A stretch of DNA of 64,000 nt from Lachnospiraceae bacterium A4 (lineage in GTDB: Bacteria; Bacillota; Clostridia; Lachnospirales; Lachnospiraceae): positions 49,293 through 113,292 of the forward strand of contig KE159528.1 in assembly GCA_000403215.2 (NCBI GenBank). Direction: 5' to 3'. This document shows, in pieces, positions 1 through 64,000 of the stretch. Within the stretch, counting starts at the first letter, position 1, and each line of letters begins with the position of its first letter. The translations under genes and the position numbers were made by a program. The notes below the pieces were generated by a model that ran no database searches, was not told the DNA's origin, and saw only the letters and a list, made by a program, of their open reading frames with translations.

Positions 1-1287
1 CTAAGTCCGGGCTGCTATGATTCCATGCTGCATTTTTTCAGGGCATCCTCATGGTCGTTGGAGGAAATCCGTAAACGTTGGTTCTCCGCTGTCAGGCTGT
101 ATGCTCCCCTCTATAGGGAGGGGAACTACCACGTCCTTGTGGGCGACGGGGTGAAGCAGTCCAAGGAAGGGCGCCGTATGCCAGGGGTGAAAAAGCTGTT
201 CCAGGAATCCGAAAACTCCGCAAAACCGGAGTACATCCATGGGCATATGTTCGGTGGTCTTGGCATCTTAGCCGGAAGTGTACGGAATTGGGCCTGCATT
301 CCTTTGAGTATCCGGCTCCATGACGGCCTGCAGGCTGCCATGGAGTGGAAAGGCGCATCTGTTTCTGAGGCTTCCCATGTGGTGCAGATGGTGGAAGATG
401 CTTATCGCGCAGCCCTTACTTTTGGGAATTCCCTGCTCTTGCTGGACAGATATTTTCTTACTGTACCGGCACTTGAAAAGCTGAAATCCCTCAACGGCAG
501 CGGGGATGTACACATGGAGATCGTCACCAAGGCCAAAAAGTCCTGTACCGCATTTGAAAGGCCAGGCCCCCGCAAACCCGGAAGGGGACGGCCTGCCAAA
601 AAAGGAGCGGCTGTCCACCTGAAAGAACTGTTCGCTTCACGCGGGGGGCAATTCCAGAAAACGGAGATTGAACTTTATGGAAAAAGGGAATCCATCCGTT
701 ACTACTGCATTGACCTGTTATGGGGGCAGAAGCTGTATCAGGAACTGCGCTTCGTCCTGGTGGAAATGAATGGCGTCCAGGGCATCCTTGCAAGCACCAG
801 CCTGGAGCTGGATCCGCTGTCCATCATCCGGCTCTACAGCTACCGGTTCCGGATTGAATGTACATTCCGCGAACTGAAGCAGCAGATTGGGGCGTTCTGT
901 TACCACTTCTGGTCAAAGTACATGCCGAAGCTAAGCTACTACCAGAAGAAAGGGGAGCCTACGCCCATGGAGAGGGTGGAAGGTGAAAAACCCCGCCAAA
1001 AAGTGTTGGAAGCCGTTCGTGCCATTGAGATGCACATGGCACTGTCCTGTATTGCAATGGGAATTCTGCAGAGCCTTTCTATCTGCTTTATTGGGAAGGT
1101 TAGTTCTAGCCAGATCCGTTACCAGAGGACACCTTCCCAAGGAAGGGTTTCGGAAGCCACCCTTATGTACTACTTCCGAAAACATTTTTTCCGCCTTTTG
1201 GCGCAAAAACCCGAATTATACATAACGCGAATAATTCAGAGGCTACAGGAAAAGTCAGAAGAACAATGGGATTTTCTGGCTTCTTAG
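1..1287 (+). CDS. DDE transposase, 5' end cut by window edge
   Basis: The frame is open back to base 1, so the gene begins outside the window; the first in-frame ATG is at 25. The visible ~428 residues show an RNase H-like DDE layout: an Asp in VGDGVKQSKEGRRMPG, an Asp in LLLLDRYFLT, and the Glu region YRFRIECTFRELKQ with the conserved Tyr/Arg/Glu/Lys spacing of IS4-like enzymes. The exact IS family is uncertain. The stop lies in a sequence rich in short dyads (around 1296-1320) that may belong to the right end of the element. It is the only gene-sized transposase in the left part of the window. Confidence 0.8.
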   Translation, partial: LSPGCYDSMLHFFRASSWSLEEIRKRWFSAVRLYAPLYREGNYHVLVGDGVKQSKEGRRMPGVKKLFQESENSAKPEYIHGHMFGGLGILAGSVRNWACIPLSIRLHDGLQAAMEWKGASVSEASHVVQMVEDAYRAALTFGNSLLLLDRYFLTVPALEKLKSLNGSGDVHMEIVTKAKKSCTAFERPGPRKPGRGRPAKKGAAVHLKELFASRGGQFQKTEIELYGKRESIRYYCIDLLWGQKLYQELRFVLVEMNGVQGILASTSLELDPLSIIRLYSYRFRIECTFRELKQQIGAFCYHFWSKYMPKLSYYQKKGEPTPMERVEGEKPRQKVLEAVRAIEMHMALSCIAMGILQSLSICFIGKVSSSQIRYQRTPSQGRVSEATLMYYFRKHFFRLLAQKPELYITRIIQRLQEKSEEQWDFLAS

Positions 1288-1504
1288 TGGTACAAACTTT
1301 CAACTGTCAAGTTGAACTTAAAGATGGTGATATTTATATTGAATGACCAACTGTGAAAGCTTGCAAAAACATGCTCCAGATTTAACGCAACATAAATCTG
1401 GTGAACAAAGGAACCAGATTTTAAAAAGATACTGACGAATATTGCTGATGAGCTGATTGATACCCATAATAAAAAAAGAATCCCATTGCACAAAAATATA
1501 TAAT

Positions 1505-1533
1505 TTGACAATGGCAATACTTAGTGGTAAGAT
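1505..1533 (+). promoter_or_regulatory. Strong sigma-A-type promoter
   Basis: TTGACA at 1505-1510, a 17-nt spacer and TAAGAT at 1528-1533. It points at no good ORF; the first strong feature downstream is an intrinsic terminator about 100 nt on, so it most likely drives a short RNA. Confidence 0.6.
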
Positions 1534-1539
1534 GATTAT

Positions 1540-1633
1540 AAAGCAGGGTGCTACCGATAGACGGTTAGCCCACTAAAAATTTTCGATAAAAAATAACCGC
1601 TAAGTTTCTCAGGCTTTGGGCGGCTATTTTTTT
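1540..1633 (+). ncRNA. Candidate small RNA, possibly type I antitoxin-like
   Basis: This is the interval between the promoter at 1505-1533 and the terminator ending near 1633. It contains a first hairpin, GGGTGCTA pairing with TTAGCCC (about 1546-1575), then the terminator hairpin. On the opposite strand the shared terminator directly follows a reading frame ending LTAFGLGYTIGSNSTKK, which resembles the C-terminus of small membrane toxins. Convergent toxin and antitoxin RNAs sharing a terminator are the known layout of Fst-like type I systems. Assignment is by architecture only. Confidence 0.35.
1590..1633 (+). terminator. Intrinsic terminator, possibly bidirectional
   Basis: AAATAACCGC (1591-1600) pairs with GCGGCTATTT (1620-1629) across a 19-nt loop with one mismatch, followed by a run of seven T (1627-1633). 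The A-rich 5' flank would give a U-tract on the minus strand as well. Confidence 0.6.
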
Positions 1634-1683
1634 GTGCTGTTGCTTCCGATTGTATATCCAAGTCCAAATGCGGTCAGTGCAAG
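1624..1683 (-). pseudogene. Possible C-terminal tail of a small membrane toxin
   Basis: Minus-strand codons just before the shared terminator read LTAFGLGYTIGSNSTKK and stop at 1624. A short hydrophobic stretch followed by a polar Lys-rich tail is typical of holin-like or Fst-like type I toxins. Upstream the frame runs into antisense of the Rpn fragment, so the N-terminal part is gone or was replaced by recombination. Recognition rests on the short motif and the convergent RNA only. Confidence 0.22.
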
Positions 1684-2001
1684 ACTGATTTTATCAATGC
1701 CGAAGAAACGGAGGAATTTAATATGATCGCTAAAAAAGACCCTTATATCAAAAGCGCTTATGACCAGTTGCAGCGAATCAGCCAAGATGAACAGAAACGT
1801 CTGGAATACGAAGCGAGGGAGAAAGCTATCCTTGATTACAATCAAGGCATGTTTGAAGCAGAACAGCGCGGCATCAGAAACACTGCTCGCAACCTTTTCT
1901 CACTGGGCGTTGATATTCATGTCATTGCAGAAGCAACCCATTTATCCATAGCAGAAATCGAAGCGTTAAAAAATGAAATTATGTCAGACGAATTATTGTA
2001 A
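1681..2001 (+). pseudogene. Rpn/PD-(D/E)XK nuclease transposase, C-terminal fragment
   Basis: The in-frame sequence from about 1681 reads TDFINAEETEEFNMIAKKDP and continues to the stop. The segment LEYEAREKAILDYNQGMFEA and the tail LGVDIHVIAEATHLSIAEIE are characteristic of the C-terminal third of recombination-promoting (Rpn-like) nucleases, which are normally about 300 residues. The catalytic PD-(D/E)XK core is missing. An ATG at 1723 could start a 92-residue peptide, but its ribosome site (GGAGGAATTTAAT) may be fortuitous because it lies in the conserved coding frame. Best read as a decayed mobile-element remnant. Confidence 0.7.
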
Positions 2002-2015
2002 TGACGCACCAAATC

Positions 2016-2044
2016 GAGTAGGGGAATGACCTTCTCCCCTACTC
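2016..2044. terminator. Hairpin between convergent genes
   Basis: GAGTAGGGGA (2016-2025) and TCCCCTACTC (2035-2044) form a perfect 10-bp stem with a 9-nt loop, without a strong T-run on either side. It sits after the Rpn remnant and after the stop of the ligase gene. It resembles a second hairpin at 7937-7962, both preceded by AATCGAG. Confidence 0.5.
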
Positions 2045-2079
2045 TACTATTACTTTACGAAAAAATGCGTAACGCCTAA

Positions 2080-3618
2080 TTAGAATCGCTTAATCTTCTT
2101 TGTCGTATTTTTCTCAAACTCTGTCTCGCGCACTTTCAGCTTAAACACCCGCTTATAAAGCGGTGCTGTCTTGTTGTATGCGTCAATGATTTTCTGCAAT
2201 TCACCCTGCATATCCTTGATTTTCTTCTTGCCGGCATACTCCAGATCAGGAAAAATCTCTGCCTCGATAGCGCCCTCGCTCTCGCGCACAAGCACCTCCT
2301 GCACCAGACGGTTATCGCCAAGTTTATTCTCAATCTCCTCCGGCGATACGTTCTCACCGTTTGGCGTGATAATCAGATTCTTCTTGCGCCCGGTCAGGAA
2401 TATATAGCCGTCCTCGTCCACATATCCTAAGTCACCTGTCTTTAACCAGCCGTCTGAAAGGGTTTCCTCGGTTTCCGCCGGCATTTTATAATAGCCCTGC
2501 ATCACGCTTGAACCTCTCACCCACAACTCCTCGTCCACTACCTTCGCCTCGCAGTTTGGCATCAGTTTGCCGACAGAGCCATCTTTCATAAACGCACCAT
2601 AGTTCGTGCTGATGACCGGCGAGCACTCCGTCATGCCGTATCCTTGCCAGATGGTAATGCCATATTTTTTGAACATTTCCAGATAGGCGGGATTGAGATA
2701 CGCACCGCCGCTGCACACTGTATGGAACTGCTTGCCAAACACCTTTGCCTTGACAAGCGGCGCCGGAATCCATGCCGCCTCCTCAAGCTTCTTGGCGAGC
2801 GTCTCAATCATCAGCGGAACCATCAGAATCATGTTCGGCTCAAAGAGCTTAATGTTTTTTGCCACACGCAGCAGTGAGTCGTTGATACAGATGACAGAAC
2901 CGATAGAGATTCCCTTTAATATATCCATGCTGAGACAATATGCATGATGAATCGGAAGCACAGACATAATGACGATGCCCGATTCCAGTCCCATGTCCAG
3001 ACAGGTTGCATTCTCCGCCAGATTTCTGTGTGTGAGCATAACGCCCTTGCTCTTTCCCGTCGTGCCGGACGTAAACATGATGGTAGCAAGGTCCTCCGGC
3101 TTGGGCGTATAGTCATAGCCTGCGCTCTGAGCGCCAATCAGATTCCACATCGCATGGCTATTCTCAATTCCCTGCGGCTCCCCCATACAAATAATATTTT
3201 TTAATCCCTCACAGCTTTTTGCAGCCATCTGCGCCACACTGGATTTTGCCTCGTCATAGACAAGTGTCGTCACATCCGCGCGGTCAATCAGCTCGCACAA
3301 ATCTTCGTCAGGCAGATTGGCGTCAAGCGGCACCGCCACGCTTCCGCTGCCCACAATACCAAAATATGCCACCACCCATGAATAGGAAGTTGGTCCAATG
3401 ACCGCGATATGCTTTCCCTGCTCACCGAGCGCGTCCAGAACCGCAGAGAAACATTCTGAATCATTTTTAAACTGTGTGTAAGTTTTCGCTTCAACCTTTA
3501 CTTCCTTTTTGCCGCCGTCCCCGCTGTCCTTTACCTTGTAACGAAACGCGTCCTGCGCGCCAAAATTCTGCTCTGCCCCCACCAGCAGCTCTCGTATTGT
3601 ATGATATGTTTGACTCAT
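2080..3618 (-). CDS. AMP-forming acyl ligase (acyl-CoA/acyl-ACP synthetase)
   Basis: This 512-residue ANL-superfamily enzyme would activate a carboxylic acid as acyl-AMP and load it on a thiol, here probably the neighbouring carrier protein. Visible motifs are the P-loop TSGTTGKSKGVMLTH (about residues 183-197), the adenylate motif GYGMTECSPV, the hinge region GDLGYVDEDGYIFLTGRKKN and the C-terminal catalytic Lys region in NTTKKIKRF. Length fits the family. It is the last gene of a minus-strand operon with a carrier protein, a condensation-type enzyme, a hydrolase and an SCP2-like protein. The substrate (fatty or amino acid) cannot be read from the sequence. Confidence 0.85.
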   Translation of the reverse strand: MSQTYHTIRELLVGAEQNFGAQDAFRYKVKDSGDGGKKEVKVEAKTYTQFKNDSECFSAVLDALGEQGKHIAVIGPTSYSWVVAYFGIVGSGSVAVPLDANLPDEDLCELIDRADVTTLVYDEAKSSVAQMAAKSCEGLKNIICMGEPQGIENSHAMWNLIGAQSAGYDYTPKPEDLATIMFTSGTTGKSKGVMLTHRNLAENATCLDMGLESGIVIMSVLPIHHAYCLSMDILKGISIGSVICINDSLLRVAKNIKLFEPNMILMVPLMIETLAKKLEEAAWIPAPLVKAKVFGKQFHTVCSGGAYLNPAYLEMFKKYGITIWQGYGMTECSPVISTNYGAFMKDGSVGKLMPNCEAKVVDEELWVRGSSVMQGYYKMPAETEETLSDGWLKTGDLGYVDEDGYIFLTGRKKNLIITPNGENVSPEEIENKLGDNRLVQEVLVRESEGAIEAEIFPDLEYAGKKKIKDMQGELQKIIDAYNKTAPLYKRVFKLKVRETEFEKNTTKKIKRF

Positions 3619-3647
3619 CTTTTACCAAGCCTTTCTTTGAAAATCAG

Positions 3648-3738
3648 ACTATTCAGCACAGAGTACGGCTTTCAGGAAAAGGAGATCAGGCTGCACGCAG
3701 CAAAGTGCCCACAGCCATGAGAGCGCTGACTGAATAGT
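3648..3738. repeat. Long inverted repeat between carrier-protein and ligase genes
   Basis: ACTATTCAG (3648-3656) and CTGAATAGT (3730-3738) are perfect 9-bp arms separated by 73 nt. The interior is itself GC-rich and could fold further. It fills the gap between two co-directional genes and could be an mRNA processing element or a dispersed palindromic repeat. Confidence 0.4.
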
Positions 3739-3757
3739 GACAATTAATAATGATGCC

Positions 3758-3982
3758 TTAGGAAATTCTCTCCAGATATTCTACTGCTTCCTGCACTGTG
3801 CGGATATTTGCCGCCTCCTCAACTTCTATTTCCAATTCAAGCTCTTCCTCAAGCTCGCCGAGCATACTCATAAAGTCAAAAGAGCTAAACCCTAAATCCT
3901 CCATAAAACGGGACTCCGGTTTAATATCCTCCCGCTTCACTTCTACATAATTTGTGATGATACCTGCTACCTTATCAAACAT
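3758..3982 (-). CDS. Stand-alone acyl carrier protein
   Basis: This acidic protein of 74 residues has the carrier fold pattern. The phosphopantetheine site reads LGFSSFDFMSM, with the Ser preceding Phe-Asp taking the place of the usual DSL Ser. I place the start at the ATG at 3982, preceded by an AGGGA-like site, rather than at the TTG two codons upstream. It lies between the condensation-type enzyme and the acyl-AMP ligase, so it presumably carries the intermediate passed between them. It is unlikely to be the housekeeping fatty-acid ACP, which has a canonical DSL motif and sits with fab genes. Confidence 0.85.
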   Translation of the reverse strand: MFDKVAGIITNYVEVKREDIKPESRFMEDLGFSSFDFMSMLGELEEELELEIEVEEAANIRTVQEAVEYLERIS

Positions 3983-4071
3983 TGCCAATCCCTGCCTTTC
4001 TATACCACTTCATCATCCATTCACCGCTCTGTTCCAGTTTATCATAAACGCGATTGTATTTCACTACATTC

Positions 4072-5472
4072 CTAAATCAGTTTAATCACAGCGCCAATCG
4101 TCAAGTTCGGATTCTCGATTCCCTTGAACATAATCTTGCACATGTAGTAATAAAACAGCTCAAGCGTCTCTCTGCTGTACGCCTTTACCTGATGTTCAAA
4201 GCTAAAGTCCAGACCGTTGTCCTCCGGTCTGTGCATCACAGTCAGATAGAGACCATCCGCATAGTATCCGTTTCCATATCTCTTCGTCTTGTAACGGATA
4301 TCGCCCAAATCAACCAGACCCTTTTCGCGCAGCGTCGCAGGCTGGTATGTGAGTGCCACCGTCTCATACCCCATTCCAAGAGGCGTTTGATAGACCTCTC
4401 TCTTATAATTCATGCACTCCACCGGGTCAAAATTCACGTAGCGGAACACCTCATTCTGCTTGTCCCTGATTTCATGAATGCCTTCCAAAAAGGTCTTATC
4501 CTCAGGGATAATTGTCCGAAACGGAAAACTGTGGATACGTGTACCGCCGGATTTCTTCTCAAGAAGCGTCGCCCTGCGCGCATACGCAACCATCATGGAA
4601 ACATCATCACAACTGTTCATCTTCTGCAAGTATGTGCGGATACCCATAATGAGCAGACACTGCAATGAAATGTGCTGCTCCTCACAGAATTTCATCAACC
4701 GCTCTGTCGGCTCTCCTTCCAGATGGAAAATATCAATATCCGCCGCAAAGCTGTCTGATCCTGTAGGTGCCGCCCTGAGATTGGGATTCTTTAATTTACG
4801 TCTCGCATCATCCAGCCGTTTTCTTCCATCAATACCATTGTAGATTGGCTCAGGCGCCTCAAACAATTTGTGGAAATACTCCCGATCGCGCACCGATGCT
4901 TTACTGCCCGCCTCATAGGCAAAATCCTTCTCGATCTGCTCTACATAGGAACGCATGTCAGCAGGATATGGCACATTCTCAAAGTTTGCATTGCAGTACA
5001 GCTCTATGACATCCTTCATAAATCCAATCAAAGACTGTGCGTCAAGGAATCTGTGGTCGCCCACAATGTACATTCCCTGAAAACCGTCCGGCGTCTTGAT
5101 GATGACAATCTTGTTCATCGGCTCGTCCTGTCCAAACGGAACGCGCGTCCACGCTGTCATCTCGGCTTCTGCCTCCTCCATGGTCTTGCCCGTGAAATCC
5201 ACGTACTCAATCTCACGATCCTCCTTGTCCACGATATACTGATACCACTGCTTCTCCTTCTCGTCGTAAACGAGTCTGGCACGCATGGACTCACAGCGTT
5301 CATACGCCTTGTAGATTGCCTTGCGCAGCTCATCAACATTCAGCTCAAACTCGATGGTGAGACTGCTGCCGACATTGAGAATCTCCTTCCCCGGACAGTA
5401 GTCTGCATAGTAAAAATGATACTTCTGTGCGGCTGTCAACGGATATGTCTTGAATCCTTTTCTTGTTTTCAT
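4072..5472 (-). CDS. Condensation-domain-like acyltransferase
   Basis: This 466-residue protein belongs to the chloramphenicol acetyltransferase / NRPS condensation / alcohol acetyltransferase superfamily. The active-site region reads GDHRFLDAQSL; it keeps the catalytic second His and the Asp of HHxxxDG, while the first His and the Gly are replaced. The N-terminus YPLTAAQKYHFYYAD matches the P-x-T/S-x-x-Q start of condensation domains. It is the only such domain here, with no adenylation-carrier fusion. It probably joins the carrier-bound acyl group to an amine or alcohol. ATG start at 5472. Confidence 0.75.
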   Translation of the reverse strand: MKTRKGFKTYPLTAAQKYHFYYADYCPGKEILNVGSSLTIEFELNVDELRKAIYKAYERCESMRARLVYDEKEKQWYQYIVDKEDREIEYVDFTGKTMEEAEAEMTAWTRVPFGQDEPMNKIVIIKTPDGFQGMYIVGDHRFLDAQSLIGFMKDVIELYCNANFENVPYPADMRSYVEQIEKDFAYEAGSKASVRDREYFHKLFEAPEPIYNGIDGRKRLDDARRKLKNPNLRAAPTGSDSFAADIDIFHLEGEPTERLMKFCEEQHISLQCLLIMGIRTYLQKMNSCDDVSMMVAYARRATLLEKKSGGTRIHSFPFRTIIPEDKTFLEGIHEIRDKQNEVFRYVNFDPVECMNYKREVYQTPLGMGYETVALTYQPATLREKGLVDLGDIRYKTKRYGNGYYADGLYLTVMHRPEDNGLDFSFEHQVKAYSRETLELFYYYMCKIMFKGIENPNLTIGAVIKLI

Positions 5473-5514
5473 TCATTTCTCCTTTTCTGGAACTATATAA
5501 CTCATCATCCTTCT

Positions 5515-6486
5515 CTACATGATTTCATCAAAAAACTCATTTAATGCCTGCTCATATTTCTCAGTGTCTTTATAATAGCTCTCCGCGTGCGCAGCGCCCT
5601 CCACAATCAGCTTTTTCTTTGGCGACGCACAGCAGTCATAAATCTCATTGCACATATGCGTAGGTACAAAGGTGTCGTTCGAGCCGTGAATAAACAAAAT
5701 AGGAATTTTTGCATGTGCCACCTCACGCTTTGCGTTGCACTCATCCATACCGTAGCCTGCAAGTTTCTTGTTCATGATGTCTGCTCCCTGAATCACCGGA
5801 AATGCTGGCAGATGATACATTGAATTGAGCACATGCGTAAACACCTCCTTGGGTGATGTGAAGCCGCAGTCAGAGACAATGCCCTTCACCTGTGCCGGCA
5901 GCTCGAGTCCGCTTGTCATCAAAACCGTCGCGCCTCCCATCGAAGTTCCGTGGAGAACAATCTCAACGTCCTCTCCAACCTCCTGAATCAACCAGTGAAT
6001 CCACACAAGCGCATCTTTCCTGTCAAGACAGCCAAATCCAATGTACTCCCCTTCACTCTCGCCATGTGCTCTCGCATCTGGCAGCAGCATCGCATACCCT
6101 CTCTTGAGATAGTAGTCCGACAAGCCAATATAGTCTGACATCCCTTTGCTCGTATAGCCGTGAAAACAGATTACTGCTTTTTTCTTACCGGCTGCCATCT
6201 CCGTCTTGTCCACATATTCCTCCAGCGCCGGAAAAAAAGTCGCATGAAGCTTCAGATTGTCGAATGACATCTGCGATATCTCTCTGTGGTCCTGCGCCAG
6301 CATAAATGCTTTTCTCTCCTGCAAAAGCGGCGCATACTGGTTCCAGTCCGTCCCTGCCATCTTCATCGTCCGCTCAACCTTGGCGTTGTTGCGCTTCATT
6401 GTCCTTCTGTAAAAATATGCTGTCTCACCCACACCTGCCGCTGCAAGAACCCCCAGACAGGTCATTGTATTTTTGAGTATTCCCAT
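5515..6486 (-). CDS. Membrane-anchored alpha/beta hydrolase
   Basis: This 323-residue protein starts with a short hydrophobic segment (about residues 8-25, TCLGVLAAAGVGETAYFY) that could be a membrane anchor. The hydrolase core has the oxyanion region FHGYTSKG, the nucleophile elbow HGTSMGGA, the acid in HGSNDTFV and the His in GAAHAES, so the catalytic triad looks complete. It resembles bacterial YfhR/BEM46-type serine hydrolases. The gene lies between the condensation-type enzyme and the SCP2-like gene in the same operon, and may act as a thioesterase or esterase releasing the product; that role is inferred from context. Confidence 0.8.
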   Translation of the reverse strand: MGILKNTMTCLGVLAAAGVGETAYFYRRTMKRNNAKVERTMKMAGTDWNQYAPLLQERKAFMLAQDHREISQMSFDNLKLHATFFPALEEYVDKTEMAAGKKKAVICFHGYTSKGMSDYIGLSDYYLKRGYAMLLPDARAHGESEGEYIGFGCLDRKDALVWIHWLIQEVGEDVEIVLHGTSMGGATVLMTSGLELPAQVKGIVSDCGFTSPKEVFTHVLNSMYHLPAFPVIQGADIMNKKLAGYGMDECNAKREVAHAKIPILFIHGSNDTFVPTHMCNEIYDCCASPKKKLIVEGAAHAESYYKDTEKYEQALNEFFDEIM

Positions 6487-6505
6487 TGCTTACGCCTCCA
6501 CTCGG

Positions 6506-6943
6506 TTATTCAGCCTTTTTGTCAGCTGCTTCCTTCTTCACTTCTTTTTTAGCCTCCTTGGCTTCCTTCTTCGCTTCCTTTTTCGCCTCTTTGGCTTCCT
6601 TCTTCGCCTCTTTTTTCTTGCGCTGGATAATGTCGTTGAGCTTTAATGCCTTATCAATATTTCCCTCAACTCTGAGTTTCTGTGTCGTGAACGCCCAAAC
6701 AGGGTCCATCTCACCCTCCGCAATCTTTCGAAATACCTCTGGTGTGCTGATAAACATCGCATCTCTGTCGTAAAACTCATATGGCTCCACAAAGAGCACG
6801 CCGTCTTTTACTTCCACGTAAAACGCGCCGCCTGCTTCCTCGTCCTCGATATTGAACTGATAAGCGAGATGCTCCTGAATATCGCTCACATCTGCTCCCA
6901 TAAATTTGCCCTTAATCTCATAAAAAAAATCTGCGTATGTCAT
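6506..6943 (-). CDS. SCP2-like sterol/lipid carrier protein with Lys-rich tail
   Basis: This 145-residue protein has, in residues 1-105, the SCP2 sterol-carrier pattern (DGVLFVEPYEFYDRDAMFIS and a hydrophobic pocket region FRKIAEGEMDPVWAF). The last ~37 residues are a low-complexity alternation of KKEA/KEA units encoded by an imperfect tandem repeat. SCP2 domains bind acyl chains or acyl-CoA; the basic tail could bind acidic lipids, nucleic acid or the acidic carrier protein. It is the first gene of the operon, downstream of the promoter and operators at 7028-7085. Confidence 0.75.
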   Translation of the reverse strand: MTYADFFYEIKGKFMGADVSDIQEHLAYQFNIEDEEAGGAFYVEVKDGVLFVEPYEFYDRDAMFISTPEVFRKIAEGEMDPVWAFTTQKLRVEGNIDKALKLNDIIQRKKKEAKKEAKEAKKEAKKEAKEAKKEVKKEAADKKAE

Positions 6944-7027
6944 CTTCTTTCCTCCACTACTTTCCTTCTAAATATTGGTAAACTTTATGCGGACTGCCGA
7001 CGGCAAAAATCATCTCTCGACGTTTTC

Positions 7028-7085
7028 CGACCCGCAGTCGATTTATGTTTCTTCTATCCTATCACATTTTTCGACCAGCGGTCAA
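7028..7085 (-). promoter_or_regulatory. Operon promoter with two TetR-type operators
   Basis: On the minus strand a promoter reads TTGACC (7085-7080), an 18-nt spacer and TAGGAT (7061-7056). Two dyad-like copies overlap or bracket it: CGACCAGCGGTCAA at 7072-7085 over the -35 box and CGACCCGCAGTCGA at 7028-7041 just past the -10 box; they agree at 11 of 14 positions. This is the arrangement expected for repression by the divergent TetR protein. Confidence 0.6.
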
Positions 7086-7144
7086 GTATATTTCCCCCAA
7101 AATTTGACGCCGTTTCTTACTCTTTTTTGTGACAATATTTACAA

Positions 7145-7173
7145 TTGTTCCCCCGCAGGAAACGTGCTATACT
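7145..7173 (+). promoter_or_regulatory. Promoter of the tetR-type gene
   Basis: TTGTTC at 7145-7150, a 17-nt spacer and TATACT at 7168-7173, about 110 nt before the regulator start. No operator copy overlaps it directly; the nearest is about 60 nt upstream. Confidence 0.45.
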
Positions 7174-7281
7174 TATTTTAATTACCCTTATATCTGAGCA
7201 TGCCGCTCACGTACTTCCTGTTCCATATAAGTTGACCCGTATATCATCTACATCATCATAGAGAGAAAGGTGGCATCGTCC

Positions 7282-7920
7282 ATGCCTGACACAAAAAAGA
7301 ATGAAAAAAAATACGACCTGATACTGGACGCACTCCAGCAGCTTCTCGAAGATAAGAAAATACAGAGTATCTCTGTCAGTGAAATTGCACAGAAGGCAGG
7401 GATTGGAAAGGGGAGCATCTACTACTATTTCCCCTCCAAAGACGCCATACTGGACGCACTCATAGAACGCAGCTACGAGAAACCGCTCCTCACTGCCCAG
7501 AATCTTGCCGCGCAGACAGAAGTTTCGCCCTTTGTGCGCATGGCAATGCTGTTTCAGGCATGCCAAAATTCCTCCGCGGCATTTATCCAGCAAAACGGCA
7601 GTTCGTCAGATACTGCCAGCGCGCAGGATCTCGCTTTTTTACATCACAAATATCTGTCGCATGTCGTGTCGGAGCTAAAGCCTGATTTGACAGAAATTAT
7701 CAAGCAGGGCATCCAAAATGGTGAAATCCATTTCGACTACCCTGCTGCCCTTGCAGAAATTGTGCTGATCGTGATTGCTGTCAAGCTGGACAACTCCCTG
7801 CTGCCCTCCACGCCCAAAGAGACGGAGGAGACGTTGAAGGGACTCATTTCCTTGCTTGAAAAAGGGACGGAGGTCGCACCCGGAACGCTCAGCTATCTGT
7901 CTCTGGTGCCCTTTGTATAA
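7282..7920 (+). CDS. TetR/AcrR family transcriptional regulator
   Basis: This 212-residue protein has an N-terminal helix-turn-helix (VSEIAQKAGIGKGSIYYYF) typical of TetR repressors, followed by an all-helical ligand-binding part. The ATG at 7282 is preferred because AAAGGTGG lies 8 nt upstream; a GTG at 7270 is possible but would start inside that site. The gene is divergent from the ligase/carrier/condensation operon and is the obvious candidate to bind the duplicated dyads at 7028-7085. The ligand may be an acyl compound made or consumed by that operon (inference). Confidence 0.9.
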   Translation: MPDTKKNEKKYDLILDALQQLLEDKKIQSISVSEIAQKAGIGKGSIYYYFPSKDAILDALIERSYEKPLLTAQNLAAQTEVSPFVRMAMLFQACQNSSAAFIQQNGSSSDTASAQDLAFLHHKYLSHVVSELKPDLTEIIKQGIQNGEIHFDYPAALAEIVLIVIAVKLDNSLLPSTPKETEETLKGLISLLEKGTEVAPGTLSYLSLVPFV

Positions 7921-7936
7921 AACCTCCATACAATCG

Positions 7937-7962
7937 AGCAGGGGAAAAATCTTTCCCCTGCT
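7937..7962. terminator. Hairpin between tetR and VWA remnant
   Basis: AGCAGGGGAAA (7937-7947) and TTTCCCCTGCT (7952-7962) form a perfect 11-bp stem with a 4-nt loop, 17 nt after the tetR stop and before the stop of the convergent remnant. There is no long T-run. It shares the AATCGAG...AGGGGA layout with the hairpin at 2016-2044. Confidence 0.5.
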
Positions 7963-7980
7963 TGCATGCGCATTTCCTTC

Positions 7981-8328
7981 TCACGGCATTGTCCGCTGTA
8001 ATTTTTTCACCAGATAGACAAATTCATCCTTGTAGTCATCCTCGTCGGTATCCACCTTCCCCAGCAGTTCGCGGACATTTTCAAAAGAAGCCTCCCCCTT
8101 GTACGCGCTGTCTCTCACGATCAGCCCAAACTCTGCAACTGCCGCCGCAAAATAGAAATCCTCTGACGGCTCTTTTACGGGATATTCTTTCAAGATACTC
8201 TCTTCCTCCTCCGGCTCCTTGTAGCGTATTTTCAGATTCAGCCACTCTCCATTTTTGACACCCGTGTCATTTTTATTATCCTGATACTTTGGTGTACTCC
8301 CTTGGAATTTTATGGATTTTTCTTTTTT
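7981..8328 (-). pseudogene. VWA-domain protein (YfbK-like), C-terminal remnant
   Basis: The minus-strand frame is open from 8328 to the stop at 7981 and reads GEWLNLKIRYKEPEEES, then SEDFYFAAAVAEFGLIVRDS, then YKDEFVYLVKKL. This is the C-terminal DUF3520-type region of von Willebrand factor A proteins related to YfbK, which are normally over 500 residues. The VWA domain with its MIDAS motif is absent; the frame meets a stop at 8329-8331 just before the M14 gene. No convincing start is present, so it is a decayed 3' end. Confidence 0.65.
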
Positions 8329-8335
8329 CTACGCG

Positions 8336-9604
8336 CTAAAACAACTGCGTCATTCCCCCTACTAATATCAGCCTGTTATCGTCATATATTTCAGGAAACT
8401 GGCTCATGCTCAGCGGGTTCGTGCCGCGCCCTGCCTCAATCGTGTAGCCGGGACGGTTGTATGTCTCGATAAACCAATCCTTGTACCCCGCATAACCTGA
8501 CGCGTAGGGTGTCTCCTCCACCTGATAACCGCTCACCTTTCCAAAATATTCCGCGATACGCCTCGAGCGCGCTGGTTCATAGTCAAGATATTTCCAATAT
8601 ATCACCTCACCCTGCGTATGATACGCCAGAATCAATTGAAAATCATGGGCTGTCGTAAAATGATACATGTTGATGCTCTCCACCGCTGAGAGCGGCGCTT
8701 CTCCGACAAAATCCCTCGGCGCCGGCGACGTATACCCCTGCGCAAACTTAATATCCCTTGCATTCTCCCAGCCCGCCGGAAACTGTAAGTTCAAATCCAC
8801 GCCGTTTATATTTGCCTTCCAGCCATCAGGGTACGGAATTGTCGGATAATCTGATGCAATTGCCATCGTCTGTTCGAGATACTCCTCACTGCGTATCATG
8901 CCATTCACAAGATCTGCACCATCTGGATTGACCATCGGAATCAAAAACAGACTATATTGCTGAAACAGCTCCTTGGTATCCTCCCCGTAGAGGTCCTCTC
9001 CCTCCGCATACGCTTTGGCATACGCCTCCGCAAACTTTAATAAAATCGGTGTCGTTATCCACTCGTTTGCATGAAAGCAGGCATTGTAACAGACCTGTGT
9101 CTCCCCCTCGCCAAATTGCAGATAACACACTTCCCTGCCCATGACGCTCTTTCCTATACACCCCGAAATCAAAAACGGATAGCGCACCTTTAAGCCCTCC
9201 AAGATCAAATCTGTAAGACTTGACGTGTACGGCACCTGCTCATCCACAAGCGCAAAAGAAAAAGGAACGTAAATCCGCGTTCCTATCTGTAAATTCATGG
9301 CATCAAGAGACGGATTTGCCGTCAGTATAGCTGACACCAGTGTATCGTATGTATCGGCAATTCCCCACAAGGTTTCCCCCGCAGTAATCACATGCGTCGT
9401 ATACCCGGAAAGATAAGGCGTCAGCCTCGCCCACACTGCCCTGTCCACATAGCAGCCAACGCCCTCCCCCATAAATGCTTTTAGCGCGTTGCAGGTCTCC
9501 CTGTTGAACTGCCCGCTGATCTCCTTCAAATAGCCTGCCCGTTTCAGCGCCAACTGTAAATACTGCACCGCAACACCTACATCGCCAACATAAATATTTC
9601 TCAT
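8336..9604 (-). CDS. LysM / M14 metallocarboxypeptidase
   Basis: This 422-residue protein has three parts: a peptidoglycan-binding-1-like helical region (residues ~1-65), a LysM domain (~72-117, HVITAGETLWGIADTYDTLV) and a zinc carboxypeptidase M14 domain (~125-420). The zinc ligands are in HANEW (HxxE) and in YHTQGEVIYW; the catalytic Glu is in YTIEAGRG. Relatives are gamma-D-glutamyl-diamino acid endopeptidases that trim cell-wall or spore peptides. No signal peptide is visible. ATG at 9604 follows AGGAATTT. Confidence 0.88.
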   Translation of the reverse strand: MRNIYVGDVGVAVQYLQLALKRAGYLKEISGQFNRETCNALKAFMGEGVGCYVDRAVWARLTPYLSGYTTHVITAGETLWGIADTYDTLVSAILTANPSLDAMNLQIGTRIYVPFSFALVDEQVPYTSSLTDLILEGLKVRYPFLISGCIGKSVMGREVCYLQFGEGETQVCYNACFHANEWITTPILLKFAEAYAKAYAEGEDLYGEDTKELFQQYSLFLIPMVNPDGADLVNGMIRSEEYLEQTMAIASDYPTIPYPDGWKANINGVDLNLQFPAGWENARDIKFAQGYTSPAPRDFVGEAPLSAVESINMYHFTTAHDFQLILAYHTQGEVIYWKYLDYEPARSRRIAEYFGKVSGYQVEETPYASGYAGYKDWFIETYNRPGYTIEAGRGTNPLSMSQFPEIYDDNRLILVGGMTQLF

Positions 9605-9669
9605 AAATTCCTGTTTCCATCAATCCTTGTATTTCTATAATCTATGCCGGCAATCAGGGAATCATACAT

Positions 9670-10533
9670 TTAAATAATCTTGCACAGACTCTCCTGAATC
9701 CCCTTTACGACCTCTGGCTTATTCATAGAATACACATGGATATGCTTGATTCCGTTGGCAATCAAATCAATAATCTGATCTGTGGCATAGATGATGCCCG
9801 CCTGCTGCATCGCCTCTGGATTCTTGCCAAAACAGTCCACAATACTCCGAAAACGCATCGGCACATTACATCCGGACAACCTCACCGCACTTTGGAGCTG
9901 CGAAGATCTGGTAATCGGCATGATGCCCGGAATCACCGGAACCCCAATCCCCGCCTCGCGCACCCGGCAGAGAAAATGATAGAAAATATTGTTGTCAAAA
10001 AACATCTGCGTTGTCAGGTATGCACAGCCCGCATCGACCTTTTTCTTGAGATTTAAAATATCCTCCTGCGTATTCTCCGACTCGACATGCCCCTCAGGAT
10101 AACACGCCCCGCCGATGCACATGCCGCCAAATGCCTGAATATCTTCCACCAGCTCCGACGCATAGTGATATTCTGTAAAAGGGTCCCCCTCAAAATCCTT
10201 TGGTCTGTCGCCGCGCAGTGCCAGCACATTCTCTATGCCTGCCTCCCTCATCTGCGTGAGCGCCTGACGGATTCCCTCCTTCGTCGCGCCGACGCAAGTT
10301 AGATGCGCAATCGTTGTGACACCGTATTCCTCCTGTATTCCCTTGGCAAGTTTTAAGGTATTGCCCCCTGTACTCCCGCCTGCGCCGTAAGTCACGCTCA
10401 TATAGCTGGGCTTTCGTTTTGCGACACCATAGGCCGCCTCTTTCACAGATTCATAGTTTGCTGTCACCTTCGGCGGAAAGACCTCGAAGGACAGTGTCAC
10501 ATCATTTTTCAATAGTATTGTATCTAATTTCAT
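9670..10533 (-). CDS. metF: 5,10-methylenetetrahydrofolate reductase
   Basis: This 287-residue FAD enzyme reduces methylene-THF to methyl-THF for methionine synthesis and one-carbon metabolism. Diagnostic segments are LSFEVFPPK at the N-terminus, MSVTYGAGGSTGGNT, and the folate-binding region NVLALRGDRPKDFEGD. Length fits the short bacterial MetF. No S-adenosylmethionine riboswitch or other leader is visible in the ~45-bp gap upstream. It is not obviously co-functional with its neighbours. Confidence 0.95.
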   Translation of the reverse strand: MKLDTILLKNDVTLSFEVFPPKVTANYESVKEAAYGVAKRKPSYMSVTYGAGGSTGGNTLKLAKGIQEEYGVTTIAHLTCVGATKEGIRQALTQMREAGIENVLALRGDRPKDFEGDPFTEYHYASELVEDIQAFGGMCIGGACYPEGHVESENTQEDILNLKKKVDAGCAYLTTQMFFDNNIFYHFLCRVREAGIGVPVIPGIMPITRSSQLQSAVRLSGCNVPMRFRSIVDCFGKNPEAMQQAGIIYATDQIIDLIANGIKHIHVYSMNKPEVVKGIQESLCKII

Positions 10534-10579
10534 CTCTTATGCTTCCTCTTCTTATCTAAACTTTTCTAAATGATTTTAT

Positions 10580-13504
10580 CTATTTTTCTCGATCTAATTT
10601 TTCCTCAAATACTTCTTCCGGCACGGGCTTACTATATCTGTATCCCTGTGCCACATACGCGCCAATCTCCATCATGAGCTCTGTGTCATTCTCATTCTCA
10701 ACACCTTCACACACCACCTGCGCATCCAAGTCCTGCGCGAGATTGACAATATTTTTCATAATCTTCACCTGACGCACACGGTTCTCGTTATTTAACAGAA
10801 ACGAGCGGTCCAGTTTAATGACCGATGCCGGAATCTGCTCAAATACGCCCAGCGATGAATAGCCAGAGCCAAAGTCATCAATTGAGAGCCGAATCCCCTT
10901 CTTGCGCAGAAGCTCTACCGTCTCCTTGACCTTGTGCTGCTGGAGTTCCTCCACAACGAGCGTCTCCGTGATCTCGACTTCTATGTACTCCTTGGGAATC
11001 CGGTATTTGTCCATCATCGCCTCGAACTGTTCTGGGAAATTGTCTTTAATAAAATGGATTCTTGAAAAATTACAGGAGATAGGAACTACCTTTTTCCCAG
11101 CGTCCATTCGCCGGCGCAGAAGCTTACATGCACATTCCATGACAAAGAAATCAATCTCTGTGATGCGTCCTGTCTGCTCATAGTAGGGAACAAAATACCC
11201 CGGCGCCTTGATCGCACCGTTGTCTGTCGGGTCTTTAAAGCGAACCAGCGCCTCCGCCCCCACAATCTGTTCACTCCTGATATCGACCTTAGGCTGATAG
11301 AACGCCACAAAGTCCTTATTGATCTCCACCGCCTCGAGAAGCTTCTCCCTGTCGTGATGTTCCTTTAACTGTACGCGCAGATTTTCATCGTAAATCCGAA
11401 TCTCATTGCTGTAGCTGTTTTTCAGCAAATCAGACGCCTGTATCGCATAGGAAATAGACACCTGTATATCATTGCTCCCCGGTGTGATACAGCAGACGCC
11501 CATCGTAACCGGCATACGCATGTCCGCCGCCTCGAATATACGCTGTGCAATCCGGTCCTCCAGTTTTGCAAGCCGCAATTCAAGCTGCTCTAACGTGTCA
11601 TATGCCACAAATAACACGAAATTATCGCCGTGGCTTCTCGCGTAAAGCTCTTTGTCACCGTCAATGTTCTCCGATAAAACCTGAACCATCAGTTCAAGAA
11701 TTTTCTGCCCTGCATACCAGCCGTAGAGCGTATTGTAACGCCGGAATTGACAGATATCCATATAGGCAAGCGCATATTTTTGATTCTTGTCCGACGTAAG
11801 CCGAAGCTGTGCACGGTATTTCAGATAATTCAAATTCCAGATATTGAGCTCTGCATCTTTATACATCAGCTTCTGTATGCGCCTGCTGTCGCGCAGCATG
11901 TGCAGCATCACGAGGACAATCGCCGCCGCAATCAACACGATAATGATGATAATCAACACACTGTGCGCCCTGATAAAACTTTCCACGCTGTTTTTGGCAA
12001 AGAGATTATCCTTTAGCATATAATCACTCACCATCTTGTCGCTCACTTCCAAAAGCTCTTTGTTCAGAATACCCAGTAACGGCGCAGCCGTATCCGCCTT
12101 CACCGCCATATAAATGACATGCGTGTCATTTAACACACTCCGTATTTCCAGTTTATTCAAGCGCAGATTCGAGCCGAGGAGATACTCTGACAGATAGCCG
12201 TCGCAGATCGCCGCATCCGCCTTGCCCTGATTGACAGCGCGCAGACATTCCAGTTGTGAGTCAAAGAATAAAATCTCGGCGTCCTCATTCACCAGCGACG
12301 CAATGTTCTCCTCCTCATTTCCATTTTTGACAGCAGCCAGTGTGCCAATCTCATTTGCCTTGCTGTCGCGGTCCATGATAATGACATGCGGCACTTTCGC
12401 ATACGCTTTGGTCACAGCAATCCCAGCATTGCGCATACTCTTAGGCGTATCTCCGCAGTAATTCAACAGATCAATGCTGCCATCAGCCAACGCCTGCTTT
12501 GCCACCTCCATATTTGCCATCTTGACATAGGTAAAATTCAGTCCTGTAAGCACTGAAATCTCATCCAGCACCTGCTTGGTCAATCCATGATACGCCCCCT
12601 CATTCTCATACGAAAACGGATAATACCCATCAAAGTACCCCACTGCAATGTCCTTCTTCGCCTCAATGTATTCCTTCTCATCATTTGTCAGCAAGATCGT
12701 CTGATCCAGCCTGCTGTCATAATACTTGGCGATCAGCTCATTCTCCAATTCAGGACGTTTCATCTTGATATCCGCAATGCCTTGATTTAATTCCCGCATC
12801 ACCTCATCATTGCCCTTATAGGAGATGTAGTAAATCGGCATCGGCGCAAACCTGCCGACAATACGCTGCCCGTCTCTGATTTCCGTGAGGGAATGCACCA
12901 TCGCGTCAATCTCGCCCGCATCAAGTGCCGCGTGGAGTTCCGCCGTGCTGTCGTATTCCTTGACCTTGGGATTGTGCACGCCATGATCTGCAAGATACTC
13001 ATAAAATTCTTCTTTTCTGACATACGTTTTCACCACGCCAAACGCCGCCTTCTCCATCGCGCCAAAATCCTCATAAGGCAGCGCACTGCCACGGTTCACT
13101 GCGATCGTGCCAAAGGTGTACCCGCTTGCCAGATTCGCGTATTGATAGATTTCAGCCCGCTTGCTGGAATACTGTGCCGAACCGACTAAATCAATCTCTT
13201 TGTCCGCCAAAAGCTGCAATGCAGCATCCCAGCTCTCACACTCCACATACTCAATCTCCCAACTGACATAGTCACACAATGTCTCCAGATATTCGACATC
13301 CATGCCATAATACATGCCGTCCTCATTCTTCTCGTGAAAGCCATCCATTGGAAAAAATCCAACTTTTACAACGCGCTTCTGCGCTCCCTGTACCTGCGGT
13401 ACGCCAAAGAATCCACCCATGCTGCCAACACACACAGACAGCAGCATGACCGCACACAGCAGCCCAGCCCAGCTTTTTATCAATCTTTTTCGTTTGTAAT
13501 CCAT
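10580..13504 (-). CDS. Two-sensor membrane c-di-GMP phosphodiesterase (SBP3-SBP3-GGDEF-EAL)
   Basis: This 974-residue protein has a signal anchor (LIKSWAGLLCAVMLLSVCVG), two periplasmic-binding (SBP_bac_3) domains outside the membrane (~45-260 and ~280-510), one transmembrane helix (VLIIIIIVLIAAAIVLVML), a degenerate GGDEF domain (HGDNF) and a C-terminal EAL domain. The EAL residues look complete: AEALVRF, DDFGSGYSSL, VIKLDRSF, CEGVEN. It should therefore sense amino-acid-like ligands and hydrolyse c-di-GMP, with no cyclase activity. The ATG at 13504 is preferred over one 12 codons upstream because it directly precedes the Lys/Arg-rich start of the signal segment. Confidence 0.88.
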   Translation of the reverse strand: MDYKRKRLIKSWAGLLCAVMLLSVCVGSMGGFFGVPQVQGAQKRVVKVGFFPMDGFHEKNEDGMYYGMDVEYLETLCDYVSWEIEYVECESWDAALQLLADKEIDLVGSAQYSSKRAEIYQYANLASGYTFGTIAVNRGSALPYEDFGAMEKAAFGVVKTYVRKEEFYEYLADHGVHNPKVKEYDSTAELHAALDAGEIDAMVHSLTEIRDGQRIVGRFAPMPIYYISYKGNDEVMRELNQGIADIKMKRPELENELIAKYYDSRLDQTILLTNDEKEYIEAKKDIAVGYFDGYYPFSYENEGAYHGLTKQVLDEISVLTGLNFTYVKMANMEVAKQALADGSIDLLNYCGDTPKSMRNAGIAVTKAYAKVPHVIIMDRDSKANEIGTLAAVKNGNEEENIASLVNEDAEILFFDSQLECLRAVNQGKADAAICDGYLSEYLLGSNLRLNKLEIRSVLNDTHVIYMAVKADTAAPLLGILNKELLEVSDKMVSDYMLKDNLFAKNSVESFIRAHSVLIIIIIVLIAAAIVLVMLHMLRDSRRIQKLMYKDAELNIWNLNYLKYRAQLRLTSDKNQKYALAYMDICQFRRYNTLYGWYAGQKILELMVQVLSENIDGDKELYARSHGDNFVLFVAYDTLEQLELRLAKLEDRIAQRIFEAADMRMPVTMGVCCITPGSNDIQVSISYAIQASDLLKNSYSNEIRIYDENLRVQLKEHHDREKLLEAVEINKDFVAFYQPKVDIRSEQIVGAEALVRFKDPTDNGAIKAPGYFVPYYEQTGRITEIDFFVMECACKLLRRRMDAGKKVVPISCNFSRIHFIKDNFPEQFEAMMDKYRIPKEYIEVEITETLVVEELQQHKVKETVELLRKKGIRLSIDDFGSGYSSLGVFEQIPASVIKLDRSFLLNNENRVRQVKIMKNIVNLAQDLDAQVVCEGVENENDTELMMEIGAYVAQGYRYSKPVPEEVFEEKLDREK

Positions 13505-13606
13505 CGTTATACCCCTTGCATGCCGCAACACGCCTATCAACTAACATACTATTTCAGCGCATGTCCGAGTTGCAAACTGCACGCTCTGAACAAAATATCC
13601 TGTTAT

Positions 13607-13634
13607 ATTATATCATGCACGAAAACTTTTTCAA
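13607..13634 (-). promoter_or_regulatory. Promoter of the GGDEF/EAL gene
   Basis: On the minus strand TTGAAA (13634-13629), a 16-nt spacer and a consensus TATAAT (13612-13607), about 100 nt upstream of the start. The -35 box overlaps the stop region of the preceding siroheme synthase gene. Confidence 0.6.
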
Positions 13635-15031
13635 ATAGTATTTTCCTCCATACAGCCTTCATGCGCACCGCCGAGCGCCGCAACCCTCCCTACAATAATG
13701 ACCGCTGGCGCCTGCATTGCTGCTTCTGCGGCCTTCTCTGCAATGTCAGCGAGGGTTCCGCGCACCACCGCCACCGACGCATCAAAGGTTCCATGAACCA
13801 CTGCTGCCGGAGTTGCTGCTTCTTTGCCAGCATGAATCAATCCGTCCGCAATCTGGCGAAGCTGCCCAAATCCCATCAGAAATACCAGCGTTCCTTCAAG
13901 GCGGGCAAGTGACGCAAAATCAAGCTTCGAACACAGATCTGCTGCCTGTCCTGCCAAATGTCCCGTAATCACATGAAAACTCCTGCTAATCTCCCTGTGC
14001 GTCACCGGAATCCCCGCAAACGCCGGAATCGCGACACAGGAGGTAACACCCGGAACATACGCCGCGGGAATCCCTTCGCTTCGAAGCGCCATCATCTCCT
14101 CCATGCCTCTGCCAAACACAAACGGGTCGCCCCCCTTTAGCCGCACGATCAGACCGCCCTCCCGCGCCTTCTGAATCAAGAGCTTTTGAATCTGCTCCTG
14201 CGCCATGCTGTGCCTGCCGCTGCGCTTTCCCACATAAATCCGCTCACAGCGCTCGGAGGCATACGCCAGAAGTCTCTGATCTATCAAGTCATCATACACA
14301 AGCACCCGCGCCTGCCGTATCGCGCGCAGTCCCCGCACGGTAATCAGGTCAAAGCTGCCGCAGCCCGCACCGACCAGCAGCACGCCTTCTATATGGTCCG
14401 CCTCCTCACCGTGCGCATAAGCTTCCAGTCTGCGCATCGTCTCCCGCTCGTCAAATACCGCATTCGTGTCCATGCACACCCGCGCCGTATCCTTTAGAAA
14501 TGCAGCACGTCTGCCCGTATCCTTCACATGCGCCTTTGCCAAGGGCCTGAGGCTGCCCAGATACGCAAGAATTGTATCCATATCGGCGGGTATCATGGAC
14601 ACGACCCTGCTTCTTAGTTCCGCTGCCACCTCTGGACTTGTCCCCTCCGTCGAGATGCCGATACTGAGATTTCCTTCCTTCACAAGCGACGGAAACAAAA
14701 AGCTGCATGCCTCCTTGTCATCCACCACATTGACAAAAATGCCACGCTCCCTGCAAAGCCTGCCAATCTCCGCATTGACTTTCGCATCATCTGACGCCGC
14801 GATGACAAAAAACATCTCGTTCAAATCCGACGGCTCAAACGCTCTCTTTATGACACAAATGTCATTTTCCAGCGCTGTCCGCTCCATCACCTCTGACACC
14901 TCCGGCGCCACGATTTGCAGCTTTGCCCCGTAAGGCAGCAGTTTTTGCAGCTTATGCAGCGCGACTCTGCCGCCGCCTGCGATCAGTCCATTTTTTCCGC
15001 CTATATCCACAAAAAAAGGAAAATATGCCAT
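13631..15031 (-). CDS. cysG: Siroheme synthase (CysG-type fusion)
   Basis: This 466-residue fusion makes siroheme precursors from uroporphyrinogen III. Residues ~1-200 are the precorrin-2 dehydrogenase/ferrochelatase part (NAD-binding GGGRVALHKLQKLL). Residues ~215-455 are the uroporphyrinogen-III C-methyltransferase, with VGAGCGSFDLITVRG, LKGGDPFVFGRG and the conserved region PGVTSCVAIPAFAGIPVTHR. Many Clostridia keep these activities on separate genes, so the fused order is worth noting. No hem or sulfite reductase genes adjoin it here. ATG at 15031 follows GAGGTTTTTGCA. Confidence 0.92.
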   Translation of the reverse strand: MAYFPFFVDIGGKNGLIAGGGRVALHKLQKLLPYGAKLQIVAPEVSEVMERTALENDICVIKRAFEPSDLNEMFFVIAASDDAKVNAEIGRLCRERGIFVNVVDDKEACSFLFPSLVKEGNLSIGISTEGTSPEVAAELRSRVVSMIPADMDTILAYLGSLRPLAKAHVKDTGRRAAFLKDTARVCMDTNAVFDERETMRRLEAYAHGEEADHIEGVLLVGAGCGSFDLITVRGLRAIRQARVLVYDDLIDQRLLAYASERCERIYVGKRSGRHSMAQEQIQKLLIQKAREGGLIVRLKGGDPFVFGRGMEEMMALRSEGIPAAYVPGVTSCVAIPAFAGIPVTHREISRSFHVITGHLAGQAADLCSKLDFASLARLEGTLVFLMGFGQLRQIADGLIHAGKEAATPAAVVHGTFDASVAVVRGTLADIAEKAAEAAMQAPAVIIVGRVAALGGAHEGCMEENTI

Positions 15032-15117
15032 TGCAAAAACCTCTCAATCCCCAAAATCCCATCGCTGTACAACAGCTCTGGCATTGAAACCATACCACTT
15101 CGCTTACTGCTCAGCGC

Positions 15118-15879
15118 TCAAAAAACACCCAGCCTGTACAGCGCCTCCAAGATGGTATAGATCGCAGGCTGGTGTATCATATAGATCTCAAAAGAATGCC
15201 TGCCCAGCCATTCCACTGGACGCAAAGCGCCTTTTTCCATAAGCTGCATCGCCTTTTTATCCGCAAGCAGACGATATGTAAAATATCCCGCCAGAAACAA
15301 AAACAGCCATGGAAACAGCGAAAAATAGTCCGTCGAATAAAAGCCCGGCTGTGTAAATCCAAGATATGTCATCAAAGTATTCCGATACAGTCCCGCCGGA
15401 AGCGCCACAATATTCCAATCCTCAAATCCAAGCCAGCCATCGTTAATGTTCCTCGTCAAAAAAAACAGCCCGAAGCTGCCAGCTATTCCCACCGCCGCCG
15501 GAAGCCTTTGCAGCCATCTGTCAAACACCTGCATCAACAGCATACAGGAGCCTATGAGCGTCAGCACGCCAAAGACAACTCTGCTCTGCGGCATTACCGC
15601 CAACGTCACCAGCGTAATCACCGCACCTCCCAGAAATACAATGATTCCCCGCCTGCGCGCGCGGCTGCCAAGCGACCAGCAAAAACCGGACAAAAAGATA
15701 AACGTCCAGCAAATTCCCTGCTGCCAGACATACGCCCCTTTCGATTGATACCAGTTCCAGTCAAGCTGATAAATATAGACCAAATCCCAAATCATGTGAT
15801 ATGCGATCATATGAAGCAGCGCTATGCCGCGGACGCCGTCCAGCTTTTCGTATCGTTTTTTCTTTTGATTTTGCTTCAA
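15118..15879 (-). CDS. DUF1624 / HGSNAT-like membrane protein
   Basis: This ~253-residue polytopic protein starts with the motif LDGVRGIALLHMIAYHMIWD, found in the DUF1624 (heparan-alpha-glucosaminide acetyltransferase-like) membrane acyltransferase superfamily, with six to seven hydrophobic segments and a C-terminal LGRHSFEIYMIHQP. The start appears to be TTG at 15879 after AGGAAG; no ATG occurs before the conserved motif. It is separated from the glycan locus by the terminator at 15951-15984 and may acylate a cell-surface molecule (inference). Confidence 0.8.
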   Translation of the reverse strand: MKQNQKKKRYEKLDGVRGIALLHMIAYHMIWDLVYIYQLDWNWYQSKGAYVWQQGICWTFIFLSGFCWSLGSRARRRGIIVFLGGAVITLVTLAVMPQSRVVFGVLTLIGSCMLLMQVFDRWLQRLPAAVGIAGSFGLFFLTRNINDGWLGFEDWNIVALPAGLYRNTLMTYLGFTQPGFYSTDYFSLFPWLFLFLAGYFTYRLLADKKAMQLMEKGALRPVEWLGRHSFEIYMIHQPAIYTILEALYRLGVF

Positions 15880-15950
15880 TTTCTTCCTATCTCCATCCTG
15901 TCAAAACGTCATAAGCCCATTTTAGCATTATATCTTTGGGATGTCTATAC

Positions 15951-15984
15951 AAAAAAGAGGGCTCTCATTTTCAGAAAGTCCTCT
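15951..15984 (-). terminator. Intrinsic terminator of the glycan operon
   Basis: On the minus strand AGAGGACTTTC (15984-15974) pairs with GAGAGCCCTCT (15966-15956) with one mismatch and one G-U pair across a 7-nt loop, followed by a run of T (15956-15951). It lies 15 nt after the licD-type stop and ends the ~47.6-kb minus-strand gene series. Confidence 0.75.
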
Positions 15985-15998
15985 AGTTTCTTTATGTA

Positions 15999-17369
15999 TT
16001 ATAAGCCAGCCTCTCCCTCCGCCTTGACAACCCATTCCAGCTTCTGTACATATACGCGGTACTCTGTGATTCCCATTTCCTGTAATTGTTTTTCAATCTC
16101 CTTATAATAGAAGCTACAGATGATAAGATGGCGCTTTTCCTCTGGAATTTCAAGGATTTTGTCAGGTTCTCGGATTTCTATGCCCATTCTCGAGCGCCCC
16201 CACTTATTCTCATCATTATCCACCAAAAATACAGGGCGATATCTGCTGCCCCATTTTTTCATGTAATCCTCAAACATCATGCCTGAACCAAAGAGAATAA
16301 TCTTCTTTCCTCTGCTGCCCTTAAACATTCCTGTTAATTTCTGTAAATACTCTCTATAAGAATGCTCTGGGTCATAGATGCCGGTGTGCTTGGGTTTTCG
16401 TTCCTCCTCTGGCGGAAACTTCATGTAATCCCTGCCCAGCGTCATAAAAAGATAGTTCTCATATCCAGCAGGTACTGGAATCCTTCGTCCCTCAAATTCC
16501 AGCTCGGCTGTCGTCTCGAAATCAGCAGCGTTTAAAATTCTGTGCTTTCCAGCCCCTGTAAAGACTGCCACATCTTTTGAAGGAGTTGTATAGAGACGCA
16601 TTGCCCTGTCTAGTTTTTTGCACAAGTGTTCATAGGGAATAAAATATGACACAAGTGTCATAAATTTACAAACCAGTAATGGAAGTTGGTCAAACCGTTT
16701 CAGCTCGTTTCCATACACTTTTGCATACAGCCATCGGCATGCTCGCTTAATTTTATGTTCCTTAGCAGCCAGCCTTTTCTCATCAGCAGTGCAATAGTCC
16801 ACCGGCAGAATGTCTATCCAAATGCCCAAATTACAAGCATGTCCCAACTCCCGCTCAGTGATGCCCGCAGTCTCACTGTTTCGCAGCTTTGTCAGACCGC
16901 CAAAAAAGCAGTTGCGGTCAGTCCACATTGTCTGTAAAAAATAAGGCCCACTTAGCTCTTGCGGCGCTATTTCGAGAAATTTGTCATAGTCCCTGCGCAG
17001 CATGCCGATGTCTAAATCGTCATCCCACGGGATAAAACCTTTATGGCGAACAGCGCCAAGAAGAGTGCCGTGAAGCAGAAAATAATGGATATTATGCTTT
17101 TTGCAGATAGCGTCTATCGTGTCCAGCATGGCAAGTTCCACCTGCCAAATTTTGCGCATCTTCTCTGGAATTTTATATTCATTCACACTGGTAATCTTGC
17201 CGAGCTTGACATAGTTGCCGCTGCCGACAAGATGAATTTCAATGTCATCTTCAATATCGGAGGAAAATTCGATTTTATTTTGGAACGAATCTTCATAGAT
17301 GCCGCCGCCAGCAGCCTTCAACGCTTTTCCTGAAATACTATAGTTGGAACCACTTTGATTTTTTTCCAT
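15999..17369 (-). CDS. LicD family phosphotransferase with C-terminal Rossmann module
   Basis: This 456-residue protein has three parts. Residues ~1-60 include GGGIYEDSFQNKIEFSSDIE, a segment shared with the acyltransferase at 20008-20931. The LicD domain (~65-345) carries GAVRHKGFIPWDDDLDIG, the nucleotidyltransferase-like metal site. Residues ~360-450 form a Rossmann-like module (KKIILFGSGMMFEDY...VFLVDND). LicD proteins transfer phosphocholine or related phospho-groups from CDP-activated donors to glycans. The ATG at 17369 is chosen because GGAGGTGAAT precedes it. It is the last gene of the operon. Confidence 0.88.
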   Translation of the reverse strand: MEKNQSGSNYSISGKALKAAGGGIYEDSFQNKIEFSSDIEDDIEIHLVGSGNYVKLGKITSVNEYKIPEKMRKIWQVELAMLDTIDAICKKHNIHYFLLHGTLLGAVRHKGFIPWDDDLDIGMLRRDYDKFLEIAPQELSGPYFLQTMWTDRNCFFGGLTKLRNSETAGITERELGHACNLGIWIDILPVDYCTADEKRLAAKEHKIKRACRWLYAKVYGNELKRFDQLPLLVCKFMTLVSYFIPYEHLCKKLDRAMRLYTTPSKDVAVFTGAGKHRILNAADFETTAELEFEGRRIPVPAGYENYLFMTLGRDYMKFPPEEERKPKHTGIYDPEHSYREYLQKLTGMFKGSRGKKIILFGSGMMFEDYMKKWGSRYRPVFLVDNDENKWGRSRMGIEIREPDKILEIPEEKRHLIICSFYYKEIEKQLQEMGITEYRVYVQKLEWVVKAEGEAGL

Positions 17370-17426
17370 ATTCACCTCCATTCCTTCATACACCAATTAA
17401 ATACCCTGTTGCTGCAAACTCTTTTA

Positions 17427-19994
17427 CTACAAGCTCTTCTTTACTGCCTTATGGACTTTCTCACCGCAGGTTCCGTCCAAGTTCGCGGCGAACTCACTAT
17501 AGACTTTTAACTGCTGGTCATTAAATTTTTGTATTTTTCCCTCTGTCATCGCATTGATGAAATCTATGAGTGTGTGGTATCTGTCCTCTCTGCTTCTGAC
17601 TGGAATTTCGAATTTCTCGTACAGCTCTTTAATTGAAAAATATTCCTTTAGTTCAGCATAATCATATGCAACCTGTACCTCTGTGTATTGGTGTGTGTCA
17701 ATATCGAGTTTCAACATGCAGTCATCCGCAGAAGTGATAAAAGCGATTTCATTGTAGTCTTGACGAATAAACCCATCCCAATCTGTAAAGATGGTTCTCC
17801 CCAAATTTCCCCACTGATTATCAAATATGCCCTCCTGCGGTTTTCGAATATGGTTCTTCCAGTCCATTTCATAGACTGATATTTCTAGTGTATCTCTGTC
17901 TATTTCCAGAATTTGATTACCTAGCTGTGGCACTAACAGGAGGTGATTTTTCGCCATCCAGAATCCCCCAAATGGCTGACTCTCCCCCCGCGGATTCAGA
18001 CGATGTACAAATGCTTTCGGAAACTGATCAATCTCTCGTACCTCATCCGAATTGGGGTTCCAGAACACCAATTTGCACCCTTCATACATTCGAAGCAAAA
18101 ATCCCCCATTTACATCGGCTATTGCACCATATATATTCCCTTCTACTCCCACATGCATAATCTCATATTTAAGCGTATCCATATGCCAGATTAAAATAGC
18201 ATTTGATTGGAGCAATGTGATATACCAACATCTATCCTTAATGATACCTCCACCAAAGTATCCCCTTTCGTCAGCAAATTCTTTACCTTCTCCAAGTTTT
18301 TTTATCTTCTCAAAGAGCTGACAATGATAAATATATTTATTCTTCTTCATACTATATTGAATAAGCGCCGGATACCTCGAAGCAAGTATTATAAAATCAT
18401 CTCCAAATGGAAGAATGCTTCCCATATTTCCCCACGGTAGTGCATTGGGCAATTTTATAAAACGGAACTGCCCTGTCTCCACATCATACTCAACGATCGA
18501 ATCCATACAGTTTGGTGAAAGAATTAGTTTTCCATGATAATTATACACATTGCTCACCAGCCATCCCTGATTCTTCTTCTGTCCCGGAATCGTATCAACA
18601 ATATGTACTTTCCCAGTCTCCATATCCAGTGTACACAACGCATTAAACTGATGCGAAAACGTCCAATTCTTTCCATTACACTCCGCGACATTACAGAATG
18701 AAGATGCACAGTACTCCACCTCTGATAACGCTTTGTCAATTTTCATATCCAATATAAAAAGGGGCTTGCCCGTCACATAGAACAAATCCATCGCTGAAGA
18801 TGTATTTTCCCCTATATATGCATCACAAATTGCTATGGTCCGATCCATATCTGTTGTCTGATCAAACACGCCAATCCCTTTCTGCGCAAACTGATGTACG
18901 ATATTTCGATACCATTGCAGATATTGTGGTCTCATAGACTGTAAGGTAGTTTCCATCAGAGGATGCGGTCTCCAAACTAGTGCCGCATCGCTGCGTCCCT
19001 CAAAACACTGAAAAACATATTCCATTTTCTTTAATGCTGCTTCAGTATCCTCAAGCAAGGAGGACAAGCTGGTATTATAGAAAAATTTTAACTTTCCTTT
19101 CAGCAACTCCCTCCATTCTTCTGATATCTCCACACCCTTTTTTTGAAGTGCAATCACCCTGTCAAATTTGGGTGAACCCAGCGGAAGAAGTTTACCTTTT
19201 AATACTTCCTCTGTATAACTTTTCTCTAACTGTCTCGACTGGATTACCATGAAATCCAGATTTCTGTGCACTGGCAAATGCAGGTGGATCTCCGACACCC
19301 CTCCCCTTGATATGCCATATGGAACATAAATCAACTTTGCTACATACTGCTTTAGCTTGTCCGAATAGTATTCAGGATGCACACTTGTCACAAGATTGTA
19401 TCCATCAAACGGATTGTGTATATATGCACAATCTGGTCTGCGTTCAGAAATCTTATACTGTTCCCATGAGATCACTTTAATCTCCTCTGGAAATTTACTG
19501 CCCTCGTAATGCATCTGTCCAAACCGTCCCCCCTGCTCTACATCAAAATACGGAATAGGCACCACAGACACATGACAGTCTATATCACGAGAGGCAGCAA
19601 GATATATGCTCTCCATGCAATCCCACATGGAAGCCTTGTATGGAAAAAATACCACCTCATATGTCACAGGAAGATGTTGTATTCCATTTCGGATATTCAA
19701 AAGCAGTTTATCAAGCAGCTTGCGTTCTTTTGATATGAATAACGCTCCAACCGTTGTTTCACTCATTTGATACATATGATCACAGAAAATCTCCAGAGAC
19801 GCCACTGCCTCCGTCCCCTCACCCTCAAATTTCTCAATGGTTTCCCCCATAGAGATCGCTGCCTGCTGCCCCTGTTCCAGAAGTTCTAACATATATTCTG
19901 TATGCCTGCTCTCATATTCCCGCAGGATTTCACTGCACAGCTCTTTGAGTGTCTCAACAAGGTCCAACAGACTATTTTTTATGTAATTGCGCAT
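17427..19994 (-). CDS. TagF-like GT-B transferase fused to a beta-propeller
   Basis: This ~855-residue protein starts at the ATG at 19994, with GGGGGAG 8-10 nt upstream. The N-terminal half resembles CDP-glycerol:polyglycerophosphate transferases: a first Rossmann half (VVFFPYKASMWDCMESIYLA), the WRPHP motif, and GENTSSAMDLFYVTGKPLFI where TagF proteins have a TDYSS motif. From about residue 450 the sequence switches to repeated kelch/WD-like blades (LCTLDMETGKVHIVDTIPG, SIVEYDVETGQFRFIKLP, ILEIDRDTLEISVYEM). The propeller probably binds glycan or organises the complex. It is one of seven genes in the AT-rich block without the shared Rossmann module. Confidence 0.7.
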   Translation of the reverse strand: MRNYIKNSLLDLVETLKELCSEILREYESRHTEYMLELLEQGQQAAISMGETIEKFEGEGTEAVASLEIFCDHMYQMSETTVGALFISKERKLLDKLLLNIRNGIQHLPVTYEVVFFPYKASMWDCMESIYLAASRDIDCHVSVVPIPYFDVEQGGRFGQMHYEGSKFPEEIKVISWEQYKISERRPDCAYIHNPFDGYNLVTSVHPEYYSDKLKQYVAKLIYVPYGISRGGVSEIHLHLPVHRNLDFMVIQSRQLEKSYTEEVLKGKLLPLGSPKFDRVIALQKKGVEISEEWRELLKGKLKFFYNTSLSSLLEDTEAALKKMEYVFQCFEGRSDAALVWRPHPLMETTLQSMRPQYLQWYRNIVHQFAQKGIGVFDQTTDMDRTIAICDAYIGENTSSAMDLFYVTGKPLFILDMKIDKALSEVEYCASSFCNVAECNGKNWTFSHQFNALCTLDMETGKVHIVDTIPGQKKNQGWLVSNVYNYHGKLILSPNCMDSIVEYDVETGQFRFIKLPNALPWGNMGSILPFGDDFIILASRYPALIQYSMKKNKYIYHCQLFEKIKKLGEGKEFADERGYFGGGIIKDRCWYITLLQSNAILIWHMDTLKYEIMHVGVEGNIYGAIADVNGGFLLRMYEGCKLVFWNPNSDEVREIDQFPKAFVHRLNPRGESQPFGGFWMAKNHLLLVPQLGNQILEIDRDTLEISVYEMDWKNHIRKPQEGIFDNQWGNLGRTIFTDWDGFIRQDYNEIAFITSADDCMLKLDIDTHQYTEVQVAYDYAELKEYFSIKELYEKFEIPVRSREDRYHTLIDFINAMTEGKIQKFNDQQLKVYSEFAANLDGTCGEKVHKAVKKSL

Positions 19995-20007
19995 AACGTA
20001 CTCCCCC

Positions 20008-20931
20008 TTAAAAATACTTTGCTGCCTCCAATGCAAGACATTCATTAATATGCTTCCTGTCAAAAAAGTTTGTATTGTCCTTTGACCAGCAGACATGCTC
20101 TCTGATAATCCTTGCCGGATTTCCAGCTATGATAACCTCTCTTGGAAATGTTCCCGTTGTCACTGCCATCGTACCCACAATGCTGTTGTCACCGATACAG
20201 GCATTTCCTAGAAGTGTAACACCATACCCCAACCAGACATGGTTTCCAATGGTCATATCTCCTGCAAAATTAATTCGCTCTCCTGTAATTTTGTCAAAAA
20301 TATGATGTGTGTCATGATTTCGCAATGTCACCTGATAAGAAAACAGACAGTCTTCTCCGATCGAAATGCTTCCATTTGTAACATGGATTTCAGCCGCCTC
20401 GATTTCTGTCCCGCTCCCTATGCTACACAAAACATTATTACCACAGATGATATTGAGCTTTCCTACACTGACACTGCTACCTATCTGAATATGGTTGTTG
20501 TCACCATGAAAACAAATTGTCACTGTATCCTCGATATCCTCAAAGAACTCAATACGATTCCCACGTGCATCAGAATATACACTGCCTCCAAATGCTTTTA
20601 ACTGCCGCCCTGTTATGGCATAAACTGCATCAATGATCTGGTTTGCGTGTAAGTAAGGCAATGCCATCTGCTCTAGCATACTGCTAATAGATTGATAATT
20701 GCGGTGGTTTCCTGAGAACACAATGACAAATACATCGTCAAGCGCTCTTAATTGCGATGGGGAAATCACTTCAATTCCGTTGTATCTATTTCCAATCTGC
20801 TCATATCGAGTATCGCATAGATAATTTATGTGAATATTGGGGGAGATACGTTCTTTTATATAATCATAATACTGCCCTATTCCATAGCCTACAATGGATT
20901 TGTATTGTGATAAATCCAGATTTTTTCTCAT
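20008..20931 (-). CDS. Hexapeptide-repeat acyltransferase with N-terminal Rossmann module
   Basis: This 307-residue protein has an N-terminal Rossmann-like module (residues ~10-100, SIVGYGIGQYYDYI...INYLCDTRYEQIG). It is followed by GGSVYSDARGNRIEFFEDIE, similar to the LicD N-terminus, and then a left-handed beta-helix with isoleucine-rich hexapeptides ending in IVGTMAVTTGTFPREVIIAG and NPARIIREH. Such enzymes O- or N-acetylate sugars using acetyl-CoA. The His in LRNHDTHHIFD is a plausible catalytic base. The protein is probably a trimer acting on a glycan precursor. Confidence 0.85.
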   Translation of the reverse strand: MRKNLDLSQYKSIVGYGIGQYYDYIKERISPNIHINYLCDTRYEQIGNRYNGIEVISPSQLRALDDVFVIVFSGNHRNYQSISSMLEQMALPYLHANQIIDAVYAITGRQLKAFGGSVYSDARGNRIEFFEDIEDTVTICFHGDNNHIQIGSSVSVGKLNIICGNNVLCSIGSGTEIEAAEIHVTNGSISIGEDCLFSYQVTLRNHDTHHIFDKITGERINFAGDMTIGNHVWLGYGVTLLGNACIGDNSIVGTMAVTTGTFPREVIIAGNPARIIREHVCWSKDNTNFFDRKHINECLALEAAKYF

Positions 20932-20962
20932 CTTCTATAATCATCCAATCCCTTCTGTACTT

Positions 20963-21061
20963 CTAAATGATACATCCAATACCAGCTTTCGCGTAATAAA
21001 TTCCTGTTCCTGACACAAAATCAGAGAGAAGAACAATCCGCTCACCATTCCTAACGTTCAT
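20963..21061 (-). CDS. Candidate 32-residue coupled ORF
   Basis: An ATG at 21061-21059 overlaps the stop of the upstream HAD-like gene as ATGA and opens a frame MNVRNGERIVLLSDFVSGTG... that stops at 20963. The overlap would allow translational coupling. I recognise no family; it may be a truncated gene start or chance. It is the only structure seen in the ~125-nt gap. Confidence 0.25.
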   Translation of the reverse strand: MNVRNGERIVLLSDFVSGTGIYYAKAGIGCII

Positions 21062-23355
21062 CGTATATTACAATCTGGACAGAGCCATAACATCCTCGCC
21101 TTCCCTATTCCATAAATTGTCAGCGATTCCTTTATTTCCTCTGCTGTTTGCGCGTTTGCAACCGCGATTACAACCTGCTGACAAACAACTTGCCTAATAC
21201 ACTCTGGTGAATGCACCTCCATACCTTCCTCCCTGTACTTTAGATAATCCCTGTCCACCCACAAAACGATATCCGCATGGTACTGCTTCCCTTGTGTCAA
21301 CTGCTGGTGTAACAATTTTCCCTTTTTTCCTGCACCATATAAAACAATATGATCTGCTATCAACTCATACCTGCAATCACAGACTTTGCTTCCTGCGTTA
21401 AAAATACGGTTTCGAATCCATCTGACCACTGCACGCTCACTATACTTTTCATAAAACCTAAGTATTTCTTTCTGCCTGTCCAAAAGACGCAGCAAAGAAA
21501 ACTCCAGAGAATATCCTGAATAATACTTCTTAATGGGTTCACCTTTATTCCAGAAATAAATTCTGCCTAAGTCTTGATTAGAAAGCCGTGGTGCAAAAGA
21601 TGTAACTGCTTTCTCCTGTCCGCTAATCCCATATGGCATATCTGCAATGTAGTCATACAATTTTTTGTTTCCTGCCTCCGCCATATAATCAAAATACAGC
21701 TCTATGATTCTTAAATCATATAAAGACAACGGTTTTTCAGCAAACCATACAGCAAATTCTTCTGTATAGTCCACGATCCCCTTTATATAATCGGAGAATC
21801 CATATGCCTCCAAGTTTTCTCCCTCATCTGTTCCCAAAACAGGTATCCATGTATCATTCCTGCACTCGTATCCGTTAGTCTGTCCATGCGGGGCAGCACA
21901 CAAAACCTCTATAATATTTCCCATCTTGATTCTGTTTGGAAAAAATGCATAATTTATATTGTTCTCTGAAGTGATACAATAGTCCAGTCTATAAAAAAAT
22001 GTTTGAATAGGTCTCTTGAAAAAATCTGCCATTAAATCCGCAAGACATTTTTGTGTATATCCGCTGCCAATCAAATCCACAAAAGCAAACTCTCGTTTTT
22101 CGTTTCCAATCTCTTGATAGAGATAGCTAACTGCTTCCTTTTTTTGCTGCTCATATTTCTTGCTGATAAATTCAGCCAACTGTTCCTGTTGTTCCCCAAG
22201 AATCCCTATAATTTCTTGCACTAAAGGTTTCGATAGTTCTATATCCTCTCTGACAAATGGAAGAAAGAGCTTTAACTCCTCTATTGTTAATCCAAGAATT
22301 TCTGCAATCCGCTGATATGAATAAATCTGTCCCGGATAATGCCACTTAAAAAATGTATTTAGTTCAAACTTTTTCGGATTTATAGATGGCAGTCTCCACG
22401 CTCTCCTCGAACCATACAAATATGATGTTTCTATTGGAAAGTTATATCTGTGAATCAAAATATCTGACATTTTTTTTAAGATATAACCGTCTCGCGCTAT
22501 AAAATAAAGTTTTTGGATTCCTTTTTCTATACTTTTGTGCAATACCCATAGAACATATGGCAATAAAATCTCAGCGCTATATCCACTTCCAACCTGATAA
22601 GGAAATGTTACCTCCATTCCTTCATGAACTCTTTTAGATAAACCAAGCATTATTTGCAGTTGTGGGCTATTCTCCCTGCCTTTTAAAAGTTCCCTCTCCC
22701 ACTCATATAAATCCGTTTTATGAAAATGCTCTGCACGAATCCCAAATCTATTTGGAATTTCAACATCTAAGATCCTATTATCTCCAAAGTGATACCAATT
22801 TGAAAATTCAACATCTTCCTTCTCTCTGACATATTGATATAACGTACCTGTTCCTTTCGTCCTTCCAAGATCCCCCGAAACATAGATTGTAATATTTTCA
22901 AAAACTGTATCCATGCCCGCCAGTATTTGACGAATGACGTCTGTTCCAAGATACATATTGGAAATCAATACCACACGTTCTTCTCTTTCTTGTAGTACAC
23001 GTACTTTTTTAATATTCTCGATAATCGGAATGCTATTTTCCAGTTCTGTCTCGATTTCCAGCTGCATAAGTCTTTTGATCTGTTCCTCTGACAATTCGGC
23101 TGACAAACGAATACACTCATAAATCTGGGACAAAGTAATATCATAAACATCACCACTAATATATGTATTTCTAGCCACCTTTTCGGATTCTATTCGTATT
23201 AAATAAAAGTTTTGGAGCAGCAGCTTTGGATAATCAGCATATGTTTCTGACTCTGTAAGCTGCTTCTGCATCAATGCAAAAATTCCCTCAGGTGTGGCTG
23301 CCCTTCTGGTTATCAATGTATCATAAACATCAAAGCTGTAAAGCTGCCCTATCAT
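21058..23355 (-). CDS. HAD-like hydrolase, large, with C-terminal Rossmann module
   Basis: This 765-residue protein begins with a HAD domain: motif I SFDVYDTLITR, motif II VVLISNMYLG, motif IV WYHFGDNRILDVEIPNRFG. A long central region (~240-640, LYFIARDGYILKKMSDIL, DLIGSGYTQKCLADLM) recurs in HAD proteins of polysaccharide loci but has no known activity. The last ~100 residues are the shared Rossmann-like module (HIVLYGAGKKGKLLHQQL). The ATG at 23355 follows GGAGGTTGATC; an upstream TTG is less likely. It starts 2 nt after the upstream GT2 stop, consistent with one operon. Confidence 0.8.
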   Translation of the reverse strand: MIGQLYSFDVYDTLITRRAATPEGIFALMQKQLTESETYADYPKLLLQNFYLIRIESEKVARNTYISGDVYDITLSQIYECIRLSAELSEEQIKRLMQLEIETELENSIPIIENIKKVRVLQEREERVVLISNMYLGTDVIRQILAGMDTVFENITIYVSGDLGRTKGTGTLYQYVREKEDVEFSNWYHFGDNRILDVEIPNRFGIRAEHFHKTDLYEWERELLKGRENSPQLQIMLGLSKRVHEGMEVTFPYQVGSGYSAEILLPYVLWVLHKSIEKGIQKLYFIARDGYILKKMSDILIHRYNFPIETSYLYGSRRAWRLPSINPKKFELNTFFKWHYPGQIYSYQRIAEILGLTIEELKLFLPFVREDIELSKPLVQEIIGILGEQQEQLAEFISKKYEQQKKEAVSYLYQEIGNEKREFAFVDLIGSGYTQKCLADLMADFFKRPIQTFFYRLDYCITSENNINYAFFPNRIKMGNIIEVLCAAPHGQTNGYECRNDTWIPVLGTDEGENLEAYGFSDYIKGIVDYTEEFAVWFAEKPLSLYDLRIIELYFDYMAEAGNKKLYDYIADMPYGISGQEKAVTSFAPRLSNQDLGRIYFWNKGEPIKKYYSGYSLEFSLLRLLDRQKEILRFYEKYSERAVVRWIRNRIFNAGSKVCDCRYELIADHIVLYGAGKKGKLLHQQLTQGKQYHADIVLWVDRDYLKYREEGMEVHSPECIRQVVCQQVVIAVANAQTAEEIKESLTIYGIGKARMLWLCPDCNIR

Positions 23356-23357
23356 GA

Positions 23358-24680
23358 TCAACCTCCATAAACTGCTCCAGACTCCAAGAAAATCTGTTCA
23401 TCTGTATAATGACAAAATCCATGTCTTTGAATATTCTGAATAACCTTCTCCCGAAACTGTTCCTGCACGGCAACAATCACTAGTGCCTTTTCTTTAAATT
23501 CTTCTGATAAGACTCCAAATTCCACCACAGGAATATCATATAAGATTTTGGGATTCTTTCCCATTTGTGTTACTGCAAAATATGCTACCCTGTTTACCTC
23601 ACCAATAGCATGAATCCTTTCATATGCCTTGTGTGCATACCTTCCAGCGCCATATATAATAATATCCTGATAGTTCCCTACAAGCCTCATATATCTATTC
23701 TTTATTTCCATCTCCTTTTTACAGGCATCTTTGGGATTTTCCAAAATCCTGTTAATACGGGGCTTCCAGCTTTCCGCCAGCAGTGCCTCCGCCACTTCAC
23801 CACTTTCTCGAAGCCTTAGATAGTCCTTCTTAAATCTTTCATAGAATGCTGGTTTAAAGGCATCTCCAATACGTTCGATTGTAAATAAATAATTGCGGAT
23901 TCTGCCTTCTGAACATAGATATAAATACCTTTTCTGTCCATGCAGCTTCTCTACAATCCATTGGCGGATAAAATCATATTCCCTGCATGATGCAAAAACC
24001 TTTTCCTGATTATTCACAGATGATAATGGATTATCTCTCCTGTTCATATAAAAAGGTTTATTTAAAAAGCATACTCGCTCTGCCAGCGCAAATGTCTGAA
24101 ACCAAAATCCATTATCCTGAAAAGCTGCACCCGGTGTCTCATGAAACCGAATCTGATTTTTACGGATAAAATCTGTCCGGTAAATCCCACTCCAAATATT
24201 CATAATAAACCGAAAGGTCAATACTTCATTTGATGGGCACAAAACTCGATTGTAGTACTGATTTTCCCCTGTCAAATGATTGTATATTCTTCGCACTGTA
24301 CCGTCTGATTGATGGACGAAACGATAAAAATCCGCTTTTACAAAATCTACTTCATTCATCTCTGCACACTCGTATAAAGTCTGCATCATATCCTGTAAAA
24401 TCCAGTCGTCGCTCTCCACAATGCCTATATACTTTCCCTGTGCAGCGTCCATGCCTAAATTCATGCTATGACCATAACCACTATTTGATTTTTGTATCAC
24501 CTTGAATCGTGAATCCCTCTGCATAAACTGCTTTATAATTGCCAAGCTGCCATCTGTAGAACCATCATCCACACAAATTACTTCAATATCCTTTAGAGAC
24601 TGACAGCGGATACTCTCCAGACATTCCTCTAAGTACTGCTCTGTATTATAAATCGGAACAATGATTGATAATTCTGGCAT
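23358..24680 (-). CDS. GT2 glycosyltransferase with C-terminal Rossmann module
   Basis: This 440-residue protein has a GT-A domain (residues ~1-220): LSIIVPIYNTEQYLEECLES, VDDGSTDGSLAI and GIVESDDWI, the last with the DxD-equivalent. It is a typical inverting GT2 for a nucleotide-sugar donor. Residues ~340-430 carry the shared module, IIIYGAGRYAHKAYERI and VIVAVQEQFREKVIQNI. The start ATG follows AAAGGAGATCTAT. It is very similar in plan to the genes at 24732 and 26229, suggesting tandem duplication. Acceptor unknown. Confidence 0.88.
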   Translation of the reverse strand: MPELSIIVPIYNTEQYLEECLESIRCQSLKDIEVICVDDGSTDGSLAIIKQFMQRDSRFKVIQKSNSGYGHSMNLGMDAAQGKYIGIVESDDWILQDMMQTLYECAEMNEVDFVKADFYRFVHQSDGTVRRIYNHLTGENQYYNRVLCPSNEVLTFRFIMNIWSGIYRTDFIRKNQIRFHETPGAAFQDNGFWFQTFALAERVCFLNKPFYMNRRDNPLSSVNNQEKVFASCREYDFIRQWIVEKLHGQKRYLYLCSEGRIRNYLFTIERIGDAFKPAFYERFKKDYLRLRESGEVAEALLAESWKPRINRILENPKDACKKEMEIKNRYMRLVGNYQDIIIYGAGRYAHKAYERIHAIGEVNRVAYFAVTQMGKNPKILYDIPVVEFGVLSEEFKEKALVIVAVQEQFREKVIQNIQRHGFCHYTDEQIFLESGAVYGG

Positions 24681-24731
24681 ATAGATCTCCTTTATTGAAT
24701 CCTTCTCTTTCCCATAGCACCACCATATGTG

Positions 24732-26087
24732 TTATACAATCTGTTGTCTCTTAACACCCTGCTGCAATAATAGCTCTGTTGCTTCTGCTATATCCTTATC
24801 CCGGCTTAAAGCCAGTACGATTTTGTCATAGTTCACTTTTCCTAACTCCTTTATCCAACCGCAAATAGTATCTTCGTGATAGAAGCATTTTTCTGCAAAT
24901 TTTTTATCCATCCACAACACAACCTTGCAATATCCACTATCGGTTATCTGTTTATAATAATCCTGTCCCACCTGTCCTGTTCCATAAAGTACAACTGACG
25001 AGTTCTGTGGAAGTTTTGCAAATGGAAATAGCCACTTTTTCTTATTCAATATTGTAATAATCTGTTCTTGATGCTCAGTCAAGCGATTTCGTTCATATTC
25101 CATTTTCATCATTACATCTGCAACATAATTACCAAATGATTTTTGAGTTATTTGTTTATAGAAGCTATATTCTGTTGGAAAATAGTAATACTCCAAGGGA
25201 TATTTTAATATACAAAGACTCTGTTCTGCTTTTTGTACATAGTTGTAAATCTGCTCTTTTCCTTCCCAAGCTTCCATACTGTCAAAACTCCAGACAATAT
25301 ACTTCAACGCCCAATTCAAAAACGATTTTTCAAGCTGCACATAAATATTTTCTTCAAGCAGTCCCCTTTTAATATCATCAACCATATCAAATCCGCATTT
25401 CCATGATTGTACACGCGTATTCACCAAAGAATTGCTGTTATGTATCCTCTGCGTAACTAGTACTTCATGGATTTTGGTAATTTTATCAGCCAAAGCAAGC
25501 GCCATATATACAAAATATCCATCATTTGCAGTACGGCTGCCCACAAATCGAAGTTTATTGTTTTGAATAAATCTGGCAAGAAACAACTTGTCCCAAGCCC
25601 ACCCATTTGTAATCTGAAATATCCCTTCTGCAATATTATTCTTACAAAAATTATTACTATCAGGTGGCAGAAACTGTCTTTCAAGCGGTATATTTCTCTC
25701 TATGATTTCACCAGTTTTGTCATCAAAATACTGTGCTTCACAAATTACAATTTCTGATTGATTCTCCTCTGCTGCCTGATACATTTTCTCCAATAAATCT
25801 GGCGCAAAAAAATCATCAGAATCCAAAAAACATAAATATTTTCCTTGTGCCTTCTGTATCCCTAAATTTCTCGCAGTACCTGCATACTGATTCCATTGTC
25901 TAAATACTTTTATGCGAAAATCTTTATTTGCAAATTGCTCCAAAATATTTAGCGAAGCATCTGTAGAGCCATCATCAATACAGAGTATTTCTATTTCCCG
26001 TAAGGTTTGATTACAAACACTGTCAAGACATTGTTCCAAATAAAGTTCCTCATTATAAACCGGAATTATTACAGAAATTTTTACCAT
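24732..26087 (-). CDS. GT2 glycosyltransferase with C-terminal Rossmann module
   Basis: This 451-residue paralogue of its neighbours has the GT-A motifs ISVIIPVYNEELYLEQCLDS, CIDDGSTDASLNI and FLDSDDFFAPDL. The middle carries an insert with many aromatic residues. The C-terminal ~95 residues read SVVLYGTGQVGQDYYKQI and KIVLALSRDKDIAEATELL, the shared Rossmann-like module. The ribosome site AAGGTGA overlaps the stop of the small ORF at 26096-26191. Confidence 0.88.
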   Translation of the reverse strand: MVKISVIIPVYNEELYLEQCLDSVCNQTLREIEILCIDDGSTDASLNILEQFANKDFRIKVFRQWNQYAGTARNLGIQKAQGKYLCFLDSDDFFAPDLLEKMYQAAEENQSEIVICEAQYFDDKTGEIIERNIPLERQFLPPDSNNFCKNNIAEGIFQITNGWAWDKLFLARFIQNNKLRFVGSRTANDGYFVYMALALADKITKIHEVLVTQRIHNSNSLVNTRVQSWKCGFDMVDDIKRGLLEENIYVQLEKSFLNWALKYIVWSFDSMEAWEGKEQIYNYVQKAEQSLCILKYPLEYYYFPTEYSFYKQITQKSFGNYVADVMMKMEYERNRLTEHQEQIITILNKKKWLFPFAKLPQNSSVVLYGTGQVGQDYYKQITDSGYCKVVLWMDKKFAEKCFYHEDTICGWIKELGKVNYDKIVLALSRDKDIAEATELLLQQGVKRQQIV

Positions 26088-26095
26088 CTATACTG

Positions 26096-26191
26096 TCACC
26101 TTTTTCTAAGCCAAATACTATCAACTCCAGACAATTCATGCTCTTTATCCCAACCATTTTTATATTCCTCATAGCACTTTTTTATCATCAT
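26096..26191 (-). CDS. Candidate 31-residue ORF with strong ribosome site
   Basis: The frame begins MMIKKCYEEYKNGWDKEHEL and ends WLRKR before a TGA at 26096. AGGTGGAG lies 7 nt upstream of the ATG at 26191, a near-ideal site. The peptide is charged and has no hydrophobic segment. I do not recognise it; it could be a real small protein, a translational coupler for the next GT gene, or the remnant of a deleted gene's start. Confidence 0.4.
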   Translation of the reverse strand: MMIKKCYEEYKNGWDKEHELSGVDSIWLRKR

Positions 26192-26228
26192 ATTGTATCT
26201 CCACCTATTTTTATAACATGTGAGGAGT

Positions 26229-27587
26229 CTATAAACATAATCTCATTTGCTTCCAAAATACATCATCCACTCTCAGTACATTGGTAAACTGTAGTACTCT
26301 CAAGTATTTTAATATAGCAAGCTGGCTGGTTTCTTTTACTGCAACAATGACAGTAATCATATCCTTATCTTTTACAAGCTCCTCAATCTCATATACCCTT
26401 TTACCATCTATTTTCTCGAACTGTTCACTATGTTTGGTAACAGCAAAACCAATTACCCGATCATTCCATTCTTGATTTTTGATGTATTTCCAAACCTGTC
26501 TGCCATACACACCCGCGCCATATATGACAATATTGTTTTGTCTGCTAAGATACGCTTGGATAGACTCTGAATAAACTAATTCTTTTGAAGTATATTGATC
26601 CAGATTTAATTTTTTCATCTCTGGAACAGAACTCCAAAAAAATCTTTCAGGATCGGCTAAAAAGTCACTTATGTTATTCCAATCATCATCTTTCCAATAA
26701 CACTTCTCAAATCTAGGTGATTGTTGTATTTTTGTAAACTCCTTACACATTTCTACCCAAAATGCTGATTTTAAAGCATTATGAAGCCGATAATAATTCC
26801 ATATATACGTCTTATAAATATATGAATTTTTTACGCCCTCTAAAAAAGGAGTCGCCAGCTTATGTTTTGTCATGAACCTTTCTATTTCCTTTATTTCATC
26901 GCACACGCAAAATACTTTCATTCCAGAATTTATAGAAGACCCCATATTATCCACACGATAAAAATATAGTGACTCATTCGTGAGTATCATTGTTTTTGCA
27001 GCAGAAAGCGCCTTAAACCAAAAAGAAGTATCCTGATACGAAGCACCCGGTGTTTCAAGACATCGAATATTATGCTGAGTCAAAAAATCTTTTTGATATA
27101 CTGCTGACCAGATACTGCATGGTATCCAAAACAGTCGAGCATATTCTTGCGGATGAATAACCCTCCCACACATTTCAATATCAAATAATTCCTGTTGTAC
27201 ACATTCATACTTTGATACCTTATAAAAGGAGGATTTTATAAGCTCTGGCTGTTCATAATCACTTGCTGTCACAATTTCAGCAAAGTTTTGATACATATTC
27301 AATGCAATATAATCATCACTTTCCACAATACCAACATAATCACCGTTTGCCATCGAAATCCCCAAATTAATTGTATCTCCATAACCTGTATTTTTTTTAT
27401 GAATTACCTTAATACGCTTATCCTGTTGTGCATAATTATCCAAGATTTCGCCTGAAGCATCTGTTGAACCATCATCAATACATATAATCTCAAGATTTTG
27501 ATATGTTTGACAAATTATACTCTCTATACATTGGGATAAATAAGTACTTACATTATAGACTGGAACAATGATTGAAAACTTAATCAT
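26229..27587 (-). CDS. GT2 glycosyltransferase with C-terminal Rossmann module
   Basis: This 452-residue protein has the GT-A segments FSIIVPVYNVSTYLSQCIES, CIDDGSTDASGEI and GIVESDDYIALNM. The C-terminal module begins NIVIYGAGVYGRQVWKYI and includes VIVAVKETSQLAILKYL. The start ATG (27587) overlaps the stop of the upstream GT2 by 4 nt (ATGA), so the pair is translationally coupled. It is a third member of the GT2 series in this part of the operon. Confidence 0.88.
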   Translation of the reverse strand: MIKFSIIVPVYNVSTYLSQCIESIICQTYQNLEIICIDDGSTDASGEILDNYAQQDKRIKVIHKKNTGYGDTINLGISMANGDYVGIVESDDYIALNMYQNFAEIVTASDYEQPELIKSSFYKVSKYECVQQELFDIEMCGRVIHPQEYARLFWIPCSIWSAVYQKDFLTQHNIRCLETPGASYQDTSFWFKALSAAKTMILTNESLYFYRVDNMGSSINSGMKVFCVCDEIKEIERFMTKHKLATPFLEGVKNSYIYKTYIWNYYRLHNALKSAFWVEMCKEFTKIQQSPRFEKCYWKDDDWNNISDFLADPERFFWSSVPEMKKLNLDQYTSKELVYSESIQAYLSRQNNIVIYGAGVYGRQVWKYIKNQEWNDRVIGFAVTKHSEQFEKIDGKRVYEIEELVKDKDMITVIVAVKETSQLAILKYLRVLQFTNVLRVDDVFWKQMRLCL

Positions 27588-28990
27588 ATCTGATTCTCCC
27601 TTTTATATATTTCCTCATCAATATGAAAGCTATCATTTATAGACTGTATTCTTCCATTATTCTTGTTTATGATACAACATGGGATTGTTTGTCTTTGCCC
27701 TCCTATCTTTAGAACAAATCTTAATATAGACGCTCTAGGATTTGGAATAAACGCAATATATCCTTTTAGTCGCCAGATATTATTTCCGTATGCATTTAAT
27801 ACCTTCTCACCCAACCATTCTGTAATATAGCAAGGATACTCTGCTTCACCATCAGTGATAATAATTTCATATTTTACCTTGATATCAAGGCTTAGTTTGC
27901 CTTCAATCTGAGCATACCTGTCACTACGATACACATTCCATACACTAATTATATTTTCCTTCAAACTAAATATTTTCGAAGAATCAAAGTAAAAATCACT
28001 CTCTTTCAAATAAACTTTTTCCCTTATATCAAAACGGTATTTGAACGAAAGCATCGCAATTCTAATTTGTTTTTTTGCATTCTTCGTTTCACACAGATAC
28101 CTGTCATCTATACACTCTAAAATCTTGTGAAGAGCTCTATTATATTGTTCACATTCCCTTTCTGGAATAGAGATATTATCCGCAAAACGATACGCCACTA
28201 CATAGGCAGTCAACAACTGCATCATGGCTGGTAATTCGCCGCACTGTACAGTAGCTTCTCTATATAAATCTTCAAAGAATAACTGTAAATCGTTTATATA
28301 ATGGTTCATATTCTGTTCGTAAGTTTGTGTCGCAGAATCCAGTTCAAATCGTTTCCGATAAAAATATGTACTGTCCGCTATCATTCCAAATTTCTTTTTA
28401 TTCAGCAAAATACAGTTGATAAATTTTGCATCTTCCCAATAGTGCTGGCGCTCATCAAATATCTTATCCCGCAATGCCTCTGTTTTAAAAATACAGGCAG
28501 CACAATTTGTTCTGATACAACTGTAGTCTGTAAACATATCTAGTATTTTATTTTCAGCTAAATCAATATTCAATATATGTTCACTGTTGACTGCATCAAA
28601 CAGCATAAGATTCGATGATACAAAATCAATCTCATCATAATGTTTTTCAAAAAATAAAACTGCTTTTTCAAAAGCCTCTTTACTCCATAAATCATCAGCA
28701 TCTAAAAATGTAATATATTTACCATCAGCCATTCTCTTTCCGATATTTCTCGCTGCACTCACTCCACAATTGTGATCTAATGAGATATATTTTATATTTT
28801 CTCTATATAGAAAATAGTATTTTTTGCATATTTCCTCGCTCTTATCTTTTGAACAGTCATTTACTAAAATCAACTGGATATTCTTTCTAAAATCCAGCGA
28901 CTGATTAATTACAGATTGAATGGTTTCATCTAAATATTTTTCTGTATTGTATACAGGAATAATCACGGATATAATGAATTGCCTATGCAT
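27584..28990 (-). CDS. GT2 glycosyltransferase with C-terminal beta-rich domain
   Basis: This 468-residue protein has an N-terminal GT-A domain: ISVIIPVYNTEKYLDETIQS, LVNDCSKDKSEEI and FLDADDLWSKEAF. Unlike its neighbours it lacks the Rossmann-like module. Its last ~130 residues (VWNVYRSDRYAQIEGKLSLD to FVLKIGGQRQTIPC) look like a beta-sandwich accessory domain of the kind attached to some teichoic-acid GTs. It is coupled to the following GT2 by an ATGA overlap and preceded by AAGGAAGG. Confidence 0.82.
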   Translation of the reverse strand: MHRQFIISVIIPVYNTEKYLDETIQSVINQSLDFRKNIQLILVNDCSKDKSEEICKKYYFLYRENIKYISLDHNCGVSAARNIGKRMADGKYITFLDADDLWSKEAFEKAVLFFEKHYDEIDFVSSNLMLFDAVNSEHILNIDLAENKILDMFTDYSCIRTNCAACIFKTEALRDKIFDERQHYWEDAKFINCILLNKKKFGMIADSTYFYRKRFELDSATQTYEQNMNHYINDLQLFFEDLYREATVQCGELPAMMQLLTAYVVAYRFADNISIPERECEQYNRALHKILECIDDRYLCETKNAKKQIRIAMLSFKYRFDIREKVYLKESDFYFDSSKIFSLKENIISVWNVYRSDRYAQIEGKLSLDIKVKYEIIITDGEAEYPCYITEWLGEKVLNAYGNNIWRLKGYIAFIPNPRASILRFVLKIGGQRQTIPCCIINKNNGRIQSINDSFHIDEEIYKRENQI

Positions 28991-28994
28991 ATAG

Positions 28995-30374
28995 TTATCC
29001 TTCCTTCAAAAAGTCAAATAATCTCTGAGCCGCGTATCCGTCTGTATGATGATGGACAAATGGCATAAGTTTCTTTCTTGCCTCTTCAAAATCATCTTTC
29101 CCATGCGCCACTTTTTCCAGTTCTTCATAAAATGATTTCATTGTATTCACCACGGGACCGGGACGCCAAAATTCTAAAGGTTCCAAGATAAATCCCCGGT
29201 TCTTTGCATAACTATTTTCATCTTTATTTGTAAATATAATCGTTCTGTTTAATAAAAGATAATCAAAGTAAACTGACGAATAATCTGTAATCAATGCATC
29301 TGCGCCATTTATAAATTCATACATTGCCCTGTCGCCCAACAACTGCTCTGTCAGCAGCCCGCAGCAGTCGGATTCCATACACCATTCCTTCACCTTGGCT
29401 TCATCACTTGGATGCAGCTTAAAAACAAAAAACAAGTTATATCTTCTGCAAACAGATTGCAATTCATCTATATCAAAATCATTCCAATAAAACAGATACC
29501 CATTTTCATCGCCATTTCTCACGCCATCCGCCTCACGAAATGTAGGCATATATAATATAATCTTTTTCCCTCTGCTGTCTGGAAACCTGTCAGTCATGTT
29601 CTGCCTTCCATCTGTTACAAACAATAAGTCATTTCTCGGCATACCTGTCACAATATACTTTTTTGCAAGCGTTCCGGAACATGCGCATAAAAAGTTTGTG
29701 TAATTCTGTCCATAGGATACAATATAATCAAACTTTTTCCAGAGTTCTGTAAAAAAATTATCTGTTTCATCATTATAATTCACCAGCATATTCCCCATAA
29801 CTTTTAATGGATAACCATGCCATAACTGAATTATCTCTGCATTGCGTGCATCCATGTCATAGGGGAGTTTTCTCTCTGTTATAACAAATCTCGCTGCTGC
29901 CAGATCATAAAAATATTCATCTTGTTCCTTGTTATCTTCCCATATTTTTACCCTGAAATCATATACATTCAGCCTTCCAATATTTCTTAAATATTCCAAT
30001 GCCCATATGTTAGAATACGATTTGTGTTCCAAATATAAGAGAACCAATCGTTTCCTATCTTCTTCATAATCAAGATGACTGTAATCCAGTTTTCTTTCTA
30101 CATATTCCTCATTTTGTATATCAATCAGAGAAAATTTACGATATCCCAGTTTCAATAATTGGTCAATAATATCCAACCAATATTTTCGTGCTGTTGTTAT
30201 CAATATATAAATCTCATTGGAGAAATAAGGTTTCTCTATCACAAGCTCATTATAAGCTGTACCCTGTTTTTCCTCTAAATTATCAAACAAACCATCAATA
30301 CTTCTATCATCAAAAAAACCGCCTTTCATCATCTCAAAGCATTTTTTCGATATTCCAAATAAAAATAATTTCAC
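28995..30374 (-). CDS. CDP-glycerol glycerophosphotransferase family, N-terminal Rossmann module
   Basis: This 459-residue protein starts with a version of the shared Rossmann-like module (MKLFLFGISKKCFEMM...IYILITTARKYWLDII). The catalytic region is TagB/TagF-like: IIQLWHGYPLKVMGN with the catalytic His, KKIILYMPTFREADG, FKLHPSDE and ALITDYSSVYFDYLLLNRTI. It should transfer glycerol-phosphate or another polyol-phosphate from its CDP donor, matching the CDP-polyol genes at 57-63 kb. GTG start at 30374 after AAAGGAGATAAAC. Confidence 0.88.
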   Translation of the reverse strand: MKLFLFGISKKCFEMMKGGFFDDRSIDGLFDNLEEKQGTAYNELVIEKPYFSNEIYILITTARKYWLDIIDQLLKLGYRKFSLIDIQNEEYVERKLDYSHLDYEEDRKRLVLLYLEHKSYSNIWALEYLRNIGRLNVYDFRVKIWEDNKEQDEYFYDLAAARFVITERKLPYDMDARNAEIIQLWHGYPLKVMGNMLVNYNDETDNFFTELWKKFDYIVSYGQNYTNFLCACSGTLAKKYIVTGMPRNDLLFVTDGRQNMTDRFPDSRGKKIILYMPTFREADGVRNGDENGYLFYWNDFDIDELQSVCRRYNLFFVFKLHPSDEAKVKEWCMESDCCGLLTEQLLGDRAMYEFINGADALITDYSSVYFDYLLLNRTIIFTNKDENSYAKNRGFILEPLEFWRPGPVVNTMKSFYEELEKVAHGKDDFEEARKKLMPFVHHHTDGYAAQRLFDFLKEG

Positions 30375-30390
30375 GTTTATCTCCTTTGCT

Positions 30391-31520
30391 TTACGGCTTC
30401 ACTATCGTACCATGATACCACCATAAATATTCCTTTATATATTCTTCTAAAATCTGACTCGTCTGATAACCGAGAAATATATTGAAAGGCTTGTCATTAG
30501 AAACCTTCCAGTTTATACCATAATAATCTAATATACACTTTAAGACAGGTGTTGGTAATCCAAGATGAGACTCCCAGCATTCAATATGATTGTTATTCTC
30601 AACGCCAAGAATTTCTGCCACCTGACGCCCTACTTCATACATCAAATACCTTGATGGATGATCCTGATCCACAAAACAAGGAATCGTGCGAAAATTTTTT
30701 GAATAAAGTCTGATACCTTAATATCCCATTTTTCTTCTCTTTTCTTTAGTTTTAACCAGTCCTTATCTTTCTCATATACCAATCTTTCTTCCTCAATCTG
30801 ATAATTAAGATAAAAGGATACATACTGTTCCAAAGAAACTATCTTTTGGTTATCATAGGCTTCTTCCATCACCTGATCTTTATAAAAAACATCAAAGAAT
30901 CCATTGTTTGTATAGAACCTTTTGTCGAGTCCACCCTGTAACGGGTAGAGCCAATTCCCCATTCCGACAAAGTTTGGAATCGTTATATCCAAACAATCAT
31001 CTTTCAAAAGCTTCGTAACATACTCATCAGACAAATGATATCCAATACTGTTATCTGGTCTGATATCTTGATGAATATATACGTCTGCCCTGTTTAATAA
31101 TACACTGGAAATTTTCTTTTCCTGATTCATATGTGTTTGGGGAATCGGATGAATACAATATTCTTTTATAAATTGTCCACAGTTTTCAAGAAATCTTGTA
31201 AGCGCAGCACCATGACAGTTCGCATTGATTAGAACCAGTTTTTTGCCAAACTCTGATGCCCAGAAAAAATTCGTATACTCAATATATCCTTTTTGAAGTA
31301 ACATGCCCCTAATTTTTTCATAAGTTTTCCATACGGCTGCTACAATAATTGTATACAAATGCAAATCTCTTGCTTCGTCAAGTGTAACAATTGGTATTCC
31401 ATGAAAATCACCAGTATGAAAAGAATCAATACAATACGCTATCTCATTTACAATACTGAAATGGTTATATAGTAATTTTTCCCCTTCCAATCCTGTTCCA
31501 TACAAAACATACTTTTTCAC
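30391..31520 (-). pseudogene. WcbI-like polysaccharide biosynthesis gene, frameshifted
   Basis: The first part (31520 to about 30700) has an N-terminal Rossmann-like module (KYVLYGTGLEGEKLLYNHF) and a WcbI-type core (VLINANCHGAALTRFLENCG). At the A6T4 tract near 30691-30700 the frame is lost and ends shortly after at 30642. Adding one base there restores QKNFRTIPCFVDQDHPSRYL, which continues to the true end at 30391. It is therefore one gene with a single-base deletion: a real mutation, a slippage-prone switch or an assembly error. GTG at 31520 follows GAGGGAAAATTC. WcbI proteins are needed for capsule production, possibly as acyltransferases. Confidence 0.8.
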
Positions 31521-31539
31521 GAATTTTCCCTCTCTTTTG

Positions 31540-32955
31540 CTACTCTTCAAGTATTTTAATCTTATACTCAGGTATTCGTTTATTGATCAATTCTTTTTTT
31601 ATTTCTTTTTGCGCTTCCCTATTCTTCACAGAAATTAATATGTAATCAAATTTAATTGTGAATATCAAATCTGGATGTATCAATGCTTTCCTATCAGCTT
31701 TTTTATCTGCCCATGCCACCACTTTGCAGTATCGGGTTTTCTCTAATTTTTCTTTCCAGTATTGTCCGTTTTTTCCTGCCCCATACAAAACAATTCGGCT
31801 TCTCTTTGGTATTTCCAAAATTTGAAAAGGCGATTCTTCAAATAAATCTCTCTGTTTCTGCAAAATATGTTTTATCCTATGTACTAAATTCCATATCATT
31901 CTATTCGAAGAAAATATTGAATCTAAATTTTTGAGTAAAATATCCTTATATATCTTTTCTGTCGCATAATTCAGATATTTTGTTCTTGCGTGATTTCCCA
32001 TACTGGTTAAATCATATTTGTTTGCAAGAATATCATGAAATACCCGACTCAGTGCTTCGGAATCTCCTGTTCTTACTATCCAACCACTTTCTGAGTCAAT
32101 CATATATTGTGCCCCTACATTTTCAGATATGATACACGGCATTGCCATCATTGCTGCTTCAAGCGCCACCAGAGAGCACGATTCATCTCTGGAAGGTATC
32201 ACCACTACATCACAATCATGGTACAAGTTATATAGTTCTCCACCCAAAAGTGTTCCATGATATATCACATTATCATATTGCTCTATCTTTTTAATTAAAT
32301 CATGTGTATATGCTGTATCAGGAATATCACCTGCATAGTGAAGTTCACATTTCTGCTTATCCACTTCGTTCAGCAAAAGAAAAGCATCAAAGAATACATC
32401 AAACGCTTTTCGTTCAATCATGTTCCCTAATAATAAAAAACGAATTTTTTTATGCGGCGAACTTTTTATCATTTGATATTTTTCGTAAACATCAGGGACA
32501 AAATTATGAACAACTTTTGTTTCCTTTTTCCATGTCTCAAATATGTATTGCTGGGCATATTCGCTGACTACCCATATCCTATGCTTCTGCAAAAAAATTC
32601 TTTTGCAATTATACTCCCTTAGATATTCTTTAAGATTATGTCCCTCATGAATATACCATATTGTCGGAAGAAGATTGCAGCAATACTGAACTATTTGATA
32701 TGTAGTGATTGTAAATGCTATCAAACAATCATATTTAACTGTCTTCTTCTCAATATATGTTCTTAATGTATTATCAGGATTAATAATTTCAACATTAATA
32801 CACTCCTTCTCAAATTTTGTACGAAGTACCCCATCATCATAACTCCATACATTTACATAATATCCATTTCTTTTTAATATTGCTGCTACATGAAATGCAT
32901 ATAGAGGGGAACCATTACAACCAAAATCTTTAATTACAACCAACACTTTTCTCAT
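31540..32955 (-). CDS. GT4 glycosyltransferase with C-terminal Rossmann module
   Basis: This 471-residue protein has the GT-B fold of family 4: a donor-site region KIRFLLLGNMIERKAFDVF and YHGTLLGGELYNLYHDCDVV, with the conserved Glu region PSRDESCSLVALEAAMM. Residues ~375-465 are the shared module (RIVLYGAGKNGQYWKEKL, YILISVKNREAQKEIKKEL). It is usual for retaining enzymes using UDP- or GDP-sugars. The ribosome site is weak. Confidence 0.87.
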   Translation of the reverse strand: MRKVLVVIKDFGCNGSPLYAFHVAAILKRNGYYVNVWSYDDGVLRTKFEKECINVEIINPDNTLRTYIEKKTVKYDCLIAFTITTYQIVQYCCNLLPTIWYIHEGHNLKEYLREYNCKRIFLQKHRIWVVSEYAQQYIFETWKKETKVVHNFVPDVYEKYQMIKSSPHKKIRFLLLGNMIERKAFDVFFDAFLLLNEVDKQKCELHYAGDIPDTAYTHDLIKKIEQYDNVIYHGTLLGGELYNLYHDCDVVVIPSRDESCSLVALEAAMMAMPCIISENVGAQYMIDSESGWIVRTGDSEALSRVFHDILANKYDLTSMGNHARTKYLNYATEKIYKDILLKNLDSIFSSNRMIWNLVHRIKHILQKQRDLFEESPFQILEIPKRSRIVLYGAGKNGQYWKEKLEKTRYCKVVAWADKKADRKALIHPDLIFTIKFDYILISVKNREAQKEIKKELINKRIPEYKIKILEE

Positions 32956-33024
32956 GGCTAAATTATTTTTTCTCTTCTTTCCGTCAATTAAATCTATAAC
33001 TATCTTAATTCAAATAAACGGATT

Positions 33025-34533
33025 TTACTTTAAAAGCTCTTCGATGCAAATAATATTATTAAATCCTTTATTTTCCAATATCATTTTAATATTTTTAAAA
33101 TCATAACTAGGTGTTACAATTATGGCTTCAACTTGTGGAATTTGTTGGCTTATATTTAAAATTGGGATATCAAATTCTTCCTGTATATTATTTCTATCTA
33201 TCATACACTTAATTTCTACACTACTATGTATCAATTCTTTGAGTAAATGTTTACCTAACATTCCTATCCCATAAATTGCCACTGTATGAATATTTTTTTC
33301 TTCTAAAATAGTTGATATAGATTTATTTTTTTCTTTTAAAGAAAGCCATTTATCCATTATTCTCCAAAAACTCTCATACCGAAATAATTGCGTCTTAATA
33401 TCTTTTAATTGTTTTTTTCTTTCCTCATAATAATCACGTTCAATTTGTCTAACTCCTGTTAAATATTCATGATAATGTTCTTTTGCATACCAAACTGCTT
33501 CCAAAAATGCAGTTCCATATTTTTCATCTGGTTCTAAATGCATCCCTTCTCCCCATTCATTCCATGCATTGATAAAAGTAAATGGTTGATTATGAATTTC
33601 ATTTATTGCCATTAATTTTATCAGATTCTTTTCAAATATCTGTGGTGTTATTTTGTCTATTACACATCCACTCATTCCACGCCGCGGAGTATCATCATAT
33701 CCTACAAATGCCCCAACCATACAGTTATCTTCCAAATACGCCTTATCTATTATTTTTTTCCATACCATTTCATAATCAAAAATTTTCATCTCTCTTTTGT
33801 CTTTTTTTCTGACTACTTCATTTATTACAAACTGTGGAGCCTGATATAGCACATCATCAATAAACGTATCATCTCTATTATTACCCCCTATAAAATACAT
33901 ACCACCAAATCCATCTTCTCTTGCCCAAGTATTCCAACAAGTTAACATTTCTTCTAATACATCTATATCCCCCGCCTGATAAATTACAAATACTGGTTTA
34001 TCCTCTATTTTGATATATCTTTTATCTCTAAAAAATTCAAGTAAATATTCAAAATGCTTTTTCCATTCTTTTTCATCACCATATTCTTGCTCTAATAAAA
34101 CTCCCGTATCACCTTTCTTTTTGTTTTTCTTTTCACGTACATCACACCAAACATTTGCACTCTTCAATGCACTCCAACTATTTGCCCAGCTTTGATTTGC
34201 CCAACACAGACAAAAAGACATATCAACTTCTTTCCACTCTAACAATTTTTCAATTGGCTTTTCCAATATTTGTCTGCCATCTTTAAACCAGTAATGATAG
34301 ATACACTGCCCATCTATTCCATATTTTTTCATTAAAGAAACCTGCCATTCAAATGCAGACTTTTCCATCAAGTTATAGTAATACTGATTCAATGGAATAT
34401 GTGGCTGATAATGTCCTTCATATAAGGACACTGCGTTTCTAGAACTCACCCAATCTGTATAACCTTCTCCCCACCATTCATCATTTTCCTTTACTTTGTG
34501 AAATTGTGGAAGGTACATTGACAATATCTTCAT
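33025..34533 (-). CDS. WbsX (GH99-like) protein with C-terminal Rossmann module
   Basis: This 502-residue protein has an N-terminal WbsX / GH99-like domain (residues ~1-345): KILSMYLPQFHKVKENDEWW, GQCIYHYWFKDGR, CLCWANQSWANSW and INAWNEWGEGMHLEPDE. Such domains occur in O-antigen and capsule loci, often beside GTs; their exact role is unproven. Residues ~400-500 are the shared module (VAIYGIGMLGKHLLKELI). The start overlaps the upstream GT4 by 53 nt, with AAGGAGAAGTTTT before the ATG. It is paralogous to 40506-42014, of equal length. Confidence 0.87.
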   Translation of the reverse strand: MKILSMYLPQFHKVKENDEWWGEGYTDWVSSRNAVSLYEGHYQPHIPLNQYYYNLMEKSAFEWQVSLMKKYGIDGQCIYHYWFKDGRQILEKPIEKLLEWKEVDMSFCLCWANQSWANSWSALKSANVWCDVREKKNKKKGDTGVLLEQEYGDEKEWKKHFEYLLEFFRDKRYIKIEDKPVFVIYQAGDIDVLEEMLTCWNTWAREDGFGGMYFIGGNNRDDTFIDDVLYQAPQFVINEVVRKKDKREMKIFDYEMVWKKIIDKAYLEDNCMVGAFVGYDDTPRRGMSGCVIDKITPQIFEKNLIKLMAINEIHNQPFTFINAWNEWGEGMHLEPDEKYGTAFLEAVWYAKEHYHEYLTGVRQIERDYYEERKKQLKDIKTQLFRYESFWRIMDKWLSLKEKNKSISTILEEKNIHTVAIYGIGMLGKHLLKELIHSSVEIKCMIDRNNIQEEFDIPILNISQQIPQVEAIIVTPSYDFKNIKMILENKGFNNIICIEELLK

Positions 34534-35956
34534 AAAACTTCTCCTTGCAGCGTTTTAACTCAAACTCTAATCTCTCACCAAATAGTTCTAAAGTAAATTC
34601 TTGTTCATATGTATTGCGTGCATTTCTTTTTATTGGATCCCATTTGTCTTTATTCTGTATAATCCATTCTATACGGTTCTTCAAATCATCTGGATCATTT
34701 GCTTTGACGACGAATCCATTTATTCCATCTGTAATGTATTTTGCAATCCCTGTCTGATCTGTAGTTATACATAATTTTCCATACATTAACCCCTCTATTG
34801 TAGACATGGACATTGTTTCTATTAATGAAGGACATACTAAAACATCAATCTGTGGAAATATTTTTATAACCTCTTTATGTAATAGCACCCCAAAAAATCT
34901 AAAATTATCTCCTTCACTCTCTTCTAATCCTAACCATGGTCTTACTGTTTCTTCAAAACCTATGAACCAGACTTCTATCATCTGATTTTCCTGTTTGGAA
35001 AGTTTTTTAATTGCCCTTACTAGTATTTCCTGTCCTTTATACATAGCAAAACCTGCAACTACAGCAAATATTATCTTACGATTACAAAGCTCGTTATTAT
35101 CATTTTTAATATATTTATCTGGTATTCCAAATGGCATGATTCTATCCGAAATGGAAGGATAAAAATGATTAAATGCTTCTTTTGCCACATTACTGACTCC
35201 CACTACTTGTAATCTATTCATCCATTCCCTTGAATTAATTTCATTAAACTCTCGCTGGGTATCCTGATAAATACTATTCCAAATAGATCTGTTCTCATGA
35301 ATCCACCACAATACTGGTCGTATCTTACTAATTTGATATGCACAATTCATCATTTGAAATACATTAACTAAAACAATATCATAATAACATACCCATTCTC
35401 TATCTTCCTCAAAAAAATAGGGTAGACACTCTACTATTGTTATACTAAGCCCTTCTTGCAAAATCTCTTCTAATAAATTTTCTTTAATAATTGGTGCTGT
35501 TAGCATCACTTCATATCCTCTATTCTGTAAAGCCTGTGCCGCATACACTGCAACCATAGTTCCACCATCAAATCCCATATTTGTAGTCACAATTAATATT
35601 TTTTCTTTTTTTGTATAACAATTACATTTTTTACCATTATAAAGAGTTCTCTTTCCTCTTAAAACATTTTGTATCAATTTTTTTTCGTCCCAAATAAGAT
35701 TTTGTTCAATCCCCAGATCCAGCACCTGTCTTGACATTTCTTTTTTATATCTATTACTAAGAATAACAATACTATCAAAATGTATTTGAAATATATCATC
35801 AGGTGCATAAACCTTAACACCATTTAACACCTTTCCCTGAACTGCTTGATTGTTATCAATAAACCCTACTATATGAATACGACTACTATTTTCCTTAAAA
35901 AAATGTTCTCTATTTCGATAAGATTCTCCTATGCCAAAGACAACTATATTTACCAT
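34481..35956 (-). CDS. GT4 glycosyltransferase with N-terminal Rossmann module
   Basis: This 491-residue protein starts with the shared module (NIVVFGIGESYRNREHFF...IVGFIDNNQAVQG), residues ~1-100. A GT-B domain follows: ILIVTTNMGFDGGTMVAVYA (N-terminal Rossmann of the GT), VVAGFAMYKGQEILV and CPSLIETMSMSTIEGLMYGK with the donor-binding Glu. Its last 17 codons are overlapped by the WbsX gene in another frame. GAGGTAAAGCT precedes the ATG. It forms a GT4-WbsX pair like that at 39107-42014. Confidence 0.87.
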   Translation of the reverse strand: MVNIVVFGIGESYRNREHFFKENSSRIHIVGFIDNNQAVQGKVLNGVKVYAPDDIFQIHFDSIVILSNRYKKEMSRQVLDLGIEQNLIWDEKKLIQNVLRGKRTLYNGKKCNCYTKKEKILIVTTNMGFDGGTMVAVYAAQALQNRGYEVMLTAPIIKENLLEEILQEGLSITIVECLPYFFEEDREWVCYYDIVLVNVFQMMNCAYQISKIRPVLWWIHENRSIWNSIYQDTQREFNEINSREWMNRLQVVGVSNVAKEAFNHFYPSISDRIMPFGIPDKYIKNDNNELCNRKIIFAVVAGFAMYKGQEILVRAIKKLSKQENQMIEVWFIGFEETVRPWLGLEESEGDNFRFFGVLLHKEVIKIFPQIDVLVCPSLIETMSMSTIEGLMYGKLCITTDQTGIAKYITDGINGFVVKANDPDDLKNRIEWIIQNKDKWDPIKRNARNTYEQEFTLELFGERLEFELKRCKEKFYEDIVNVPSTISQSKGK

Positions 35957-36011
35957 AGCTTTACCTCACTCAATCTATAGTATTGCTAACTTAATAAATT
36001 CTCTATCCACA

Positions 36012-36923
36012 CTATGTATCTGTATCATTACTCATAATTTCTCTAATGTACTGCCTAATTCCCTGATCCACTGTTATTTTACTTTTCCAACCACATTCTT
36101 TATATATAAGTGATACGTCCATACATGACTCAGCCAAATCACATTTACGTCTTTCTAAATAATTAATTTTTGCTTTTTTTCCAACTTCTTTTTCTATTTT
36201 TTTTATAATTTCTTTTGTAGAACAATTTTTTCCAGTTCCAATATTAAATATACGATATTTTCCGTTGTATAAATATACAGCCTCAATAGCATCTATTACT
36301 TCACCAATATATATATAGTCTCTCTTATTTTCTCCATTTCCCCACAGTTCAATTGTTTCCCCTGCAACTATCTTTTCGGTAAAAATGGGAATAATTCCTT
36401 GATTCCTTTTTTTATTAATTGTAAAACCATATGGATTCCCAACACGCAATATATACCCCTGAATACCATCATACTTCTCATATAAATGTAAACATATTTC
36501 TATGCCAACTTTTTGTGCTGCATATATACATTCCGGCGACAATCTATCTCTCTCCAAAGCAGGCTTTTTACACTCCCCGTATACAGTCCCTCCTGAGGAA
36601 ATAAAAATAATTTTCCTAACCATTCTTTTTTTCATAGCATCCAATAATCTTAATGTTGGAAGTAAATTAGCCTGAACGTCATCTATGATTTTATCAGTTC
36701 CATCAAATGGAACCGAAGAAGATATAAAATGAAAAACTGTATCAACCTCTTCTAGCATTTCTTCAAAACATACATTTCGAAAATCTCCGGTCACAACTTC
36801 GACATTTGTATTATCTATTTCATTGTCCCACACCTTATCAAAAATTCTTATCTTCTTTTTCACCGCAAAACGTTTTACTAAATTATATCCAATAAAACCA
36901 TTTGCACCTAATATCAGAATCAT
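36012..36923 (-). CDS. NAD-dependent epimerase/dehydratase (extended SDR)
   Basis: This 303-residue enzyme has the NAD-binding motif LGANGFIGYNL at the N-terminus, the catalytic YAAQK (YxxxK), SSGGTVYGE and a C-terminal substrate-binding part (NIGTGKNCSTKEIIKKI). It resembles UDP-glucose/GalNAc 4-epimerases and related nucleotide-sugar SDRs, though substrate cannot be assigned. The ATG at 36923 follows GGGAAGGAAATACG and directly precedes the Rossmann motif; a start 16 codons upstream is unlikely. No shared module is fused to it. Confidence 0.87.
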   Translation of the reverse strand: MILILGANGFIGYNLVKRFAVKKKIRIFDKVWDNEIDNTNVEVVTGDFRNVCFEEMLEEVDTVFHFISSSVPFDGTDKIIDDVQANLLPTLRLLDAMKKRMVRKIIFISSGGTVYGECKKPALERDRLSPECIYAAQKVGIEICLHLYEKYDGIQGYILRVGNPYGFTINKKRNQGIIPIFTEKIVAGETIELWGNGENKRDYIYIGEVIDAIEAVYLYNGKYRIFNIGTGKNCSTKEIIKKIEKEVGKKAKINYLERRKCDLAESCMDVSLIYKECGWKSKITVDQGIRQYIREIMSNDTDT

Positions 36924-36985
36924 CGTATTTCCTTCCCTATATTCTAAAAATTTTACTTCATACATTATCAATTAGATAACGCTTT

Positions 36986-38200
36986 TCATATTAACTCGCA
37001 GTCTGCATTCATCAAAACACTCTCCAGTGATATCATATAACAATCATAAAATTTTTCTAAGGATTCAGCAATTTCTTTATACTCTAAGACAGGAGTTATG
37101 ATAATGGCATCAATATCTTCTATTTTCTGACCTGGTTTAATGGTTTTTATTTCATTTATACCTGATATATTCTTTGAATCTATAAAACAAACAACAGAAA
37201 TACTACTTTTTTGCAATTCGTAATACAAATGCCTTCCAAACATCCCTGCTCCAAAAATTGCAATCTTTTTAATATTTTGATGTTCAAAAAAGTAACTGAA
37301 AGATACTTTTCTATCTCTTAACACCATCCAAATCTCAAGCAACTGCTTGTATTTTTCCACTTTGGGATACTCCCCAATAATGTCTGACTTTTTTTTCTCA
37401 GAAACAACTATACTTCTCTGTTTATAAATCCACTTATATTCTTCAGTATTTAAAACATTTCTGTTATATAGAAACTCTGCAACTTCCATAACAGATCTAT
37501 TCATCTCATTATTGTCACTCGATGTATTATATCCCGTATACATGTGACAATATAAAACCTTATCCTGAACTTTCATTTTGCTATTATTGTAAAGCATCAA
37601 CATCCATAAAAAATAATCATCAGCACCATTATATACTAAAATATTATCTAACCATTCCTGAGGAATTGCCTTCCTTTTTATCAAAACTTGTCCCGGTGAA
37701 GCAATATTATTAACACCATGTTTATAATCCCAAATATCCAATACTCGATTTATTTCATCAACAGTTCTATATATAAGCCTTCCTTGTATTTTTCCATTAC
37801 AAATAATTGCGTCATTACCCCCAAGACTTTTTAATTGTTCATTGATGTATTTTGGACTTATTTCATCATCCTGATCTAAAAATAAAATATATTCTCCATA
37901 TGAGTTCCGTAATCCCTCCACTCTTGAAAAATGAATGCCACTATTCGTTTTGTTTTCTATTATTTTGACAAAACATCTATCATCTACAAAATCTGGAACT
38001 ACCAATTCTTCTTGTGGAAAATCATTTACCAGAATCAATTCAACAACTATTAACTTGTCCTTTGATATATTATTTAAATTTTTATACATCATTTCAAATA
38101 TTTTGGTTATATATTTATTTCCTTTATATAAGGGCACTATTACACTTATCCTAGTTTCTACAATCTCATTACATCCTATATTTAATATATGTCCTGTCAT
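36986..38200 (-). CDS. GT2 glycosyltransferase with C-terminal Rossmann module
   Basis: This 404-residue protein has a GT-A domain with ISVIVPLYKGNKYITKIFEM, the Asp-rich LFLDQDDEISPKYI and AWNG-less acceptor regions; the nucleotide-binding half is well conserved. Residues ~310-400 are the shared module (KIAIFGAGMFGRHLYYEL, VVCFIDSKN, DAIIITPVLEYKEIAESL). The ATG at 38200 overlaps the stop of the upstream DUF1919 gene (ATGA), so the two are coupled. Confidence 0.86.
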   Translation of the reverse strand: MTGHILNIGCNEIVETRISVIVPLYKGNKYITKIFEMMYKNLNNISKDKLIVVELILVNDFPQEELVVPDFVDDRCFVKIIENKTNSGIHFSRVEGLRNSYGEYILFLDQDDEISPKYINEQLKSLGGNDAIICNGKIQGRLIYRTVDEINRVLDIWDYKHGVNNIASPGQVLIKRKAIPQEWLDNILVYNGADDYFLWMLMLYNNSKMKVQDKVLYCHMYTGYNTSSDNNEMNRSVMEVAEFLYNRNVLNTEEYKWIYKQRSIVVSEKKKSDIIGEYPKVEKYKQLLEIWMVLRDRKVSFSYFFEHQNIKKIAIFGAGMFGRHLYYELQKSSISVVCFIDSKNISGINEIKTIKPGQKIEDIDAIIITPVLEYKEIAESLEKFYDCYMISLESVLMNADCELI

Positions 38201-39090
38201 TTTTTCAACCGATGAACTACCTTTCCATTCAATAAGTCTACTATGTTATAAGAAATGCTATTCTTTCCATTCCTTGCACTACTAATTACAGCCTCCCAAA
38301 GTTCAGATTGTCCATGAAACAACTTCAAATAATAAAGAGATTTTTCATTAGATGCAAATGGAACAAAACAAATTTTATTTTCAAAATTATTCAACTGTTT
38401 AAAACACTTTGCAGTTTCTATATTATCTGTATACATTTCTATAAATAAATTATTCATATTGATTTTTTTTCGTCTTCTATTCCAGTTTCTAATGGCAGTT
38501 TCTGGTATCATATCATGATTACAATGCACATAAACATCATCTAATCGTAAAACAGGATAACTATTCCTACTATGCGGATCTACTGCCCAATTCATAAAAA
38601 CAGGCTCACAATTTAAATAATAATCTAAATTATTTAACAACCGCAGATAAGAATCATCTTTTAAAAATAAATTTTTAAAAGGAGATAAACACTCTAAACC
38701 CAGAGTACTATAAATTGTCCCTCCCCAACAATTGTTGGATATTATACTAATCCTATCTTTTTTTAACTTAATGTAATCTGCAAAAACTAAATTTGGTAAT
38801 TCTAGAAATTTATAATGCAATATTTTTCTTTCATCCACACCTATAATAATCGCTCTTTCTCTGATATCAAAATAATGCAAATCATTCATAATCAATAAAT
38901 AATCATATTTCAGAAATGTTAGCTCATTCAGAGAAATAACTTGATAACCATCAATCGCTCTTACTTTTGGAATATCAGTTGCAGTGATCCCAACGATCTC
39001 TATTTCATTTTTAAGTTCATAATATTTCAAAATATTTAAATGTTTGTTATAAATAGCACCTATTCCCCATACTATAATTTTATAATTCAT
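38197..39090 (-). CDS. DUF1919 glycan protein with N-terminal Rossmann module
   Basis: This 297-residue protein has residues ~1-105 as the shared module (YKIIVWGIGAIYNKHLNILK, EIVGITATDIPKV). Residues ~110-290 match the DUF1919 family of exopolysaccharide proteins: SIISNNCWGGTIYSTLGL, MNWAVDPHSRNSYPVL, HCNHDMIPETAIRNWNRR and CFVPFASNEKSL. DUF1919 proteins are thought to be transferases for glycan substituents, but no reaction is established. It is translationally coupled to the following GT2. Confidence 0.8.
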   Translation of the reverse strand: MNYKIIVWGIGAIYNKHLNILKYYELKNEIEIVGITATDIPKVRAIDGYQVISLNELTFLKYDYLLIMNDLHYFDIRERAIIIGVDERKILHYKFLELPNLVFADYIKLKKDRISIISNNCWGGTIYSTLGLECLSPFKNLFLKDDSYLRLLNNLDYYLNCEPVFMNWAVDPHSRNSYPVLRLDDVYVHCNHDMIPETAIRNWNRRRKKINMNNLFIEMYTDNIETAKCFKQLNNFENKICFVPFASNEKSLYYLKLFHGQSELWEAVISSARNGKNSISYNIVDLLNGKVVHRLKK

Positions 39091-39106
39091 TTCACAGCTA
39101 CATTCC

Positions 39107-40495
39107 TTATCTTAACAATTCATTTATTATCAAACTTAGTCGTTGTTCCATTATGTTTTCAGAAAATTCATTCTTATATATTTCTCTTGATGCTTTGCCA
39201 ATCATACTATGTCTATTTTTATTCTCTAACAGCCACACTAAAATAGACATTAGTGTTCTAGGATCCTCATTTGGAAACACGAAACCATTTACCGCCTGTT
39301 TAATAAATTCCGCCTGACCAACATTTTCTGAAATAACACAAACCTTTTCATGCATCATAGCCTGAGTTACTACAATAGGCATTGGATCATCTCGTGATGG
39401 ACAAACCAAAACATCAATACATTGAATAAATCTGTTTAACTTCTCTTGCGTCATTTCCGGTATCCACTCGAAATTGTCTATCTGACTCTGTAATATTTTT
39501 ATTTTATTTACGTATATCATATCACTTTCATCCAATCGACCAACAAAAACAACTTTTAGCTTAGTTCTAATATCCATAGATATCATAAGAATAGCTTCAA
39601 GCAATATATCCTGCGCCTTTCTTTTATCAATAGTACCAATCACAGCAATGGTCATAAAATCACTTTCTATGCAATTAATATAATCATGCAAATCAGGAAT
39701 ACAATACTGAAGATTTTCGATTTTCATATTTTTATAATGATTACCAAATATTTCCTTTACACGATTCCCACCTGCAAAAAATCTTACATTTTTCTCTAAA
39801 GGGACTTTATTTTCTTCTATATAATATTTATCAGATGTTTCGTGCACCCACCATAGAACTGGTATATCAGAATATACTAATGTTTTTACTAACTTTATTA
39901 AAGAAAAACTCCCAATCACAACCGCCATAAACTTTTGCAGTATATCTAAAAAAAATTGCGTCTGATAACATAATTCCAAATCATCTATAAAATCAATTTT
40001 CTGCTGTTCTAACTCTTTTGTAAAGGGTCCTCCTTCCATCGCCGCTATCAGTATTGAATAACCCATTTTTTTTAGAACATACGCCATATTTTTTATTGCA
40101 ACTGGTATGCCTGTATAACTAAAATTATGCGAAACTAACAAAATACAATTCTTATTTTCCTCAATCCATCTATCAATGGAAACTTTACGTCCTAGACTAT
40201 GTATAGATACATATGGCTGTCTCAACATACATAATTGAGTGTGTAAAATAATTTTATTTTTCTTTACCCCTAAATTTTCAAGTTGTTGACAGATAAACTC
40301 TGATGCATAAGACATCACGATGACATATGTAAATTCAATTTGATCCAATAAAAAGGGGGAAATAACTTCTATTCCATCCAAAATTGTCCCCTGTTTAGCC
40401 AAATCATTATCACAAAATTTAATAATTTTATACTGAGATAGAATATCTCTATATTTTTTATATAAATTTCCAGTTCCCCAAACAATTAGTTTCAC
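39107..40495 (-). CDS. GT4 glycosyltransferase with N-terminal Rossmann module
   Basis: This 462-residue protein has residues ~1-95 as the shared module (KLIVWGTGNLYKKYRDIL, KFCDNDLAKQGTILDG). The GT-B domain follows: LVSHNFSYTGIPVAIKNMAY, IAVIGTIDKRKAQDIL, and the donor-site VCPSRDDPMPIVVTQAMMHE. It starts with GTG at 40495 after AGGAAGGTTACT. With the WbsX gene upstream it forms the second GT4-WbsX pair of the locus; the first is at 33025-35956 in the opposite gene order. Confidence 0.87.
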   Translation of the reverse strand: MKLIVWGTGNLYKKYRDILSQYKIIKFCDNDLAKQGTILDGIEVISPFLLDQIEFTYVIVMSYASEFICQQLENLGVKKNKIILHTQLCMLRQPYVSIHSLGRKVSIDRWIEENKNCILLVSHNFSYTGIPVAIKNMAYVLKKMGYSILIAAMEGGPFTKELEQQKIDFIDDLELCYQTQFFLDILQKFMAVVIGSFSLIKLVKTLVYSDIPVLWWVHETSDKYYIEENKVPLEKNVRFFAGGNRVKEIFGNHYKNMKIENLQYCIPDLHDYINCIESDFMTIAVIGTIDKRKAQDILLEAILMISMDIRTKLKVVFVGRLDESDMIYVNKIKILQSQIDNFEWIPEMTQEKLNRFIQCIDVLVCPSRDDPMPIVVTQAMMHEKVCVISENVGQAEFIKQAVNGFVFPNEDPRTLMSILVWLLENKNRHSMIGKASREIYKNEFSENIMEQRLSLIINELLR

Positions 40496-40505
40496 AGTAA
40501 CCTTC

Positions 40506-42014
40506 CTACATTAACTCACTAGTTATCTCTAGCAACGAAATAATCTTATCGTTTGTATAATTTTTTAAGATATCATATATATTATCAAATTCATCCACAG
40601 GCGTAACTATAATAGCATCTACATGAGGTAAATTTTGATCTGGCATTTTGAAATCATATTTCAAATGATTTAATCTTACATTTTTATCAATAATATATTT
40701 TATCGATATATCAGAATTATCTAATTCCTGAACTAGATGTTTACCTAATGTTCCATAACCATATACTGCTATTTCTGTTATTTCATATTGTATAAAGTAA
40801 TTTATTATATGCTTGCCTCTTTCTCTCAAAGTCATCCAATAATTAAAACAATTTACTGTCTTAACAAAACTTCTTTTCTGATAACCCACTTCCTTATCGA
40901 TTACCGCTATATTTTCTTTAACTTTACTTTCTTCGAATTCAGATATTGCTTCAATCTTAGCTCTTTTCATAGCATCTAACAGACTAAATCTAAAGTGCTC
41001 ATCGGGTTCTAAATACATCCCTTCTCCCCACTCGTTCCATGCATTAATAAATACATACTCATTTCCTAACAAAATATTCTTTTTGTATAATTTTTTCATT
41101 CCTTCATAAAATTTCTCTACTGTAAACCCCTCTGTGACAATACCACCATGTCTTCCTCTTCGTCCTGTATCATCATAATCCGTAAAACCTCCTATAAAAG
41201 TCTTACATCCCTTAATAGGTTCAACAGCTAATGTCTGTTGCCATATGTCTTCATATTGGGGTCTAAAAATACCCTCTGTTGGCTTCCCTAAATTCCAAAA
41301 TGATTGGGGTCCCCCAATTAAAATAGCATCTACACTCGGCACATTATAATTTACTCCCATTCCAATAAAATATATATCAGGAATTCCTTCTTTAGCTGCC
41401 AATACTTTCCAGTATTCAACCATTTGTCTCAAACATGGAATCGCATCTACCCAGGTAATCATAAATATCGGATGGTTTTCAACTTTTATATATCTATCAT
41501 CCTTAAAGAATGGAATCAGATAATCAAAATGCTTTTTCCATTCGCTTTCCCTACCGTATTTTTGGGAGAGCAATACACCATTAACATTTTCTTTCGCATC
41601 TTTTTTCTCAAATTCATCTGCCCACGTATTTCCACCAATATTACTCCATGTTCTTGCCCATGTTGTATTAGCCCAGCAAAAACAAAAAGGCATATCAACA
41701 TCTGTCCACTTTAATAGATTTTCCGCTGGCTTCTCTAATGTCATGCGACCATTTTCAAAATAGTAATGATAAAAACACTGTCCATCTACCCCATACTGAT
41801 GCATCCACTCTGCCTGTTTCTGCATAGTTTCCTTTTCTAACAAATTATAATAATACTTATTCAAAGGTACTCTTGGCTGCATATGTCCTTCGAAGAGTGA
41901 TTTAGCTGCACGCACTGCTGTCCATTCTGTAAATCCCTCTCCCCACCATGCGTCATTATCAGATGTCCTATGAAATTGTGGTAAATACATTGTTAATGTT
42001 TTTATTTGAGTCAT
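40506..42014 (-). CDS. WbsX (GH99-like) protein with C-terminal Rossmann module
   Basis: This 502-residue paralogue of the protein at 33025-34533 has KTLTMYLPQFHRTSDNDAWW, GQCFYHYYFENGRMTLEKP, CFCWANTTWARTW and INAWNEWGEGMYLEPDEH. The shared module covers about the last 100 residues (EIAVYGYGTLGKHLVQEL, YIIDKNV, DAIIVTPVDEFDNIYDIL). GGAGACTGGC precedes the ATG. The two copies have exactly equal length and the same fusion order, so they arose by duplication of the whole fusion, but they have diverged considerably. Confidence 0.87.
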   Translation of the reverse strand: MTQIKTLTMYLPQFHRTSDNDAWWGEGFTEWTAVRAAKSLFEGHMQPRVPLNKYYYNLLEKETMQKQAEWMHQYGVDGQCFYHYYFENGRMTLEKPAENLLKWTDVDMPFCFCWANTTWARTWSNIGGNTWADEFEKKDAKENVNGVLLSQKYGRESEWKKHFDYLIPFFKDDRYIKVENHPIFMITWVDAIPCLRQMVEYWKVLAAKEGIPDIYFIGMGVNYNVPSVDAILIGGPQSFWNLGKPTEGIFRPQYEDIWQQTLAVEPIKGCKTFIGGFTDYDDTGRRGRHGGIVTEGFTVEKFYEGMKKLYKKNILLGNEYVFINAWNEWGEGMYLEPDEHFRFSLLDAMKRAKIEAISEFEESKVKENIAVIDKEVGYQKRSFVKTVNCFNYWMTLRERGKHIINYFIQYEITEIAVYGYGTLGKHLVQELDNSDISIKYIIDKNVRLNHLKYDFKMPDQNLPHVDAIIVTPVDEFDNIYDILKNYTNDKIISLLEITSELM

Positions 42015-42041
42015 GCCAGTCTCCTCTATTTGTCTACATGC

Positions 42042-42477
42042 TTATCTCCAAGCATAATATTTCCCAAAATTACTCCATTGTAAATAATAAACTAACGCCA
42101 AATGAAAAACTGCTAATATATCTTCATTACTAACCTGATAACTCATTACATGAAATAATGATATAACTGCATCATATTTTATGTGCAAATCATATATACG
42201 TACATCTGCAACACAAAACATAATATCCTTATTTTCCAGTTCTGCATTACACTTTGCTAAAAAATCACTTCTTTGCTCATATCAATACCAGTACAATTAT
42301 ATCCTAAGCATGTCAATTCAACGTCGTGTTTCCCAGTCCCACATCCAAAATTAATTAAGGTTTTACTTCATTTCCATACTTACGCAACAGACTATCCACC
42401 TGCCTTACCTCTGCTGGATAATTCTTATCCTTATAAAATGCATTATAATACATCCCATAATTCTGAAATATTTCCAT
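42042..42477 (-). pseudogene. Class I SAM methyltransferase, decayed
   Basis: From an ATG at 42477 the frame reads MEIFQNYGMYYNAFYKDKNY and stops after ~37 codons. The next frame continues with LINFGCGTGKHDVELTCLGY, the SAM-binding glycine motif, then NCTGIDMSKEVIF; after a second shift it continues ENKDIMFCVADVRIYDLHIK and AVISLFHVMSYQVSNEDILA, ending at 42042. At least two frameshifts and a truncated C-terminus make it non-functional. It fills the gap between the second WbsX gene and the cupin gene and shows gene loss inside the operon. Confidence 0.75.
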
Positions 42478-42489
42478 GTATAACTCCTT

Positions 42490-42924
42490 TTATGTATACT
42501 TTATCTGCTCATCTTTTACGCCATCAAACCTTTTCTTATCATAATCTCCTGCATAGGGACCCTGCTTTACTTCTACTATTTCTACTTCTTCCAATACCTT
42601 GAATCCATGGCCTCCTGAAATCATCAGAATAATATCACCAGCAAATAAATTTCTGCTTTCCAGATAATCTTCATAGTCATCGTAAAAATCAACACGTAAG
42701 GCACCCTTTTTTATAAATAAAACTTCCTGAGTCATCACTACGTTCCGGTAAACGAGATTATGAATATGTGCATCAATTACTTTTCCCGCTGGATGATGCA
42801 TATATGCCAATTGTTGTGAATATTCATTAGGGGTAATAAAATCAACACCTTCACCTGCATAATCACTACGAATAATCATTGCTAGTAATTTATTTTTTTT
42901 CTTTACTTCCTCAATTTGTCCCAT
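42490..42924 (-). CDS. Cupin-fold protein
   Basis: This 144-residue protein has a single cupin-like barrel: HHPAGKVIDAHIHNLVYRNV with several His, then VLFIKKGALRVDFYDD and GDIILMISGGHGFKVLEEVE. It is about the size of FdtA-type sugar ketoisomerases and WbuC-like proteins, but it matches neither clearly enough for a function. It sits directly after a DegT aminotransferase gene (16-nt gap, GGAGGTATAG before ATG), so a role in the same amino-sugar step is plausible. Confidence 0.7.
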   Translation of the reverse strand: MGQIEEVKKKNKLLAMIIRSDYAGEGVDFITPNEYSQQLAYMHHPAGKVIDAHIHNLVYRNVVMTQEVLFIKKGALRVDFYDDYEDYLESRNLFAGDIILMISGGHGFKVLEEVEIVEVKQGPYAGDYDKKRFDGVKDEQIKYT

Positions 42925-42940
42925 CTATACCTCCAATTAA

Positions 42941-44065
42941 TCACCTAATTTGTGCCATAACTTTTTTGAGTTTTATTACAACCCTTTCCATCTGTTCTTT
43001 CGTCAAAGCAAGTCCACTGGGAATATAAAATCCTTTACGTGCCAAATATTCTGCATTCGGATAAGATTCATTTATAAATAACTTCTGCTTTTGGTATACA
43101 GGTTGTTCATGCATACACCAGAAAAAAGTTCTTGTGCCAATTCCCTCCTCCGCCAAAAGCTTCTGTACCAATCTGTTATCAGCTTGAACTTCTTCTCCTA
43201 ATACAACTCCAAAAACCCAATAAATATTGACTGCATAATTTGTATGCTCAATTGGAAGTATTAAATCTTGTATATCTCTCAATTGTTCTGTATAATATTT
43301 TCCCATCTGTCTCTTTCTAATTATAAACTCTTCCAATCGCTCTAACTGAGCAAGTCCAACTGCTGCTTGAAGATTCGTAAATCTAAAGTTACTACTAATT
43401 TCTTCATGCACATAACGAATATTCTTCTTAAAACATAAATTTCTAAGAAGCCTGCAACGTTCTGCAAGAGATTCATCATCCGTTACAACCATTCCTCCTT
43501 CTCCTGTAGTAATATGTTTGTTTGGATAGAAACTAAATGTACTAATATCGCCAAAGCTACCACAAGGCTTCCCATTATACGTCTGACCATGCATCTCTGC
43601 TGCATCCTCTATAAGCTTCAACTGATATTTCTTTGCAAGCTCAAGTATTTTATCAACCTCAACAGGTAAACCATATAAATGAACTATCATAATTGCTTTT
43701 GTTCTTGATGTTATCCTAGTTTCAATCTCATCTACATTCATATTCCATGTATAAAAGTCACTATCAACTAAAACAGGAACCGCCCCCACTTTAGTAACTG
43801 CCATTGCACATGAAATGATAGTAAAAGAAGGCATTATCACTTCATCACCTTCACTGATTCCCAGTGCCTGCACAGCAACTTCTAATGCCGCCGTCCCATT
43901 TGAAACTGCAATTCCATATTTTCTATGAACTGTTTTACTCATTTTCTGTTCAAATTCTGTCACAAATGGACCCTCTGAAGAAATCCATCCTGTATCAATA
44001 CATGCATTTAAATATTTTTTCTCATTGCCATTCAACACTGGTTCATTTACTGGTATAAAATCCAT
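42941..44065 (-). CDS. DegT/DnrJ/EryC1 PLP-dependent sugar aminotransferase
   Basis: This 374-residue enzyme has the PLP Lys in SFYPNKHITTGEGGMVV (about residue 187), the phosphate-binding VSNGTAALEVAVQAL and EDAAEMHGQTYNGKPCG. It transfers an amino group, usually from glutamate, to a keto-sugar nucleotide, giving 3- or 4-amino-deoxy sugars such as perosamine. The N-terminus IPVNEPVLNGNEKKYL and GWISSEGPFVTEFEQ is close to perosamine synthases. No NDP-sugar 4,6-dehydratase is in the window apart from the SDR at 36012. GGAGGTATTA precedes the ATG. Confidence 0.92.
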   Translation of the reverse strand: MDFIPVNEPVLNGNEKKYLNACIDTGWISSEGPFVTEFEQKMSKTVHRKYGIAVSNGTAALEVAVQALGISEGDEVIMPSFTIISCAMAVTKVGAVPVLVDSDFYTWNMNVDEIETRITSRTKAIMIVHLYGLPVEVDKILELAKKYQLKLIEDAAEMHGQTYNGKPCGSFGDISTFSFYPNKHITTGEGGMVVTDDESLAERCRLLRNLCFKKNIRYVHEEISSNFRFTNLQAAVGLAQLERLEEFIIRKRQMGKYYTEQLRDIQDLILPIEHTNYAVNIYWVFGVVLGEEVQADNRLVQKLLAEEGIGTRTFFWCMHEQPVYQKQKLFINESYPNAEYLARKGFYIPSGLALTKEQMERVVIKLKKVMAQIR

Positions 44066-44095
44066 TAATACCTCCTTCAGAACTATATCTTTCTT

Positions 44096-45403
44096 TTATA
44101 CATTTAACCTTAAAACTGAAAAAATACCATCCTCATACATATGCTGGTTCTTATAAATATCATCTTCAATTCCGAGCAAATAATTCCACACCTCCAGATG
44201 CTTGTCCACATAATTTTTCCATGTCCAATTTTCAACAGATTGGACAATTTTCTTTCGCTTGTCCTGCAACATCAAAAGAACTTTCTTAAAATCTGCAATT
44301 GTGCGACATGCATAAGTTATTCCATCTTTCAGATCAAGATGAAAGCCCTGTGGTGTAACAATTGTCTCAACTCCAGCCCGAAGCGCATCCAAATATCCCA
44401 TTGACCCCTCATCAAATCCCCAAAACAAATAATAATCCAGTGAAGGTATCAATTCAGTATATGTATCATAATTAAATTCATTATAGTACTCTACCTCAAA
44501 CCCCATCGTTCTTAGTACATTTACAATATGATCCCAGCCTGATCCCATTATTTTGAAAACAAAATAATCAGCATCCAAAGCTTTGCAAATATCTATTAAA
44601 ATATCCTCATTTTTTCTATGATCATTATATGTTCTATGCATAATACCTAATATATATTTTTTCGGTTCTATCACCCCATCCTGTGCTGGATTAATATAGC
44701 ATAACTTCTCCCTTGGAACACCGTATGATGCAAGTTTTTCCATTGTTTCTCTTGACATGCATATTGCCATTAATACTTTTTTTACCTGATGTTTGATAAA
44801 TTCCAGCTTATTAAATGAGTCAATGTGTGTGATCATAAACGTCTCATTATACGAGATAACAGGATTGCAGCTCGCATAAATTACATGATGATTTATGTCC
44901 GCTAAAGGATCTGCCACATTTTGAATGGAACACTTATATCCTTGCTTATCTAATTGCTCTTTCATCTTTAACGCAAATTTTCTTAAAATCCATCCTTCAT
45001 CTTCACAGATCAGACAAATATAATAGAGTTTTCTTTTTTCATGATTTATGAGTTCCTTTTCTATATATATATCAAAAGCAATATTATCAAAATAATCAAA
45101 AATCAAAGCATCTATTGATAATTTCTTTAATTCGTTTTTAATTTCTTTTCTGATTTGACTTGATTTTATGCATAGAACAATAAAAAACTTTTCTTTAATT
45201 GTTTCAAGCATCGCAGGTGTCACTACAGAAATGCCATTTATTTCATTTATTTCATTAGCTTTTCTATCACAAATAAACGTTACCATATTCAAATAAAGAA
45301 GTGCTCTTTTAGCACAAACTCCCGCACCATATATTACAGTCTGATATTGAAAAGTTTTGTATAAATCGAAAAAGTTATCCTCATACGACATGATTTTTAC
45401 CAC
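44096..45403 (-). CDS. Glycosyltransferase (GT-B, GT4-like) with N-terminal Rossmann module
   Basis: This 435-residue protein has residues ~18-105 as the shared module (QTVIYGAGVCAKRALLYLNM, FICDRKANEINEIN). The rest is a divergent GT-B: IYASCNPVISYNETFMITHI, MAICMSRETMEKLASYGVP, ILGIMHRTYNDHRKNEDIL and GFDEGSMGYLDALRAGVETI where the donor Glu would lie. Start is probably GTG at 45403 (GGAGAACAACAAC upstream); an ATG four codons in is also possible. Substrate unknown. Confidence 0.75.
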   Translation of the reverse strand: MVKIMSYEDNFFDLYKTFQYQTVIYGAGVCAKRALLYLNMVTFICDRKANEINEINGISVVTPAMLETIKEKFFIVLCIKSSQIRKEIKNELKKLSIDALIFDYFDNIAFDIYIEKELINHEKRKLYYICLICEDEGWILRKFALKMKEQLDKQGYKCSIQNVADPLADINHHVIYASCNPVISYNETFMITHIDSFNKLEFIKHQVKKVLMAICMSRETMEKLASYGVPREKLCYINPAQDGVIEPKKYILGIMHRTYNDHRKNEDILIDICKALDADYFVFKIMGSGWDHIVNVLRTMGFEVEYYNEFNYDTYTELIPSLDYYLFWGFDEGSMGYLDALRAGVETIVTPQGFHLDLKDGITYACRTIADFKKVLLMLQDKRKKIVQSVENWTWKNYVDKHLEVWNYLLGIEDDIYKNQHMYEDGIFSVLRLNV

Positions 45404-45464
45404 GTTGTTGTTCTCCTTCCTAATAGATACAACACAAATTTTAAGATCAGCCTTTGGGAAGTAA

Positions 45465-46610
45465 TCAAAAATTATTTCTCAAAAAATAAATAACATGTTC
45501 ATCTATGCGAACCCAATTTTCATGCTGCATCTCTCCACACACTTCTCTCTGTTTTCCAGTTGACATCCCTAAGACAATCATGCACTTATTTTCGTCCACT
45601 TCTGAAATATACTGAACGCTTTGATCCATAGCAGGTTTGATCTGATTATCAGAAATAACATAACCTTCTACTTGTACATGAAATGTTTCCAACATACTGT
45701 ATAACTTTGTGCCATAGACACCACATCCATATATAAATATTTTTTTCTTATTTCTTAGTTTTTCCAAGAGTTCCTGTATACTGGACAACGTAATTTTATC
45801 CATCACTCTTTTTTGAGACAACGTCTTTTTATTCAGTTTTGCTGCCATGTCAAATAACTCCATCAACTGACTGTCATAATACTTACCCATAGCTTGTTTG
45901 TATAATGTCATCTGTGAACAATTAGGTAAATACTGCCATGTGATTAATAAAGCCGAAAACACATTTTGTATGTACTTCTTTGTGTCCTCTGTAACCCTAA
46001 ATGCACCAAGCTCTATATAATTATATTCATTATCATTGCCTCTTCCTGTTAGCTTTTCGCCTACAACCGAAGAAAGTAAAATTCTGGTTGCGTAAGAATT
46101 GATATTATTGTTATAATGATTCAAAAATATATCATGTAGTACAACGATCGCACCATCTTTTAAATATGGAAGCGCTACGAGAAAATCAAGTACTTCACCT
46201 GGCAGCACATGTGTGGTATCAAGAATCAAAAAGTCTATATTTCTGCCAATTTCTTCTAAATGCTCTGCAAGAACCCCCCCCCCGTATTGTTTGTGATTTA
46301 CCTTGGTATTCGCCAATTTTTTGTATTCTTCTGCCAAATAACCTGTCTTTCTGCTCGTATCTCTGTAATATCGTTCTGATAGATCAACAGAATACACACA
46401 AGTATCCAATTCCATCAGAGACAAACAATTCAATATAACCGCCGTTGTTCCCCCTGCTGCAACCCCTACTTCCACTATTTTCTGAGGTCTGTATTCTTTG
46501 ATTAATCCGCATAACATAGAAAGCTGTGGTTCGGTCATTTCTGTTCCATCTTCTGACAGACGTTCCCTTATCTTTAACGGTTCCTTGAACAATTCGACTG
46601 AACAAGTCAT
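45465..46610 (-). CDS. SAM methyltransferase with C-terminal Rossmann module, G10 tract
   Basis: This 381-residue protein has a class I methyltransferase domain (residues ~25-215): KIVEVGVAAGGTTAVILN as SAM motif, YSVDLSERYYRD and DFLILDTTHVLPGEVLDF, similar to CmcI-type O-methyltransferases. Residues ~285-375 are the shared module (KIFIYGCGVYGTKLYSML). A run of ten G on the coding strand (46283-46274) encodes YGGGV upstream of the DTTH segment; a change of one base would truncate the protein. ATG at 46610 follows GGAGGGAATGAG. Confidence 0.85.
   Translation of the reverse strand: MTCSVELFKEPLKIRERLSEDGTEMTEPQLSMLCGLIKEYRPQKIVEVGVAAGGTTAVILNCLSLMELDTCVYSVDLSERYYRDTSRKTGYLAEEYKKLANTKVNHKQYGGGVLAEHLEEIGRNIDFLILDTTHVLPGEVLDFLVALPYLKDGAIVVLHDIFLNHYNNNINSYATRILLSSVVGEKLTGRGNDNEYNYIELGAFRVTEDTKKYIQNVFSALLITWQYLPNCSQMTLYKQAMGKYYDSQLMELFDMAAKLNKKTLSQKRVMDKITLSSIQELLEKLRNKKKIFIYGCGVYGTKLYSMLETFHVQVEGYVISDNQIKPAMDQSVQYISEVDENKCMIVLGMSTGKQREVCGEMQHENWVRIDEHVIYFLRNNF
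46274..46283. repeat. Homopolymer tract (C10 on +, G10 on coding strand)
   Basis: Ten consecutive C on the plus strand inside the methyltransferase gene, well above other runs in its AT-rich surroundings. It is in frame in this sequence. Tracts of this length are prone to slipped-strand change in other bacteria. Confidence 0.85.
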
Positions 46611-46677
46611 CTCATTCCCTCCCTCTTGTAAAATATAAAAACCTGATGCCAATTATTTCATTTTGTCTAAAATAACA

Positions 46678-47907
46678 CTATTGCTTACTCTGCTTAAAAT
46701 TTTCAATCGTTTTCTCATAAATAGCCATCATTTTGACATATACTTTTTCAGGTGTTAACTCTTTCACTCTCTCCATTGCTCTGTTTTGAAGCAATTCCTT
46801 ATCTGCATCTAAAAGCTGCATTGCGTACACTATTTTCTGATACAAACTCTCCTCATTATCTACGTCTGACAAAAAACCATTATATCCATCTATAAGAAGC
46901 TGTTCCACGCTGGTTTTGTAATGACTTGTAGAACTGACGACTATTTTTCCGAATGCCATTGCTTCAAGGCATGTGTTTGGCAAATTATCCACTCTGGTTG
47001 GCAAAATGCATAGTTTTGCATGTTTTATAATCGAAAACATTCTTTTACGGTTCGAAATCTCTCCCATGAAAATAAAACGGTCTGCATGTTGGGTTACAGA
47101 TAACTGAAACAATTCAGAAACCAAAATATATTTATTTCCATATAAAATCAATCTGTCTCTTCCGCATACTATATATTTCATATCAGGATATTGAGTTAAT
47201 AATTTATCAACTATCTTTGCTACAATATGTATTTCTTTTCTGTAATTTAACTCTGAATATGTCAGGAAATATGGATCACTTTCAAAACTTTCCTTGAAGT
47301 CTGTATATTCCTCCTCTTCAATTAAAACAGGACTCTCTACTAATTGAGGTTTTTTACCGATCCTATCATAAATTAGCTGTTGTACCAAAACACTTGGCAC
47401 TACGAGCGCATCTGCTCTTTTTAATGCGATAAACTGAATTTCTTCATCGAACCGTCTTGATGCAATACATTGATTAAAATCAAATTCCGGTCTGTTTGCG
47501 CCACTCCACAATGCCGGATAATCTGATAAACGTACCAAATACGGAATATTCCTTTTTCTTAATAAAGCTAACCCATAACTATTAACACTCTGTATAATAT
47601 CTATTTTTTTCTCTTTATGTATTCTTGCAGCCTCTTTGTTATACCAATAACTTCTGCATATATTTTTCAATAATTTCTTAACAACGGACATTTGTTTTCC
47701 AGTATCTTGAAATCCTCTCGTAGCTTTTATTTTATGAACAATAATATTATTCCAGTAAAAGGTTTCTTCAAATTCACTCTCGGTAATAATTTCTACAAGA
47801 TGACCATGCTCAGCCATAATTCGTGCAATATTAGCAACATAATTGGCTGCACCTCCTGTCGTTCTTCCGCGAACAGGAAATAAATGTGTAAAAAAAACTA
47901 TATGCAT
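46678..47907 (-). CDS. GT4 glycosyltransferase
   Basis: This 409-residue protein starts at the ATG at 47907 (MHIVFFTHLFPVRGRTTGGA), the usual GT4 beginning with the Gly-rich loop; a TTG 14 codons upstream would overlap the radical SAM gene. It has YLTYSELNYRKEIHIVAKIV and the donor-binding region ILPTRVDNLPNTCLEAMAFGK. No Rossmann-like module is fused to it, one of the exceptions in this block. It most likely adds a hexose. Confidence 0.87.
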   Translation of the reverse strand: MHIVFFTHLFPVRGRTTGGAANYVANIARIMAEHGHLVEIITESEFEETFYWNNIIVHKIKATRGFQDTGKQMSVVKKLLKNICRSYWYNKEAARIHKEKKIDIIQSVNSYGLALLRKRNIPYLVRLSDYPALWSGANRPEFDFNQCIASRRFDEEIQFIALKRADALVVPSVLVQQLIYDRIGKKPQLVESPVLIEEEEYTDFKESFESDPYFLTYSELNYRKEIHIVAKIVDKLLTQYPDMKYIVCGRDRLILYGNKYILVSELFQLSVTQHADRFIFMGEISNRKRMFSIIKHAKLCILPTRVDNLPNTCLEAMAFGKIVVSSTSHYKTSVEQLLIDGYNGFLSDVDNEESLYQKIVYAMQLLDADKELLQNRAMERVKELTPEKVYVKMMAIYEKTIENFKQSKQ

Positions 47908-47936
47908 ATTAAATACCCTACTCAAACATATTTTTA

Positions 47937-49088
47937 TTATACTGTCCAATCAGAGTATTCTGGCGAACATGTGGTACTCCAATCAAAAAACTCTATTTTT
48001 TCTGAACAGTGTTTACATGCTTCCACTGGACACATATAAACCTTGTCCAAAAAATCAGTCCAATCAATAGTATCCTTATTAATATTGTACCCATCATTTC
48101 TATAATCTATATTTTGATTAAAATATTGATAAAACTTATAGGAAAGCGCTTCAAAGGGACACTTATATAATCTTCCATGAAGTAACGTAAGACACTGTTT
48201 TCCATGACAAATACTCATTGCTTTTTCAGGATTATTCACCCCTTCTGTTCGTATATTCTTTTCAAACCTTTCAATCCCTTCTGTATTACTCATTCCTTCA
48301 AAATGATATTTTACAGAATTTCTCTGCAATAAATTCACTAATTCTTGTTTTATTCTCATGGTTGGTTGATATAATGAAATATCAAGTCCAATATTATAAT
48401 GATTCAAACATTGAAATAATTCTTCTGACGCTTTCATTAATAATAAGCCGTTTGTAACTACTCTGATATCTGCATTAGGAAAACATTCGCGAGAAGATGC
48501 TATAGCTTCTTTTAATTCAGGGTATAGCAACGGTTCACCTCCTAACAGCCTTAACCGAAATATTTCCATATTTTCCGAAACTTTTCTTAAATCCTCTTTT
48601 AGCTTTTGAATGGGATATGTATTGTCATTATCCAATCGTTTATTAAACAAATTGGCAAAATGTGTACAACCTTTGCAGTTTAAGTTACAAGTCTTAATTA
48701 ATACCACTTGCAGATATGGCAATATGGGCATTCTTAACATATTTGTCCAAATGACATGAGCATTATTCTCTTCCAGACAGATCTTTTCATTATAGTCATA
48801 AGCTAAAGGTTTCAACAACCCGATATTCTTAATATTGCTATACTTTAACTGTTTTAAAATACATGCAATACTATATCCATTTCTAAGTGCTAAAATAACT
48901 GTATCGATCTGATCTGGATACATCTTTTTTAATTTATCAATTGAATATATCGGTTTATTATCTATCAACGGATCACAAATATTTTTATTGTTATCTACAA
49001 AGCATACTACTCGATTTTTGCCATCAGATTTAATTTGGTTATATAAATAAATGGCCTCTTTTTTCGTTCCCCAGATTGCAATCTTCAT
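47937..49088 (-). CDS. Radical SAM protein with N-terminal Rossmann module
   Basis: This 383-residue protein has residues ~1-100 as the shared module (KIAIWGTKKEAIYLYNQI, VVCFVDNNKN). The radical SAM cluster motif CNLNCKGC lies at about residue 140, followed by LRLLGGEPLLYPEL. A C-terminal set of Cys (CHGKQCLTLLHGRLYKCPF, CPVEACKHC) resembles a SPASM-type auxiliary cluster. No peptide precursor is nearby, so a glycan or nucleotide-sugar substrate is likely. Adjacent to a second radical SAM gene. Confidence 0.87.
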   Translation of the reverse strand: MKIAIWGTKKEAIYLYNQIKSDGKNRVVCFVDNNKNICDPLIDNKPIYSIDKLKKMYPDQIDTVILALRNGYSIACILKQLKYSNIKNIGLLKPLAYDYNEKICLEENNAHVIWTNMLRMPILPYLQVVLIKTCNLNCKGCTHFANLFNKRLDNDNTYPIQKLKEDLRKVSENMEIFRLRLLGGEPLLYPELKEAIASSRECFPNADIRVVTNGLLLMKASEELFQCLNHYNIGLDISLYQPTMRIKQELVNLLQRNSVKYHFEGMSNTEGIERFEKNIRTEGVNNPEKAMSICHGKQCLTLLHGRLYKCPFEALSYKFYQYFNQNIDYRNDGYNINKDTIDWTDFLDKVYMCPVEACKHCSEKIEFFDWSTTCSPEYSDWTV

Positions 49089-49113
49089 ACAATTCTTTCC
49101 TCTATTTTTCAGA

Positions 49114-50277
49114 TCATATTCTCTGCGTTAACTGAACAGCAGGCTCTACGCCTTCTGAATTTTCCGATGTAAATCCTCTGCACTTTCTGCAAAAACCAGT
49201 ATATCCTTTCGTTGTATAGCCTAATCGAAACTCCACTAGCTCTTTCTTTTTATCCGATGAAAAATCTGACAAGTCATATATTTCTTCTAAATCCTGTTCT
49301 CCTGCTATCCCTGCCACAGATGCGTATGCTGCATAATTACAGCTATATATTTTTCCACCCCTCAGTTCCTGCCATGATTGATTACAGTTATCTCGATGCG
49401 TTATTAATTTATCCTCTGTCCAACTGGTATAATCTGTTCTTTCTGGTGCAAGATCTATCCAACTATCTGCCTTATTGATATAATATTTAATATGATATTC
49501 TTCCAATTTACGAATCAATTCTTCAAACTGTGTATTAAATTGAGGAACTTTATTTCGATAATCATCAACTGTAAGCTCCACATCACACATAGATAATTTT
49601 TGCAGAATTTCTTCTTTTGGCACAATAGTTCCGTTTGTTACAGTCCGCAACGTATCAATTCTGTCACCATAATTTTTATCAATATATTCAAGAAGATCTG
49701 CCGTATACTTATAGAGCATAGGTTCCCCGCCACTAACATGAAATAGCATGATGTGATCCACACATGAAAAAAATAAATCTATATCCTGCACTAGCTCTTT
49801 CCATTCGCGAACATAAAATTGTTTTGCAAATGGATTAAAATTTAAGCAATATCTACAATTTAAATTACATGCTGTACTTGGCAAAAAAGATATGCTGGAA
49901 AAATATACCTTGTCATTTTTGTACACATGATATACTGATAGAAATTCTTCAATCATAAAGTAATCTGTATTTTTCCTATATTCTAAGGCTCTCAATTGTT
50001 CCAATGCACTAACCCTTGCTGCCTGTGACATCGTTACAATAATTCCGTCATTCTCACCAAGGCTGATATCCTCCAAAGAATTGCACATTTTTCCATCTAT
50101 CATGTTCCCATGCCTAGAAATGTCGCTATCTATATACCCTTTTATTTGAATTTCTGACTTAAAGATACGCATAAACTGTTTTCCATAATCACCTGCACCA
50201 AATAAATAAAATCTATTCTTCTCACTTATTTTTTGATACATATCATCATATTCATGTCCTCTGTTTTTCCATTTCAT
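49114..50277 (-). CDS. Radical SAM protein with N-terminal Rossmann module
   Basis: This 387-residue protein has the shared module near the N-terminus (FYLFGAGDYGKQFMRIFK, IKGYIDSDISRHG), the cluster motif CNLNCRYC at about residue 145, VSGGEPMLY, and C-terminal Cys residues (DNCNQSWQELRGGKIYSCNY, GFCRKCRGF) for auxiliary clusters. It is paralogous in plan to the gene at 47937 but clearly diverged. The two probably act in consecutive or parallel steps on the same glycan. Confidence 0.87.
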   Translation of the reverse strand: MKWKNRGHEYDDMYQKISEKNRFYLFGAGDYGKQFMRIFKSEIQIKGYIDSDISRHGNMIDGKMCNSLEDISLGENDGIIVTMSQAARVSALEQLRALEYRKNTDYFMIEEFLSVYHVYKNDKVYFSSISFLPSTACNLNCRYCLNFNPFAKQFYVREWKELVQDIDLFFSCVDHIMLFHVSGGEPMLYKYTADLLEYIDKNYGDRIDTLRTVTNGTIVPKEEILQKLSMCDVELTVDDYRNKVPQFNTQFEELIRKLEEYHIKYYINKADSWIDLAPERTDYTSWTEDKLITHRDNCNQSWQELRGGKIYSCNYAAYASVAGIAGEQDLEEIYDLSDFSSDKKKELVEFRLGYTTKGYTGFCRKCRGFTSENSEGVEPAVQLTQRI

Positions 50278-50299
50278 GACAAACTGCCTTTCAATTAAT

Positions 50300-51268
50300 C
50301 TATTGTGTTAACAAATCTCTGTATCTTTTTATGCGTTCGGGATGTTGTAAATTAAGTGAAATATATTCCTGCTTATATCTCTGCATAAAACTTTGAAATT
50401 CTTTTTTTGCTGTTAATTGTTCCTGTTTAATTGCGATTTCCACAGCATTACTGCTATGATATGCCAGAAATCGTTTTACATAATCAATTACATTTTTATC
50501 TATATGTTCCTCTTCAAATCGCTGCAACACCATTTCATATGCTCTTATCCAGTCACGCAGTTTTCCTACATCCTTTGTATGGCATCCTGAGTCTTCTCTT
50601 TGGTTGTAATGATAAAATGCCCTGTTTATATATTTAACATTTTTTACATTCAATGCAATTTCAGCCAAATACAATACGTCCCCGCCGAGTTGTAATGTTT
50701 CATCAAAAAGAATAAGCTCTCCCAGTTTATTATATAATATATCTCTCTTATATAGTTTGTTCCATATATAAGCAAATCCTCTATAAGAATCTCGCATATA
50801 TATATACTTTAATAATTCTTCTCTCCCAAAAATTTTGTCATTCACAGGCAATTCATTCTTTATCTCACAGATATTTAAGTTCGTATCATAGTACCAACTA
50901 ACAGCTACCATATCTATGTTTCCATCTACCAATATCCCCATCATACTTTCATACATATCATTGTCAATCCAGTCATCACAATCACAAAAAGTTATATATT
51001 CTCCTGTAGCCATTTTCAAGCCAATATTCCGTGCATTGCTTTCTCCTCCATTTTGTTTGTGTACAACTATAATTCTTTTATCCCTTTCTGCAAATTCATT
51101 TACAATCTGCCCCGAACGATCTGTGGAACCATCATCAATCAAAATTATTTCTAAATTGTGATATGTCTGTGTCTGTATGCTTGTGATACACTTTTTCAAA
51201 AATTTCTCTGTATTGTAAACAGGTACAACAACAGATATTAACGGATTAGAGTTGCAATCTTTTATCAT
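50300..51268 (-). CDS. GT2 glycosyltransferase
   Basis: This 322-residue compact GT-A protein has ISVVVPVYNTEKFLKKCITS, LIDDGSTDRSGQIV and FCDCDDWIDNDMYESMMG, the DxD-type site. It stops after the catalytic domain, with no Rossmann-like module. Length matches EpsJ/CpsI-like glycosyltransferases. The ATG at 51268 is chosen over one two codons upstream because GGAG is better spaced. The IS1182 element ends 56 nt upstream, so its transcription may depend on read-through or on the IS. Confidence 0.88.
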   Translation of the reverse strand: MIKDCNSNPLISVVVPVYNTEKFLKKCITSIQTQTYHNLEIILIDDGSTDRSGQIVNEFAERDKRIIVVHKQNGGESNARNIGLKMATGEYITFCDCDDWIDNDMYESMMGILVDGNIDMVAVSWYYDTNLNICEIKNELPVNDKIFGREELLKYIYMRDSYRGFAYIWNKLYKRDILYNKLGELILFDETLQLGGDVLYLAEIALNVKNVKYINRAFYHYNQREDSGCHTKDVGKLRDWIRAYEMVLQRFEEEHIDKNVIDYVKRFLAYHSSNAVEIAIKQEQLTAKKEFQSFMQRYKQEYISLNLQHPERIKRYRDLLTQ

Positions 51269-51323
51269 ACACATACTCCAATTCCGAAAGAATTTATTTT
51301 GCGGTTTTTATACCCCTCCCCCC

Positions 51324-53410
51324 AGGCTGTCCGAAAACCCACAATTTTTGGCCATTTTGGGCACAAAAAATGCCAGGTTTTTCGGACATTATTTGTCCGT
51401 TTATAGTTACCTGACCTCGAAAACTGAATAAAATACGCTTTTTTGTTGTTATTTTTCCCATTATGCTGCAACAAGTGCCATCAGTTCTTCAAATGAGAAC
51501 ATGTTACACGCCCTGGACAGGTTATATCCCATGGCCATGAGCGCAAATTCCCCACCTACTTTCTGTTTACCCTTTAACAGAAAGCAGGCTGCTCCCATTG
51601 CTCGTTTTATTGTTCCAAACGGATGCTCTGAAATACACATCCGCTGGTTCATTTTTTCCCTGTCCGGCCTGAGTTTAAACCTGACTACCTTTTTCTTTTC
51701 AAAATGGTACTTTGCCTTCTTCTGGTTCTTTTTTCCTGGTTTCTCTGTTTCTTCTTCTGAGTTTTCCGCTTCTTCCGGTTTCCACCACTTTGCTTTCTTT
51801 TCCAGGCTGTCTTTGCCAAAATCCGTTTCCTTCCAGTTCGTGTTTCCCTTCCCGTTCACACACTTATCACGGTATGGGCATCCCTTGCACGCCTGCCTGT
51901 TGGCATATCTTGTCGCCCCATTTTTTTTGATGCTTTTTCTCCTGAGGATTTCCCCTCCGGGACAGTAAACCAGATCCCTTTCCGGATCCCTGACAAAATA
52001 CCCTTCCCCTGCACGGTTTTTCATTTCCTCTTCTGTTCCATAGGGGCTCTCCACTTTTTGTTCCGGCCCGTCCGAAACTTTTCTCCTTACCTCTGCTACC
52101 TCCATACCTTCTATTACATCCGCATATGCTTCCGGCACCACTCCCGCATGAAGACATCTCTTCAGTTCTTCTGCATTCGTGCCTGCTGTATTTAACTCCC
52201 CTGCTTCCTCATACTCGATCTCCAGTTCATATGTGTCCTGTCCGTCTGGCAGAATGACATTAGGAATAATTCCTTTCTCAAGACATAACACCATATCTTC
52301 GGCCTGTTCGTATCCCTTATCTGCCACAGCTTCAATAATCCTGTCCCCGGCTTCCTGTTTAATGGACTCCGCTGTCGGAGCAATTAATCCATGGTCTGTT
52401 GCCTGGTTTGTCGCCAGGTAATCCATGATCAGGTGCGTCTCTGAATCCACTGCTGTCTGGACATTGTACGACACGTCCATTCCATTTTTATTTTTCATCA
52501 GCCGCGCATCTGCATCTGTCAGTGAAATCTGCGTGTGGTTTTCTTTCTCCATCAGTTCCCTGTATGAACGGTATTTCTCCAGTCTTTCCTCTGCCTCCTT
52601 CAGTTTTGCTTCCAGTTCTTCCCTGGTCAGCGTTCCACTGGCAGCCTCCTCCTCTTTATCCGCTTCCTCTATCAGCCGCAGGTATTCCTGTGTGTGGTCT
52701 TCCAGCCACTTTATCCTGTCATCCAGTTTCATAATGGTAAAATTGCTGTCTTTTCCATTCCAGGCTTTAAACTTACTCCCATCTATAGACACGTATCCTG
52801 TTTCCAGATCTACGGTTACCCTTTTTAGAAATTCCTTAAATACTTCCTTTAAATTGTCTGCATTGTCTTTCCTGAAATCAGATATCGTGCGGAAGTCAGG
52901 ACGGAGTCCGCCAAGCATCCACATAACTTCAATGTTTGTGACGCATGCCGCCTCAAGTTTTCTGGATGACCGGATGTTATTGCGGTATCCGTATAGATAT
53001 AGTTTCAGCATACTCTGCGGATCATAACATGGCCTTCCTTCAAAACTTGGTTCTGTTTTTTCGAATCCCATCTCTTTTAAGTCTATGTGATCCACAAAAC
53101 AATCGATTACTCTTGCAATACTATCCCATTCCACCATGGAATCAAGTGTATTTATTACCGCCTGGTTTCTATTGATAGGTTTTACTATATATGGCATGGA
53201 AAACACCCCGCTAAACTGGAACTTTTAAGATACTCCCATTATACCAGATATTGGTGGAAAAGTCCCACATATTTGTTTATTTAGCGTACTTTATTCAGTT
53301 TTCAAGGTGCATTTATAAAAATCGCTCTGTAAGCGTTTTTTAGCTCTGTTTGGGCGATAATCCTACGTTTAAAATCCTGTTATCGCCTCTCAGGGGTTTT
53401 CGGACAGTCT
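51324..53410 (-). mobile_element. IS1182-family insertion sequence
   Basis: The transposase gene is flanked by 17-bp outer inverted repeats, AGGCTGTCCGAAAACCC (51324-51340) and its complement at 53394-53410 with one mismatch. A second, inner pair of 21-bp repeats (51419-51439 and 53283-53303, one mismatch) lies subterminally. Immediately outside are C-runs on both sides (51318-51323 and 53411-53415), consistent with a short C-rich target duplication. The element lies in operon orientation between a GT2 gene and the gene at 53340. Confidence 0.75.
51461..53197 (-). CDS. IS1182 family transposase
   Basis: This ~578-residue intact transposase has an N-terminal DNA-binding part (FEGRPCYDPQSMLKLYLYGY, PDFRTISDFRKDN), a DDE core with VSIDGSKFKAWN and AVADKGYEQAEDM, a Cys cluster (CKGCPYRDKC) and the C-terminal Glu region EHPFGTIKRAMGAACFLLKG. 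No frameshift or stop is seen, so the element could be active. The ATG at 53197 follows GGGGTG; the GTG three codons upstream is less likely. Confidence 0.93.
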   Translation of the reverse strand: MPYIVKPINRNQAVINTLDSMVEWDSIARVIDCFVDHIDLKEMGFEKTEPSFEGRPCYDPQSMLKLYLYGYRNNIRSSRKLEAACVTNIEVMWMLGGLRPDFRTISDFRKDNADNLKEVFKEFLKRVTVDLETGYVSIDGSKFKAWNGKDSNFTIMKLDDRIKWLEDHTQEYLRLIEEADKEEEAASGTLTREELEAKLKEAEERLEKYRSYRELMEKENHTQISLTDADARLMKNKNGMDVSYNVQTAVDSETHLIMDYLATNQATDHGLIAPTAESIKQEAGDRIIEAVADKGYEQAEDMVLCLEKGIIPNVILPDGQDTYELEIEYEEAGELNTAGTNAEELKRCLHAGVVPEAYADVIEGMEVAEVRRKVSDGPEQKVESPYGTEEEMKNRAGEGYFVRDPERDLVYCPGGEILRRKSIKKNGATRYANRQACKGCPYRDKCVNGKGNTNWKETDFGKDSLEKKAKWWKPEEAENSEEETEKPGKKNQKKAKYHFEKKKVVRFKLRPDREKMNQRMCISEHPFGTIKRAMGAACFLLKGKQKVGGEFALMAMGYNLSRACNMFSFEELMALVAA

Positions 53411-54965
53411 CCCCCGCATGCTTCCATTTTTTATTATACTTATCAATATCAAAATAGAGAATTCCGTTTATTCCTACTTCAAGCATCAATCCAGCATTAA
53501 GAATTTTGTCCTTATTAATAATTCTCCCTAATTGTTCTTCTATTTCATCATAATAATATTTACTTGCAATGATCACTACTACATCCTCTTTCTTATTAGA
53601 AATGATATCAACTGGTTCAATTTGCATCTCCGTTATATCACTACTTTGTATATTATTATCTAAATACCCTACTATCTTAAAATTTATATGATTTGAATTA
53701 TTGTGATACCACTCGCGGGCGCGAATACCTGCAGGCATGATATACACGTTTCCCCTTATATGCAAAAGTTTTGATACGCTACCGTCTATTAAATTTAATT
53801 TCTCATATACTAAAGGATAATAAAGGATTCCATGTTTCTTGTTCGATACCCCATTTTTTCTTACTGTATGAATAAAAACAGAACATGTCTCATTTATTTT
53901 TTGAATCATACTGATATTCCTATCTAATTCATTATAGCTATACCTTCCATTTTTATTAGATATAAAAAATCTTCCAATATCTAAAGATGTACAATGAAAC
54001 TGTTGAAATATATACACGACAGCCTTACAAAAAACTTTACTGAAGATTAATTCCCCTTTAATATAAAAAACAATATCCGTTTTGTATTCCTCTTTCCTAT
54101 AATATCCTACCTCGATATTCGGATAATCCTGTTGATATATGCTTTCCACTGTAATATCACTTTTTCTGTCTAAAACAAAGAGGCAATGGACTTTCATATC
54201 ACCACAGAAACAGATCTGCTGACAGTCCGCATATAATATAGAATAATATAAATCTAGTGCCTTTTTATACGGATGTTTCTGTTGATAAAAATACTTTTCC
54301 ATAAACTTTTTAACCAGCAACTCAGATTTCTCAAAATCCCACTTAATTGTATGTCTTTGATGAAAAGCAATCGGATTCACAAGCTCTTTCATTGTAATTC
54401 CTAGCATCTTACACTTGATTAAAATACATAAATCCCAAACAGATTGTACATAAAAACCATCATCAAAAAAACCGTTTACCAGTGCTTTATCTAAAAAAAA
54501 CATATCAATCCCATCAAAATGCAGTTTCCAATCCAGATTTTTAATATCTTCTAATTGATTAATTTCATTTCTATGTATTATTATGATACTGTTTTTCGCT
54601 TCATGTTCTATATAGCCATACATGCCTGATGGCATATCAGAAAGAAAAATATCTGAGTTTATAAATCCGCACACATTTTCTGTCCTATCACTGGCTTCCT
54701 CTAATATGTCCTGAATATATGGCAAATTTTTTTCCGCATTCCTTTTTATCTCTACAAATTCTACAGGTATATCAGAAAACATTTCCCGTAAAATCTCAAT
54801 CTCTTCTTTTATATTGCAGGAAATCACCTGAAATCCATTGTCAATCCATGTTTTTACAGCTTTCATCTGCTTTTCAATATTAAAAGGAGCCAATGAAGTT
54901 CCCAAAATAATCTTATTCTCTCTTCTTTCTTGCATCCTGTTTCTTTCTGTAACTTTATATATCAT
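53340..54965 (-). CDS. Putative glycosyltransferase with C-terminal Rossmann-like region; tail altered by IS
   Basis: This 541-residue protein's N-terminal ~200 residues look like a divergent GT-A-type domain (IILGTSLAPFNIEKQMKAVK, CGFINSDIFLSDMPSG as a DxD-like site). A central part has no recognised family. Residues ~400-500 follow the shared Rossmann-like pattern weakly (NVYIMPAGIRAREWYHNNSN, VVVIIASKYYYDEIEEQL). The last ~16 codons (TVRKPLRGDNR...) lie inside the IS1182 end; without the IS the frame would end KWKHAGGGV. The start is uncertain: 54965 or the ATG at 54935. Confidence 0.6.
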   Translation of the reverse strand: MIYKVTERNRMQERRENKIILGTSLAPFNIEKQMKAVKTWIDNGFQVISCNIKEEIEILREMFSDIPVEFVEIKRNAEKNLPYIQDILEEASDRTENVCGFINSDIFLSDMPSGMYGYIEHEAKNSIIIIHRNEINQLEDIKNLDWKLHFDGIDMFFLDKALVNGFFDDGFYVQSVWDLCILIKCKMLGITMKELVNPIAFHQRHTIKWDFEKSELLVKKFMEKYFYQQKHPYKKALDLYYSILYADCQQICFCGDMKVHCLFVLDRKSDITVESIYQQDYPNIEVGYYRKEEYKTDIVFYIKGELIFSKVFCKAVVYIFQQFHCTSLDIGRFFISNKNGRYSYNELDRNISMIQKINETCSVFIHTVRKNGVSNKKHGILYYPLVYEKLNLIDGSVSKLLHIRGNVYIMPAGIRAREWYHNNSNHINFKIVGYLDNNIQSSDITEMQIEPVDIISNKKEDVVVIIASKYYYDEIEEQLGRIINKDKILNAGLMLEVGINGILYFDIDKYNKKWKHAGETVRKPLRGDNRILNVGLSPKQS

Positions 54966-55884
54966 ATTTATAAATAAACTCTTTCACTCCCAGATAAAAA
55001 TCGTCATGATTCTCTCTTATCTTTTCATCCGACCAATTCCACCAAGCAATTCGATTTAACGCTTCTATTTCTTCTTCCGAATATCGATACCTGATAATTC
55101 TTGCCGGAGCTCCTGCAACAACTGCATAATCTGGAACATTCCTTGTAATTACTGAACCAGCACCTGCTATAACACCATTCCCTATATTGGAACTATTTGT
55201 AATAAGCACATTCCGCCCTAACCACACATCATTGCCAATCTTTATCTTATGTAATCTATAGTTATCTCCTTTCGGCATGATTCCCTCAAAATAAGCTCTT
55301 TGCCCTTTCAATTCATTCCATTTCACATGAATTCTGTCAGTCTCACCGCCATAATATAGAAAAGGGTGTGTAGATATATAATTTATTGGATGATTTTCTA
55401 CAACATCTGTTCCTGGCGCAAAACTGCAGAATGCCCCCACAGATTCCACCAACCAATGATCACATAATGGTCCATAACTATACTTGCCGCATTTCGCCAC
55501 ATTTCCATGCCCCCCCCCGGTATTTTCTTTTTGTTCGTTCCTCTTTTTTATTTGAATCTCAAAAATATCAATCACGTTGTCTTCTAAAAAATATTGATCT
55601 AACGCACTACGTGTATCTTTGTATAATTCAAGATTCGCACAGGTGAACAAAACTGTATACTGAGAACAATCCAATGTCTTACACCATGCCAAACTTTTTA
55701 TCTTGGGATTGTACTTGGAGAGTTTGTTATCAATGATATAGTTTTCTTGTATGCCAAAGCTATCATTTAAAATCTGTTTCGCCAGCACTCCGTTTTCACC
55801 AAACGGATATATCAGGAAATTTTGTTTTCCCAATTCAACTGCTTTTTCAATTGCATTTCGTATTGTATGATAATTCGACTGCAT
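54955..55884 (-). CDS. CatB-like hexapeptide acyltransferase with N-terminal Rossmann module, G9 tract
   Basis: This 309-residue protein begins with a Rossmann-like module (NFLIYPFGENGVLAKQILND, NYIIDNKLSKYN). It is followed by a xenobiotic acetyltransferase-type left-handed beta-helix: NHPINYISTHPFLYYGG, NDVWLGRNVLITNSSNIGNG and AGAPARIIRYRYSEEEIEAL. It probably O-acetylates a sugar. A run of nine G (55518-55510) encoding TGGGH joins the two domains, so slippage would remove the catalytic half only. The ATG at 55884 is preferred because AAGGA lies 9 nt upstream. Confidence 0.85.
   Translation of the reverse strand: MQSNYHTIRNAIEKAVELGKQNFLIYPFGENGVLAKQILNDSFGIQENYIIDNKLSKYNPKIKSLAWCKTLDCSQYTVLFTCANLELYKDTRSALDQYFLEDNVIDIFEIQIKKRNEQKENTGGGHGNVAKCGKYSYGPLCDHWLVESVGAFCSFAPGTDVVENHPINYISTHPFLYYGGETDRIHVKWNELKGQRAYFEGIMPKGDNYRLHKIKIGNDVWLGRNVLITNSSNIGNGVIAGAGSVITRNVPDYAVVAGAPARIIRYRYSEEEIEALNRIAWWNWSDEKIRENHDDFYLGVKEFIYKYDI
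55510..55518. repeat. Homopolymer tract (C9 on +, G9 on coding strand)
   Basis: Nine consecutive C on the plus strand at the domain junction of the acyltransferase gene. It is in frame here and is a second candidate slippage site besides 46274-46283. Confidence 0.85.
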
Positions 55885-55976
55885 CTTGTAATATCCTTTT
55901 CCACTAAAAATCTGATGCAAATTACAACAATTTCTTAATATCTTCTTTTGCAGCTACCTATGTTTTCATGTATCAT

Positions 55977-57209
55977 CTATCCCCTCTTCTCCCACCGCTC
56001 AATCATCTTCACAACTCTCTTACTTGCCTTGCCATCCTCAAAAATCCCATTTTCTTTCATAAACTGTTCTAGGCTGGCTTTATATACTACTTCATCAAAA
56101 TTCAAAATATTTTCCACCAGCCTGCCATGATCAAGCGCCACTGGAAACGGAAGTTTGTACATATCAAAAAATAAATCTCCCCGCTCTGCTATGTAATCCT
56201 CCAAATCATCTGCGTAGATAAATCCCGGAATGCCTATTAGTCCAGCTTCAAAGATTGCACTCGAATAGTCTGTGAGGAATGCGTCCGAGGCGGCGATCAA
56301 CTCGTTCATGTCAGGTCTCTGGCTGACATCAATTAGTCTTGTAGACATTTGATGTGTCTCCAGCCTGTCCATCTTCGCGGCAAGCTGCGGATGGAGACGA
56401 AGGAAAATATACCATTTGCCACCAAAACGCTTCTCAAGTGCATCACTCAGATGTTCAAAATCTACGGTTGTACTGTCGGTACTGACTGTGCGTACTGTAT
56501 TCTGACTTCCTCCTCTGAACGTGGGCGCATAGAGCAGGATTTTGGCATCCTTTGGAATATGATATTCATTTCTCAATTGTATATACTTCTTATCTCGCTG
56601 GTTCAGCAGGACATCACAGCGCGGTGTACCTGTCTTAATGATCTTACCTTCATAGATCAACCCATCACGGTACATGTGGTCACACCATGTTGACCCCGAA
56701 AGTACATAATCAATCATTTTTGAATCATTTGCGCTGACGATATATGCCATTTGTGGAAAGAGATTTCCTCTGTACTTTCCAATCGGCTTGATGCACAAGG
56801 TTGCGTGCCATGTTTGGATATAACACTGGCCTTTTCTTTTTTTTGTGCCATAGGCAGTCCTTGTATTGCCTACCCATATTCCTGCCGTTGACAGGTGATA
56901 TGCCCTGTTCCAAAGCGTATTTTTTACTTTTCTGATTCCTTTTGGAAATTTCTTGCTGTCATCATTGACCAGCCATATGATCTTGTGCTTTGTTCCGTTT
57001 TTCCTGTTACGTTTCAGCAATTCCTCCGCAACATATTTGGGGCTGCACCCATAACCGCCATTTCCCTCAAAAGTCCACATGACAATCTTGCTTTTGTCAA
57101 TAGGAAAAATACGACATATATAGTATGCCAAGCCATGTACAAATGCTTCTGCCCTTCTTCTTATGATGTAAATGTTTTCAGATAAGCTACTCTTTTGTCC
57201 ATATCCCAT
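55977..57209 (-). CDS. CDP-glycerol glycerophosphotransferase family (TagB/TagF-like)
   Basis: This 410-residue TagF-like enzyme has IVMWTFEGNGGYGCSPKYVA, IQTWHATLCIKPIGKYRG with the catalytic His, KILLYAPTFRGGS, FLRLHPQLA and FLTDYSSAIFEAGLIGIPGF. It should add a polyol-phosphate unit from a CDP donor. It carries no fused Rossmann-like module and its base composition is closer to that of the neighbouring precursor genes (57-63 kb). It lies between the precursor module and the AT-rich assembly genes. Confidence 0.9.
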   Translation of the reverse strand: MGYGQKSSLSENIYIIRRRAEAFVHGLAYYICRIFPIDKSKIVMWTFEGNGGYGCSPKYVAEELLKRNRKNGTKHKIIWLVNDDSKKFPKGIRKVKNTLWNRAYHLSTAGIWVGNTRTAYGTKKRKGQCYIQTWHATLCIKPIGKYRGNLFPQMAYIVSANDSKMIDYVLSGSTWCDHMYRDGLIYEGKIIKTGTPRCDVLLNQRDKKYIQLRNEYHIPKDAKILLYAPTFRGGSQNTVRTVSTDSTTVDFEHLSDALEKRFGGKWYIFLRLHPQLAAKMDRLETHQMSTRLIDVSQRPDMNELIAASDAFLTDYSSAIFEAGLIGIPGFIYADDLEDYIAERGDLFFDMYKLPFPVALDHGRLVENILNFDEVVYKASLEQFMKENGIFEDGKASKRVVKMIERWEKRG

Positions 57210-57223
57210 GCCAACAAACTTCC

Positions 57224-57952
57224 TTATGTAAATATTCCTGTCAGGCTTTCTGGAATTTCTGCTATCGCTCGCTCATAATCCTCAACAAAATCAATCTCCG
57301 CCCAGAATGCACCATCTGTCGGTACTGCCTTTATATTAAAATCTTCCTCGTCAATCAACCGCTGTATAGCACTCTCAAAATATGCATCAAAAACCTTTTC
57401 CTTCAAAAGTGCCCTCGTCTTTTGTTTGAGTGCGGAAAGCACTTTCTTACGAAAGGACGCCATACCTATAAATTCTCCGTCCGCTGTTTCATTAGGCATC
57501 TGTTTTGTGATTTGCTGGAGCCTTCCCTCTTTGCTTCTCACCTTCATTGCCTCATCATCACATATGCCATAATCAACGGGTAGTGTAACATCAAACTCCA
57601 TCTTCACCATTTTTTCCAAAATAGATGGTTCGCATATGGTATCTGCGTGAAGATAAATAAAATCGTCCTGTATCAAATGCATTCCCATATAAAACGACCC
57701 AAGCACATTCATCATCTCGTAAAATGGATTATACGCAAACCGTATATTTTTCATAGTTTTAGCAAGCTCTTCAAATGCCTCACTTTGGTATCCTGTCACA
57801 ATAATAATCTCTCCAACACCATATGCTTCCAGAAGTTTGAGATTGTATTCTATCAGTTTATGTCCTTTTATTTCCACAAAGGATTTTGGTTTTCCTGCGG
57901 TCAGGCTTCCCAGTCTGCTGCCTCTGCCTGCTGCCATGATCATTGCCTGCAT
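57224..57952 (-). CDS. LicC-like nucleotidyltransferase
   Basis: This 242-residue NTP-transferase starts with MIMAAGRGSRLGSLTAGKPK, the pyrophosphorylase signature with catalytic Lys, followed by IIIVTGYQSEAFEELAK and FIYLHADTICEPSIL. It resembles choline-phosphate cytidylyltransferase LicC and related CDP/UDP-sugar enzymes. With LicD at 15999 it could form a phosphocholine-type pathway, but no choline kinase or transporter is present, so another phospho-alcohol is equally possible. The ATG at 57952 follows GGAGGAGACATA and overlaps the upstream TAA by one base. Confidence 0.85.
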   Translation of the reverse strand: MQAMIMAAGRGSRLGSLTAGKPKSFVEIKGHKLIEYNLKLLEAYGVGEIIIVTGYQSEAFEELAKTMKNIRFAYNPFYEMMNVLGSFYMGMHLIQDDFIYLHADTICEPSILEKMVKMEFDVTLPVDYGICDDEAMKVRSKEGRLQQITKQMPNETADGEFIGMASFRKKVLSALKQKTRALLKEKVFDAYFESAIQRLIDEEDFNIKAVPTDGAFWAEIDFVEDYERAIAEIPESLTGIFT

Positions 57953-59097
57953 TATGTCTCCTCCCATGCCTTCTCATAAATTTTCCGCACGATATCTGGT
58001 TCCTGCGATGCTGGATCATTCAAAAGGTTTCCTGTCACTGTGTCTATCATATCCTGTAGCATTGTCCTGTCCACCGCTTTTAATGAACTTGGCAGTTTCA
58101 ACGATGCTATAAATTGACCCATTGTATGAATGCAGTTCTGCTTTCCCTGTATTATCCTTCCTGCAAGTATGCTTACCAGATGTTCCACACTCTCACGGTT
58201 ATATTCATATTCATACGCAAGCCATGCAGGATACAATGCAGCAAGTCCCCAGCCGTGGCTTGTATCGGTGTATGCCCCCAATGGATACTGTAATCGGTGC
58301 GGCAGACCTGTACTGGCATTTCCCAGATTAATGCCCATCATCATGCTTACATAACTCATCTGACTGCGTGCCTCTATATCTCCCAGATTGGCAGCAAGTC
58401 TTGGAAGCATCTGTCCAGCTAACTTTAGAGCATACTCTGACTGCATTCGTGTGTATTGTGATGCCGCCACTGAAATATAACTCTCCATAGCATGTGCTAC
58501 GACATCAAATCCCGTTTCCATCGTTCTATGAAATGGAACAGATTCTGTAAAAATAGAATCAACAATAGCCACTTGCGGAAACAAACGCTTTCCTCGGATA
58601 CCAACTTTCATCTTCTTTATATCATCTGTGATAATCGCTGCTTTGCTCAGCTCGCTGCCTGTTCCTGCTGTCGTAGGAATCGCTATGACAGGCAATGTTC
58701 CTTCCCCCGGTTCCATGCCATCATAGAGATATTCTTCAATCAGAGCTTTCGTTCCAGTTCTCGCCGCGACAGCCTTTGCGAGATCTATTGCACTCCCACC
58801 GCCAAATCCGATAACAACGTCAATCTTATTTTCTATTGCAGCCTCTATTCCTTGCTTCGCCTCTGAGAGCCTTGGATTAGCACTTACCTTGTCATAAATG
58901 ACCACACGTTTTACCTTCTGGCATTCCTCAAGGTTCTTTTTGAGATCAGCAATGTAGCCTAGCCTAGCAAGAGTGCGCCCTGTTGTCACAATCATGACAT
59001 TTCCACGCAATATATTTTCGATTTCTTTTATTGACTCCTGCCATATATCCCTGCCAAAATAAATCGCTGTCGGGATATAAATCTGTTCCGGTTTCAT
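57952..59097 (-). CDS. Iron-containing alcohol dehydrogenase
   Basis: This 381-residue group III alcohol dehydrogenase has the NAD(P)-binding GFGGGSAIDLAKAVAA and PTTAGTGSE, metal ligands in AIVDSIFT, VVAHAMESY and LPHRLQY, and a further His in DTSHGWG. It is located between the kinase and the nucleotidyltransferase, which suggests reduction of a small aldehyde or ketone to the alcohol that is later activated. Its stop overlaps the start of the nucleotidyltransferase gene, so the two are coupled. GGAG precedes the ATG. Confidence 0.9.
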   Translation of the reverse strand: MKPEQIYIPTAIYFGRDIWQESIKEIENILRGNVMIVTTGRTLARLGYIADLKKNLEECQKVKRVVIYDKVSANPRLSEAKQGIEAAIENKIDVVIGFGGGSAIDLAKAVAARTGTKALIEEYLYDGMEPGEGTLPVIAIPTTAGTGSELSKAAIITDDIKKMKVGIRGKRLFPQVAIVDSIFTESVPFHRTMETGFDVVAHAMESYISVAASQYTRMQSEYALKLAGQMLPRLAANLGDIEARSQMSYVSMMMGINLGNASTGLPHRLQYPLGAYTDTSHGWGLAALYPAWLAYEYEYNRESVEHLVSILAGRIIQGKQNCIHTMGQFIASLKLPSSLKAVDRTMLQDMIDTVTGNLLNDPASQEPDIVRKIYEKAWEET

Positions 59098-59107
59098 TCC
59101 AACACTC

Positions 59108-60640
59108 CTAAAGATTTTCTATACGAATCCGCTTCTGACTGTACAGCCTGTCCGTGATAGCCATTCTCTTTACAAACAATGGTTTCAATGTGTGATATGT
59201 TTCTTTATATAAATAATAAAGTTCCTTATACTTTTCATGATTCCTTCTATCAGGATTGATGACCATACGCACCTTGACAAAATGCTCTGCCGCCTCATAC
59301 AGCGATGAGTAGACTCTCTGCCCATACAGCGCCATCATCGCAGCACCAGTCGCTGTCGTCTCAAACTCAGAGAGCACCTGTATCTGCCTCCCCGTAATGT
59401 CTGCCTTGATCTGTGAGATGAGATTAATCCGTGCCAGACCACCTGACAGACGGATTGTATCAATCTTTAATCCGGCTTCTTCAATTGCAGCAATCATATC
59501 AAGGTCTATAAACCCCGTGCTCTCAAAAACTGCCCTTGTCATTTCCTTTCGCGTATGCATTCGTTCCAAACCGAAAAATACTCCACGAGCATCACTGTCC
59601 CACAGCGGCGCACGTTCTCCTAACAAGTATGGCAGGAAAATAACACCCCCGCCCCCCAATGAGGCTTCACCTGCATCTTTTTCCATAAGCTCATACGGCA
59701 GCGTCTCATTCTGGTAATAGCACTGTTTTACCCACTCGATCAATCCGCCGCCCATGTTATTCGAACCGCCTATAATATGAAACCCGCCCTCATAATACGG
59801 CTGTTGTTGTATCCTGCTACCGATGTGATCCAGCTTTTTTTCAGAAGCGGCCCTGAATACAGTGACTGTTCCTGACACATCACTTGCTGTTCCTTCGCGG
59901 ACTACACCGCTGCCCACAAAAGAACAAATAGCATCGTAGGTTGACAAGATCACGCTGGTTTCCATCGAAAGACCTGTATGTCTGGCAGCAGACTCTGTTA
60001 TCGTTCCTATCTTAGTCCCCGGCGTCACAACTTCAGGAAGCAGTTGTTCACTGATGCCAATTTCTTGTAAAAGTTGGGAGGGGTATTGTTTTTTCTGTAC
60101 ATCATAATACCATTTATGAGCATTTATATAATCTGTCACATACCGCCCCGTGAATTTTGCAGCAAGATAATCATTCGGAGCAAGCAATTTATAGGTTTTA
60201 TGATAAATTTCCTTTTCGTGGAACTTTACCCACAATGCTTTTGGGAGCATAAACGATGGCGATGCATTGCCTCCTGTTCGCGCTTTCACTTCTGCAAAAG
60301 CATCAAGGCTTCCAATAAAACTGCTTTCCTCTCTTGCCCTCTTGTCTGAAACCATCATACAGGGCATAAGGGCTTCTCCATTCTCGTCAACACATACCAG
60401 ACAGGAGGACGAAGATGTCACGGTCAAATAATCTATATGAATATTTCCGGCATCTGCCAATGTCTCTCGAATCACGATACCTGCTTTTTCCCACCATTCT
60501 GATGGAAGCTGAGTTACGGTCTCCCCTCTGAGGGATGTCTCAATCGGAATAAATGACGAGGCAAGCTTGCTGCCTGTCGTATCAAATATGATACTTCGTA
60601 TGCTTTTCATTCCCATGTTTAATACAAGTATTGTTTTCAC
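59108..60640 (-). CDS. FGGY-family carbohydrate kinase
   Basis: This 510-residue kinase has an FGGY fold: an N-terminal ATPase part (LVLNMGMKSIRSIIFDTTGS), SSSSCLVCVDENGEAL, DVSGTVTVFRAASEKKLDHI, and the substrate-site loop FLPYLLGERAPLWDSDARGV. Members phosphorylate sugars or polyols such as xylulose, ribulose, glycerol or erythritol; the substrate is not clear from motifs. It lies between an alcohol dehydrogenase and an aldolase and so may feed a polyol phosphate to the activation step. GTG start at 60640 after GGAAGGACC. Confidence 0.88.
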   Translation of the reverse strand: MKTILVLNMGMKSIRSIIFDTTGSKLASSFIPIETSLRGETVTQLPSEWWEKAGIVIRETLADAGNIHIDYLTVTSSSSCLVCVDENGEALMPCMMVSDKRAREESSFIGSLDAFAEVKARTGGNASPSFMLPKALWVKFHEKEIYHKTYKLLAPNDYLAAKFTGRYVTDYINAHKWYYDVQKKQYPSQLLQEIGISEQLLPEVVTPGTKIGTITESAARHTGLSMETSVILSTYDAICSFVGSGVVREGTASDVSGTVTVFRAASEKKLDHIGSRIQQQPYYEGGFHIIGGSNNMGGGLIEWVKQCYYQNETLPYELMEKDAGEASLGGGGVIFLPYLLGERAPLWDSDARGVFFGLERMHTRKEMTRAVFESTGFIDLDMIAAIEEAGLKIDTIRLSGGLARINLISQIKADITGRQIQVLSEFETTATGAAMMALYGQRVYSSLYEAAEHFVKVRMVINPDRRNHEKYKELYYLYKETYHTLKPLFVKRMAITDRLYSQKRIRIENL

Positions 60641-60641
60641 A

Positions 60642-61472
60642 TTAACTGGTCCTTCCTAACAGCCTGAGCTTGTTTGTTGTCATATTTTGTATTGAAGTAT
60701 GTATTTGCGAATTGATTACCAATGGGTCAAATCCGCTTTTCTCCACACCATTTTTGCAGATACTTTCTTCTATTCCACACTTATATGCAAGTTTTACTTC
60801 TGTAGAAATATTGATTTTCTTTACATTTCTATAAGATAACAGTCTGCTTAGGATTTCATCAGACAATCCTGACCCCCCGTGAATTACGAACGGAATATCT
60901 GTTATTTCGTTGATTTCACTTATCATTTGATAATGGAGATTCGGCACGCCTTTGTACTGTCCGTGTACTGTTCCTATAGCAGCCGCCAGCATATCAATTC
61001 TGGTATTTTTTACAAACCTGTCAATATCCTCCATTCTGGCAATTCCTGCTTCGACAGACGATATCTCATCCTCCTGTCCCCGTATCTGTCCAACTTCTGC
61101 CTCGACCAAGACACCTTTTCTTGCGGCAAGATCAGCCACCTCATTGGTGAGTCTAATATTTTCATCAAGTGGTTTATCTGACGCATCAATCATCACGGAA
61201 TCCCAACCATATTCAATTGCGGTATGAATCCAATCCAATGTTCTGCAATGATCCAGATGAAGATATGTATTGATTTTTTTCTTTTGAGAATAACTTTTTA
61301 CGTATGCATGAAATTCTTCTATATCAAGCTGTTGAAATGCCTTCATGGAAGTTTGCAATATGATGTCACATTTTAACTGTGACGCAGCATCCATCACTGC
61401 TTTTGCTGAAGGGATACTCCACACATTGAAAGCAAAGTATTGCGGTGAATTAGAACTGATATACTTTACCAT
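60642..61472 (-). CDS. Class II fructose/tagatose-bisphosphate aldolase family
   Basis: This 276-residue zinc aldolase has YLHLDHCRTLDWI, DSVMIDASDKPLDENI, VLVEAEVGQIRG, GTVHGQYKGVPN and FVIHGGSGLSDE, together giving the zinc and DHAP-binding residues. It is clearly related to GatY/KbaY-type aldolases. It may cleave or form a DHAP-linked sugar that supplies the polyol. The ATG at 61472 follows GGAGGGAG; a GTG three codons upstream is less likely. It starts two bases before the kinase frame, in one operon. Confidence 0.9.
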   Translation of the reverse strand: MVKYISSNSPQYFAFNVWSIPSAKAVMDAASQLKCDIILQTSMKAFQQLDIEEFHAYVKSYSQKKKINTYLHLDHCRTLDWIHTAIEYGWDSVMIDASDKPLDENIRLTNEVADLAARKGVLVEAEVGQIRGQEDEISSVEAGIARMEDIDRFVKNTRIDMLAAAIGTVHGQYKGVPNLHYQMISEINEITDIPFVIHGGSGLSDEILSRLLSYRNVKKINISTEVKLAYKCGIEESICKNGVEKSGFDPLVINSQIHTSIQNMTTNKLRLLGRTS

Positions 61473-61502
61473 AACGCACACTCCCTCCCAAAAAATCCAC
61501 TG

Positions 61503-62237
61503 CTAAGTATCAAGATACACTTCCGGTTCGTTCAAGATCAGGTCCGTGATTCCCTGTGCCTCCAACGGCGCAAAATCAAGCCTTGTCCCTGTCGGCTTCT
61601 CCGGATAGAGATGTCCGCTCATCCACGCTCTCACTGTGTATCCGCTTAATTCCGCCGTCGTAAGATCCATTCCCCGCCAGAACGGATGCAGTGCCAAGGC
61701 ACCACACCCATCTTTTAATTTGGTAAGACAGTCAGAAACTTTTGTGTCCAGTATGCCAAGCTCTGCCTTGGGGTCAATAGCTTTTAACTTTACAAGTGAC
61801 TTTGCATTAAAGGAGGAATAAACAACTATGTTCTGTAATTCCCGACTATGTATCAACGCCACAAGCTTTTCTTCCATGCCGTCGTATGGATAAACACTGT
61901 TTTTCAATTCTATGTTTAATTTTAATCCTGCTTTCAACCGTGCTTCCAGAAGCTCAAGCACCTCTGTGAGCGTCGGAATGAATTGGTTTGGATACGCATT
62001 ACCCGCATCAATTTTTAAGCTCTTTATTTCTGTCAGCGAATAGTCTCTTACAAATCCCATACCATTTGTCGTTCGGTCTACGCGTTCATCATGAAGAACC
62101 ACCAGCTCACCATCTCTCGTAAGCTGTATATCCAGCTCAATGCCTGTCAATCCCTGTAGCGATGCCGCCTTTTCAAATGCGAGCAGCGTATTTTCTGGAT
62201 AACGCTGGCTGCATCCCCTGTGTGCCCAGAGTCTCAT
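61503..62237 (-). CDS. Glycerophosphodiester phosphodiesterase
   Basis: This 244-residue GDPD TIM barrel has LWAHRGCSQRYPENTL, GIELDIQLTRDGELVVLHDE and the C-terminal Trp/Asp-containing TVRAWMSGHL. It releases glycerol-3-phosphate from glycerophosphodiesters, possibly supplying the cytidylyltransferase encoded just upstream. No signal peptide, so it is cytoplasmic. The ATG at 62237 overlaps the stop of the upstream gene (ATGA). Confidence 0.9.
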   Translation of the reverse strand: MRLWAHRGCSQRYPENTLLAFEKAASLQGLTGIELDIQLTRDGELVVLHDERVDRTTNGMGFVRDYSLTEIKSLKIDAGNAYPNQFIPTLTEVLELLEARLKAGLKLNIELKNSVYPYDGMEEKLVALIHSRELQNIVVYSSFNAKSLVKLKAIDPKAELGILDTKVSDCLTKLKDGCGALALHPFWRGMDLTTAELSGYTVRAWMSGHLYPEKPTGTRLDFAPLEAQGITDLILNEPEVYLDT

Positions 62238-63592
62238 CTCACTGTCCCGCCTTTCCTGTACTTGCTTTCCTGTATTAAAAATTTCTCCATAATCTCTGCC
62301 ATCGCGATCGACTCCCCCCGCGTCAATTTAAACACACTCTTGTCGTCCCCATTGATCATGTTCAGGAAATCGCGAATCTCATAGCGGAGTCCATCGCCAA
62401 AAAAGCGTTCTGAATATTTATCCACCTGAGATGCATTTTCATAATGTACTTCAAAGTAGGTGGTTTTCCACCATGGCGCAGATGCTACAATATAGCCCTT
62501 TGTACCTGCAATGAGCAGGCGTCCTTCAGATTTGACACCCAGCCCGCATGTAGCTGTCGCGATTCCTCTGGGATAACGAAACGAAACCTTTGTAAAAAGA
62601 TCCAGTCCGTTGCTGTCATGAATCGCCTCAAACCGGACATCCTCGTATTTATTTCCAAAAAGCTTGATAATCGGAAGCATGCAGTAACTTCCAAGCTCCG
62701 TAAGGCTGCCGCCGCACGCTGTATCTGTCAGTTCTCTCTTGTTCCTGTCCTCGAGCTTTGTAAAACAGGCGTCAATATATTGAACTGTTCCTATAATGCC
62801 GCTGCACGCGATGCCAAGTAATTTTTCAAAGCCCGGGCAATATGCTGTCTTAATTCCCTCAAAAAGCACCAGATTTTGCTGTTTTGCATAGTCAAAAAGC
62901 TCTTCCGAGTGGCTCTTTTGCAACACCATGGGTTTTTCGCACAGAACATGCTTCCCATGCTGTAGGGATAATTTCACATAATCATAATGTGTTTGATGCG
63001 GCGACGCCACATAAACAGAATCTATTCCTTTAAAAAATGTTTCAATATCATTAAAAAAATCAATCTCCCAAACTTTCGCAAACCGCTCCGCGCTCTCCCA
63101 GTTCGGATTATAAACCCGCTGCACATCAATGCCACTCACCTGCTTTGATTCCGGCACAAACCGATTTGCAATTCTTCCGGTTCCGATGATGCCTACTTTT
63201 TGAATATGCCTGTTCTGCTCGCGCAGCATGGTACTTGATATATTTTTCGTTCTTTCCAGATAGATTACTTGACAATAATCTGAGATGTAATCAAATGCCC
63301 CCATCCAGTCTGAACCGATTGCAAAGATATCAATGTGATATTTCTGCACATCACTGATTTTCTGCCCTACTGTTTCCTCTATAATCACTTCGTCAGCAAA
63401 TCCTGACTTTCTAACATTTTCAATTCGTGTCATAAGGGAGTCCACTACATTGAGTTTTCCCCGCTCCATATCATACTTCTCTGTCGTCACCCCGACGATG
63501 AGATAATCCCCTAATTCTTTCGCCCTCTTGAGTAAACGGTAATGCCCTTCATGAAAGAGGTCAAATGTCCCATATGTAATTACTTTTGTCAT
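62234..63592 (-). CDS. TagD-like cytidylyltransferase fused to Gfo/Idh/MocA oxidoreductase
   Basis: This 452-residue fusion has residues ~1-130 as a glycerol-3-phosphate cytidylyltransferase-type domain (VITYGTFDLFHEGHYRLLKR with HxGH, IFAIGSDWMG, ISSTMLREQ). Residues ~135-450 are a Gfo/Idh/MocA oxidoreductase with VGIIGTGRIANRFVPES, the conserved GKHVLCEKPMVLQ, and a large beta-sheet domain. The fusion suggests that one polypeptide makes a reduced polyol phosphate and its CDP derivative, or channels related steps. It is the first gene of the operon; AAAGAGGTATT precedes the ATG. Confidence 0.88.
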   Translation of the reverse strand: MTKVITYGTFDLFHEGHYRLLKRAKELGDYLIVGVTTEKYDMERGKLNVVDSLMTRIENVRKSGFADEVIIEETVGQKISDVQKYHIDIFAIGSDWMGAFDYISDYCQVIYLERTKNISSTMLREQNRHIQKVGIIGTGRIANRFVPESKQVSGIDVQRVYNPNWESAERFAKVWEIDFFNDIETFFKGIDSVYVASPHQTHYDYVKLSLQHGKHVLCEKPMVLQKSHSEELFDYAKQQNLVLFEGIKTAYCPGFEKLLGIACSGIIGTVQYIDACFTKLEDRNKRELTDTACGGSLTELGSYCMLPIIKLFGNKYEDVRFEAIHDSNGLDLFTKVSFRYPRGIATATCGLGVKSEGRLLIAGTKGYIVASAPWWKTTYFEVHYENASQVDKYSERFFGDGLRYEIRDFLNMINGDDKSVFKLTRGESIAMAEIMEKFLIQESKYRKGGTVR

Positions 63593-63837
63593 AATACCTC
63601 TTTCCTGCTAAAATCAATATTATTTCACTCCACCCATTCTTAAACTTGTCAAGAAGAATGCAGCCTTTTAAAATTATCATAAGGATTATCGGAACGTTTT
63701 CGTCTGTGATGCTTCTGGTCTTTCACCACAAGCATGCACTTCGCTCCGCGTAAGCCGCGGTCCTGGCATACCCGAAAACAGGTCCATGACATCTGCATGT
63801 AAGGATGCCCGTTTAGCTAATGCCGACTTTTTGCCTT

Positions 63838-63899
63838 TGGAACTGTTAACAAATAGCTGTTGACAATTCATTGTGATAAGCTATTTGTTAACAGTTCCA
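63838..63899. repeat. Perfect 21-bp inverted repeat with 20-nt spacer
   Basis: The left arm (63838-63858) starts TGGAACTGTTAACAAATAGC and the right arm (63879-63899) is its exact complement. The 20-nt spacer contains TTGACA (63860-63865) on the plus strand. There is no T-run on either side, so a terminator is unlikely; a recombinase or regulator site or a MITE-like element is possible. Confidence 0.7.
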
Positions 63900-63936
63900 T
63901 ATGTCAAATGTACGTTGCTGGGATCCGATATTGGTA

Positions 63937-63956
63937 AAACCATCACATGATGGTTT
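63937..63956. repeat. Short palindrome
   Basis: AAACCATCA (63937-63945), a 2-nt spacer and TGATGGTTT (63948-63956) form a perfect dyad. Possible operator; function unknown. Confidence 0.45.
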
Positions 63957-64000
63957 ATTCGCAGTTCCATACACTTCAACCATTATTATTTTTATTGTAT

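Follow-up and report, generated by a model that had tools for sequence, protein, structure and literature searches.

A recurrent aldolase-kinase-dehydrogenase-cytidylyltransferase cassette, separable from a TagD-like fusion, as a candidate source of a second CDP-activated polyol in Lachnospiraceae bacterium A4

Why does a single operon of Lachnospiraceae bacterium A4 combine so many enzymes around the synthesis of CDP-activated polyols? To answer this, we analyzed a 64,000-nucleotide stretch of contig KE159528.1 (hereafter the window), in which a set of seven genes, all on the minus strand and with intergenic gaps of -16 to +21 nt, was verified. The sequence-only reading had listed a TagD-Gfo/Idh fusion, a glycerophosphodiesterase, an aldolase, an FGGY kinase, an Fe-ADH and a second cytidylyltransferase-like gene in one operon, and each of these is present. 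Its remark that the set exceeds the needs of CDP-glycerol also holds: the fusion and the phosphodiesterase are probably a separate CDP-glycerol module, and four further genes lie beside them. The second cytidylyltransferase-like gene is likewise real, but belongs to a LicC/PntC-like superfamily other than that of TagD. The features are as follows:

62234..63592, minus strand: FUS, a TagD-like cytidylyltransferase domain (aa 1-126) fused to a Gfo/Idh/MocA oxidoreductase (Pfam CTP_transf_like and GFO_IDH_MocA)
61503..62237, minus strand: GDPD, glycerophosphodiester phosphodiesterase family (Pfam GDPD), the partner of FUS
60642..61481, minus strand: ALD, aldolase of class II (FBA/GatY-type) without the arginine of the DPR motif (Pfam F_bP_aldolase), cassette gene 1
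59108..60640, minus strand: KIN, xylulokinase-like FGGY kinase (Pfam FGGY_N and FGGY_C), cassette gene 2
57952..59097, minus strand: ADH, iron-containing alcohol dehydrogenase (Pfam Fe-ADH), cassette gene 3
57224..57967, minus strand: NT, LicC/PntC-like nucleotidyltransferase (Pfam NTP_transf_3/NTP_transferase), putative CTP:X-phosphate cytidylyltransferase, cassette gene 4
55977..57209, minus strand: TAGF1, TagF-like transferase (Pfam Glyphos_transf, PF04464), putative user of the CDP-X made by the cassette
28995..30374, minus strand: a second TagF-like (PF04464) transferase, distant from TAGF1
15999..17396, minus strand: LicD-family protein, some 40 kb away from the cassette, a possible user of a CDP donor
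63672..63833, minus strand: structured RNA element within the operon leader, downstream of a nuclease-dead TnpB-like gene just past the end of the window

Apart from TAGF1, the seven operon genes form two separable units, FUS with GDPD and the ALD-KIN-ADH-NT cassette. Using ADH as the anchor, we recovered 31 related loci (counts out of 32 include the window). KIN, ADH and NT occur together in all 31, with three NT genes cut by a contig end, KIN split in locus L030 and gaps between cassette genes of mostly a few nucleotides; ALD is present in 27. The loci include metagenome-assembled genomes of Treponema, Selenomonadaceae and Massilibacillus, and the cassette is probably a self-contained pathway that has spread horizontally. 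In the genomes of the four loci without ALD (L014, L023, L039 and L041) the best class II aldolase looks generic (four of seven matches read); hence, ALD is either dispensable or its product is supplied from elsewhere. ADH-profile surveys of the phylum and the family (398 and 397 genomes; cut-offs of 1e-120 and 1e-90) matched the own genome only, so that either the cassette is rare or this first look missed copies. KIN has matches in 134 records of the plasmid collection, none of which reaches 60% identity (28.8-31.4% for the best 12 of the 134); a phage search gave one partial NT match, viral contigs gave none, and we found no paper on such a cassette in the open-licence PMC literature.

Across 28 ALD sequences, D77, H78, E127, E129, H173, H201, N224, S226 and T227 are invariant, with what we take to be the roles of catalytic Asp, metal His and DHAP-end residues, and position 204 is S in 18 and T in 10. 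The Lys of the HGxYK motif, presumably close to the DHAP phosphate, is kept in the window but in only 16 of the 28. None of the 28 has Arg at the DPR position, which we assume to contact the phosphate of the aldehyde (in seven, an Arg occurs at another position of the 16-residue stretch), and this loss favors an unphosphorylated aldehyde as the substrate. Among control aldolases, DPR is seen in the housekeeping-type FBAs L046 and L051, DPK in the GatY-like L048-L050 and neither in the aldolase of contig C36; given these, DPR is not a clean marker. Class II aldolases of the YdjI type act on unphosphorylated aldehydes. ALD shares their fold, and 6ofu is among its structural matches (Z 30.7, 245 aligned residues, rmsd 2.0, 31% identity), but many fructose-bisphosphate, tagatose-bisphosphate and sulfofructose-phosphate aldolases also reach Z 30-34, and no functional link to YdjI is known.

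Lactaldehyde reductase and 1,3-propanediol oxidoreductase are among the relatives of ADH, although higher scores are reached by butanol and methanol dehydrogenases. We rejected the active-site Arg of ADH (HR[LM]QY) as a mark of a phosphorylated substrate, as the butanol dehydrogenase 1vlj has the same HR. The solved proteins nearest to NT are the CTP:phosphocholine cytidylyltransferase LicC (1jyk; 87.3 bits, positions 2-233) and PntC (6pd1; 89.9 bits, positions 2-239 of 242), with profile matches that span the whole domain; NT would presumably use CTP. Relatives of NT elsewhere adjoin aminotransferase and LicD genes, as read by eye, or have a gene for phosphonopyruvate decarboxylase some 4 kb away. 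In contrast to the LicC and PntC systems, the cassette has an alcohol-forming set in place of any choline, aminotransferase or phosphonate gene.

In view also of the TagF-like and LicD genes described below, we tentatively propose, with slightly less than even confidence, that another CDP-activated polyol (or diol) is the product of the cassette and supplies a dedicated TagF-like or LicD phosphotransferase, the enzymes acting in the order ALD, ADH, KIN, NT, with FUS and GDPD standing apart. ALD would cleave a ketose-1-phosphate to DHAP and a free short aldehyde, which ADH would reduce to an alcohol and KIN would phosphorylate; NT would then transfer CMP onto the alcohol phosphate to yield CDP-X, from which TAGF1 (or LicD) would pass X-phosphate to a glycan. 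The generic part of this explanation, whatever the sequence of reactions, is quite likely, whereas the exact order is a weaker bet: we infer it around the observed gene content, the recurrence of the unit, the retained catalytic residues of ALD, the lost DPR arginine and the separability from FUS. As the LicC/PntC relatives of NT act on small phospho-alcohols and phosphonates, an X of two to four carbons would be favored. The 'branched' or 'chain-shortened' polyol envisaged earlier goes beyond what is shown by the sequence, which does not suffice to name a product.

A kinase-first route to a pentitol or tetritol is the strongest competitor, if a rather unlikely one: KIN would phosphorylate a free ketose, ADH would reduce the resulting ketose phosphate to an alditol phosphate and NT would form a CDP-alditol comparable to CDP-ribitol or CDP-arabinitol, with ALD only feeding or recycling the ketose. 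In the predicted model (pLDDT 79.8, with residues 312-360 under 50) KIN has the FGGY fold, with its nearest solved relatives among the xylulose kinases, although such a fold shows no substrate; in the Foldseek search a Lactobacillus acidophilus entry entitled gluconate kinase ranks first and xylulose kinases occupy ranks 2-9. This closeness to ketose kinases fits better with a kinase-first order, as do the core without ALD in 4/31 loci and the xylose-isomerase-like TIM-barrel proteins near the cassette in L023 and L026. However, KIN scores 284.1 bits against the xylulokinase XylB equivalog TIGR01312, short of its cut-off of 380.25, and a ketose made by ALD from DHAP would already be phosphorylated, so that KIN would have no obvious task in the 27 ALD-containing loci.

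Less probable again is that the cassette makes a donor of a glycerol isomer, CDP-2-glycerol or CDP-sn-glycerol-1-phosphate. In the pneumococcal type 23F capsule locus, according to PMC3493582, a putative glycerol-2-phosphate dehydrogenase, a nucleotidyl transferase, a phosphotransferase and a glycerol phosphotransferase are annotated in a row (gtp1-gtp2-gtp3, for CDP-2-glycerol, and wchX), which at the level of annotation matches the functions of ADH, NT, KIN and TAGF1. With FUS already present, another route would be of use only if it led to a different isomer. Yet the cassette adds an aldolase in 27/31 loci, to which gtp1-3 has no counterpart, and its kinase is of the FGGY family.

FUS and GDPD themselves are probably a CDP-glycerol module. 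Over its full length, the TagD domain of FUS can be aligned with 1coz and 2b7l, both glycerol-3-phosphate cytidylyltransferases; however, residues 1-126 score 110.2 bits against the equivalog TIGR01518 (model positions 1-123 of 125), below its cut-off of 165.4, and we therefore label it TagD-like rather than TagD. It further differs from the TagD type in its fusion to Gfo/Idh and its pairing with a phosphodiesterase. A paralogue of FUS, 71% identical, lies on contig C12 of the same genome with a phosphodiesterase and without aldolase, kinase or dehydrogenase; a Gfo-GDPD fusion is seen in L023; and in L018 FUS belongs to a unit divergent from the cassette. A FUS-type fusion is found within the fetched stretch of 11/32 cassette loci and is not seen in the other 21, many of which are on short contigs, while 6/10 genomes whose cassette stretch has none encode a full-length FUS elsewhere; thus, the two modules still tend to co-occur. 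This co-occurrence, the Gfo/Idh domain without an assigned role in CDP-glycerol synthesis and the missed TagD cut-off are what speaks for the original version, which has the fusion produce an unusual polyol phosphate itself, as part of a single pathway with the aldolase, kinase and ADH. We nevertheless consider it improbable and reject a single pathway including FUS, given the C12 copy, the divergent units of L018, the 21 loci showing no FUS and the alignment with 1coz and 2b7l.

On the side of donor use, a TagF-like gene stands beside the cassette in 17/32 loci and a LicD gene in nine (26/32 in total), and no locus has both. L025 has one more TagF-like gene, cut by the contig end; L027, L028, L037 and L039 have neither beside the cassette by the rule used, with a distant TagF-like gene in L028. 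In a TagF tree of 21 rows, a cassette-linked cluster is split from the other TagF of the window by a well supported long branch; in L018 the member of this cluster sits in the FUS unit. The earlier proposal of two CDP donors for the TagF-like enzymes and LicD is thus borne out in part: there are two separable donor routes with TagF-like or LicD proteins as likely users, but the LicD of the window lies about 40 kb away, so that its use of the cassette's donor is a guess. We also scanned the surroundings of the cassette out to 3.5 kb for ORFs of 150 aa or more, leaving out the cassette, TagF, FUS, LicD, 848-aa-type, GDPD and TnpB clusters (107 ORFs) and dropping four more (antisense ORFs in L014 and L029, the L030 kinase fragment and a 985-aa ORF in L041). 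Among the remaining 103, glycosyltransferases are the commonest families (Glyco_trans_1_4, 13; Glycos_transf_1, 12; Glycos_transf_2, 7), five ORFs match Polysacc_synt, and no sugar transporter is found among the best 25 of 94 neighbor families. A kinase, an aldolase and a lactaldehyde reductase make up the classical fucose/rhamnose set, which KIN, ALD and ADH resemble, and contig C36 carries a separate pair of FGGY kinase and class II aldolase, but a catabolic unit that landed in the operon, which the sequence-only reading had named as the outcome that would sink its pathway, is very improbable and was rejected, because NT co-occurs in 31/31 loci, a TagF-like or LicD gene adjoins the cassette in 26/32 and the neighbors are polysaccharide genes.

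The structured RNA sits between the nuclease-dead TnpB-like gene and the operon. We examined 30 of 40 such elements listed; every one of them has the TnpB-like gene upstream, and 27 are followed downstream by a homologue of one gene from the polysaccharide locus. In seven loci the element matches no Rfam family at its gathering score, and a lax search of L007 (880-1300) listed ten matches, all below the gathering scores of their families. The 16 nt following the element, taken as the guide with an assumed start, gave self and chance-level matches only (two of three own copies searched genome-wide, the third against the fetched stretches). In the TnpB-like proteins the RuvC-I Asp and RuvC-II Glu are absent in 34/34 rows, at positions assigned from the RuvC-I and RuvC-II motifs, and the RuvC-III Asp, placed by alignment with 8hr5, is absent in 33/33 readable rows; the protein of L013, being the same as that in L072, was counted once. 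This arrangement recalls the TldR proteins, nuclease-dead TnpB transcription factors that likewise pair the loss of RuvC residues with an adjacent structured RNA; however, TldRs are linked to flagellin and csrA in PMC13418256, whereas the gene here is linked to polysaccharide operons. Titles and abstract openings of open-licence PMC papers on TldR/TnpB show no polysaccharide link, which is no proof of its absence.

It is possible, if doubtful, that two novelties meet in this locus: a CDP-activated short alcohol new as a glycan donor (e.g., CDP-ethylene glycol, CDP-propanediol or CDP-tetritol), made via aldolase, reductase, kinase and cytidylyltransferase, and an operon governed by a genus-wide system that serves surface-polymer loci specifically and consists of a nuclease-dead TnpB-like protein and a structured leader RNA. 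To our knowledge, few CDP-polyols have been described, namely those of glycerol, ribitol and a few others, and it is the CDP-polyols that determine the range of phosphodiesters on a bacterial surface. Since the four genes form a discrete cassette, which recurs in several lineages and swaps its transferase between TagF-like and LicD types, their product could be identified simply by expressing them in a laboratory strain without the neighboring genes of CDP-glycerol type.

The gene list of the sequence-only reading is borne out: all seven genes lie on the minus strand, and their domain matches and coordinates agree. In order of transcription, followed by two further transferase genes from the polysaccharide region of the window, they are:

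63592-62234, minus strand, first gene, TagD-like and Gfo/Idh/MocA fusion (FUS)
62237-61503, minus strand, second gene, glycerophosphodiester phosphodiesterase family protein (GDPD)
61481-60642, minus strand, third gene, class II aldolase (ALD)
60640-59108, minus strand, fourth gene, FGGY kinase (KIN)
59097-57952, minus strand, fifth gene, Fe-alcohol dehydrogenase (ADH)
57967-57224, minus strand, sixth gene, LicC/PntC-like nucleotidyltransferase (NT)
57209-55977, minus strand, seventh gene, TagF-like protein (PF04464), 14 nt from NT
30374-28995, minus strand, second TagF-like gene
17396-15999, minus strand, LicD gene

The four genes from ALD to NT, hereafter the cassette, are tightly packed, with gaps of 1 nt (ALD-KIN) and 10 nt (KIN-ADH) and a 16-nt overlap (ADH-NT). 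In this 6.96 Mb genome the window corresponds to G000:C2:49293-113292; other genes occupy its first 15 kb, and from about 16 kb onward it is mostly a surface-polysaccharide region with genes for glycosyltransferases, WbsX, WcbI, DegT, an epimerase and radical-SAM proteins. A radical-SAM-like family recurs near six loci (window 49114-50277, L008, L016, L019, L030 and L041). Near-identical copies of a DDE transposase lie in three surface-polysaccharide loci of this one genome (window 51461-53206, L008:9987-11732 and L066:8493-10238), and the ORFs at window 53340-54965 and L066:10372-11271 end in a common 24-residue tail, as if the same element had cut both.

A search of genome contigs with ADH as the query recovered 31 loci, in which ADH is 40–66% identical to the window copy. 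A tblastn comparison shows KIN, ADH and NT in all 31 (three NT genes are cut by contig ends and the KIN of L030 is split) and ALD in 27. Among the hosts are Lachnospiraceae, other Clostridia, Treponema, Selenomonadaceae and Massilibacillus MAGs. Sixteen of the 31 loci have a TagF-like gene adjoining the cassette, as do the window and, with a partial copy, L025. LicD lies directly upstream of ALD in nine loci; no locus has both transferases, and by the rule used L018, L027, L028, L037 and L039 have neither. A phylogenetic tree separates the cassette-linked TagF proteins from the other TagF of the window by a long, supported branch and places a Treponema protein among those of Lachnospiraceae, the positions of long rows being unsure. 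Among 103 neighboring proteins the commonest Pfam families are Glyco_trans_1_4 (13), Glycos_transf_1 (12) and Glycos_transf_2 (7), followed by flippases and NDP-sugar enzymes; some flanks, such as that upstream of L041, look unrelated.

FUS and GDPD behave as a separate module. A FUS-type fusion lies within the fetched stretch in 11 of 32 loci, the window counted, many of the others being short contigs. Among 10 genomes whose cassette stretch is devoid of FUS, six encode a full-length version elsewhere (four at 58–71% identity, one of which carries an internal stop, and two at 42–44%); in the remaining four, FUS is present as pieces only (two genomes) or absent (two genomes). The genome CAJSZV01 carries two cassettes, L016 with FUS and TagF and L043 with LicD in a stretch devoid of FUS, and in L018 the FUS-GDPD unit is divergent from the ALD-KIN-ADH-NT unit. 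The FUS-GDPD link itself is supported by the existence of a Gfo-GDPD fusion (L023:5452-7248) and a metallophosphoesterase-GDPD fusion downstream of FUS (L017:3891-6299); L020:1062-3290 is such a fusion by sequence likeness only. Xylose-isomerase-like TIM-barrel proteins, once fused to a GT8 domain, adjoin Gfo/FUS genes at L023:2419-7248 and L026:2984-5177, and may hint at the substrate of the Gfo domain. The genome's second FUS (71% identity), on contig C12, belongs to a paralogous operon. This begins with the gene of an 848-aa protein that is TagF-like by eye and matches neither Pfam nor NCBIfam, and continues with FUS, GDPD, LicD and a 664-aa fusion of a LicC-like NTP transferase and a class I/II aminotransferase (these four at L008:12296-17232); ALD, KIN and ADH are absent from the 20-kb stretch L008. 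This operon possibly specifies a CDP-amino-alcohol route.

Both its sequence and its fold place ALD among the class II aldolases. Across 28 rows D77, H78, E127, E129, H173, H201, N224, S226 and T227 are invariant, and S204 is S or T. The Arg of the DPR motif, through which FBP aldolases contact the phosphate of the aldehyde, is found in none of the 28, its position being taken by L, I, V, T, S or M; it is kept in the housekeeping-type FBA of the same genome (L046) and in the FBA of another (L051). On the basis of this single residue, ALD probably works with DHAP and an unphosphorylated aldehyde. This is weakened by the variability of the HGxYK Lys (K in only 16 of 28 rows) and by mixed controls at the DPR position, where three GatY-like aldolases have Lys and the aldolase on contig C36 of the same genome has neither Arg nor Lys. 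The latter, 38% identical to ALD, belongs to a separate FGGY kinase-class II aldolase pair (L045:23-2277) that is perhaps catabolic.

KIN is XylB-like but scores below the XylB model cut-off, and its nearest solved relatives by fold are entries titled gluconate and xylulose kinases. ADH has relatives that act on small alcohols. NT is nearest to LicC, which acts on phosphocholine, and PntC, which acts on 2-aminoethylphosphonate; in a plasmid collection, genes for relatives of NT sit next to those for aminotransferase and LicD, as judged by eye, or some 4 kb away from one for phosphonopyruvate decarboxylase.

NT would act last, needing a phosphate on its substrate. We favor a path in which ALD would first cleave a ketose-1-phosphate to DHAP and a free aldehyde, followed by ADH, KIN and NT. 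This path uses all four enzymes and accounts for the lost Arg; the exact order of steps is put forward tentatively. Less favored is a path with the kinase first, from ketose through ketose phosphate and alditol phosphate to CDP-alditol, which agrees with the XylB likeness of KIN and with the four loci lacking ALD; the top class II aldolase of each of those four genomes has a generic look. Alternatively, the cassette may make a glycerol-isomer donor by analogy with pneumococcal gtp1-3, which together with wchX comprise, by the functions annotated in PMC3493582, the same set of dehydrogenase, nucleotidyl transferase, phosphotransferase and polyol-phosphate transferase. A catabolic role is disfavored because it would leave NT and the transferases without explanation. 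CDP-polyol donors for TagF and LicD transferases are already known; searches of open-licence papers did not turn up this enzyme set.

Upstream of FUS lie two further features:

L007:1269-2627, just past the window end, minus strand, TnpB-like gene (Cas12f1-like_TNB match, below the TnpB cut-off)
63672-63833, minus strand, structured RNA element, 3' of the TnpB-like stop and followed by FUS

The genome has three such genes and three elements, one each. Of 116 relatives, 27 carry an element detected by an RNA model built from seven copies; 26 of these 27 fall within the 38 listed genomes of the same genus, own genome included. Thirty of the 40 elements listed were fetched, at least three being seed copies (L071, L098 and L072): all 30 have a same-strand TnpB-like gene upstream, and 27 have a homolog of the C12 848-aa polysaccharide-locus protein downstream. 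The arrangement, with a nuclease-dead TnpB-like gene, then the conserved RNA, then a polysaccharide operon, thus has a fixed order, as seen at the window end and in L066, L067 and L071-L100. In 35 distinct rows, whose alignment was fitted to the model and thereby leans towards the structure, 96.7% of cells are paired, changes on both sides occur in 10 of 15 pairs, and double-change cells number 80, where shuffling gives 20.2 and sliding no more than 13; the seven seeds alone, aligned with MAFFT, show double changes in 8 of 15 pairs. No Rfam family matches the element at threshold, simple guide searches gave no matches beyond chance, and a scan for intrinsic terminators turned up none in the interval from the TnpB-like gene to FUS, where shuffling the entire scanned stretch gave an expectation of 1.7. 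Immediately upstream of the element (window ~63829-63912) is a long inverted repeat that is not seen at that place in the genome's two other copies and looks like a small inserted element. The RuvC residues of the TnpB-like proteins are lost in all readable rows. The RNA may be a leader read by the TnpB-like protein or a guide RNA like those of TldRs, the nuclease-dead TnpB transcription factors, and protein and RNA together possibly constitute a TnpB-derived regulator of surface polymers.
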